IMG/VR virus record: IMGVR_UViG_3300022833_000033
Coordinates: 1-30,789 of that record
Source of the DNA: a virus
Reading direction: 5' to 3' (one strand)
Length of the DNA stretch: 30,789 nt
Every line of letters starts with the position of its first letter. Within the stretch, counting starts at the first letter, position 1. The position numbers were made by a program, and so were the translations under genes. A model generated the notes under the pieces. That model did not search any database. It was not told the DNA's origin and worked only from the letters and a program-made list of their open reading frames with translations. Below are positions 1 through 30,789 of the stretch, one piece after another.

Positions 1-533
1 TTAGTTCCGGTCCATAGCTGCATTTTAACAGATTGCAAATCAGGCAAGATTTTATGATACAAATCAATAATCTCATCATGAGGGCAGGGAGGTATCTTTG
101 ATGCCGTAATGCTTTGTTCTTCTGTTCTTTCCTTCTTACCTTCTTTAGTAGTTGTTATTTGATTGTTATTTGTTTGCTGTTTGTTTGTTGTTTTGATTGT
201 TGCTTGGCTTGTTACTTCGTCACTTTTTGATTGGTAAATCTCATAGTTTGTGATGCCTACAAGCGTGTTTCTGTTTGTTGTTTTGATTGTTATGTCGTTA
301 GTTAATTTTAGCTTAGACAATGACGTTCTAATTTTCTGTGAAGAGAGGCCAATTTGCTGAGATAACTTATCTACACTGGTTATTATCTGACCTCTTTTAA
401 TGTCAATGCCGCGCCAGTTTTTTGGCTCATAGTTAACAGTTAAAAGTAAGTGGGTAAACAGTCGCATAGTATTTGCGTCGGTGTACCATTCCCAATCCAA
501 AAGTGATCTGTGTAATTTTATCCAACCGGACAT
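1..533 (-). CDS. Phage replication initiator-like protein, 5' part (runs off left edge)
   Basis: Reads 177 full codons from ATG at 533 and is still open at position 1. The N-terminus (MSGWIKLHRSLLDWEWYTD) is the hallmark of phage replication-organiser (O-like) proteins. It is followed by a winged-helix-like stretch (SVDKLSQQIGLSSQKIRTSLSKL, written here only in part: residues about 67-90), a Q/N/T-rich linker, and the segment CPHDEIIDLYHKILPDL that typically opens the C-terminal domain of these proteins. Such proteins bind the phage origin and recruit host helicase. An AGGAAG Shine-Dalgarno lies about 8 nt before the ATG. Joined in frame to 30789-30612 it would give a 236-residue protein, a normal length for the family. 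The family is clear; the exact mechanism is inferred. Confidence 0.8.
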   Translation of the reverse strand, partial: MSGWIKLHRSLLDWEWYTDANTMRLFTHLLLTVNYEPKNWRGIDIKRGQIITSVDKLSQQIGLSSQKIRTSLSKLKLTNDITIKTTNRNTLVGITNYEIYQSKSDEVTSQATIKTTNKQQTNNNQITTTKEGKKERTEEQSITASKIPPCPHDEIIDLYHKILPDLQSVKMQLWTGT

Positions 534-545
534 ATAAGTGACTTC

Positions 546-634
546 CTAAAGTTAGCCCTCCCTTGGTCGAATTGCCAAGAAAAGCAAGAACCGAGGAGGT
601 TTAGATTAAGGCAACAAGGGAGAGCTAACTTTAG
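546..634 (-). promoter_or_regulatory. 20-bp inverted repeat in replication-gene leader
   Basis: Arms 546-565 and 615-634 are complementary over 20 positions. The only exception is 557/623, which is C-A in plus-strand RNA but a G-U wobble in minus-strand RNA. A second 5-bp stem (572-576 with 610-614) extends the structure inward. The minus-strand RNA would therefore form a long continuous hairpin that ends in the first bases of the AGGAAG ribosome-binding site of the replication gene. This suggests translational control or RNA stabilisation of that mRNA; the function is inferred. Confidence 0.55.
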
Positions 635-760
635 AAATCCATATTGCTTTTCATTTTGCTCATAAGAGCCGCCAGTTTTCGACACTGGTACTACACAGAT
701 ACTTTTTTAACGTCTGCCTCTGCTAGGGCGACGGGTAACACAGGGTAGTGTAGAACCGTA

Positions 761-788
761 ATTATACTACAGTTTTACAATGTTGCAA
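761..788 (-). promoter_or_regulatory. Promoter for the replication operon
   Basis: On the minus strand TTGCAA (788-783) is followed after 16 nt by a perfect TATAAT (766-761). Transcription would start near 755 and give a leader of about 220 nt before the replication gene at 533. The rest of this gap (534-791) holds the large inverted repeat, a small CCAGT/ACTGG hairpin (672-688), and a 10-codon minus-strand reading frame (662-630) whose stop enters the inverted repeat. No other gene is visible in it. Confidence 0.55.
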
Positions 789-791
789 ACC

Positions 792-1208
792 TTATACCTC
801 GCAATTATGCCAGTTACCTTCAGTGTATTTTTGAATAACAATGTCATTACCTAAAAACTCCATATTTTTTTTACTTAAAACTGCATCACTGTAAGTTTTA
901 TTTTCTATAATTAAATGATTTCTTTCATCATGACTATTAAAGTTTATCGCGACTCTGTACTGCTTGAAGTTTTCATCATTATCACTGTTAATTATCATGA
1001 CACTAGAATCATTATACATATCTTCTGGCAGCTCAATCAAAGAATAAAACACAAAAGTCGCTTGGATTCTTACCCAGTCGTCGCTTTCGTAAAAGTACCA
1101 CTCGCTTTGATAATACATCCCAAATTCAATTTCACCATTATAGATAATCAAGCATGTGTCTATTTCTGACTGCGGATTACCTGATTTTTCAATGTTTACC
1201 CAATTCAT
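792..1208 (-). CDS. Small early protein with DUF551-like N-terminus
   Basis: 138 residues, starting MNWVNIEKSGNP. The pattern W-x-P, then a variable 'CLIIYNGEIEFGMYYQSEWY' strand pair, then a hydrophobic stretch ending 'SLIELPED' resembles DUF551, a short domain frequent in phage early regions and of unknown function. The remaining 70 residues are not recognised. AAAGGT stands 7 nt before the ATG. It is the last gene of a minus-strand cluster of tiny genes (1993 down to 792). The DUF551 resemblance is by pattern only. Confidence 0.6.
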   Translation of the reverse strand: MNWVNIEKSGNPQSEIDTCLIIYNGEIEFGMYYQSEWYFYESDDWVRIQATFVFYSLIELPEDMYNDSSVMIINSDNDENFKQYRVAINFNSHDERNHLIIENKTYSDAVLSKKNMEFLGNDIVIQKYTEGNWHNCEV

Positions 1209-1267
1209 ATGTTACCTTTAATTATTTGTTTATATTATGTCTATGACACTTATGCCCTAGACATAGA

Positions 1268-1480
1268 TTATTTTTCAGTATTAGTCCATTTATTATTTAT
1301 AAATTCTTGTATTACTGCATAGTTAGAAAAGTCTGTCATAAATCTTTGCTCGTGCAAAAATAAAGTATAATCGCCTATAGCCTCAGTGATTAATATCGCT
1401 TCATCCATGCTTTTACACTCTTTTACAAACTCGCTTTCAACCCCCAATCTTGGAAAAAAAATAACTCTGTAGTTGTTCAT
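1268..1480 (-). CDS. Hypothetical early protein, 70 aa
   Basis: Starts MNNYRVIFFPRLGVESEFVK and has no recognised domain. It looks soluble, with alternating strand and helix segments. AAGGGTGAT precedes the ATG at normal spacing, and its ATG overlaps the TGA of the preceding 58-codon gene (ATGA), so translation is probably coupled. It belongs to the tiny-gene early operon downstream of the RHH regulator. Confidence 0.65.
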   Translation of the reverse strand: MNNYRVIFFPRLGVESEFVKECKSMDEAILITEAIGDYTLFLHEQRFMTDFSNYAVIQEFINNKWTNTEK

Positions 1481-1653
1481 ATATCACCCTTATTATTTTC
1501 AAACCAAAATTCTAGTTTTACTTTGTCAATAACTCCCATAATATCAGTGTCTAAAAGACCACAGCCTATGTTAACTCTACTCTTTTCTATAGCTTCTACA
1601 AGGTCATCGTAAAGCTTTGCTTTCATATCGTGCATTTGTTCAAAATTAGCCAT
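1477..1653 (-). CDS. Hypothetical early protein, 58 aa
   Basis: Reads MANFEQMHDMKAKLYDDLVE onward and ends in ...FENNKGDI. It is mostly charged and probably helical, with no recognised family. It is supported by a good AGGTGAT ribosome-binding site 3-4 nt upstream, a 4-bp ATGA overlap with the 70-aa gene, and tight spacing to the gene upstream (7 bp). The same AGGTGAT-type site precedes all members of this cluster. It is easily lost with a length cutoff. Confidence 0.6.
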   Translation of the reverse strand: MANFEQMHDMKAKLYDDLVEAIEKSRVNIGCGLLDTDIMGVIDKVKLEFWFENNKGDI

Positions 1654-1660
1654 GTATCAC

Positions 1661-1837
1661 CTATTCATCTAAATAATTGTTTAATTCTTCATTTGTCAAT
1701 GAAGTCGCTATATAAATAAGCTTGCCAATTTCTTGAGAGTCTAACTTGTAACCCATGGCAATATCTCCAATACACATATTCGATATGTCTGATAGCGCTT
1801 GTAATAACACTTTGTTTTGCTCTTCTAAGCTTTTCAT
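1661..1837 (-). CDS. Hypothetical early protein, 58 aa
   Basis: Reads MKSLEEQNKVLLQALSDISN onward and ends ...NEELNNYLDE. The first 20 residues look like a short amphipathic or coiled-coil helix; no family is recognised. An AGGTGAT ribosome-binding site sits just before the ATG, and the preceding RHH gene ends 3 bp upstream. It is probably co-translated with its neighbours and may be a host-takeover protein. That role is only an inference from position. Confidence 0.6.
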   Translation of the reverse strand: MKSLEEQNKVLLQALSDISNMCIGDIAMGYKLDSQEIGKLIYIATSLTNEELNNYLDE

Positions 1838-1840
1838 ATA

Positions 1841-1993
1841 TCACCTATCACCTTTGCGTTTATCTTTTTCCATCGCTGTTCGTATAGCATCGCGCACTAT
1901 ATCGCTGTACGTTTTGCCTGTTTCTTGGTTCTTATCTTTTATCCACTTCCATAAGTCTAGATTGAGCGGCATGGGTGCTAACTTCTTTGGCAT
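1841..1993 (-). CDS. Ribbon-helix-helix (Arc/CopG-like) DNA-binding protein
   Basis: 50 residues. A short N-terminal strand (about residues 6-12, LAPMPLNL) is followed by two predicted helices, DLWKWIKDKNQETG and TYSDIVRDAIRTAMEKDK. This is the size and order of a ribbon-helix-helix dimer of the Arc/CopG class, in which the strand enters the major groove. It is the first gene of the minus-strand early cluster and lies directly beside four 23-bp repeats in the divergent promoter region, the usual setting for an autoregulated RHH repressor. The family call rests on sequence pattern; the operator assignment is inference. Confidence 0.6.
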   Translation of the reverse strand: MPKKLAPMPLNLDLWKWIKDKNQETGKTYSDIVRDAIRTAMEKDKRKGDR

Positions 1994-2042
1994 AATATTC
2001 TCTTTAGTGATTAATTAAGTGCTTACTTTAACACTATATGTA

Positions 2043-2124
2043 TATCTAATCAATATGTAATATTATATCTAATAGATATGTAATATTATATCTAATCAAT
2101 ATGTAATATTATATCTAATAGATA
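2043..2124. repeat. Four tandem 23-bp AT-rich repeats (operators or iterons)
   Basis: TATCTAAT begins at 2043, 2066, 2089 and 2112, an exact 23-bp period. Copies 2 and 4 contain the perfect dyad TATCTAATAGATA; copies 1 and 3 carry the imperfect form TATCTAATCAATA. The connector TGTAATATTA is identical in copies 1-3. The array lies between the divergent early operons, and copy 4 abuts the -35 box of the plus-strand promoter. Minus-strand TATAAT sequences occur inside the repeats. The likely reader is the neighbouring RHH protein; a replication-origin iteron role is the alternative. Confidence 0.75.
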
Positions 2125-2134
2125 TAGATAAGTG

Positions 2135-2163
2135 TTGACGCGATGATCATAAAAGACTATTCT
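2135..2163 (+). promoter_or_regulatory. Early promoter for the plus-strand operon
   Basis: TTGACG (2135-2140), 17-nt spacer, TATTCT (2158-2163). Start expected near 2170, about 30 nt before the first gene at 2201. It is immediately downstream of the 23-bp repeat array, so a bound repressor would cover the -35 box. Confidence 0.6.
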
Positions 2164-2200
2164 AGCTAAACATTAACTCAGCGCAACCAAGGTGTAAATC

Positions 2201-2893
2201 ATGAGCACATTATCAGTATTCGACGCATCAGTAACAGAAGCAAAGCTGCAAGAAATCGAGCATACATCTACTACGTACACAGATTTATGGGTAGATATGG
2301 ACGATGCAGAAGCACGTAAGTTTGTCAAAGCCAGGTCGTCAGAAATTACCGACATTGTAAAGCGTATTGATCGTTCGCGAATTGACATTGTAAAAGACTA
2401 CAGGGTAAAAGTAGAAGACGAGGCAAGCGCAATTATTACACGTTTAAGCGCTGCAAACATACCGTTTAGCGACTTGATTAACGAGCATAAACTCAAGCGC
2501 GACAAGATCTTAGCAGACAAGAAAGCGCGGCAGGATGCAATAGACTTAGCGTTTGAGATTGATCGCGATCATGAGTTTGCATTATTAATCGATCATAAGG
2601 TTATGCAAGATAAAGCCGATGCGGTCAAGGCTCAGAGAGAGTATGACCAAGCTATAGCTAGCGAGGCCGCAGATAACGCACGAGAAGAGATCAAGCGTCA
2701 AATAGAATATAATGCAAGCGCTAAAGCCGAAGCTGAGGCACGCCGTAGAGCCGACAGAGATCATGTTGGTAATGTAAGAAAATCAGCAAAGGAATCTTTG
2801 ATGATGTATGCTAATCTCAGCGAAGAAGATGCGCGAACTGTAGTATTAGCTATTACTAACGATCTAGTTAAGAATATAACAATAAAATACTAA
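2201..2893 (+). CDS. Coiled-coil protein of the recombination cluster
   Basis: 230 residues with a central to C-terminal, highly charged helical region (about residues 85-205, rich in K, R, A, D and E) that is a clear coiled-coil candidate. The N-terminus MSTLSVFDASVTEAKLQEIE and the segment about residues 30-80 resemble phage proteins of the DUF1351/'coil-containing' type found beside single-strand annealing genes. AAGGTG precedes the ATG. It is the first gene of the plus-strand early operon, directly upstream of the Sak4-like ATPase. A recombination role is likely by context but not shown by any catalytic motif. Confidence 0.65.
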   Translation: MSTLSVFDASVTEAKLQEIEHTSTTYTDLWVDMDDAEARKFVKARSSEITDIVKRIDRSRIDIVKDYRVKVEDEASAIITRLSAANIPFSDLINEHKLKRDKILADKKARQDAIDLAFEIDRDHEFALLIDHKVMQDKADAVKAQREYDQAIASEAADNAREEIKRQIEYNASAKAEAEARRRADRDHVGNVRKSAKESLMMYANLSEEDARTVVLAITNDLVKNITIKY

Positions 2894-2984
2894 GGGCTTG
2901 CTAATTTATTTTTAATGTCACACAATAAGATATACACAAATACAAACTGATTTAAATTTTTATACACTATAACGAGGTTACACA

Positions 2985-3632
2985 ATGGCTACTCCTATAA
3001 TGATTGTCGGCGAAAGCGGTACTGGCAAATCAACATCAATGCGCAATCTATCACCCGATACGACTGCTATCATACAAGTAATTAACAAACCTTTACCTTT
3101 TAAAAATAGCTTTGTTCGACGCACTCAGCAAAATCCTAACGGAACACTGATGGTCACGGATAATGCCGATACTATTTCGGCCGCAATTCTTGGATTCTCT
3201 AGAAAAGGCATAAAAGATATCATTATTGATGACTTTCAATATCTTATGGCTAACGAATTCATGAAGCGTTCAGAAGAAAAAGGATTCCAAAAATTTACTG
3301 ATATAGCTAAAAATGCATGGTCTGTAATTATGTCAGCTCAGTCAGTTCCAGAAAATTCTAACATATATTTTATGACTCATAGTCAAGTAGACGACAATGG
3401 AGTTACTAAAGCAAAAACAATAGGCAAGTTACTAGATGAGAAAATATCACTAGAAGGTTTATTTACTATGGTTTTAGGCTCTTACAGAGACAACGACGGC
3501 AACTATCAACTAAGAACACAAAACAATGGTAGCAACACTGTGAAGTCTCCTATGGGAATGTTTATCAACGAAAGCGTAGACAATGACTTAAAAGAAGTAT
3601 CAAACAAAATCAATCACTATTACGGAGAGTAA
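2985..3632 (+). CDS. Sak4-like RecA-fold ATPase (putative single-strand annealing protein)
   Basis: 215 residues. Walker A is GESGTGKS (residues 9-16), Walker B IIIDDF (79-84), and a sensor-like strand with polar end IYFMTHSQ is at 127-134. This compact RecA-core architecture without other domains matches the phage Sak4 group and related AAA proteins, which promote annealing of single strands with a partner SSB. The next gene, 1 bp downstream, encodes an SSB-like protein, as expected for Sak4. GAGGTT lies before the ATG. A generic phage ATP-binding protein is the alternative. Confidence 0.75.
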   Translation: MATPIMIVGESGTGKSTSMRNLSPDTTAIIQVINKPLPFKNSFVRRTQQNPNGTLMVTDNADTISAAILGFSRKGIKDIIIDDFQYLMANEFMKRSEEKGFQKFTDIAKNAWSVIMSAQSVPENSNIYFMTHSQVDDNGVTKAKTIGKLLDEKISLEGLFTMVLGSYRDNDGNYQLRTQNNGSNTVKSPMGMFINESVDNDLKEVSNKINHYYGE

Positions 3633-3633
3633 A

Positions 3634-4242
3634 ATGAATCAACCTATTATGACATATGATGAAAGACAAGGAATGAAAGCCGGTGGTGGTAATTTTATCA
3701 GCGAGGGTGGAGCTTATATTTGTACAATAACCGAAGCAAAATACGTTGAAGCAAAAACCAAGACTAGCGGTTTAGAATTCAGCTTTGAATCATCTGACGG
3801 TCAAAAAATAAACTTTATAAATGTTTATTATGCCAAGCAAAATGGCGAGAAAGTAACTGGTGGCGCATCAATACTTAATGCAATGATGGGATTGTGCGGT
3901 ATAAACCAAATGACATCTAGCCAAAACATTAATGGCTTTATATGTCCTGAGCTGACAGGTAAAAAAATAGGCGTATTTCTGCAAAAGACTATTTATTCAA
4001 AGGGTGATGGCTCAGATGGTTATAAGTTTGATATCCGCGTACCTTACGACATAAACACTGGTAAAACTCTACGCGAAAAGGTCTCTAACGACTCAGCACG
4101 AACTATTGAGTCTTTATCGTTTACTTATAAAGATAAGGACGAGCGTACCGCACACGCTATGCAATCATCGTCTATGGCTAGCGATTCATACAGTAATCAG
4201 CAATCGCAAGATGATAGTTACATACCTGGCTTTGACGACTAA
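3634..4242 (+). CDS. DUF669-like SSB protein with acidic C-terminal tip
   Basis: 202 residues. The core (about residues 20-140) has the pattern GGAYICTITEAKYVEAKTKT followed by GLEFSFESSDGQ and INFINVYYAKQNGEK, seen in phage DUF669/OB-like single-stranded DNA binding proteins. Residues 160-195 form a Q/S/D-rich linker, and the protein ends DDSYIPGFDD, which mimics the DDDIPF tip through which bacterial SSB recruits partners. It is encoded 1 bp after the Sak4-like gene with its own GGAG site. The ssDNA-binding role is inferred from the core pattern, tail and partner. Confidence 0.65.
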   Translation: MNQPIMTYDERQGMKAGGGNFISEGGAYICTITEAKYVEAKTKTSGLEFSFESSDGQKINFINVYYAKQNGEKVTGGASILNAMMGLCGINQMTSSQNINGFICPELTGKKIGVFLQKTIYSKGDGSDGYKFDIRVPYDINTGKTLREKVSNDSARTIESLSFTYKDKDERTAHAMQSSSMASDSYSNQQSQDDSYIPGFDD

Positions 4243-4412
4243 AACTAATTTGGGTTGAGACTTATCCTTAAGAAGAACCGGTCCGAAGGTGTCCGCCAAA
4301 ACTAACGCTGTGCTGTGCATAGATCCCGAATTTAAATCTTGCACTTGTATTAATACATGTCTCGTAATCATGAAATGTAAAGCTTAGGACCAAATAATTA
4401 TAGGAAAACATT
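4243..4412. other. Unassigned stretch between the SSB-like gene and the small-gene block
   Basis: About 170 bases with no credible gene. Short frames exist on both strands but lack ribosome-binding sites. The block around 4270-4310 is richer in G and C than its surroundings. It could be the remnant of a deleted gene or a small RNA, but no promoter or terminator could be fixed. Confidence 0.3.
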
Positions 4413-4487
4413 ATGATATGTGAAGACTGCGAAAAATATAAAGCAAGATTTTTACAACTCAATCAACCTTATTCAGTAAATAATTAA
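4413..4487 (+). CDS. Possible 24-aa CxxC micro-ORF
   Basis: Reads MICEDCEKYKARFLQLNQPY plus four residues. A TAGGA site lies about 7 nt before the ATG, and the N-terminal CxxC (C3, C6) could bind zinc. It lies in a 336-bp gap in an otherwise tightly packed operon, which favours a real gene, but the length alone gives no statistical support. Confidence 0.35.
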   Translation: MICEDCEKYKARFLQLNQPYSVNN

Positions 4488-4496
4488 CCTCAGAGT

Positions 4497-4547
4497 ATGA
4501 TTAAGTAATCAATAACGGCTTACTTAATCATTTATGTATATTATAAT
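4497..4547 (+). promoter_or_regulatory. Inverted repeat overlapping a probable promoter
   Basis: A perfect 12-bp inverted repeat (4497-4508 and 4520-4531, 11-nt loop) is followed by TATAAT at 4542-4547. TTACTT (4520-4525) lies 16 nt upstream of this -10 and falls within the right arm, so a protein bound to the repeat would cover the -35. It would drive the small-gene block from 4579. The hairpin could also act as a weak terminator, but it has no T tract. Confidence 0.45.
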
Positions 4548-4578
4548 AACTTACATTAATTAATAACAGGACAGTAAA

Positions 4579-4815
4579 ATGAAAAAAATTGACGCATTAA
4601 ACCCAAGGTTTATAGAGTCAGCTATAAGCGACTTTCAGCTTGTACCCTCTGAATTTTTAAGCACTCACGGCGCTTTTGAACGAGCTGACTTAATCAGAGA
4701 AATGACTAGTCTGCACTTTCTTATGATGAACAAAGCATACAGGGAAGGCAACCGTGAAAAACTCGGCTTTATGCTTGAAGAAATATTAAAGGCTGCGGAG
4801 AGTTCTGATGAGTAG
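4579..4815 (+). CDS. Hypothetical early protein, 78 aa
   Basis: Starts MKKIDALNPRFIESAISDFQ; helical and probably soluble, with no recognised domain. AGGACAG precedes the ATG. It overlaps the next gene by 8 bp and is first in a block of small plus-strand genes after the promoter at 4520-4547. Confidence 0.65.
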   Translation: MKKIDALNPRFIESAISDFQLVPSEFLSTHGAFERADLIREMTSLHFLMMNKAYREGNREKLGFMLEEILKAAESSDE

Positions 4816-5059
4816 TATGTATATGAGCATAGGTCACGATGAGCACAACGTAGTCGTACATTTTGAGCATCACGCTGCTGAGCTAGGCGATTATGAAAAC
4901 CCTCCACAGAGCGAATTAGTGACCGTGGAGGCGGTTATTCTTGACGATGTTAATATCATGAATTACCTAACCCCGAATGAGCTTGACCAAGTTGAGCAGA
5001 ATATCTTTGACAGCTTCGACTTCGAGCTTTTAGAGCCGAACTTTGATTGGGATGAATAG
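4808..5059 (+). CDS. Hypothetical acidic early protein, 83 aa
   Basis: Starts MSSMYMSIGHDEHNVVVHFE and ends ...LLEPNFDWDE. It is strongly acidic, with many Asp/Glu and several His near the N-terminus. Small acidic early phage proteins are often DNA mimics or host-enzyme inhibitors, but no family is recognised and this role is only a possibility. GGAGAG precedes the ATG, and the start lies inside the end of the previous gene, indicating coupling. Confidence 0.65.
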   Translation: MSSMYMSIGHDEHNVVVHFEHHAAELGDYENPPQSELVTVEAVILDDVNIMNYLTPNELDQVEQNIFDSFDFELLEPNFDWDE

Positions 5060-5060
5060 T

Positions 5061-5231
5061 ATGGATTATGTAATTGAAGACGCTGACTATTGTGAGAAGC
5101 ACCAGATTAACTTTATGGGTACAGAGTGCCACCAATGCGAGCAAGACGCAGTAAAAGCACAAAGCACAGATGATTGGCTAGATGATTATAATAATCATCT
5201 ACCATTCAGCAACAAAAAAAATAAGGATTAA
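5061..5231 (+). CDS. Small zinc-finger-like protein, 56 aa
   Basis: Reads MDYVIEDADYCEKHQINFMG onward. Cys11-x2-His14 and Cys23-x2-Cys26 make a plausible single zinc site, and the C-terminus is Lys-rich. ATG at 5061 is preferred over upstream in-frame codons (TTG 5043, ATG 5052) because GGGA lies 8 nt before it and the previous gene ends at 5059. Function unknown. Confidence 0.6.
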   Translation: MDYVIEDADYCEKHQINFMGTECHQCEQDAVKAQSTDDWLDDYNNHLPFSNKKNKD

Positions 5232-5235
5232 ATTT

Positions 5236-5391
5236 ATGAAGACTAGCGTTTTTTATACTCTTTATGTAGTAGCTTGCTTGTCAGTGATTCTATGGGTTCA
5301 CACGATAGATAGTGCCGAGCATTTAAAAAAAGATGACCACGTTGAGCAGCCAATCCTGCCAACAATAAAAATCTTAGGGCCCATTAATTAA
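5236..5391 (+). CDS. Small membrane protein, 51 aa
   Basis: Reads MKTSVFYTLYVVACLSVILW onward. Residues 4-20 form one hydrophobic transmembrane or uncleaved signal segment, followed by a polar tail. AAGGAT precedes the ATG by about 8 nt. A longer in-frame start at 5182 would add a poly-Ile stretch and lacks a site. Early phage membrane peptides often act in exclusion or host modification; nothing here decides this. Confidence 0.55.
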   Translation: MKTSVFYTLYVVACLSVILWVHTIDSAEHLKKDDHVEQPILPTIKILGPIN

Positions 5392-5403
5392 CCGGAGAAT
5401 ATT

Positions 5404-5580
5404 ATGTTTAAATTACTATTTTGGAAATTAAAGTTTAAGCGAGAGTTAAAGCGATTAACGGGCTTGTCAGGTAAAGCTCTAAACGACACATTTGATGCAG
5501 AGATGGAAACATGGATAGATCTTGGCGAGTGGGAAGAATACACGCCAGAAGATGCGGTCTCCGAAAGCCTTTCGTATTAG
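5404..5580 (+). CDS. Hypothetical protein, 58 aa
   Basis: Reads MFKLLFWKLKFKRELKRLTG, then an acidic C-terminal half ending ...EDAVSESLSY. The N-terminal 18 residues are basic and amphipathic, so membrane or nucleic-acid association is possible. The site GGAGAATATT before ATG is strong, and the gene sits 12 bp after its neighbour. No family recognised. Confidence 0.6.
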   Translation: MFKLLFWKLKFKRELKRLTGLSGKALNDTFDAEMETWIDLGEWEEYTPEDAVSESLSY

Positions 5581-5598
5581 ACGGACTAAAATTGATTT

Positions 5599-5751
5599 AT
5601 GTATAACCTAATACTAACAATATCAATCCTAGCAGGCGGTTATAGTGCATATAATAACCAAACTGTAATAGCAGATGATCACGTGTACTGGGCCGCACCG
5701 ACAGATAATGCGGAATTTATCAGAAGACAGGGTAAAATAAATTATGAATAA
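5599..5751 (+). CDS. Possible secreted or membrane-anchored small protein, 50 aa
   Basis: Reads MYNLILTISILAGGYSAYNN onward; residues 3-17 are hydrophobic and look like a signal peptide or anchor. Its 3' end overlaps the next gene by 8 bp, in keeping with the operon. The ribosome-binding site is weak (nearest GGAC about 13 nt away), which lowers confidence. Confidence 0.45.
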   Translation: MYNLILTISILAGGYSAYNNQTVIADDHVYWAAPTDNAEFIRRQGKINYE

Positions 5752-6157
5752 TTTTAAAGTAGGCAACAAAGTAGAAAGGATTAAACCGCAAACAGTAACA
5801 AATATTACTCTTGGGGGTTATTTAGAGATTGACAATGAATCTGTGTATGTCCACTGCTCCGACGGCTTTAAGCTATCGCCACCTAAGATTATATACTCTA
5901 ACCCACCGCTTTCACATTTTGAGCTACGGATAGAGCACGCTAAGGGTGCTGACATTGAATTTAGGTCTAACTCTGATCGTTGGCTTTATGTTTCTATTCC
6001 ATCTTGGTTAGAGGATCATGACTACAGAGTTAAGCAAATTAAGAGCGAGGCCGAGAAGCGTATTGATATACTACAAAAAATGATAGATGATTATGGACAG
6101 CACATAATAAATTGTCGCTGCGAGTTATCTTCGTTAAAACCAAAGATTAACTATTGA
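5744..6157 (+). CDS. Hypothetical phage protein, 137 aa
   Basis: N-terminal beta-rich part (MNNFKVGNKVERIKPQ...) followed by 'HFELRIEHAKGADIEFRSNS' and 'PSWLEDHDYRVK' (about residues 57-100). That order, I-x2-A-x-GA-x-I-x2-R ... W ... P-x-W ... YR-[IV]-K, recurs in many small phage proteins of unknown function. The C-terminus is a coiled-coil helix ending with CRC. It is the last gene of the plus-strand early operon, before the terminator at 6272. Confidence 0.65.
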   Translation: MNNFKVGNKVERIKPQTVTNITLGGYLEIDNESVYVHCSDGFKLSPPKIIYSNPPLSHFELRIEHAKGADIEFRSNSDRWLYVSIPSWLEDHDYRVKQIKSEAEKRIDILQKMIDDYGQHIINCRCELSSLKPKINY

Positions 6158-6185
6158 CGCACAAGCAAATGTAAATTATTATTTG

Positions 6186-6214
6186 TTTGTCTTAGCAATA
6201 CCGCGAAAGACAAA
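6186..6214 (+). terminator. Weak hairpin after the early operon
   Basis: TTTGTCTT (6186-6193) pairs perfectly with AAGACAAA (6207-6214), and a T-rich run follows at 6221-6228. It may be a secondary terminator or processing stem upstream of the main one. Confidence 0.35.
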
Positions 6215-6271
6215 TATACGCTTTTTTTATTGAATATTTTTTGTTATTAATGTGGTTTAGTCCTGATTTTT

Positions 6272-6294
6272 GCCCACTTTTTGTGGGCTTTTTT
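6272..6294 (+). terminator. Rho-independent terminator of the plus-strand early operon
   Basis: GCCCAC (6272-6277), loop TTTTT, GTGGGC (6283-6288), then TTTTTT. Perfect stem and T tract in the plus direction. It lies between the converging early and late operons. The minus direction lacks a T tract after the stem, so late transcripts may read through. Confidence 0.88.
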
Positions 6295-6298
6295 ACGC

Positions 6299-6712
6299 CT
6301 AGCGTTCGGTGTTAAACTGTATGCGCTGATTTACTGCTATTAAATCTCTCAGCAGTTTAGACTTTTCACTGGAGTATTTTACGATCTGTTCGCCAATTTT
6401 AGCGGGCTGATTAGATGATGCTGCGATGAGTTCGAGGTTAAATACTTCAACATCAATTACTCGCAATTGGCTCTCTATGTTCGTGCGCTCTGCTTCAGCT
6501 TGGCCGACAGATATCCTGCGCTCGATCTGCTTAAATTTAACGCCTACGTCTACACGTAGCGCCACCATTTCTGTTTGAAAATTACTCTCAACACTCGATA
6601 GCTCAACTTTTTGTGCGTAAGTTTTAAAGCCGTAACCGGCAGTAGCGGCAATTATGACAATCATCAAAGGATTACGTTTCATTTCACCCGCCACCGTTAG
6701 CCAAAAGTTCAT
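6299..6712 (-). CDS. Inner-membrane spanin-like protein
   Basis: 137 residues. One N-terminal transmembrane segment (about 15-32, NPLMIVIIAATAGYG) is followed by a long periplasmic coiled coil (about 35-135). This is the topology of i-spanins (Rz), and its place last in the lysis cassette, overlapping the holin by 4 bp, agrees. No Rz1-like lipoprotein frame (LxxC) was found inside it in another frame, so it could be an o-spanin-independent lysis protein or just a membrane coiled-coil protein. Confidence 0.55.
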   Translation of the reverse strand: MNFWLTVAGEMKRNPLMIVIIAATAGYGFKTYAQKVELSSVESNFQTEMVALRVDVGVKFKQIERRISVGQAEAERTNIESQLRVIDVEVFNLELIAASSNQPAKIGEQIVKYSSEKSKLLRDLIAVNQRIQFNTER

Positions 6713-7026
6713 TTGCCTTTGCCCTTTACCGCGTTGTAAATCCCACCCGCGCCGAGTACCGCAGCTAAAGATAGCGGGTCTACTTCAGGGTTCATGTACA
6801 TGATGACTACGCCTGCAATAATGTTGACCAGCGATATAATCTGCCGACCCATTTTATGCACCGCGTCTACCCACGGAACTGTCTTAGTGTCGAGTTCCTT
6901 CATGTAGACCTGCTCTTTTAACTGCTCAAGCGCATTAGTAAGAGCAATTTTCTGATCTTTGTCGACCACTGCTTTGTCTATTATGTCCGCTACTTTGTTA
7001 AACGGATTCAGCCAAGCTAAACTCAT
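6709..7026 (-). CDS. Holin, GTA/3TM-like
   Basis: 105 residues. The N-terminus (LNPFNKVADIIDKAVVDKDQ) and amphipathic middle match the PF11351-type 'holin of 3TMs' family. Hydrophobic segments lie at about 62-79 and 84-101, and the C-terminus is basic (KGKGK). It would permeabilise the inner membrane at lysis. It overlaps the endolysin-like gene by 4 bp and the spanin-like gene by 4 bp, giving a compact cassette. Confidence 0.75.
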   Translation of the reverse strand: MSLAWLNPFNKVADIIDKAVVDKDQKIALTNALEQLKEQVYMKELDTKTVPWVDAVHKMGRQIISLVNIIAGVVIMYMNPEVDPLSLAAVLGAGGIYNAVKGKGK

Positions 7027-7478
7027 AAGTCATTGTCCCAGTATTCGATAGTTAGTTTGCCCGACAATGCGGCCTCGATTACTTTGCAGTATAGACGTTT
7101 ATACGCCGTAACGCTATTGGAAACCCGCCACCGTGCGCTAGTAGCGGCGTTGGTGCCCATGCACAAACACCCCGCCGTGTCGTCGTCGTCGTTGCCTACG
7201 TGCAACAGGATGTACTCGAAGTTAGGCACGTCCATTACCTGCAACATGCCTTGGTGAAAGTCGGGGAAGCGGTTGGTGTAATTAGCATGAAAGCCACCTA
7301 CTGTCCGAACTCCAACTGTGTAGATGCCACTAGGTATGCGAGTCTGGCCCACTACTTTGACATCACGATGCTCATCTTCTAAGCCAAAGCATTCCCATTT
7401 GTGGTCAATGGCAATGTTAGATAAAGTGGTAGTCTTGTTAGACGCAAATCGATTGACGGTTAAACGTTGTTCTTGCAT
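7023..7478 (-). CDS. DUF5675 family protein, probable endolysin
   Basis: 151 residues. The pattern of a C-x-GLED-like strand, 'TRIPSGIYTVGVRTVGGFH', 'VPNFEYILLHVGNDDDDTAGCLCMG' and a C-terminal 'NSVTAYKRLY' is typical of DUF5675, whose conserved His/Asp/Cys cluster resembles L,D-transpeptidase-like or cell-wall amidase folds. It sits where an endolysin is expected, directly before holin and spanin-like genes, with GAGG before the ATG. No lysozyme or amidase motif appears elsewhere in the window. The lytic role is by context. Confidence 0.7.
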   Translation of the reverse strand: MQEQRLTVNRFASNKTTTLSNIAIDHKWECFGLEDEHRDVKVVGQTRIPSGIYTVGVRTVGGFHANYTNRFPDFHQGMLQVMDVPNFEYILLHVGNDDDDTAGCLCMGTNAATSARWRVSNSVTAYKRLYCKVIEAALSGKLTIEYWDNDL

Positions 7479-7490
7479 TACATACCTCGT

Positions 7491-7898
7491 TTAAGTTTCT
7501 GCAGTGCCAACTTCCAAATCTTCAAAGTGTGTAGCCCATATTGCGGATATTTGTGATTCTTGATCATCTAAAGCAGCTTGCAAATCGGCAGTAGTAACAG
7601 AGTAAACTTTATTATCAAGCATTTTCCACAAGCTATTGCTTTTTTTAATGCCACCCCTTAAGTTATCACTATCTTCTTTAATTCGAATCTGTATAACTCG
7701 ACCGTCGTTAAAGTCGTAAGTATCAATAGCGCTTAATGCTGCATCTCTAACTTGTTCAGATGCAAGCGGCGCGGGTGCGTTTTTAATCGCTAACTTAGAA
7801 TTAAAATCTTCTGCGCTAATTTTAATTAAGTCAGTACGATTAAAAAATATTGGGTCTTCAAATAAAACGCCTTTTTTGTTTTCGTAATAATTAATCAT
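7491..7898 (-). CDS. Tail fibre assembly protein-like, DUF4376
   Basis: 135 residues. The C-terminal two thirds (VRDAALSAIDTYDFNDGRVI ... SDNLRGGIKKS ... VTTADLQAALDDQESQISAIWATH) follow the DUF4376 pattern found in small proteins encoded just after tail fibres, which act in fibre assembly or form part of the tip. It starts with an ATGA overlap with the fibre gene. Confidence 0.7.
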   Translation of the reverse strand: MINYYENKKGVLFEDPIFFNRTDLIKISAEDFNSKLAIKNAPAPLASEQVRDAALSAIDTYDFNDGRVIQIRIKEDSDNLRGGIKKSNSLWKMLDNKVYSVTTADLQAALDDQESQISAIWATHFEDLEVGTAET

Positions 7899-8992
7899 CT
7901 ACTTTCGCTCCATCTTAAAATACCATCTGATAATGTTGATATGTATTGATTGTCGACTGAAATCGGTACAGTAATCATATTATCAACACTTCCGCTTTCG
8001 GAATAGTTTGCGACTAGAATTCCTGCAACAGTAAGATTGAAGCTTCCTGCTGTTTGCACTATTGCGAAAATTAATCTTTTTGTGTTGTTAGTATAAGTTA
8101 CGTTGACAGATCTAGTTACAGAGACAAGCCCTTGCCCCATCCCCGGCGCGGCATTTTTAGCTCGTGCTAACAAAGTTATTGTCGCTGTAGCAGTCTGATC
8201 TACTAATGATTTTGTAGTCGTACCCCCTGCATGAGCTTGGTTGACAATAATATTATTAGCATCCGTGATAACCTCAACTGTAAAATCTTTGTTGTTGCTA
8301 GATGCTCCAGTAACCGTTATTACGTCCCCGACAGCAAGACCAATTGAGCCAATTCCTGTCAAACCAATATTGTTTGTTGACTGAGTAAATACTGCTGATC
8401 CAGTTATTGTTTCTGTATCATTTAAAGCGTCTACATAGTCTTTGCGTGTGAAATCTTCGGCGCTAACCGGCGTTATTCCTTTCGCCTGCCCTGTAAATGT
8501 TGCACCTGCTAGCGCTGCTTTGTCGGTATCAAGTTCGTTTAATGCTGCTTGTACTGTAGTAGCTGCAATACCGCCCGCTGGCGTGTTGATTACGTCAGAC
8601 GCGGCTATTTCTGAGAGAATGCTTTCCCAGTTTGTTGCGTCGGATTCTGGAACTGTAGCGCTTGTATGATCTGCTGTTTTACATCGATAAATAACACCTC
8701 CGCGAGGTGCAAAGCTGTTTATTTGATATTGCTGCGCTCCGTCCCATTCCGCTATACCCATTTGATGCAAGTACGCTATATATTGACCCGCCGTAAATCC
8801 TGCCGCGTTGAAGTCTTGCAAAGTTGGCTTTTCATTAGCGCTGACAGTCTGCCAGCCTGATAAAAGCTCGGTTGTTACGTTGTCATCTAACGTGTCGCTT
8901 TGTGTATCAGCACCAAACACCGTTCTATTCGTTCCTGTCGCATTAGATCCAAACGCCTTCACATCGCCCGTCTTGCGTATAATTTTAGCCAT
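7895..8992 (-). CDS. Tail fibre protein
   Basis: 365 residues. The N-terminal part (MAKIIRKTGDVKAFGSNATG) probably attaches to the baseplate. The middle has 'GAQQYQINSFAPRGGVIYRCK' and 'AALNELDTDKAALAGATFTG' followed by an 'EDFTRKDYVDAL' motif, both standard in phage fibres. The C-terminal 170 residues are beta-rich, Thr/Val/Asn-rich and presumably bind the receptor. It overlaps the DUF2612 gene by one base (TAATG). No collar or intramolecular chaperone motif is seen. Confidence 0.85.
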   Translation of the reverse strand: MAKIIRKTGDVKAFGSNATGTNRTVFGADTQSDTLDDNVTTELLSGWQTVSANEKPTLQDFNAAGFTAGQYIAYLHQMGIAEWDGAQQYQINSFAPRGGVIYRCKTADHTSATVPESDATNWESILSEIAASDVINTPAGGIAATTVQAALNELDTDKAALAGATFTGQAKGITPVSAEDFTRKDYVDALNDTETITGSAVFTQSTNNIGLTGIGSIGLAVGDVITVTGASSNNKDFTVEVITDANNIIVNQAHAGGTTTKSLVDQTATATITLLARAKNAAPGMGQGLVSVTRSVNVTYTNNTKRLIFAIVQTAGSFNLTVAGILVANYSESGSVDNMITVPISVDNQYISTLSDGILRWSESR

Positions 8993-9708
8993 TATAGAAT
9001 TACCTTTTGGGCAAAAAATCCGCCCTGTCTGTTGTCAAATTTACTAGCGAATCCTTTTGAGTTTGGATTGTTAGAAAAGCCGAATGAATTAGTCACTTCT
9101 GCTTGAACTATGCCTGCGTATCGAACGCCCTGTGGCTTAGGTAGTAGGCCTAGACTTACTATTGCATTTAATCTAACAAGATCATAGTCAGACGTAATAT
9201 ACAGTATAAGCGTCATGTTAAACTTATCAATAATGTAAGCTTGTCCGTCAAAAAGATCGTTTACTGCTGATTGAATTGAAACTCCATCATTGACAGCCAT
9301 AAAAGGCTCACCAATGTTTTTAGCTATTTTTGCCTTAATAAACAAATAGTAATCACTATCGTTTAAGGTCAGCGGCGTAAATTCAGGCTCAAATTTTCTT
9401 GCAAATGGTGCAGAGTTTGAGCGTGGTTCAAATTTGCTTGCGAAACCCCTAGAATCTGCATTTCCATCAAAACCGAATGCTATTTTTGGGATGACATCCG
9501 GAATGACTCGGCCAACGCCAACAATACTACCGATAATGTCCAGCCTATCACCGTAAGCTTCGTCAAGATCCATCTCAATAGGGAATCTATTTAATAGCTC
9601 AAATACTTTTTGGTACGTCGATGCCTTTAATTCTATCTCGGCTTTAGCCTTGGGCTTTTCCCAATACTGCTTGATAAGTAGATTGACATAATCGCTAGTA
9701 TAACTCAT
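8992..9708 (-). CDS. DUF2612 baseplate protein with duplicated motif
   Basis: 238 residues. 'MDLDEAYGDRLDIIGSIVGVGR' (about 46-67), 'FGF' at 78-80 and 'LNDSDYYLFIKAKI' (115-128) are the DUF2612 signature. These proteins occupy the place of P2 gpI between the gpJ-like wedge and the fibre. Unusually, FGFxxNxxSxGFASKF occurs twice (78-93 and 209-224, 11 of 16 positions identical), each followed by a similar F-A-x-K stretch; the second copy is the C-terminus. It probably links wedge to fibre. Confidence 0.8.
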   Translation of the reverse strand: MSYTSDYVNLLIKQYWEKPKAKAEIELKASTYQKVFELLNRFPIEMDLDEAYGDRLDIIGSIVGVGRVIPDVIPKIAFGFDGNADSRGFASKFEPRSNSAPFARKFEPEFTPLTLNDSDYYLFIKAKIAKNIGEPFMAVNDGVSIQSAVNDLFDGQAYIIDKFNMTLILYITSDYDLVRLNAIVSLGLLPKPQGVRYAGIVQAEVTNSFGFSNNPNSKGFASKFDNRQGGFFAQKVIL

Positions 9709-10880
9709 GTGATTTCTGTTACGTCAATGTTTGCAACAAGAACAACAAACTTGTCTTTCAAGCCTGCTTCAATTCGTTCGTCAGTAAATGTATTGTCATC
9801 ATCGCTTATCTCAACGTCAAAAGGTATGAAGCTGTCGCCTGCGGTAAAAATTAAATTATAGAATTCTCCCGCAAGGGCATTAACGCCGATGTTATAGGTT
9901 TTTTGTGCAATCTTTTCTTTGATTAAAGCTATGTCTATCGTATTTCCAGACACCCGCCTTTTTACATTTAACTTTACATGAAGATTAACAATGTCGGGCC
10001 TGTCGAATGTCATTTCGTGCTGATACTCAAAAGTAGATCCGTCCGGCCTGACGACGGTTTCGACAAATATGCCCGACGTAGCACCTACCATTGGCCGACC
10101 ACCTGTTTTATTAAACACCATTGTTTTGGTTATGTCTGCTATTGATCCGCCCTCTATGACTACAAATAGGGAATGAGCTGGTATATTTCTTGAGTCGGTT
10201 GTTGCTGTGTCGTTTTCGTATATCGCTAAATCAGTGACATTATTTACCTCAGCTAGTGCTCGGTATAGTCGCCCGATGCCTGAAGACGTCGGAAGCTCCA
10301 TAGAAAGATTGCGCCTTATTCTTACGGCTTCTTCCGTCTCCTCATCAATCCCAGCTGTCGCGGCTAGTGGATTTGTGACGCTTTCAATGCCTGTTATGAA
10401 AGTGGCGATCTCAGTGATTGTATCAGGCGATGCTTCAATAGCACCGAATACCTGTGAGAATAAAGTTATTGTGTTTGAGCCTGCACTCAATGACGTATCA
10501 GCCAGTGTTATGAATGGCTGACCAATGGTATCTATGACAGTAAAGCCTGCTAATAACTTGCTTATTTCTCTGTCTGTCACTATTGTAACGTCTGCCTGAG
10601 ATCGTGTGGCTGGTCGAATATAAATACCGGCAAGCTTCATAATTCTTTGCTGAGATTGACCTGATGCAAAGTCAGGATCTAGTTGTTGATATGTAGTCAA
10701 CGCAAAGCTTTGCAGGTCAAGCTGTAGCTGCGCTTCAATGGCTAATCTTTCGCCGTCTGGAGAGTCAGGGTCAACTGTTATGTCGTTGCCGTATATTGCC
10801 CTATAACCTGCAACCAGTTCGTCAAATATCTCATTAAATGTCTGTACGGATATTCCTTCGCGTGTAAATTCTGGCTTCAT
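9705..10880 (-). CDS. Baseplate wedge protein, gpJ/Mu gp47-like
   Basis: 391 residues, the usual length for the Baseplate_J family. 'DSPDGERLAIEAQLQLDLQS' (about 43-62), 'DPDFASGQSQQRIMKLAGIY' (68-87), 'LAATAGIDEETEEAVRIRRN' (about 172-191) and 'HSLFVVIEGGS' are characteristic. It forms the wedge that dimerises around the hub. ATGA overlaps join it to the gp25-like and DUF2612 genes. Confidence 0.92.
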   Translation of the reverse strand: MKPEFTREGISVQTFNEIFDELVAGYRAIYGNDITVDPDSPDGERLAIEAQLQLDLQSFALTTYQQLDPDFASGQSQQRIMKLAGIYIRPATRSQADVTIVTDREISKLLAGFTVIDTIGQPFITLADTSLSAGSNTITLFSQVFGAIEASPDTITEIATFITGIESVTNPLAATAGIDEETEEAVRIRRNLSMELPTSSGIGRLYRALAEVNNVTDLAIYENDTATTDSRNIPAHSLFVVIEGGSIADITKTMVFNKTGGRPMVGATSGIFVETVVRPDGSTFEYQHEMTFDRPDIVNLHVKLNVKRRVSGNTIDIALIKEKIAQKTYNIGVNALAGEFYNLIFTAGDSFIPFDVEISDDDNTFTDERIEAGLKDKFVVLVANIDVTEIT

Positions 10881-11233
10881 GTAACGCTAACCTCAAAGAC
10901 TATGTTTTCACTAAAAGCATCGACATATGATAACTCAATTCGTGCGTCTCTGTTAATGTCAACGCTAATTAATCGAATGCTATTGATTGACACAACGCCG
11001 TCGGTTGTTAAAACTGTTTTCTCAATCTGTCTTATGATGCGTTTTTCGTTACCGCGAACGCCAAGCAAGTCTAACCAAGGATTGCCGTTGTCAACATCAA
11101 GAAAAAAATCATTAGTAAATGACCTCAGCCGGGTCACGACATTTTGCCGAATCTCTTTAGATCCGCTTATATAATCCGCTTTTCCTCTGCCAAATGTAAA
11201 ATCATTATTTTGACTTATTCTTCTTACGCTCAT
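10877..11233 (-). CDS. Baseplate wedge protein, gp25/gpW-like
   Basis: 118 residues. 'EIRQNVVTRLRSFTNDFFLDVDNGNPW' (about 27-53, shown by start and end only: EIRQNVV ... DNGNPW) and 'GVVSINSIRLISVDINRDAR' fit the gp25-like/Mu gp46 wedge fold. It sits between the spike and gpJ-like genes, with ATGA overlaps on both sides. Confidence 0.82.
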   Translation of the reverse strand: MSVRRISQNNDFTFGRGKADYISGSKEIRQNVVTRLRSFTNDFFLDVDNGNPWLDLLGVRGNEKRIIRQIEKTVLTTDGVVSINSIRLISVDINRDARIELSYVDAFSENIVFEVSVT

Positions 11234-11859
11234 GCGTTTGGCGCCCCTGTATTTCCTGAACCGGACTGAATGCCACTGTGGGTGTGAGTAGCAAAGTCTA
11301 TGCCGTTAATCGTTGCAGCTCCGACCGTTATTCTGCCCGTGCAGTTTATGTCACCATTTACTTGAAGATCTCCAGTAACGGTTAAGTCGCCCGTCTGATT
11401 CATGTTGCCTTGATGAGTATAATCGCCATCTTGGTTCGTGTTGCCTGTCTGCTGGATAACGTCGGGTATATCAATCAATCCCGCTTCGTTACCAATGCCA
11501 ACTAGGGCAAACCCGTCGCTATAGTCGTGCATTCTGTACTCAGCCGGTGGCGCAAAATCTATGCCGCTATACCATCGATCATAGCATCTTTCTGTGATTA
11601 TCAATAAACAGTAATCGCCCACAGCTATTGGGTGTGCTGTAAAGCTTGAGCCGCCTCTCATAAATATTGGGGGCACTTCCGTAAATGTCGTAATTTTTTT
11701 AAATTCGCCTGGCGCTATGGTCCACTGAATAACAGGGTCAACACTGAGAAGTTTAGCGCCTACCTTTGAAACTTTACCAATAGCGACAGTGTGCAAGTTT
11801 GCCAGCTCAGGCTTTATGACAGAAAGTATGGTGTTTAAGAGTTGCTTTTTGTTCATCAT
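11230..11859 (-). CDS. Central spike (gpV/phi92 gp138-like)
   Basis: 209 residues. The N-terminal OB-like domain has 'EVPPIFMRGGSSFTAHPIAV', GD and 'ITERCYDRWYSG', the gp138/gpV pattern. Residues about 140-180 are a run of short repeats (GNxNQxGDxTxxG) expected for a trimeric beta-helix. The end carries HTHSG (His192, His194), the iron-binding tip motif of contractile-tail spikes. It should pierce the outer membrane during contraction. Confidence 0.9.
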   Translation of the reverse strand: MMNKKQLLNTILSVIKPELANLHTVAIGKVSKVGAKLLSVDPVIQWTIAPGEFKKITTFTEVPPIFMRGGSSFTAHPIAVGDYCLLIITERCYDRWYSGIDFAPPAEYRMHDYSDGFALVGIGNEAGLIDIPDVIQQTGNTNQDGDYTHQGNMNQTGDLTVTGDLQVNGDINCTGRITVGAATINGIDFATHTHSGIQSGSGNTGAPNA

Positions 11860-12674
11860 AAAACTTTTGCATCCTTAATAAATATTCCGGTTGCGTCCAT
11901 ATTCCACGAATCGCTATAGTTATCACCTGAGTAGCTTATTGTTTGTATTTTGTAGATTCCATTTAAGTGAGGAGCTGTTGTGCTGACTAACTGTGATCGG
12001 CCACCAATGACAACTGCGGGGTTCATTTTGCTACTGAAAGTGACTAGCTTATTTTGTCGAGTTGGCGTACTCAACAAACCAGTGGCTGATGAAACAACAG
12101 GTATTAGCCTGCCAACAACCTCATCGTCAGCGATTATATACAGCTGCTCATTTTCAATGTACCAAGTTTCTCCAGAGTTGACAGTTTGATTAATAAGCTG
12201 TAGAGAATTGCCTAATAATATTTTGGGCCTAATAAGCTGTGGGCGCGTCGTTATCTTTCCTTCTCCGGTATTAGGCATGTCGGACAAAACCGCCTGCAAT
12301 GCCTCGTTTGCACCCTTTACCGTCGCATTTGTAAAGCTGTTAATGGCATCAAACCCACCGTCTAAACCAGTAAGCTTTGTGATGATGTCCGGGCCCGCTC
12401 TTTCGTTGCTGCCTGTTAATATTGAGCCTTTGTAAATTGATTGTATTGCCCCTTTATATCCGACTTTTAACGAGATAGTTATTCTCTTTTGCTCCTCGGT
12501 ATCTTTAACAAGTGCAAGCCTGTCTCGCTCAGCTAGTCCATAAATAGTCATATCAATTTTGTTGAGCTGACCCTGAATAGATTTGTCGACTGTAAACTGA
12601 ATGCGTTTTGGCGGTAGTACTGTCAATGTGCCGCCTCTAATGCCTAGCTTTAACTCAAAATCTCTAATAAACAT
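11856..12674 (-). CDS. Baseplate hub protein (gpD/gp27-like)
   Basis: 272 residues between plug and spike. 'RIQFTVDKSIQGQLNKIDMTIYGL' (about 24-47; first 20 given: RIQFTVDKSIQGQLNKIDMT) and 'GETWYIENEQLYI' and 'SGDNYSDSWNMDATGIF' are typical of phage hub proteins of the Mu gp44/P2 gpD group. It makes the trimeric ring on which the spike sits. The family name varies between databases; the role is well supported by gene order. Confidence 0.82.
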   Translation of the reverse strand: MFIRDFELKLGIRGGTLTVLPPKRIQFTVDKSIQGQLNKIDMTIYGLAERDRLALVKDTEEQKRITISLKVGYKGAIQSIYKGSILTGSNERAGPDIITKLTGLDGGFDAINSFTNATVKGANEALQAVLSDMPNTGEGKITTRPQLIRPKILLGNSLQLINQTVNSGETWYIENEQLYIIADDEVVGRLIPVVSSATGLLSTPTRQNKLVTFSSKMNPAVVIGGRSQLVSTTAPHLNGIYKIQTISYSGDNYSDSWNMDATGIFIKDAKVL

Positions 12675-13009
12675 TAGACTTCTGCGCCTCGTCTAATAAT
12701 TACCATGTCGTCACGCTCTAGCATCAGCAAAGTGCATCGATTAGATGAAAAGTCGGTAATTTGAAATGGGTCAATTCCTAGCTGACTATTATCAACAACC
12801 TCAAAATCAAATGGTTGGTTCTGGCTAACCATATGCAGTGCGCCGACTGAGAGCTTGATGCCTAAGGTTCTTTTATTTAAAAACTCGGCATCAAAGCACC
12901 AGATTAGTGATTTTGGATAATATCGAAGCGTTAATACGACTTCACTTTCCTCAAGCACAATCAAATGACGCTGTATAGCTTCTGCTGTAATGTTCTCAAT
13001 CTCAATCAC
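12674..13009 (-). CDS. Baseplate plug protein (Pam3 gp18-like)
   Basis: 111 residues with 'EEVVLTLRY'-type first strands (actual EESEVVLTLRYYPKSLIWCF), 'LGIKLSVGALHMV' and a C-terminal 'GIDPFQITDFSSNRCTLLML'. Length and pattern fit the small beta-barrel plug of simple contractile baseplates such as Pam3. It starts 8 bp inside the Dit-like gene and abuts the hub gene. Confidence 0.7.
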   Translation of the reverse strand: MIEIENITAEAIQRHLIVLEESEVVLTLRYYPKSLIWCFDAEFLNKRTLGIKLSVGALHMVSQNQPFDFEVVDNSQLGIDPFQITDFSSNRCTLLMLERDDMVIIRRGAEV

Positions 13010-13757
13010 GAAACAAGCCCCCTAAATATTTGCTAGCTAGTGACTCAGACTTTTTGCCTTCTTGAATCCCTTTGTCAGCCTCGTCAGCTTGTGCGCCATT
13101 ATTAGCAGTAGCGGGGTTTTTTGCGGGTCTATCACCAACAACAAATATGGATTCGACAAACCTGAACTGAACAAATTGCAAATTAAAAGACAGGCTGCTT
13201 GTTGTGTTGTTTCGCTCGTAGTCAAATACTGACAACGACATATTTTTATACGACCTAAAAGGAGCATCTACATTTATAAGCTTGTCGCTTGCGTATATGC
13301 CCTCCATCGTATCAATAAATCGCTCTATGTTTGTTCTGCCGCCATCGTTAGAAAAACTTATAAATGATGCGAAGTTGCTAGGCGATATTAATCTGTCGGC
13401 CTTTTCTATAGCATTACTCACGTCATTCGCTAGGGCTGATATTTTGCTTATTTGCGACTGTGTGCGAGTCGGCAGATATTGCACTACTAGACCAAGTGAT
13501 GCTTGTGCAGACCTGACTATTTGATTTGCGCGAACCGGACCGGCGAACACATCAGAGACTTCGCCTGTTATCTGTATTGACAAAGGCTCTCTGATTATGT
13601 GGTCGTTGACAGGCTCGCCGCTCTCAAGATAGGAAGTCGGGGTTGCTCGGGTTCTGTTTATTTTTTCGGATATTCGGGCGAGCGTATTAAATGACCCGAT
13701 CCCAATAATTTCAGCTTGATCATTTTCAAATTGAGCCGCAATATAATCTTTTGTCAC
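13002..13757 (-). CDS. Dit-like baseplate-tube adaptor
   Basis: 251 residues. 'TSYLESGEPVNDHIIREPLS' followed by IQITGEVSD (about residues 41-69) is the N-terminal signature of the Dit-like/LysM-adjacent baseplate family (EsGe-V-DHi-P-i-G-vSd). 'MSLSVFDYERNNTTSSLSFN' closes the second beta domain, and the last 40 residues are charged and flexible. It lies directly after the tape measure, as an adaptor between tube and hub. Confidence 0.75.
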   Translation of the reverse strand: MTKDYIAAQFENDQAEIIGIGSFNTLARISEKINRTRATPTSYLESGEPVNDHIIREPLSIQITGEVSDVFAGPVRANQIVRSAQASLGLVVQYLPTRTQSQISKISALANDVSNAIEKADRLISPSNFASFISFSNDGGRTNIERFIDTMEGIYASDKLINVDAPFRSYKNMSLSVFDYERNNTTSSLSFNLQFVQFRFVESIFVVGDRPAKNPATANNGAQADEADKGIQEGKKSESLASKYLGGLFRD

Positions 13758-15199
13758 ATCCCACCCCGTCTTGATTGCGCTTCTGCGTCTGTCATTTGTT
13801 CTTGCAGTGTGTCTCGAATAACGACGCCTGCACGTTCTGGGTCTGTTGTTCTTACATCAATACTAACAGTTTGCGAGACGCTTCTGCTAGAATTTTGCAC
13901 GCTGCTTGAGGGTAAAAATGAATTGTCAGGAATATCGCTTGCGCTAAAGGCCGAAGGAATAGGCATAGCACTTGTATTGACTTCAAGCTGAGCGTCTCCA
14001 CTAAATAAGTTTAGAAATCTTTCAGGTATTAAATTTTTAATGTCACCAAGTATATTTGAAAAGTCGGGCACTAAGTTTTTTATTCTATCGAATAGCGCCA
14101 TCAAGTCATTAAAAAGAAACTCGCCGAGCTTTACAACTCCGTCAAATGCTTTCTTTACTCCGTCAATTATAAAAGCGCCGAAAGCTTCAATGTCAAAATC
14201 TAGAAATTCTTTAAAGAAATCACCGATTAATGAATCCTCTCCCTTGAATGCAGCTACTAAATCGTCAAGAATCAATAAAGCTCCCGCAATCAATGCAGCC
14301 AGCACAACAACCGGAGTAAAAACTAAAGCTAGTGATGCAGCGAACCCTAGGGTTGCAATTTTTGCAATTAAAAATCCAGCGGCTACAACAGCAAGGACCG
14401 GAGCAATTCTTATTAGCGATGAGAAAAGATCGCTGATAACAGTGATAGCATTGACGACTACGTTTATAATCCAGTCTTTATTGATAATCAAAACCTCGGT
14501 GAATCCTTCCACAAGCCTGCTCAGCTCAGGCGCAAGACCTACAGCTAAAAGCCTTCTAAAACCTTCTAGGCCTGCCCTTAGAACCGTCAGAGAGTCATTA
14601 TAGTCTTGAGCCTGCTTTACTTGCCCTTCGTTAAGTATTCCAATCTCTCGTGACCTTTCTGCAAGTTTTCCAAGCTCAGATGATGACTTTCCAAGCAAGG
14701 TCAGCAATGATGCATCTATACCTAATGATTCAGCTATTGATTTCTGCTCACTTAGAGACAGTCCGAGCGTTTGAAATCGATTGCCTATCTCGCCAAGTAT
14801 CTGCTCAGTGCCTTTGATTGATCCGTTTTGATCTCGCACACTGATGCCGAGGCGCGAAAATTCTTCGCTGCCTTTTTGCGCCGCTTCACCGATTTTTGTG
14901 GATAATCCTTCGAGTGAAGAGAATAGTTGCTCTGTGCTTGAGTTTGAGACTGATGCAATAAAACTTAATTCTTGTATTTTTTCAACAGACACACCCGTTG
15001 CAGCGTTTAAGTCAATCAATGGCTGCACTGATTCAAGCACGTTAGAAGCGAACAATCCAACACCTAGGGCAGATGCAGCCGTTGCAGCCGCAAACCCTAC
15101 CAGCAAGCCTATACTGTCACCTAGCGACACATTATAGTTATCAAGCGGCGTTGTGTTGCCTTGAAAACTAAATCGCGTTATGAGTTCCGTAACTTCCAT
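13754..15199 (-). CDS. Tail tape measure protein
   Basis: 481 residues. The N-terminal quarter has 'LIDLNAATGVSVEKIQELSF' and 'GEAAQKGSEEFSRLGISV', standard tape-measure sequences. A long helical middle is followed by a hydrophobic block (about 245-315) with several potential membrane segments. It is short for the family; at about 0.15 nm per residue the tail would be roughly 70 nm. No peptidase or lysozyme domain is visible. Confidence 0.9.
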   Translation of the reverse strand: MEVTELITRFSFQGNTTPLDNYNVSLGDSIGLLVGFAAATAASALGVGLFASNVLESVQPLIDLNAATGVSVEKIQELSFIASVSNSSTEQLFSSLEGLSTKIGEAAQKGSEEFSRLGISVRDQNGSIKGTEQILGEIGNRFQTLGLSLSEQKSIAESLGIDASLLTLLGKSSSELGKLAERSREIGILNEGQVKQAQDYNDSLTVLRAGLEGFRRLLAVGLAPELSRLVEGFTEVLIINKDWIINVVVNAITVISDLFSSLIRIAPVLAVVAAGFLIAKIATLGFAASLALVFTPVVVLAALIAGALLILDDLVAAFKGEDSLIGDFFKEFLDFDIEAFGAFIIDGVKKAFDGVVKLGEFLFNDLMALFDRIKNLVPDFSNILGDIKNLIPERFLNLFSGDAQLEVNTSAMPIPSAFSASDIPDNSFLPSSSVQNSSRSVSQTVSIDVRTTDPERAGVVIRDTLQEQMTDAEAQSRRGGM

Positions 15200-15504
15200 T
15201 ATTTCTGCTCAGATTTCCAGTGAAAATGTCGGGTGATTGCGTTGCCGATTGACTCATACTCTAGAGCGTCCAAAAACTGCTCTGTGTCCCAATCCCTAAT
15301 TTCTAAAACAGAGCCGTAGCCGTTTTTGACTAAATACAGAATAGACATATTGTCATCATCTATATTCGTGTGCTCAATCAAATTGTTCTCAGCCGCAGGA
15401 GCATAAACTTTTAGGCGCCACTGAGACCTTTTAAAAAAGGATAGCTCAACGCTGGCATCATTGACTGAATATACAAAAAATAATCTTCCGGGTAGTCGTC
15501 CCAA
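15199..15504 (-). CDS. Tail assembly chaperone, -1 frameshift extension
   Basis: This frame is read mainly as the -1 extension of the upstream chaperone. Entering at the slippery site it adds 76 residues, beginning RSQWRLKVYAPAAENN, and ends 'RHFHWKSEQK', directly before the tape measure. The frame also has an upstream start near 15504, but it lies inside the upstream gene without a convincing ribosome-binding site, so independent translation is doubtful. In other tailed phages the longer frameshift form couples tape measure to tube subunits. Confidence 0.75.
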   Translation of the reverse strand: MGRLPGRLFFVYSVNDASVELSFFKRSQWRLKVYAPAAENNLIEHTNIDDDNMSILYLVKNGYGSVLEIRDWDTEQFLDALEYESIGNAITRHFHWKSEQK

Positions 15505-15797
15505 TGATCTCTGATTTTTGTCATTGAGTTACCGTCAAATAATACGACACTATCAATAGTTTTCTCAACCTCGGCCCATTCACTAGACTCAAGAAACCAG
15601 AAATCTTTGTTTTGTAGGTCTTTTTGAATTCGCGTGAAGTATGCAAACACCTTCCTGCGCTTTAAGTGATTTACGTTTGCAATAACATAATCGCGCCCGT
15701 TAATTGTCGCACACTTGTCTTCGTGGATTTTTCGCGCCATGTCTAGCGCCTGACTAACTTCAGTCTCTTGCTTTAGATCTTTATTTGTATCTTTCAT
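15411..15797 (-). CDS. Tail assembly chaperone, short form
   Basis: 128 residues, mostly helical, starting MKDTNKDLKQETEVSQALDM, with 'KRRKVFAYFTRIQKDL' and 'IRDHWDDYPEDYFLYIQSMM'. Its position between tube and tape measure, and the overlapping -1 frame, identify it as the gpG/gpE-type chaperone. AGGGTGA precedes the ATG. Frameshifting would give a product of about 199 residues (123 + 76). Confidence 0.82.
   Translation of the reverse strand: MKDTNKDLKQETEVSQALDMARKIHEDKCATINGRDYVIANVNHLKRRKVFAYFTRIQKDLQNKDFWFLESSEWAEVEKTIDSVVLFDGNSMTKIRDHWDDYPEDYFLYIQSMMPALSYPFLKGLSGA
15429..15438 (-). promoter_or_regulatory. -1 ribosomal frameshift site
   Basis: On the minus strand six T and four A are read in zero frame as CCT TTT TTA AAA GG. 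Both T_TTT_TTA (15438-15432) and T_TTA_AAA (15435-15429) are canonical slippery heptamers in the correct phase. The -1 frame stays open for 76 more codons, while zero frame stops at 15411. Confidence 0.8.
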
Positions 15798-15886
15798 TAG
15801 TTCACCCTAAACCCCGTTTAATTAAATGGGCAACAGCTACGGGTAGAGCTGCTTTCATCTGATCTTGACTAGCCCATTTAAAGCTT

Positions 15887-16318
15887 TTACAGGTTGCGTG
15901 TCGCTCGCCTGAATCGTATTACGTACTCCATGCCCGGCGATCCATCAAGCGAATTGACCGATTTACTTGGCTGTGCAGTAAATGAGCCATTCTCAAGTGA
16001 GTAAGACTCAACAGCATCATTTCCGTCTTTGTTGTAACTTTCTTTAGCGCTGCCTTGAAATAAAGTAGGAGGCGTCTGATTTCTTGCTGTGTTTAGAAAA
16101 ACATCGCTGTCGCTAAATTTCATTACTCGAATAGTTACATCATGCACGTCTTTGTCAGAGCGCTCGTTAATGTTAACAGCTCCATCAATGCCGTTGGTTT
16201 GAGTTGTTGCGGGGTTGACCGAGGTTATCATTAGGTTCTCACCTTCTTGAAGATCCCCAATTATCTCACCATTGAGCACAAGCGTTGTGCTGCCGTTTGC
16301 TAGAATTATTGCAGACAT
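15887..16318 (-). CDS. Tail tube protein
   Basis: 143 residues, beta-rich (MSAIILANGSTTLVLNGEII ... GMEYVIRFRRATRNL). 'LQEGENLMITSVNP' and 'AVNINERSDKDVHDVTIRVM' are typical of small tube proteins of DUF3383-sheath myoviruses. It lies directly downstream of the sheath and upstream of the chaperone. The 89-bp gap after it contains no gene that could be supported. Confidence 0.8.
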   Translation of the reverse strand: MSAIILANGSTTLVLNGEIIGDLQEGENLMITSVNPATTQTNGIDGAVNINERSDKDVHDVTIRVMKFSDSDVFLNTARNQTPPTLFQGSAKESYNKDGNDAVESYSLENGSFTAQPSKSVNSLDGSPGMEYVIRFRRATRNL

Positions 16319-16334
16319 AAGCTTACCTATTTAT

Positions 16335-17834
16335 TTATTTGTTAACCACTATGATCAGGTCAACGCTGTGAATTGCGCCCTGAAATTTTATCGCACCCTG
16401 AAGCACGGGTGATTTCCTAAGCTCTCGATCTGACTGAGGTTGATCGGCTAAACTATTTGCTAGCCAGTAAAAACCGTTTTGGAATATGCTGCGCTTAAAT
16501 GTTTCGACATCGCCAAACGTATCGGGGCTTGACCATGTACCCGGGCCAATAAAACCGGCAGTTACGAATCCGCGAGTTGTCTTTTCTGCTTGATCAATAA
16601 GCTGATCCACGCCTTTTTGAGTCTGTGGGATCTTTGTTGATGTTAGTTTTAGCAGGTTAAACATATCGGTTGAGACTGCATCTACATACGCTAACAAATT
16701 GTATCGATTGTCAGTAAAATCATTCGCGCCGCTTGTTAAAATTACAGGCGATAATTTGATTGTAGTGTAAACATCAAGACCAACAGCTTTAGCTTTAAGC
16801 AGTTCTATGTCGTCATAATCTTCTGCAGCAACAGAAAGCTCCTTAACTTGCATAGTTAATGCTGAATTAATCGCATTAAAAAGTACAGTGTGAGTGCGTG
16901 CCATGTATGACGCTGCCATTTTTCTATTGTTCGCTTTACTGAATAGCATGCGGTAATTGGTTAAGCTAGAAAGTTTTATGTCCCAAACGACGTTTGTAGC
17001 GCTAACCTCTAGATTCGCCGGTGCATTAAACACGTCATACAATAATACGCCGTTAGCCTGCGCCCATTGTGCAAGAGATTTTGATTCAACGTCGGTCGGA
17101 TTGTCAATAAACATGCCGCCCTTAAAGTTTGTAAGGGCTTTTATTTCAGTGACGGCTGCCTCTTTAGACTGCAGTGCAATTGTTGTTGATGCTGCACCTT
17201 GTGCGAGTGTAGAGCCTGACCCTTCTGACAATGTAAGAATATCACCGATAAAAGTTCCGCCTGCTGGAGCAGTTAGAAATGTTAAAGCGCTTGAAGTTCC
17301 TGTGGTGTCGCTAGTAATGACAATTTTTTGATCGTCAATGCTTGCCGTTGCGCCTGTTAGTTCGTCGTTGAGTAATCCGACAACTTGCACCAAAGTGGTT
17401 ACAGCTCTAAAATCAACACCTGTTACGTTCTGGGTTGATCCGTCAACGTCAACATCAAAAGAGCCGTCTTGTATTGCTTGTAGAACACCGATTGTAGCGA
17501 CCTCTGATAGCTGGGCACCGGTCAATACTGCGGCAGTAGCTGCCACAGCTTCTTCTGCTGAGCGCCAGTATGCGATAACTAGGTAGCCGCCTTTGTTGAC
17601 AGGGTTCGGGCTTGTACCGAAAAAGGCTTTTGAGAATTCATAAGGCTTTGAATAAGTTCCGTATTGAGACGCAACGCTTGCAGAATCACGATGAATACTA
17701 AACCGATTAGTTGACGACAGGCCGCCGATTTTTTCGCCCGTAATGATTGTTACAATATTAAAGTTGTCGCGAGCCGCTAACTGACCGCCCTCTTGAATAC
17801 TGACATTGATTACTTCTGTAATGCTTGCGCTCAT
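16335..17834 (-). CDS. Tail sheath protein (DUF3383)
   Basis: 499 residues. The N-terminal strand MSASITEVINVSIQEGGQ, 'SVASQYGTYSKPYEFSKAFF', 'KGGYLVIAYWR' and the C-terminal 'GTWSSPDTFGDVETFKRSIF' with 'REL RKSPVLQGAIKFQGAIH' are those of the DUF3383 sheath family. It is the defining gene for a contractile tail. Residues about 90-230 (Val/Thr/Ala-rich) form the variable surface insertion. Confidence 0.92.
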   Translation of the reverse strand: MSASITEVINVSIQEGGQLAARDNFNIVTIITGEKIGGLSSTNRFSIHRDSASVASQYGTYSKPYEFSKAFFGTSPNPVNKGGYLVIAYWRSAEEAVAATAAVLTGAQLSEVATIGVLQAIQDGSFDVDVDGSTQNVTGVDFRAVTTLVQVVGLLNDELTGATASIDDQKIVITSDTTGTSSALTFLTAPAGGTFIGDILTLSEGSGSTLAQGAASTTIALQSKEAAVTEIKALTNFKGGMFIDNPTDVESKSLAQWAQANGVLLYDVFNAPANLEVSATNVVWDIKLSSLTNYRMLFSKANNRKMAASYMARTHTVLFNAINSALTMQVKELSVAAEDYDDIELLKAKAVGLDVYTTIKLSPVILTSGANDFTDNRYNLLAYVDAVSTDMFNLLKLTSTKIPQTQKGVDQLIDQAEKTTRGFVTAGFIGPGTWSSPDTFGDVETFKRSIFQNGFYWLANSLADQPQSDRELRKSPVLQGAIKFQGAIHSVDLIIVVNK

Positions 17835-17836
17835 GT

Positions 17837-18334
17837 CTAAAACTCCACTCTGTTTTCTGATAATATTGATATTTGTGACGTGTCAATTCTTAGCGTATCA
17901 ACATCGACTGTGCTTGTAACCTGCATATTGAAGTTAAGCTCAACTCGTTCGCCGTATTGCTGGCCAGCTAACAGTTTTACATCTGTAATAGATGTTGTGC
18001 TAAAGACTCCAATTTGCAAAGTGTATTGGAGCTCTAAAGATTTTTGCGATTTAACCAGCAATGAAAAAGATGTTGCTCTTTCGTGTGCGCCATCGCCATA
18101 GAATGATAAAACTATCGGCACTATGCTACGGCTAAAGTATGTCATTTTCTCAGCGACAGAATCAAACTTTTCTCCGCTGCTTAATTGTCTTAATGTGCCT
18201 AGCGAGTCAACAGCAATGAAAGCAGTATTATAATCATCTATCTCGTAACCGTCTCGACCAATTCGTATCAGCTGCTCAGAATAATCTAAAAGATCCCGAA
18301 CAAATGTTGCGGCCTTAACTAAAGGCCTGCTCAT
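17837..18334 (-). CDS. Tail terminator / neck protein
   Basis: 165 residues. 'QLIRIGRDGYEIDDYNTAFI' and 'ERATSFSLLVKSQKSLELQY' with 'GERVELNFNMQVTST' match the neck terminator (gp12-like/LIC_12616-type) proteins encoded right before sheaths. It caps the tail tube at the neck. It overlaps the upstream connector gene by 4 bp and ends 2 bp before the sheath ATG. Confidence 0.72.
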   Translation of the reverse strand: MSRPLVKAATFVRDLLDYSEQLIRIGRDGYEIDDYNTAFIAVDSLGTLRQLSSGEKFDSVAEKMTYFSRSIVPIVLSFYGDGAHERATSFSLLVKSQKSLELQYTLQIGVFSTTSITDVKLLAGQQYGERVELNFNMQVTSTVDVDTLRIDTSQISILSENRVEF

Positions 18335-18669
18335 GTTGACACCAACAATGGGCGCTTTGTCTCTTCTGCAAGCTGCTCACAATAACCAAAATCATTATAG
18401 TCGCCTTTCCCTATGAATTTGAAATCTTTTGACTTGTACAATATGTATTCGCCGTTGTTAAGGTTTTCTAAACTGTGCACCATTAGATAATCATTTGAAT
18501 AGTCAATCGTGTCTGGGTTGAGTTTGTCTTTTTCTGCTGACTGCACAAGGCATTCTTGAGATCTAGATGTAACGACTATTGACTGAACAAAGTTAGTCGT
18601 GGTGATGCTGACATTCTTAATCGTATGCTCAGATGACAAAAGCTCTATAGCAGGCGATAAATCAATCAT
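18331..18669 (-). CDS. Probable head-tail joining (stopper) protein
   Basis: 112 residues from ATG 18669. A TTG six codons upstream is less likely because GGGG lies 6 nt before the ATG. 'NNGEYILYKSKDFKFIGKGD' and 'YNDFGYCEQLAEETKRP' describe a small beta barrel with a loop, as in stopper proteins. Position between the gp10/Mu gpG-like and terminator genes supports a head-tail connector. The family is not firmly recognised. Confidence 0.6.
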   Translation of the reverse strand: MIDLSPAIELLSSEHTIKNVSITTTNFVQSIVVTSRSQECLVQSAEKDKLNPDTIDYSNDYLMVHSLENLNNGEYILYKSKDFKFIGKGDYNDFGYCEQLAEETKRPLLVST

Positions 18670-18815
18670 ACATTGCCCCAGTAACAACCTAAAAAGTATC
18701 TTAAATCACCACATCGCTTATAGACACACACACTAAACAAATTTAGCATAACAATCTCGTTATATCTAACAACTGTTGCAATGTGAAATCTTCCAATCTT
18801 CAGGCATAAGTGCAT
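18666..18815 (-). CDS. Candidate overlooked small protein, 49 aa
   Basis: Reads MHLCLKIGRFHIATVVRYNE, then IVMLNLFSVCVYKRCGDLRY and FLGCYWGNV. It fills a 163-bp gap in an otherwise gap-free operon and ends with an ATGA overlap at the start of the next gene, both typical of a real gene. Against it, the ribosome-binding site is poor. The protein is hydrophobic and basic with five Cys. Function unknown. Confidence 0.45.
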   Translation of the reverse strand: MHLCLKIGRFHIATVVRYNEIVMLNLFSVCVYKRCGDLRYFLGCYWGNV

Positions 18816-18832
18816 TGTATTAAAATATTTTA

Positions 18833-19309
18833 TCACGATCCTCTCACTACGTAAGTTATAGAGCCTCTAAGTATGCCTGTGTCAATTAACACTTGGCTGC
18901 TGCCTTTTGCGTTCTTTGTGCTCTGGCTTATATCAGGCCAAACGCCATAGCCTCGCGTTGTGAAAGCCCCCTTAGAGATATTTACGGCAGTAACACCTAC
19001 TAGCCCTAGCGCAACTTTTGCGCCTTTACCGCGCTGATATACGTCGCTAAATTGAAGCTCAACCGCGTTTTTTAGTTCGTCTTTTTTTTCAATAAATGGT
19101 GTATTTAAAAATGATCGTCTCGGAATTTTTTCCCCGCCGTATTCATGTATAGCGCCAACGGCCGCAATTGTCATACCTTCGCCGTATATTTTGCCACCTA
19201 TTTTCTCAGAAGGTAGGCCAACAGCAACGTGAGACCTTAAGGCTACACGTATATTTTTAGCATAAGCCGTTGTTCGTTCTAACATTTGCTGAGGCGTTAA
19301 GTTAGACAA
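18833..19309 (-). CDS. Head-tail connector, HK97 gp10 / Mu gpG-like
   Basis: 158 residues. 'AAVGAIHEYGGEKIPRRSFL' and the C-terminal 'QVLIDTGILRGSITYVVRGS' are the two signatures of phage virion morphogenesis/HK97-gp10-like proteins. Start TTG 19309 is chosen because AGGTGG lies 5 nt before it; GTG at 19324 or 19318 in the same frame is also possible. It overlaps the end of the DUF4054 gene by 8 bp. Confidence 0.82.
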   Translation of the reverse strand: MSNLTPQQMLERTTAYAKNIRVALRSHVAVGLPSEKIGGKIYGEGMTIAAVGAIHEYGGEKIPRRSFLNTPFIEKKDELKNAVELQFSDVYQRGKGAKVALGLVGVTAVNISKGAFTTRGYGVWPDISQSTKNAKGSSQVLIDTGILRGSITYVVRGS

Positions 19310-19646
19310 AAAAACCACCTGCACGACTTCGTGTTAACATCAAATATCTTTGTCCGTATTTAGTAGACCTAAGCCAGTCTGATCGCTCACTGCTTGAAGG
19401 TGAAAGTGCGGCAAAAGATAGTGACACATTGCCAGCAGACGTAGATGAAATGTCCTTGTTCGTGCTAGATTTGGCACTCTCTTCGCTAATAAGCATATGA
19501 GCAATAAGATTCAAAATAATTTCTTGATCATCAGGATATGCACCCCCATAATAAAACGGCCAAACGTCAGCTAATATATTTATATTGGCGTCGTATTTAG
19601 CAAAGTCAAATACAGGGAATCTAGCCTTAAAATCATCAATTAACAT
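19302..19646 (-). CDS. Head completion adaptor, DUF4054
   Basis: 114 residues. 'IDDFKARFPVFDFAKYDANI' , 'ILNLIAHMLI' and the C-terminal 'WLRSTKYGQRYLMLTRSRAG' with GFFV are diagnostic for DUF4054, a helical adaptor on the portal. It overlaps the upstream gene by 7 bp. Confidence 0.85.
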   Translation of the reverse strand: MLIDDFKARFPVFDFAKYDANINILADVWPFYYGGAYPDDQEIILNLIAHMLISEESAKSSTNKDISSTSAGNVSLSFAALSPSSSERSDWLRSTKYGQRYLMLTRSRAGGFFV

Positions 19647-19939
19647 TCTTTTAGATAACCAAGCTCAATAGCATGCATGACCTTTTTTAGCCCTTGTTTC
19701 TTTTTAGCGTCGCATTCTGTAATCGTATAGCTTTCGCCTTTTTTGATTAAGCTATCAAAGACTTGATGAGGAGCTTTCTGCAAATTAACAACCTGCATGC
19801 CCTCGCCAGCCACTTGATCGCTTTCATCAAGTAAAGATCCCTGACCTAAATCTTCGCCGCCTTCAATAATTGCATCCTGAGTATTATCGATAGCCTTTTC
19901 GACAACGACCTTTGACTGATTTTGCTTGTTCTTCTTCAT
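19640..19939 (-). CDS. Hypothetical protein in capsid cluster, 99 aa
   Basis: A charged, flexible N-terminal 50 residues (KKNKQNQSK ... acidic stretch) precedes a compact C-terminus 'HQVFDSLIKKGESYTITECD' and 'VMHAIELGYLKEC'. Its position between major capsid and DUF4054 genes suggests a minor head protein. No family recognised. Confidence 0.6.
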   Translation of the reverse strand: MKKNKQNQSKVVVEKAIDNTQDAIIEGGEDLGQGSLLDESDQVAGEGMQVVNLQKAPHQVFDSLIKKGESYTITECDAKKKQGLKKVMHAIELGYLKEC

Positions 19940-19979
19940 AAAAACACCCGTGAATTCGCTTCATCCGTGAATAGATTAA

Positions 19980-20960
19980 TTACAAACCTGTAAGAGTTCG
20001 TGCTGAACCTGTTTCAATTACATCTAAGCCTGCGATGCTAAAGAAGCTCTCAACAAAGTATTTAAAGCCTCGCTGATCAACACTAGAGACGTTTAACGGA
20101 ACAGGTAGACGGAACTGCATAGCTCGCCTGTTGTTACTGAATGCGACGGTCACAGAGGCATCGCTTGCGCCTGCGGTTGCTGCCTTGCTAGTCAAACCAA
20201 ATGTGATGGTTGGGAAGTTAGCAATCAATGCAGCCAGCACTGACATTTCAGAACCTGCTGAGTTTAAGATAGTGCGCTGTGCAATATTAAAAACGCCGAC
20301 CGGCATTATGACGTTAGTCGCTTTAAAGGTCTCGACGTTTAAAACTCCGGTAAACTGTGCAGTGATAAGCTCAGCAATCTCAGCATAAAGCTCCGCACCT
20401 GTTAGCGTTGAAGCTGCACCGCCTGCTGATGATGTTGCGAACGCTGATGAGTTTAAAAGGCCGGTAGTCTTTTGAGTTCCGTCTGCTCGAAGCTGGCCTA
20501 AATAACCGATTGAGTCAAGATCACGATTATACAACTCAGCGTGGCCTTCAAAGAACCGAGAAGGCAGATTAATGTTTTGAAGCTCGGCTTGTTTTAGCTG
20601 AACCTCAGTCCATGCACTTTCTGCTTCTTTAGAGAATACTGGAATAGAATCATCTTCGCCTGACAGGGTGATCTTGCCCGTACCGTTTGATGCAGTGCCG
20701 GACTCTACATAGCCTCCCTCAACCGTAAGCTTTAACTTTTGAATGGATGTTGCATAGCCGCCCTCATTGTTGACAGTTATGCCGCTATTCAAGAAGGTCA
20801 AGCCTGCGAATTCTTGTGTGAATATTTCAGGGCTTACAAACTCAAGATTTCGAGCGAGAATAATACCGCCCTCGTCTTTAAAAGATTTTGCAGTGTCTGC
20901 AATCTTCTCGAATGATTTTACATTGTAAACTTTGTTTATATCTGCGCTTGTTTTTTTCAC
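19980..20960 (-). CDS. Major capsid protein (DUF2184-like)
   Basis: 326 residues. 'LARNLEFVSPEIFTQEFAGL' (about 36-55), 'YVESGTASNGTGKI', 'SWTEVQLKQAELQ'-type (AWTEVQLKQAELQNIN) and the C-terminal 'RRAMQFRLPVPLNVSS' with 'GLDVIETGSA' match the DUF2184 HK97-fold capsid family that accompanies DUF2213 proteases. It lies downstream of protease/scaffold and cement genes in the usual order. Confidence 0.87.
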   Translation of the reverse strand: MKKTSADINKVYNVKSFEKIADTAKSFKDEGGIILARNLEFVSPEIFTQEFAGLTFLNSGITVNNEGGYATSIQKLKLTVEGGYVESGTASNGTGKITLSGEDDSIPVFSKEAESAWTEVQLKQAELQNINLPSRFFEGHAELYNRDLDSIGYLGQLRADGTQKTTGLLNSSAFATSSAGGAASTLTGAELYAEIAELITAQFTGVLNVETFKATNVIMPVGVFNIAQRTILNSAGSEMSVLAALIANFPTITFGLTSKAATAGASDASVTVAFSNNRRAMQFRLPVPLNVSSVDQRGFKYFVESFFSIAGLDVIETGSARTLTGL

Positions 20961-20971
20961 TTGTGCAACCC

Positions 20972-21454
20972 CTATAAAAATTTATTGATGCGAACTAGCC
21001 AAACTTTAGCCGCTTTCTGTGACCAAAAAACAACGTCACCTGCTGAGATGACCCCAGTGCCGACGGATGCGTCGGTGGCCTTTCCCGCTTCTGCCGTGTT
21101 TGCATTGATGACTTGAACAGGGCCGTAGCGCGAAGGGTCTGCTGCGTCTGTGACGGTAACGGTGGCAAATCCAAAGTTAATAACCTCAGCGACTTGGTCA
21201 ATGCCTGCGCCAGTGGTTTTGTATACGTTGACGCCAATCTCGTTGGTTATTTTACGTGCAACAATTCCAGCGATTACGGGCGTTGAAGATCCGTCCATGT
21301 TGTCAATAGATCCACTGTCGAATTTGGCAAAACGACCAACGCGCAAATCATTTTCAAATTTATCATAAGCGCTGATATTGCCGACTGAGTCAGTAATCAA
21401 TTCGCCTGCGGGTAGTTCTGCGTTTGTAGCGAGGACTGTGTTGTTAAAAGGCAT
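20972..21454 (-). CDS. Capsid cement/decoration protein
   Basis: 160 residues, beta-rich. 'NAELPAGELITDSVGNISAY', 'GIVARKITNEIG' and 'AADPSRYGPVQVINANTAEA' with 'GDVVFWSQK' resemble the structural cement proteins that stand between DUF2213 and DUF2184 genes. It starts one base inside the DUF2213 stop. The role is inferred from order and fold-like pattern. Confidence 0.75.
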   Translation of the reverse strand: MPFNNTVLATNAELPAGELITDSVGNISAYDKFENDLRVGRFAKFDSGSIDNMDGSSTPVIAGIVARKITNEIGVNVYKTTGAGIDQVAEVINFGFATVTVTDAADPSRYGPVQVINANTAEAGKATDASVGTGVISAGDVVFWSQKAAKVWLVRINKFL

Positions 21455-22590
21455 TATGCTTCTCCTAGGTCTTTGGCAATTCGCGCACTTAGCGAGTTAT
21501 CGTTTTTGTTGTCACCAAATCCACTGTAATTAGGCGATGTTTTTCTAAGCAATTTGAATGCAACTGATAGTTCAGCATCTTCAAATTTGTCAGTCGATTG
21601 GGTTGATAAAGAATCCCGCATAACGTCGTTAGCAGACTTTCCACTAAACTCGTAATCATCGTCAAGAAACTGACGCGCTTTATTGATTACAGATGAATAT
21701 CGCTTGACTTCAACATCAGCAAAAGCCTTTGATCGAACATTTAGAGCATCAGCAAACTTTTTGTCGTCTGCGTCTTTGCACTCGGCGTCTTCCATCTCTT
21801 TTTTTTCTTTCTCCATGTCGGCCATTTTTTGTTTTTCTTCGTCGCTGTATTCGTCCTCAGATTCCATGTCAGCCATCTCAACGCCTGCTTCTTTAGCGTA
21901 AGACATAATCTGCATGAGAGCTGGTCGAAGGGCTTCAATCTCGTCTACGGGTACTTTTCTCATTGCTTCGGGTAAAGCCGTTGCAATCTCAGCAATTTGC
22001 TCAAGATTTAGCTTGCCCTCAGCATCTAGAAATGATTTATGAAACTTCATATTCTTCTCACTCTTAATTAATTTTCGATCTATGAAACTACACAACGAAC
22101 CACACCGGCCCGCTGGCACTGCTGCGAGGTGGTGCGGGATGATGTTAATTTGCTCAAAATCATACGTGTCGTGTGAAATAAGCTCAGCATGATAACCTAA
22201 CGACAGCTCACGCTTATCTTTGAGGGCTGGCATCATCGAATCAGATATTGATATTTTGTTTAAAATCGCAATAAATGAATTTGTTTGAGGAGTTATTTGG
22301 TCAATCAGTTTTGATTGTTCTACAGTGCTGCCTGTGTCTGGCCTTGGCTCGTCTAAATCAACATGCTCGTTAGTCAAAGGGATGCCAAGCATTGCCTGAG
22401 CCGCGTTTGCTATAGTTGCTGGGGATCGATAAACAGTAAATATCTTTTCGCTAGGGCTTAGATTAAGCTCAGACCCTAAATACTCAATGACGCCATCGCG
22501 CACACTTATTGCGGTTTTGTCTTCGCTAGAAAAAACAGCAACATCAGCAAACTGTCGAACAATCTTTACATCTTTATTAATCACTGCCAT
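21454..22590 (-). CDS. Prohead protease fused to scaffold (DUF2213)
   Basis: 378 residues. The N-terminal protease part (1-170) has 'PLTNEHVDLD' (His76), 'RELSLGYHAEL' (Ser130) and 'IPHHLAAVPAGRCG' (His153/154), the DUF2213 conserved blocks and likely active-site region. The C-terminal half is acidic and coiled-coil (about 235-285, E/K/D-rich), as in scaffolds. ATG at codon 181 (22050) has a GAGAAG site and could give scaffold alone. It would process the prohead and scaffold around the capsid shell. Confidence 0.85.
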   Translation of the reverse strand: MAVINKDVKIVRQFADVAVFSSEDKTAISVRDGVIEYLGSELNLSPSEKIFTVYRSPATIANAAQAMLGIPLTNEHVDLDEPRPDTGSTVEQSKLIDQITPQTNSFIAILNKISISDSMMPALKDKRELSLGYHAELISHDTYDFEQINIIPHHLAAVPAGRCGSLCSFIDRKLIKSEKNMKFHKSFLDAEGKLNLEQIAEIATALPEAMRKVPVDEIEALRPALMQIMSYAKEAGVEMADMESEDEYSDEEKQKMADMEKEKKEMEDAECKDADDKKFADALNVRSKAFADVEVKRYSSVINKARQFLDDDYEFSGKSANDVMRDSLSTQSTDKFEDAELSVAFKLLRKTSPNYSGFGDNKNDNSLSARIAKDLGEA

Positions 22591-22616
22591 AAATAAAACC
22601 TATGCTAATGCTCGCG

Positions 22617-22646
22617 AGTATAAATCCTATCTATATCAATAGTCAA
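22617..22646 (-). promoter_or_regulatory. Internal late promoter before the capsid block
   Basis: On the minus strand TTGACT (22646-22641) is followed after 18 nt by TATACT (22622-22617). Each box matches consensus at 5 of 6 positions. It lies in a 90-bp gap just upstream of the protease/scaffold gene at 22590 and would boost protease, cement and major capsid. Confidence 0.6.
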
Positions 22647-22680
22647 ATAATGCAATTTTAACAGCCTGCCCCCCATATCA

Positions 22681-23184
22681 TTAAACTGATGTTACCGTTG
22701 CCGAAAACCTATCCACTGTGATTGATGCAGCCTGAACAGACGAAAATCTAAATCTAGCACCACCAGTTCTATAGTCCTCGTCCTCAATAAGCATATGATA
22801 CGAAAAAGCGATCTTGTTACCCGTGACGGCCGTTTTATAATAATTGTGTATTACTTGATGCTCGTGTGCTGTACTTGTTCCCTCAGCTAGGCTTATAAAC
22901 ATATCAAACTCTTGCGCCGCAAGATTATTAAATGCAGCAAATCCTACAATATCAACAACGTCGCCAACCTTTAACGATGAGAAATCAAATTTGTTAGTTG
23001 AAGCATTCCACAATACATCTTTTGAGTTTGGATTGTACGCGTTTAAACTATCCGCGTTGTTAGTTATGTATGTGTCTGTTGCGTTGCCTGTGTGCGATAT
23101 AGCTGAGTTTGTGCTGTTAGTAATAAACCAGTAAGTCTTGCTTACGCCTTCGATTGATGGGGTCGGTGTCCGTGGGTATGGCAT
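22681..23184 (-). CDS. Putative head-surface structural protein
   Basis: 167 residues from ATG 23184 (GGAGA 8 nt upstream, directly after the previous stop; a longer start at 23214 is unlikely). N-terminal 'MPYPRTPTPSIEGVSKTYWF' is Pro-rich. The rest is beta-rich with 'LKVGDVVDIVGFAAFNN' and 'KIAFSYHMLIEDEDYRTGGA', like a jelly-roll head fibre or decoration domain. No named family; the role is inferred from location in the head cluster. Confidence 0.6.
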   Translation of the reverse strand: MPYPRTPTPSIEGVSKTYWFITNSTNSAISHTGNATDTYITNNADSLNAYNPNSKDVLWNASTNKFDFSSLKVGDVVDIVGFAAFNNLAAQEFDMFISLAEGTSTAHEHQVIHNYYKTAVTGNKIAFSYHMLIEDEDYRTGGARFRFSSVQAASITVDRFSATVTSV

Positions 23185-23185
23185 A

Positions 23186-23542
23186 TCAATATCTCCACAA
23201 AAAAGCGGTTGCACTCACTGCGCCGGCAACATCTGCTAACACTATTTTACCTTTAATTTGTGGCCCAGCAAACGACGGCATAGTGTAACTTGCATCAGCT
23301 CCAGCAAGGGTTAAGTTGATAATCGAATCACCTTCAGACGGGCCTTGAAATTGGCCGTCAATGGGTGATACGGTTATCGTACAAGTTCCTGCCGAGGGCG
23401 TAACAATATCACCGTTCGCATCATATAGAGCGATAACAAACACGCTTGCATCATAGTCGGGTGTAAGCGCATCGGTGAAAAATGACCCGTCAACAGGCAG
23501 TGTGTTTGATCCACTGTTTTTAAAATACTTTCTTTCAGCCAC
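23186..23542 (-). CDS. Putative head fibre/decoration protein
   Basis: 118 residues. 'RKYFKNSGSNTLPVDGSFFT', 'VFVIALYDANGDIVTPSAGT' and 'GPQIKGKIVLADVAGA' describe an Ig-like beta sandwich. It is followed 1 bp later by the other candidate surface protein, so the two probably form one accessory. Small Ig-like proteins in this place decorate capsids, but the partner and site are not known. Confidence 0.6.
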   Translation of the reverse strand: MAERKYFKNSGSNTLPVDGSFFTDALTPDYDASVFVIALYDANGDIVTPSAGTCTITVSPIDGQFQGPSEGDSIINLTLAGADASYTMPSFAGPQIKGKIVLADVAGAVSATAFLWRY

Positions 23543-23570
23543 TTGTATTCTCCAAATGTAATAAAAATTT

Positions 23571-24419
23571 TTAGTCGCCCATTTTGGGTATAATCAAATC
23601 ATAGTCACATCGGCAGTTATAATCGACGCCCGGAAGCAAAAATCTACCATTTATTAGTGCCCCTTTTGACAGGTCAAACTCCACACCGTTAAGCTTGAAG
23701 TGGCTAGGTACTGCGTTTGGGTATCTTCCGCTTGGATTGCCACGCACTCGCTCATCCTCAGACGTTCGCCAGCGAGCGCTTTTGATTCCTAAATTCTGCG
23801 CCCTAGCCTTAGTCGTCAGGCTGTTAAATGTGCTTATCTGTGTACGAGCAACCATCTTGGCTTGCCCTTTTCGCGTCTCAACAAGGTCGTCAAACTGGCT
23901 TAAAATTTCAGGGAGACCTTTGCCTTCTGCCATTGACCTGAGCGTACTGCTTGTAAATTGCTGTAGCGTGTCATCACGTAGCTTTTTAATCCATTGCTCA
24001 GTCTCTAGCTTGTATGCGTTAATCTGAAAAGTTAAGCCTTCAGTGGCCTCAAGCTCCTGCCTGCTGATGCCTACAGATTGCTCCATTCGTGAATATAGAA
24101 GTTGTTGATTTCTTCTGTCAACTCGGCCCGTGAACTTTTCAGTCATTGCTTTTATGCGCTTTTCACTAAATCGCTTTAAAAGCTTTCGAGTTATTCTGCT
24201 CGCTTGCTTTAAATAAATAGCTGCGAAGTTTCCGCTTTGTGCATCGCTAAACTTTTCAACAGTTCCTTTGTTTAAATACTCAAGCGCTTGATGTTTATAA
24301 AGCTTGCCCATTTGCTCGATCATGTACTCAGCCGCCTCGCCAAATTCTCTGATCTCAGACTTTGGTGATTCTGGCGCCTTAATTGATGCACCTTTTGCGG
24401 ATGAAACGTCACGCTTCAA
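23571..24419 (-). CDS. Head morphogenesis protein, Mu gpF / SPP1 gp7-like
   Basis: 282 residues. The Phage_Mu_F core is in the C-terminal half: 'MVARTQISTFNSLTTKARAQ' followed by 'SARWRTSEDERVR', then a His-Leu-Asn-Gly type 'PSHFKLNGVEF' and 'LLPGVDYNCRCDYDL'. This minor head protein sits inside the capsid near the portal. It overlaps the methyltransferase gene by 11 bp. Confidence 0.9.
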   Translation of the reverse strand: MKRDVSSAKGASIKAPESPKSEIREFGEAAEYMIEQMGKLYKHQALEYLNKGTVEKFSDAQSGNFAAIYLKQASRITRKLLKRFSEKRIKAMTEKFTGRVDRRNQQLLYSRMEQSVGISRQELEATEGLTFQINAYKLETEQWIKKLRDDTLQQFTSSTLRSMAEGKGLPEILSQFDDLVETRKGQAKMVARTQISTFNSLTTKARAQNLGIKSARWRTSEDERVRGNPSGRYPNAVPSHFKLNGVEFDLSKGALINGRFLLPGVDYNCRCDYDLIIPKMGD

Positions 24420-25332
24420 TTATTCTCTCCTTTGCAATATTAAAGTAATTCTCATCCAGCTCAATGCCGATAAACTTTCTATCAAGATTCTTAGCTGCTA
24501 CACCTGTCGATCCGCTTCCCATTGTCATATCCAAAATAGTGTCGCCTTGGTTGCTAAATGTCTTGATTAAGTCTTCAAGCAATAAAACCGGCTTTTGTGT
24601 TGGATGATGACCGCTATAATATTTTTTGTATTTCAATATATTGCTTTTGTATTTATTGCCTTCCCATAAGTTAAAAGTGCTTGAAAATTCTGCTTTAAAT
24701 TTATGGTCAATTTGCTGTAACTCATTAAAACAAGTGTAACCATGCATTGTATCAATACGGTAATTGTAAATAATGCTGTTATAGGTATCAAGGGTGCATA
24801 AATCAAATTGTGAGCTGTTAAACCTTAAAACGTGGTCTGCTCTTTGACCAACTGTGGCAATTATTCTTTTCTTGGTCAAGCCAATGAAATCATAAGCTTT
24901 TTTAAAATAATGGCGCAACGGATGCAATCCTTCATAATCGTCATTCTTGCTAAATACCAAAATATCCTCTATATAGCTAACTGGTGCTTTGTTTGCAATC
25001 AAGCAATTTGCGAAGTGTAGCTTATCCCAGTACATATTATAGCAATGGGGTAGATTAGGGATTGCTTTACTAATAAGTTCAGTTGTAAAAGGCTGCTGTG
25101 CACTTAATACCATTTTCCCATTTTTTCGTAGTAATCGATTAGCTGCGCTCATTACCTCTTCTGTGTTTATAACATTATCCCAGCTTGAATTGCTAAGGTG
25201 CTTATACTTAGCTAAATCACCGCCCATGCCCTTAATCGTTCCATATGGCAAATCTGTCAATATCATATCAACAGAGCCACTTTCTATCTCCTTCATGCGC
25301 TCCAAGCAATCGCCAAGCATAAGGGTTATCAA
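24409..25332 (-). CDS. DNA N6/N4 methyltransferase, beta class
   Basis: 307 residues. Catalytic motif IV DLPYG is at 27-31, motif X HPTQKP at 243-248, and the SAM-binding motif I DMTMGSGSTG at 268-277 with acidic residue E291 after it. The order IV-X-I is that of the beta (N6_N4_Mtase) class. The 110 residues between (about 130-240) are the target-recognition region. No restriction partner is encoded nearby, so it is an orphan enzyme, probably protecting phage DNA. It is inserted between portal (ATGA overlap) and Mu-F genes. Confidence 0.9.
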   Translation of the reverse strand: MITLMLGDCLERMKEIESGSVDMILTDLPYGTIKGMGGDLAKYKHLSNSSWDNVINTEEVMSAANRLLRKNGKMVLSAQQPFTTELISKAIPNLPHCYNMYWDKLHFANCLIANKAPVSYIEDILVFSKNDDYEGLHPLRHYFKKAYDFIGLTKKRIIATVGQRADHVLRFNSSQFDLCTLDTYNSIIYNYRIDTMHGYTCFNELQQIDHKFKAEFSSTFNLWEGNKYKSNILKYKKYYSGHHPTQKPVLLLEDLIKTFSNQGDTILDMTMGSGSTGVAAKNLDRKFIGIELDENYFNIAKERIIEA

Positions 25333-26540
25333 AGCGTATTATCCTTATTAATTTCGTCCTCGTCATCAACAGGATCAAAGAAGCTAGATAAAGGATCGGG
25401 CTTCATAACGTCGTGCTCGCTCAAATATTTCTCATAGTCTGCACCAATTTCCCATAAAATACGAGCGTTAGCGATCACTTTTTGTTCATAATCTACGGAT
25501 TCGTTGGCGCTGTCACCTTGATTCTTTTTAAAGTGTGCGGGTTCTCTTCCATGAATTTTCATTAGCTGATTGATTGGCGTGATTAAATAGTCGGATTGTA
25601 AGTATTTAATTGTCGATATAAACACTTGCTTCTCACCCTCACCAGTTGCATTCATACCCCTTGCGGCCTCTCCTACAAGCCATGACAGCGGTATTCCCGT
25701 GACCATAGCAATACGCCTAAGTGTTATCATGTCGGATTCAGCGAGGTTTGTGAGCGATTGTGACACCACGTCTACGCTGTCCTCAGAATCAATGATGCCT
25801 GCACCCTGAACTGATCTAAGATTTTCAATGCTTTGAATATATGCGACCAGTTCGCTTTCTCGTTTCTCAGCAAGAAGATCTTTAAATCCTTTTATGCTGT
25901 AAAAAAGCGTTGATGACTTTTCGAGAATTACAGGGACGGCTCTTTGTACAATTTGATCGTTGACTATTTCATCACGAATTAATTCAAACTCGCTAATCCC
26001 CCCATATTGATAGTTCGGCGCATCGTGCTCAACCGGCCTTACGTAAGTGAAATCGATCACTCGTGAAGGGTGAATTGTTGCAGCTCGAACGCTAAATGCT
26101 ATGGGCTTGAAGTAATTAACGCTTGATAGGTCAGTATTGACTGATTGAATAAAGACCATATCACCACTAAATACGTGATATTTAACCGCGTCCGGGTCAA
26201 AGTCTCTTATTAACGGCTGGCTAAGGTCTGCACCTTTATCGTGAATAACAATAATGGCCCGACCGAAGGCAAGCATAAACAATGTGCAAAGTTTAACGTG
26301 TGCTGCCACTTTGTCATCGTAAAACTTCTTGTCCTCAATGCTTTCAAATTGAAGCGTGTCGTTAAGAGCTGCGCCTGACTTTAAGCGTATTATTTTTGAG
26401 CCAATGCCTGACTTGTACATTGACCGAAGCTCATCATAATTAACTTTATTGTGCGATATAACATTATTAAGTGATGATGAGCGCTTATTAATTAGCTGAT
26501 TTGTAAGGCTTAGCAGGCCGTCTCTAAATTCTTTTATCAT
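25329..26540 (-). CDS. Portal protein (DUF1073)
   Basis: 403 residues. 'ELRSMYKSGIGSKIIRLKSG' (about 36-55), 'LCTLFMLAFGRAIIVI', 'DFDPDAVKYHVFSGD', 'RVIDFTYVRP' and 'GIPLSWLVGEAARGMNATGE' are typical of DUF1073 portals. It forms the dodecameric entry ring. It is slightly short for the family. ATGA overlap with TerL upstream. Confidence 0.9.
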   Translation of the reverse strand: MIKEFRDGLLSLTNQLINKRSSSLNNVISHNKVNYDELRSMYKSGIGSKIIRLKSGAALNDTLQFESIEDKKFYDDKVAAHVKLCTLFMLAFGRAIIVIHDKGADLSQPLIRDFDPDAVKYHVFSGDMVFIQSVNTDLSSVNYFKPIAFSVRAATIHPSRVIDFTYVRPVEHDAPNYQYGGISEFELIRDEIVNDQIVQRAVPVILEKSSTLFYSIKGFKDLLAEKRESELVAYIQSIENLRSVQGAGIIDSEDSVDVVSQSLTNLAESDMITLRRIAMVTGIPLSWLVGEAARGMNATGEGEKQVFISTIKYLQSDYLITPINQLMKIHGREPAHFKKNQGDSANESVDYEQKVIANARILWEIGADYEKYLSEHDVMKPDPLSSFFDPVDDEDEINKDNTL

Positions 26541-27745
26541 AGCAGGTCGCCGTAGTTTAAGTTCTTCTTAACGCCCTCTAGAGCGTATCTAATCGCATCG
26601 ATGTAATGATTGTATTTGTCTACAATATCACCAAGAACGTCGCCACTCAATCGATCAATTTTATAGCTATACTCTACAAACTCTTCGATAGTGTGAACAC
26701 ATCGCGGATGAATGTATATTGTGCCAAATGATTTCATGTGCTCAATGCCGTCAACAACCGACCCGGGCCCTTTTTTTGCGCCTTCAATTCTTCTCATTCC
26801 GTTTCGTTTTAAGTAGCTGATTGACTCAGGCCGTGCATTGTCTGCGCGGATCTTGTTAGCCGCAATCCCGGGTATATTTTTAATTAAAAAATCACTTGTT
26901 TGGTCTAATTCAAGACCCACCTGGCCGGCCTCGAACTCAATATATAAATCATCCTCAAATATGGCAACACAAACACCGGCGGTAGGGTCTTGTGAAAAAC
27001 CAAAGTCTAAGCCGTAATGTTTTGACCAACCATACGCAGATTCGAATTCTTTTACTTTAAACTTGCCCTTAAAAATTTGAGCATCTGATACCTCTAAATA
27101 TGCGCCTTCCCAGATGTGACGATACATATAGTCGTCCATGGTCTCTTGTGCTCGGATTCTTTGAAGCTCAAGCTTTGAAGGAAACCACGGATTGTCTCTG
27201 TAGTTAAGTTCGGCAATAAGGCAGCGTTTAGGGGGGTTTTGTCTAAAGCGCTTATCTACTGGGCTTCCTTTCTTCTTTGGATTCCATATTAACCAAATCT
27301 CAGAATTAAATGCTCGTATAGTTGGCTCAAGGTCAATGAATGCGTATTCCGGTACGTCCTCGGCTTCCTCTATGATACAAAGGTCTATCTGTGCCAACGA
27401 CTTTATAGACTGAATATTATGCCTCAGCCCTTTAAATATAAACTCTGTGCCGTTATGGCCTCGTAGATAATCGATGCCTACATCATAACAACTTGAAAGC
27501 CAAGGGTCTGAAGCTATAGCGTTTTTAAGCTCAGCGTGAAAGCTGTTTTTAATTGAGTCTTGAAGTTCTCTTGTGCAAAGTATTTTTAGAGGCTCAATAG
27601 CTCCCCATATGGACGCCATCTCTGCAAAAGTAAATGACTTTGCTGAAGCTCTGCCCCCATAAGCTCCTCTGTAATCAACCGATCCTCTAGGGGGCGCAAA
27701 AACAGGCAAAAGCTTAGGGGGAAGCTTAATCCTCTTGGTTGTCAC
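26537..27745 (-). CDS. terL: Terminase large subunit
   Basis: 402 residues. Walker A GGRASAKS (30-37), Walker B LCIIEEAE (122-129) and the RNase H-like nuclease acidic residues in LDFGFSQD (D247), RADNARPES (D302) and HYIDAIRY (D383) are all present, so both motor and nuclease look functional. It packages DNA through the portal. It starts 20 bp inside the TerS gene. Confidence 0.95.
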   Translation of the reverse strand: MTTKRIKLPPKLLPVFAPPRGSVDYRGAYGGRASAKSFTFAEMASIWGAIEPLKILCTRELQDSIKNSFHAELKNAIASDPWLSSCYDVGIDYLRGHNGTEFIFKGLRHNIQSIKSLAQIDLCIIEEAEDVPEYAFIDLEPTIRAFNSEIWLIWNPKKKGSPVDKRFRQNPPKRCLIAELNYRDNPWFPSKLELQRIRAQETMDDYMYRHIWEGAYLEVSDAQIFKGKFKVKEFESAYGWSKHYGLDFGFSQDPTAGVCVAIFEDDLYIEFEAGQVGLELDQTSDFLIKNIPGIAANKIRADNARPESISYLKRNGMRRIEGAKKGPGSVVDGIEHMKSFGTIYIHPRCVHTIEEFVEYSYKIDRLSGDVLGDIVDKYNHYIDAIRYALEGVKKNLNYGDLL

Positions 27746-28199
27746 TAGCAGCCTCTAAAATTATGCGCTTTGGCGGTGACATTGACCCGTCAGGGCTTGT
27801 GTGCTCGGCCTGTATTCTATCCCCGTACTTTTTAGGATTAAGCTTTGATGAAAGCCACTTTCTAGCGTCCATTCTTAACCTTGCATGAGCAACCGTGACC
27901 GCATTCGCGGCAAGCAAAGGCTTTCCATTGACAATAACCACTTCACCTTCAAAGATAACGGGTTGCAATGCTTCATTGTCAACAATGTCAATAATGTCAT
28001 CTGAGTGAGCATCGGCAGACTCTTTTTTGGCTATCGCGTACTGGTCACGAAACTCTTGATTGGTTCGTAGCCATTTAAATATATTTGTTTTTGATGGGAA
28101 CTGCTTTTCCTCACAAATTTTACGCAAAGAAATTCCATCTGATAACTTAGCGCAAAGCTTATCTGAAAGCTCTTTAGTGTATTTAGAAGGTCTACTCAT
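27726..28199 (-). CDS. terS: Terminase small subunit (Sf6-like)
   Basis: 157 residues. The N-terminal HTH 'GISLRKICEEKQFPSKTNIF' followed by KWLRTNQEFRDQYAIAK, a variable linker and 'ARLRMDARKWLSSKLNPKKY' with GDR match the Sf6/terminase_small-like family. It recognises the packaging site. First gene of the late operon. Sf6-type TerS goes with headful packaging, which would give permuted ends. Confidence 0.85.
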   Translation of the reverse strand: MSRPSKYTKELSDKLCAKLSDGISLRKICEEKQFPSKTNIFKWLRTNQEFRDQYAIAKKESADAHSDDIIDIVDNEALQPVIFEGEVVIVNGKPLLAANAVTVAHARLRMDARKWLSSKLNPKKYGDRIQAEHTSPDGSMSPPKRIILEAASDNQED

Positions 28200-28244
28200 A
28201 TAATTTATATACGCTTTAATTAGTAAAATACATAATAAGAAACT

Positions 28245-28273
28245 ATTTTAACATACGTTATATATTACAACAA
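28245..28273 (-). promoter_or_regulatory. Probable late promoter for the terminase operon
   Basis: On the minus strand TTGTTG (28273-28268), 17-nt spacer, TAAAAT (28250-28245). The -10 is good and the -35 weak, as expected for an activator-dependent late promoter. It is overlapped by the inverted repeat at 28257-28296. Confidence 0.45.
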
Positions 28274-28296
28274 AGTATATGCTTGTAATATATAAC
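28257..28296. promoter_or_regulatory. 14-bp perfect inverted repeat (operator candidate)
   Basis: GTTATATATTACAA (28257-28270) is mirrored exactly by TTGTAATATATAAC (28283-28296) with a 12-nt spacer. It covers the spacer and -35 of the late promoter and lies between divergent genes. A dimeric regulator, for example one of the HTH proteins encoded just downstream, is the likely ligand. A smaller dyad TGCAT/ATGCA follows at 28310-28324. Confidence 0.65.
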
Positions 28297-28369
28297 AGCT
28301 TACATCCTGCATAAGTAATGCATAATAGATTACATCAACTTAACTAATACAGCAAAAGGCAGGCACATT

Positions 28370-28519
28370 ATGAAAAACAAAGTTATAGCTCTACTTATAA
28401 AGCACGGGAACAATGCTAATGATGTTAACAAGATGATTGAAAATAACTACGATCAAGCATTAAATTTATACCCAGACGCTAAGGCTTCTTTTTTGGCAAA
28501 TTTCATCATATGTCTGTAG
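28370..28519 (+). CDS. Hypothetical protein, 49 aa
   Basis: Reads MKNKVIALLIKHGNNANDVN onward, ends ...FLANFIICL. Mostly helical and soluble-looking. AGG lies 6 nt before the ATG. First gene after the divergent control region and directly followed by a terminator, so it may be expressed alone. A small regulator is possible but not shown. Confidence 0.6.
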   Translation: MKNKVIALLIKHGNNANDVNKMIENNYDQALNLYPDAKASFLANFIICL

Positions 28520-28554
28520 TTTGGGTTATATCAGATAACACAGATTAAATTAAT

Positions 28555-28571
28555 GCCCTTCGGGGCTTTTT
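28555..28571 (+). terminator. UUCG-tetraloop terminator
   Basis: GCCC (28555-28558), TTCG loop, GGGC (28563-28566), TTTTT to 28571. Compact and probably effective. It separates the 49-aa gene from the Cro-like gene block, so downstream genes need read-through, antitermination or their own promoter. Confidence 0.75.
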
Positions 28572-28588
28572 ACTTAGCGAGAATGCTT

Positions 28589-28753
28589 ATGAATAACAAT
28601 ATAACTTGGGGCGTGGACGGCTTAGGCCGATGCGTCTTATGCCGCAGAAACGGAAACACTGCTTTATTTTCAGGGCTTCCCGGCACGAGTGGCGCTGAAT
28701 TACTTTACTTATACTCAAAATACAGGTTTGACGGACAATCCTCAAATGAATGA
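28589..28753 (+). CDS. Hypothetical CxxC protein, 54 aa
   Basis: Reads MNNNITWGVDGLGRCVLCRR onward. Contains one CxxC (Cys15, Cys18) and a basic patch. ATG 28589 has GAGA 6 nt upstream; an upstream in-frame ATG at 28553 lies inside the terminator stem and is rejected. It overlaps the HTH gene by 8 bp. Function unknown. Confidence 0.55.
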   Translation: MNNNITWGVDGLGRCVLCRRNGNTALFSGLPGTSGAELLYLYSKYRFDGQSSNE

Positions 28754-28961
28754 TCCAGCAACTACCCCTTCAATCGTCACGTTGTTCAGCCACATCAAAG
28801 ACAGGCACAAAGGCAACCGATCAAGCTTTGCACGTTGTGTTGGGGTGTCGCCTCAACTTGTCGCTGGCTGGCTTAAGTCTAAAAAACCTTACTTTGTGGT
28901 CGATGGAAAAGTTGTTCAGTTAGTTGTCGATTTTAACGACATGAGATTAAATAAAATATAG
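28746..28961 (+). CDS. Cro-like HTH protein 1
   Basis: 71 residues from ATG 28746. 'TLFSHIKDRHKGNRSSFARC' and 'VGVSPQLVAGWLKSKK' make a Cro-type helix-turn-helix followed by a beta hairpin 'YFVVDGKVVQLVVDF'. It is paralogous to the protein at 29202. A GTG start at 28689 would add a segment read in another gene's frame and is less likely. It probably acts as a repressor or anti-repressor in the early/late switch. Confidence 0.65.
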   Translation: MNDPATTPSIVTLFSHIKDRHKGNRSSFARCVGVSPQLVAGWLKSKKPYFVVDGKVVQLVVDFNDMRLNKI

Positions 28962-28972
28962 TGAGCTTATTT

Positions 28973-29200
28973 ATGATTAAGAAACTCAACCTATGCAGCA
29001 CTGATGAAATAAAAACAGCTATTAAAATTGGGCACAATGTATATTATAATCATGTTCACAGCGAAGTTGTTCGGCAAAAAAGCGGCACTTTTAATGTCAC
29101 GACGCTCAATAAGAACGGCGAAAGCTACACTCAATTACAGCTATCTGCTGTCATTCTAAAAGATGGCTTTGCGGGTTTTTTTATCATTAAAGAGGATTAA
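28973..29200 (+). CDS. Hypothetical protein, 75 aa
   Basis: Reads MIKKLNLCSTDEIKTAIKIG onward, ending 'GFAGFFIIKED', with a beta-rich centre. ATG 28973 is preferred to GTG 28961, which overlaps the previous stop; GTGAG lies 6-8 nt before the ATG. It is sandwiched between the two HTH genes. No family recognised. Confidence 0.6.
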   Translation: MIKKLNLCSTDEIKTAIKIGHNVYYNHVHSEVVRQKSGTFNVTTLNKNGESYTQLQLSAVILKDGFAGFFIIKED

Positions 29201-29201
29201 A

Positions 29202-29384
29202 ATGAAGGCTCACACATTACGCGAGCATATAAAAAAGCATCACGACGCAAATAGTGCTCAGTATGCCCGGTCACTTGGCGCAAGCCGCCAACAGATTCAG
29301 AAATGGTTGACTAATCAGTATATTGTTATCACTGACAATGACGGGCTTAATCCTGAGCTGTATAGTCCGCGAAGAATTCTTTGA
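29202..29384 (+). CDS. Cro-like HTH protein 2
   Basis: 60 residues: 'MKAHTLREHIKKHHDANSAQ' , 'YARSLGASRQQIQKWLTNQY', then 'DGLNPELYSPRRIL'. The HTH is at about 18-37, and the ending LYSPRR is common in phage Cro-like proteins. GAGGAT precedes ATG 29202. Shares the pattern TL-x2-HIK-x2-H-x2-N ... AR-x2-G-x-S-x-Q ... WL with the protein at 28746. The last 38 bp overlap the convergent RusA gene. Confidence 0.7.
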   Translation: MKAHTLREHIKKHHDANSAQYARSLGASRQQIQKWLTNQYIVITDNDGLNPELYSPRRIL

Positions 29385-29715
29385 TCTTGTGGCTTGGCAT
29401 TATCTCAAACTTGATATATTCCGAGCCTTTTTTTACAATCTTTTTTTCTATAAATGCTTGATAAGCTTGATTATCATTGAATTTGTACTTCTTCTGCAAT
29501 ACATCCAAAAATGGCTTAATGGGATTATCTAGATCTCCTCCCTTGCTGCTCATCCCCCACTCTAAAAAAACAAAAAAATCGCCTTCAGGCACATATAAAT
29601 TTCTAGGCAACATATACAACACCGCCTTCTCAAAGTTTTTATACTTATCCGTTTTAAACCTGCGACCCTTCCATGCGTCATTAACGCTCAGTGGCTTGAT
29701 TTTAATTATTGGCAT
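29347..29715 (-). CDS. rusA: RusA-like Holliday junction resolvase
   Basis: 122 residues, normal for RusA. 'LSVNDAWKGRRFKTDKYKNF' (about 9-28) and 'GGDLDNPIKPFLDVLQ' (59-74) with FND81NQ carry the acidic residues D61, D63 and D81 (with D71) that coordinate magnesium in this family. It resolves branched replication or recombination intermediates before packaging. Last gene of the minus-strand early operon; starts 10 bp inside the Ref gene. Confidence 0.9.
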   Translation of the reverse strand: MPIIKIKPLSVNDAWKGRRFKTDKYKNFEKAVLYMLPRNLYVPEGDFFVFLEWGMSSKGGDLDNPIKPFLDVLQKKYKFNDNQAYQAFIEKKIVKKGSEYIKFEIMPSHKIKEFFADYTAQD

Positions 29716-30011
29716 ATGATTATATTACATTGAGCCAAAAGCTCCTCCTGTGTACCGTATAGCCGCTCAAATCCATTCTTATCGCTGTGCAGTGTCAGCC
29801 ACCGCTTAGGCTTGTTATTATCGATCTGCTGATGATGCGGATAACATAGAGGTAATACATTCATGTGGGCGCCTAGCTTTGTCCTGCCATCAATGTGATG
29901 AATTGACACATAATGATTCTCAATGCCTTGGTTGTGACAAACAATGCAGCCAATAGCTGATATCTTGTCCTGAAAGTTTTTTTCGGCCTTTGTGCGTGTT
30001 TTACCCTTCAT
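29706..30011 (-). CDS. Ref-like HNH recombination nuclease
   Basis: 101 residues from ATG 30011, chosen because GAGGA lies 7 nt upstream; a GTG at 30041 is in frame but overlaps the previous gene. Cys22-x2-Cys25, 'HYVSIHHIDGRTKLGAHMNV' (His38, His39, Asp41) and 'LPLCYPHHQQID' (Cys56, His59, His60) match the P1 Ref/RecA-dependent nuclease family. It may cut RecA-bound displacement loops. The N-terminal basic tail is short compared with P1 Ref. Confidence 0.82.
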   Translation of the reverse strand: MKGKTRTKAEKNFQDKISAIGCIVCHNQGIENHYVSIHHIDGRTKLGAHMNVLPLCYPHHQQIDNNKPKRWLTLHSDKNGFERLYGTQEELLAQCNIIICQ

Positions 30012-30030
30012 CGTCTTATCCTCTACTTTG

Positions 30031-30615
30031 TTATTTATCACTATCTAGCAATACTCGTGCCCTCTCAAGCAGAGCTTCGCGAACATTATCTTGAGTTTGG
30101 GTTAATGCTGCTTCAATTATGTGAGCCGCTTTAGCTTTTCTCCATGCAATGTGTGCTTCTATTTCTGTTTTAAAATATCCTAAATATTTTGTTTTTCCAA
30201 AAATAGAAATTTGTGATTTAAACATATTATTATTATTGGACAAGACAGCACCAATTAAATACTTTCCTCGTAATGCTAGCGCGTCATTCAATAAAGAATT
30301 TATATGAGGATACACAAAGCAGCAAGTATTTACTGAGTAAACTTTATTTCCTTCTATTAAAATGTCTTTATCTAATTGTTTGCCCTTCCACTCTTGAGAT
30401 TTTGCCCATTTACTAAAATTTGAAAAAGTTAACCATTCTTTTGATACAGTGCATCCCAAGTATGATGAATTGATTAATTGATATTTGAAGCAGTAGCACC
30501 TAATTAACATGTTCTTCCAAGTTTGATAGATATGACAAATATGCCGTTTTCCATTAATTATTGGTTGAACAACGTAATCCGCATCATTTATACCTACACC
30601 ACATACTAATCTCAT
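30031..30615 (-). CDS. Phage HNH/AP2 DNA-binding protein
   Basis: 194 residues. 'MRLVCGVGINDADYVVQPII', then a 'TWKNMLIRCYCFKYQL' helix, 'YLGCTVSKEWLTFSNFSKWA', 'GKQLDKDILIEGNKVYSVNT' and 'CCFVYPHINSLL' form the HNH-like half common to many phages. Residues about 119-165 (GAVLSNNNNMFKSQISIFGK ... YLGYFKTEIEAHIAWRKAK) are an AP2-like DNA-binding domain. It may be a homing-type nuclease. AT-rich compared with its neighbours. ATGA overlap with the replication gene upstream. Confidence 0.82.
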   Translation of the reverse strand: MRLVCGVGINDADYVVQPIINGKRHICHIYQTWKNMLIRCYCFKYQLINSSYLGCTVSKEWLTFSNFSKWAKSQEWKGKQLDKDILIEGNKVYSVNTCCFVYPHINSLLNDALALRGKYLIGAVLSNNNNMFKSQISIFGKTKYLGYFKTEIEAHIAWRKAKAAHIIEAALTQTQDNVREALLERARVLLDSDK

Positions 30616-30789
30616 GCTATCAATGCCTGTTTTATTGGTTTAATTAAGTTCTTGTTTGGAAACTCAGGAAGAGTCACGCCGTGCTCACTAAAGAATCGAT
30701 ACAGTTGACTTATTACTCGGTCAACCTCTCTCACTGATTGATGCTGAGTCGATGTTTTTTCGATCATCGACATAAGCGTTGGCTTGTAA
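30612..30789 (-). CDS. Replication gene, 3' part (runs off right edge)
   Basis: 58 residues plus stop, open to position 30789. It reads ...YKPTLMSMIEKTSTQHQSVR, then EVDRVISQLYRFFSEHGVTL and PEFPNKNLIKPIKQALIA. On its own it matches no family. Joined across the ends it continues the frame of the 1-533 gene exactly (the split codon would be AAT). Its TGA overlaps the ATG of the HNH/AP2 gene, so it is part of the same operon. If the ends do not join, it is an unidentified separate gene. Confidence 0.6.
   Translation of the reverse strand, partial: YKPTLMSMIEKTSTQHQSVREVDRVISQLYRFFSEHGVTLPEFPNKNLIKPIKQALIA

Follow-up and report, generated by a model that had tools for sequence, protein, structure and literature searches.

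What is the role of a short array of regularly spaced repeats lying between two divergent operons of a virus? The question is raised by a virus record of 30,789 bases, classed linear, the whole of which is called the window below. A sequence-only reading had seen here four repeats beside a gene for a small ribbon-helix-helix (RHH) protein, and had proposed a cooperative operator, with the iterons of a replication origin as the other possibility. We suggest that the array, which lies between divergent early promoters, is very probably an operator for the RHH protein encoded next to it, and that it would serve both autorepression and the control of early replication and recombination genes.

Repeats and divergent promoters

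The features of the intergenic region are as follows.

2025-2033, minus strand: extended -10 of the predicted leftward promoter PL, TGT-TAAAGT
2042-2056, no strand: operator copy 1, candidate site, imperfect dyad ATATCTAATCAATAT with two symmetry-breaking positions
2048-2053, minus strand: -35 of PL, TTGATT, spacer 17, inside the symmetry-breaking right half of copy 1
2065-2079, no strand: operator copy 2, candidate site, perfect 15-mer dyad ATATCTAATAGATAT
2088-2102, no strand: operator copy 3, candidate site, imperfect dyad ATATCTAATCAATAT with two symmetry-breaking positions
2111-2125, no strand: operator copy 4, candidate site, perfect dyad ATATCTAATAGATAT, a perfect 17-mer with its flanks
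2135-2163, plus strand: candidate rightward promoter PR, TTGACG-17-TATTCT, conserved in relatives

The four 15-bp copies follow each other at a pitch of exactly 23 bp. They were found by an unprompted repeat search, in which bases 2041-2079 (39 bases) have an exact second copy at 2087-2125 and a 90% match at 2064-2102, successive starts being 23 and 23 bp apart. This bears out the array and the pitch described earlier, together with the division into perfect copies (2 and 4) and imperfect ones (1 and 3, with two mismatching positions), while the bounds are corrected from 2043-2124 to 2041-2125. The description of the array as two copies of a 46-bp unit holds in part: copies 1-2 and copies 3-4 are identical over 39 bp, but the final 7 bases differ (GTAATAT vs AGATAAG).

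The period-23 self-match of the array region amounts to 54 positions over 60 bp. In 2,000 Markov sequences of equal AT-richness, the best self-match over all periods from 10 to 59 had a mean of 34.5 and a maximum of 43. Shuffling this stretch yields an equally good 15-bp dyad in 9% of cases. The dyads by themselves are not remarkable in such AT-rich DNA; what exceeds chance is the regular spacing and its conservation among relatives.

Promoter-like matches by themselves are no commoner than in shuffles, and it is conservation that points to the predicted PL and PR. In the window and nine distinct relatives (10/10) the leftward promoter has the form TTGnnn-17/18-TGnTAAAGT and the rightward one the form TTGAC[GTA]-17-TAnnnT. 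The first choice of the promoter scanner for PL, ATTACA-17-TATAGT, was dropped in favour of TTGATT-17-TGTTAAAGT, which is the conserved one of the two. The PL -35 box lies in copy 1, and the left site of every one of the nine relatives has TTG at the same position (TTGATT, TTGATG/A or TTGCAA/C), so that the sites overlap the promoter assigned to the RHH gene. At the other end of the array, perfect copy 4 is separated from the PR -35 by a gap of 9 bp. For most relatives the gap between the right site and this box is 8-10 bp; the best alignment of L119 and of L122 is in other registers.

The site pair in relatives

Relatives of the 50-residue protein were found in viral contigs at 94%, about 61% and about 50% identity. 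A first search returned two contigs with the 94% protein, one of which (L002) includes the promoter, and an alignment-based search added contigs with RHH relatives at 48-64% identity. The nine relatives counted here are the distinct ones with the promoter intact; they are kin, so the counts are not independent samples.

ATAT-N7-ATAT occurs twice at exactly 23 bp in eight of the nine, always between both promoters, with one such pair per relative locus and none elsewhere in the loci examined; L119 keeps the gene and has no exact second site. This joint presence of RHH gene, divergent promoters and site pair argues for the operator reading. The sequence-only reading would have been weakened by relatives that keep the gene and lack the array, and for the two-site form the same eight relatives show the opposite. 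When gaps of 3-12 and spacings of 12-33 were scanned over the nine promoters, gap 7 with spacing 23 fitted 8/9 and the runner-up 2/9. With six lineage representatives the observed maximum was 5, vs at most 3 in 300 shuffled sets. Among relatives outside the window's group the self-similarity peaks at 23, and its value at this period is 92 vs 65 (sd 5), reached in none of 1,000 shuffles.

L002 has the same promoter with a single site pair, and over the 54 bp that run from its first site through the PR -35 it is identical to window positions 2087-2140. The two sequences differ at 6 of 93 positions in the flanks, 10 of 153 in the RHH gene and none in this 54-bp segment; the array thus diverges less than its surroundings, a contrast that is not significant alone (Fisher p = 0.086). 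Within PR, the hexamers are the same and the spacers differ at 2 of 17 positions. The distance from the PL -10 to the PR -35 is 64-66 in the nine relatives vs 110 in the window. The comparison shows that the proposed operator consists, in its basic form, of two sites of about 15 bp each (ATAT-N7-ATAT) placed 23 bp apart. The window has this pair doubled, and is alone in having four copies.

Where protein identity is 94%, the sites do not differ; in the groups at about 61% and 50% it is the inner bases that differ, and the outer arms are kept. The direction fits a regulator and an operator that change together, four groups being a small sample. L031 is related through its Sak4 gene; its leading leftward ORF encodes a different protein, of 57 residues, and no such 23-bp site pair was found on reading its intergenic region. 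Exact-pattern matches to the array in viral contigs other than L002 were taken as chance, no relative of the RHH protein being present there. No close relative of the 50-residue protein was found in the genome collection, where one MAG has a generic RHH protein at 40% with a GC-rich upstream region free of the array. In the cultured-phage collection no such array and no clear relative of the protein were found, the two weak matches being to Vibrio phages, one of them near a tailspike gene. In the cultured phages carrying phrog_1376 (Pseudoalteromonas BS5, PHS3, Pq0, PS_L5, H105/1 and H6/1) no relative of the protein was found, and no array on reading.

The alternation of imperfect and perfect copies can be related to PL. 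Copy 1 is probably imperfect because one half of it doubles as the PL -35 box (TTGATT): a perfect dyad would require TAGATAT where the promoter requires TCAATAT. The right site, free of this constraint, is perfect in both the window and L002. The alternation would thus need no special code, with copy 3 presumably being a passenger copy of the left site. Copy 3 holds a second TTGATT (2099-2094), and 17 bp on there is TCTATT instead of the conserved TGnTAAAGT. Copies 2 and 3 are joined by GTAATAT, which is also the linker within the site pair of L002 but is found in neither flank of that pair. A single, simple duplication of 46 bp in an L002-like allele is thereby ruled out, and two or more exchanges in the 23-bp register or a lost intermediate allele are therefore required. 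Expansion in the window lineage is the simpler direction, because all nine relatives have the short spacing.

The adjacent protein and its neighbours

The genes on both sides of the array, in order along the window, are the following.

3-533, minus strand: DnaD-like helicase loader, distal gene of the leftward strand, cut by the window end (phrog_2514, E=1e-31)
1841-1993, minus strand: gene of the 50-residue protein, likely of the RHH DNA-binding type, first in the leftward operon (ORF, relatives, AlphaFold2 topology)
2201-2893, plus strand: gene of the phrog_1376 family (E=3e-20), first of the rightward operon
2985-3632, plus strand: Sak4-like single-stranded DNA annealing ATPase (phrog_2872, E=1.5e-80)
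3634-4242, plus strand: single-strand DNA-binding protein (phrog_743, E=1e-35)

AlphaFold2 predicts for the monomer two helices, 12-25 and 29-48, behind an unstructured N-terminus (mean pLDDT 75 and 79). This agrees with the RHH layout of a short strand followed by two helices with RHH spacing, and the unstructured strand is as expected if it forms only in the dimer, the predictions being of monomers. The nearest PDB structures by Foldseek/VIA are mainly RHH proteins (MatP, ParD2, CopG, Arc, NikR and CopASO), at weak scores (Z at most 5.6). The PHROG profile of Arc-like repressors matches weakly (E=0.036). Pfam RHH_1 appears at E<=1 in 5 of 10 aligned family members, and the Pfam search with the window's own protein gave no match, RHH_1 included. 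The earlier assignment of the gene to the RHH proteins is backed by the topology and by weak structure and profile matches, which make it likely rather than proven.

A replication and recombination context is present in the window, L113 and L116. Small genes lie between the RHH gene and the DnaD-like gene on the leftward strand, and in L116 a DnaD-like gene likewise lies on the strand of the RHH gene. The first rightward gene differs between the window and L002, and the gene that follows the RHH gene is a different one in each of the window, L001 and L002. The module of RHH gene, operator and two promoters thus persists while its neighbours change. The terminase is closest to those of phages named after Leptolyngbya, Pseudomonas, Alteromonas, Listonella and Vibrio.

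The replication gene bears on the proposal that the repeats are origin iterons bound by a phage initiator. The repeats are tandem and AT-rich, there is a DnaD-like/O-like gene on the leftward strand, and both skews, GC and AT, switch sign near the array. However, this switch tracks the change of gene strand, and GC skew was rejected as origin evidence for this reason. The replication gene is 1.5 kb off and has short repeats of its own, and the gene adjacent to the array is the RHH gene, not an initiator gene with direct repeats conserved beside it. What weakens the iteron proposal further is that relatives carry just two degenerate sites, phased to PL and PR and not to an initiator gene. We regard it as very improbable.

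The changing gene next to the RHH gene concerns a second proposal, that the protein is an antitoxin and the array a toxin-antitoxin operator. Antitoxins (ParD2, MazE and TacA) are among the many close folds, but there is no fixed toxin partner beside the RHH gene in the window, L001 and L002, and the short protein has little space for a C-terminal toxin-binding tail, which leaves this proposal only a very slight chance. The size of the protein also matters for a third, in which the array is the partition centromere of a plasmid-like prophage, bound by an RHH protein of the ParG, omega or ParR type. Such proteins do bind promoter-overlapping repeat arrays (PMC5016525). Nevertheless, 50 residues leave no space for an N-terminal extension of the ParG kind, the relatives have only two sites, and among the neighbours examined (the record being a fragment) there is no ParA-, ParM- or TubZ-like motor, the nearby ATPase being Sak4-like. 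A centromere is hardly credible here.

Several further elements were noted around these genes. A small protein at 1268-1480, inside the RHH-led operon, matches Pfam GP17, superinfection exclusion (E=1.7e-5). Leftward genes start with a near-identical ribosome-site cassette, AGGTGATATATG or close to it, at 1480-1493, 1651-1664 and 1835-1848, as well as in L001 (157-170) and L002 (5145-5160); past the RHH gene, each of these three loci has a different gene behind the cassette, which suggests gene swapping at a short boundary. The rightward genes have AAGGTnTAnATCATGA in common. Just upstream of the DnaD-like gene there is an inverted repeat at 543-637, with 23-nt arms (91%) and a 49-nt loop, enclosed by a weaker second one at 499-707; a leader RNA structure is possible. 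The linker-coding part of the DnaD-like gene (158-307) contains three 15-nt repeats that recall the origin repeats inside lambda O, and there may be only repeated amino acids behind them.

Two largely non-coding stretches, 4240-4408 and 6137-6294, are 93% and 88% identical to L002; their counterparts there (reverse complement of 2887-3055 and 3070-3231) adjoin, whereas in the window 1.7 kb of small ORFs lies between them. Rfam gave no match for these stretches. A perfect 14-bp inverted repeat, GTTATATATTACAA/TTGTAATATATAAC, lies at 28257-28296 in an intergenic region with a leftward gene upstream and rightward small ORFs after it, and is another operator candidate.

Proposed action and known systems

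Step 1: PL would read the RHH gene and, further on the same strand, the DnaD-like replication gene, with a single leftward transcript probably extending that far. PR would read the recombination and SSB genes. Early expression would be high at first.

Step 2: As the RHH protein builds up, its dimers would occupy the sites side by side, and we infer that they would do so cooperatively. Copy 1 overlaps PL, and its occupation would block this promoter, which would result in the autorepression of the RHH-led operon.

Step 3: Copy 4 lies close to PR, and its occupation may block PR or lower the access of RNA polymerase to the upstream AT-rich stretch, so that early expression would be turned off. 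Additional sites are expected to sharpen or strengthen the repression.

The sign of control at PR could also be the reverse: the array-bound RHH protein might recruit RNA polymerase and activate PR while repressing its own PL. All sites are upstream of the PR -35, at the 8-10 bp spacing kept in most relatives, and the RHH protein AmrZ is described as both activator and repressor (PMC3325190). However, a near-consensus TTGAC. -35 box with a 17-bp spacer is found in every relative, which is unusual for an activator-dependent promoter, and the characterised RHH regulators of archaeal viruses act mainly as repressors (PMC5569661). We consider activation of PR unlikely, and repression at both promoters is the action that we propose.

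Switches of this kind are already known, and the details that are new here, namely the grammar of two sites 23 bp apart, the overlap with a -35 box and the doubling in this phage, bring no new principle. The Arc repressor of phage P22 is a short phage-coded RHH protein of about 53 residues, which acts near its own promoter, and a single Arc operator comprises two half-sites. The window protein is likewise short and phage-coded, and Arc is among its matched folds (Z 4.0-4.5). Unlike in Arc, the region between the divergent replication and recombination operons here has sites of 15 bp, two to four in number and spaced by 23 bp, and the sequence identity in the structural alignment is 7-13%. The DNA-binding domains of CopG, NikR and MatP have the same two-helix fold by structure comparison, but their sequence identity is low (12-24%) and their operators are different.

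The omega repressor of pSM19035 is an RHH protein acting on tandem repeats that overlap promoters, with the affinity set by the repeat number (PMC5016525). Its heptads are 7-bp units that also serve partition, whereas the units here are dyads of 15 bp that repeat every 23 bp, and the neighbours examined include no partition ATPase. SvtR, AvtR and F55 are RHH regulators of specific promoters from archaeal viruses; some such regulators fill several sites in order and repress their own gene, and F55 uses two tandem repeats with the consensus ATAGATAGAGT (PMC5569661). They act on archaeal promoters in an unrelated gene neighbourhood, and are compared with the present protein as viral RHH regulators, not as sequence relatives.

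More tentatively, and at somewhat less than an even chance, the loci may represent an undescribed family of phage RHH early switches with two 15-bp sites exactly 23 bp apart, one of them doubling as a -35 box. The inner bases would change with the protein, and the site number would be tuned by unequal exchange in the 23-bp register, which would give close relatives switches of different strength.

Last, the locus offers a regulator and an operator that can be tested together, from uncultured phages with a terminase akin to the enzymes of marine and other gammaproteobacterial phages. With one architecture, three protein lineages and three inner site sequences, it forms an unusually clean natural series, which would show how the choice of bases depends on the residues of the small RHH protein. 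A comparison for the effect of operator number on an early switch is provided by the alleles with two and with four sites, whose proteins are 94% identical.
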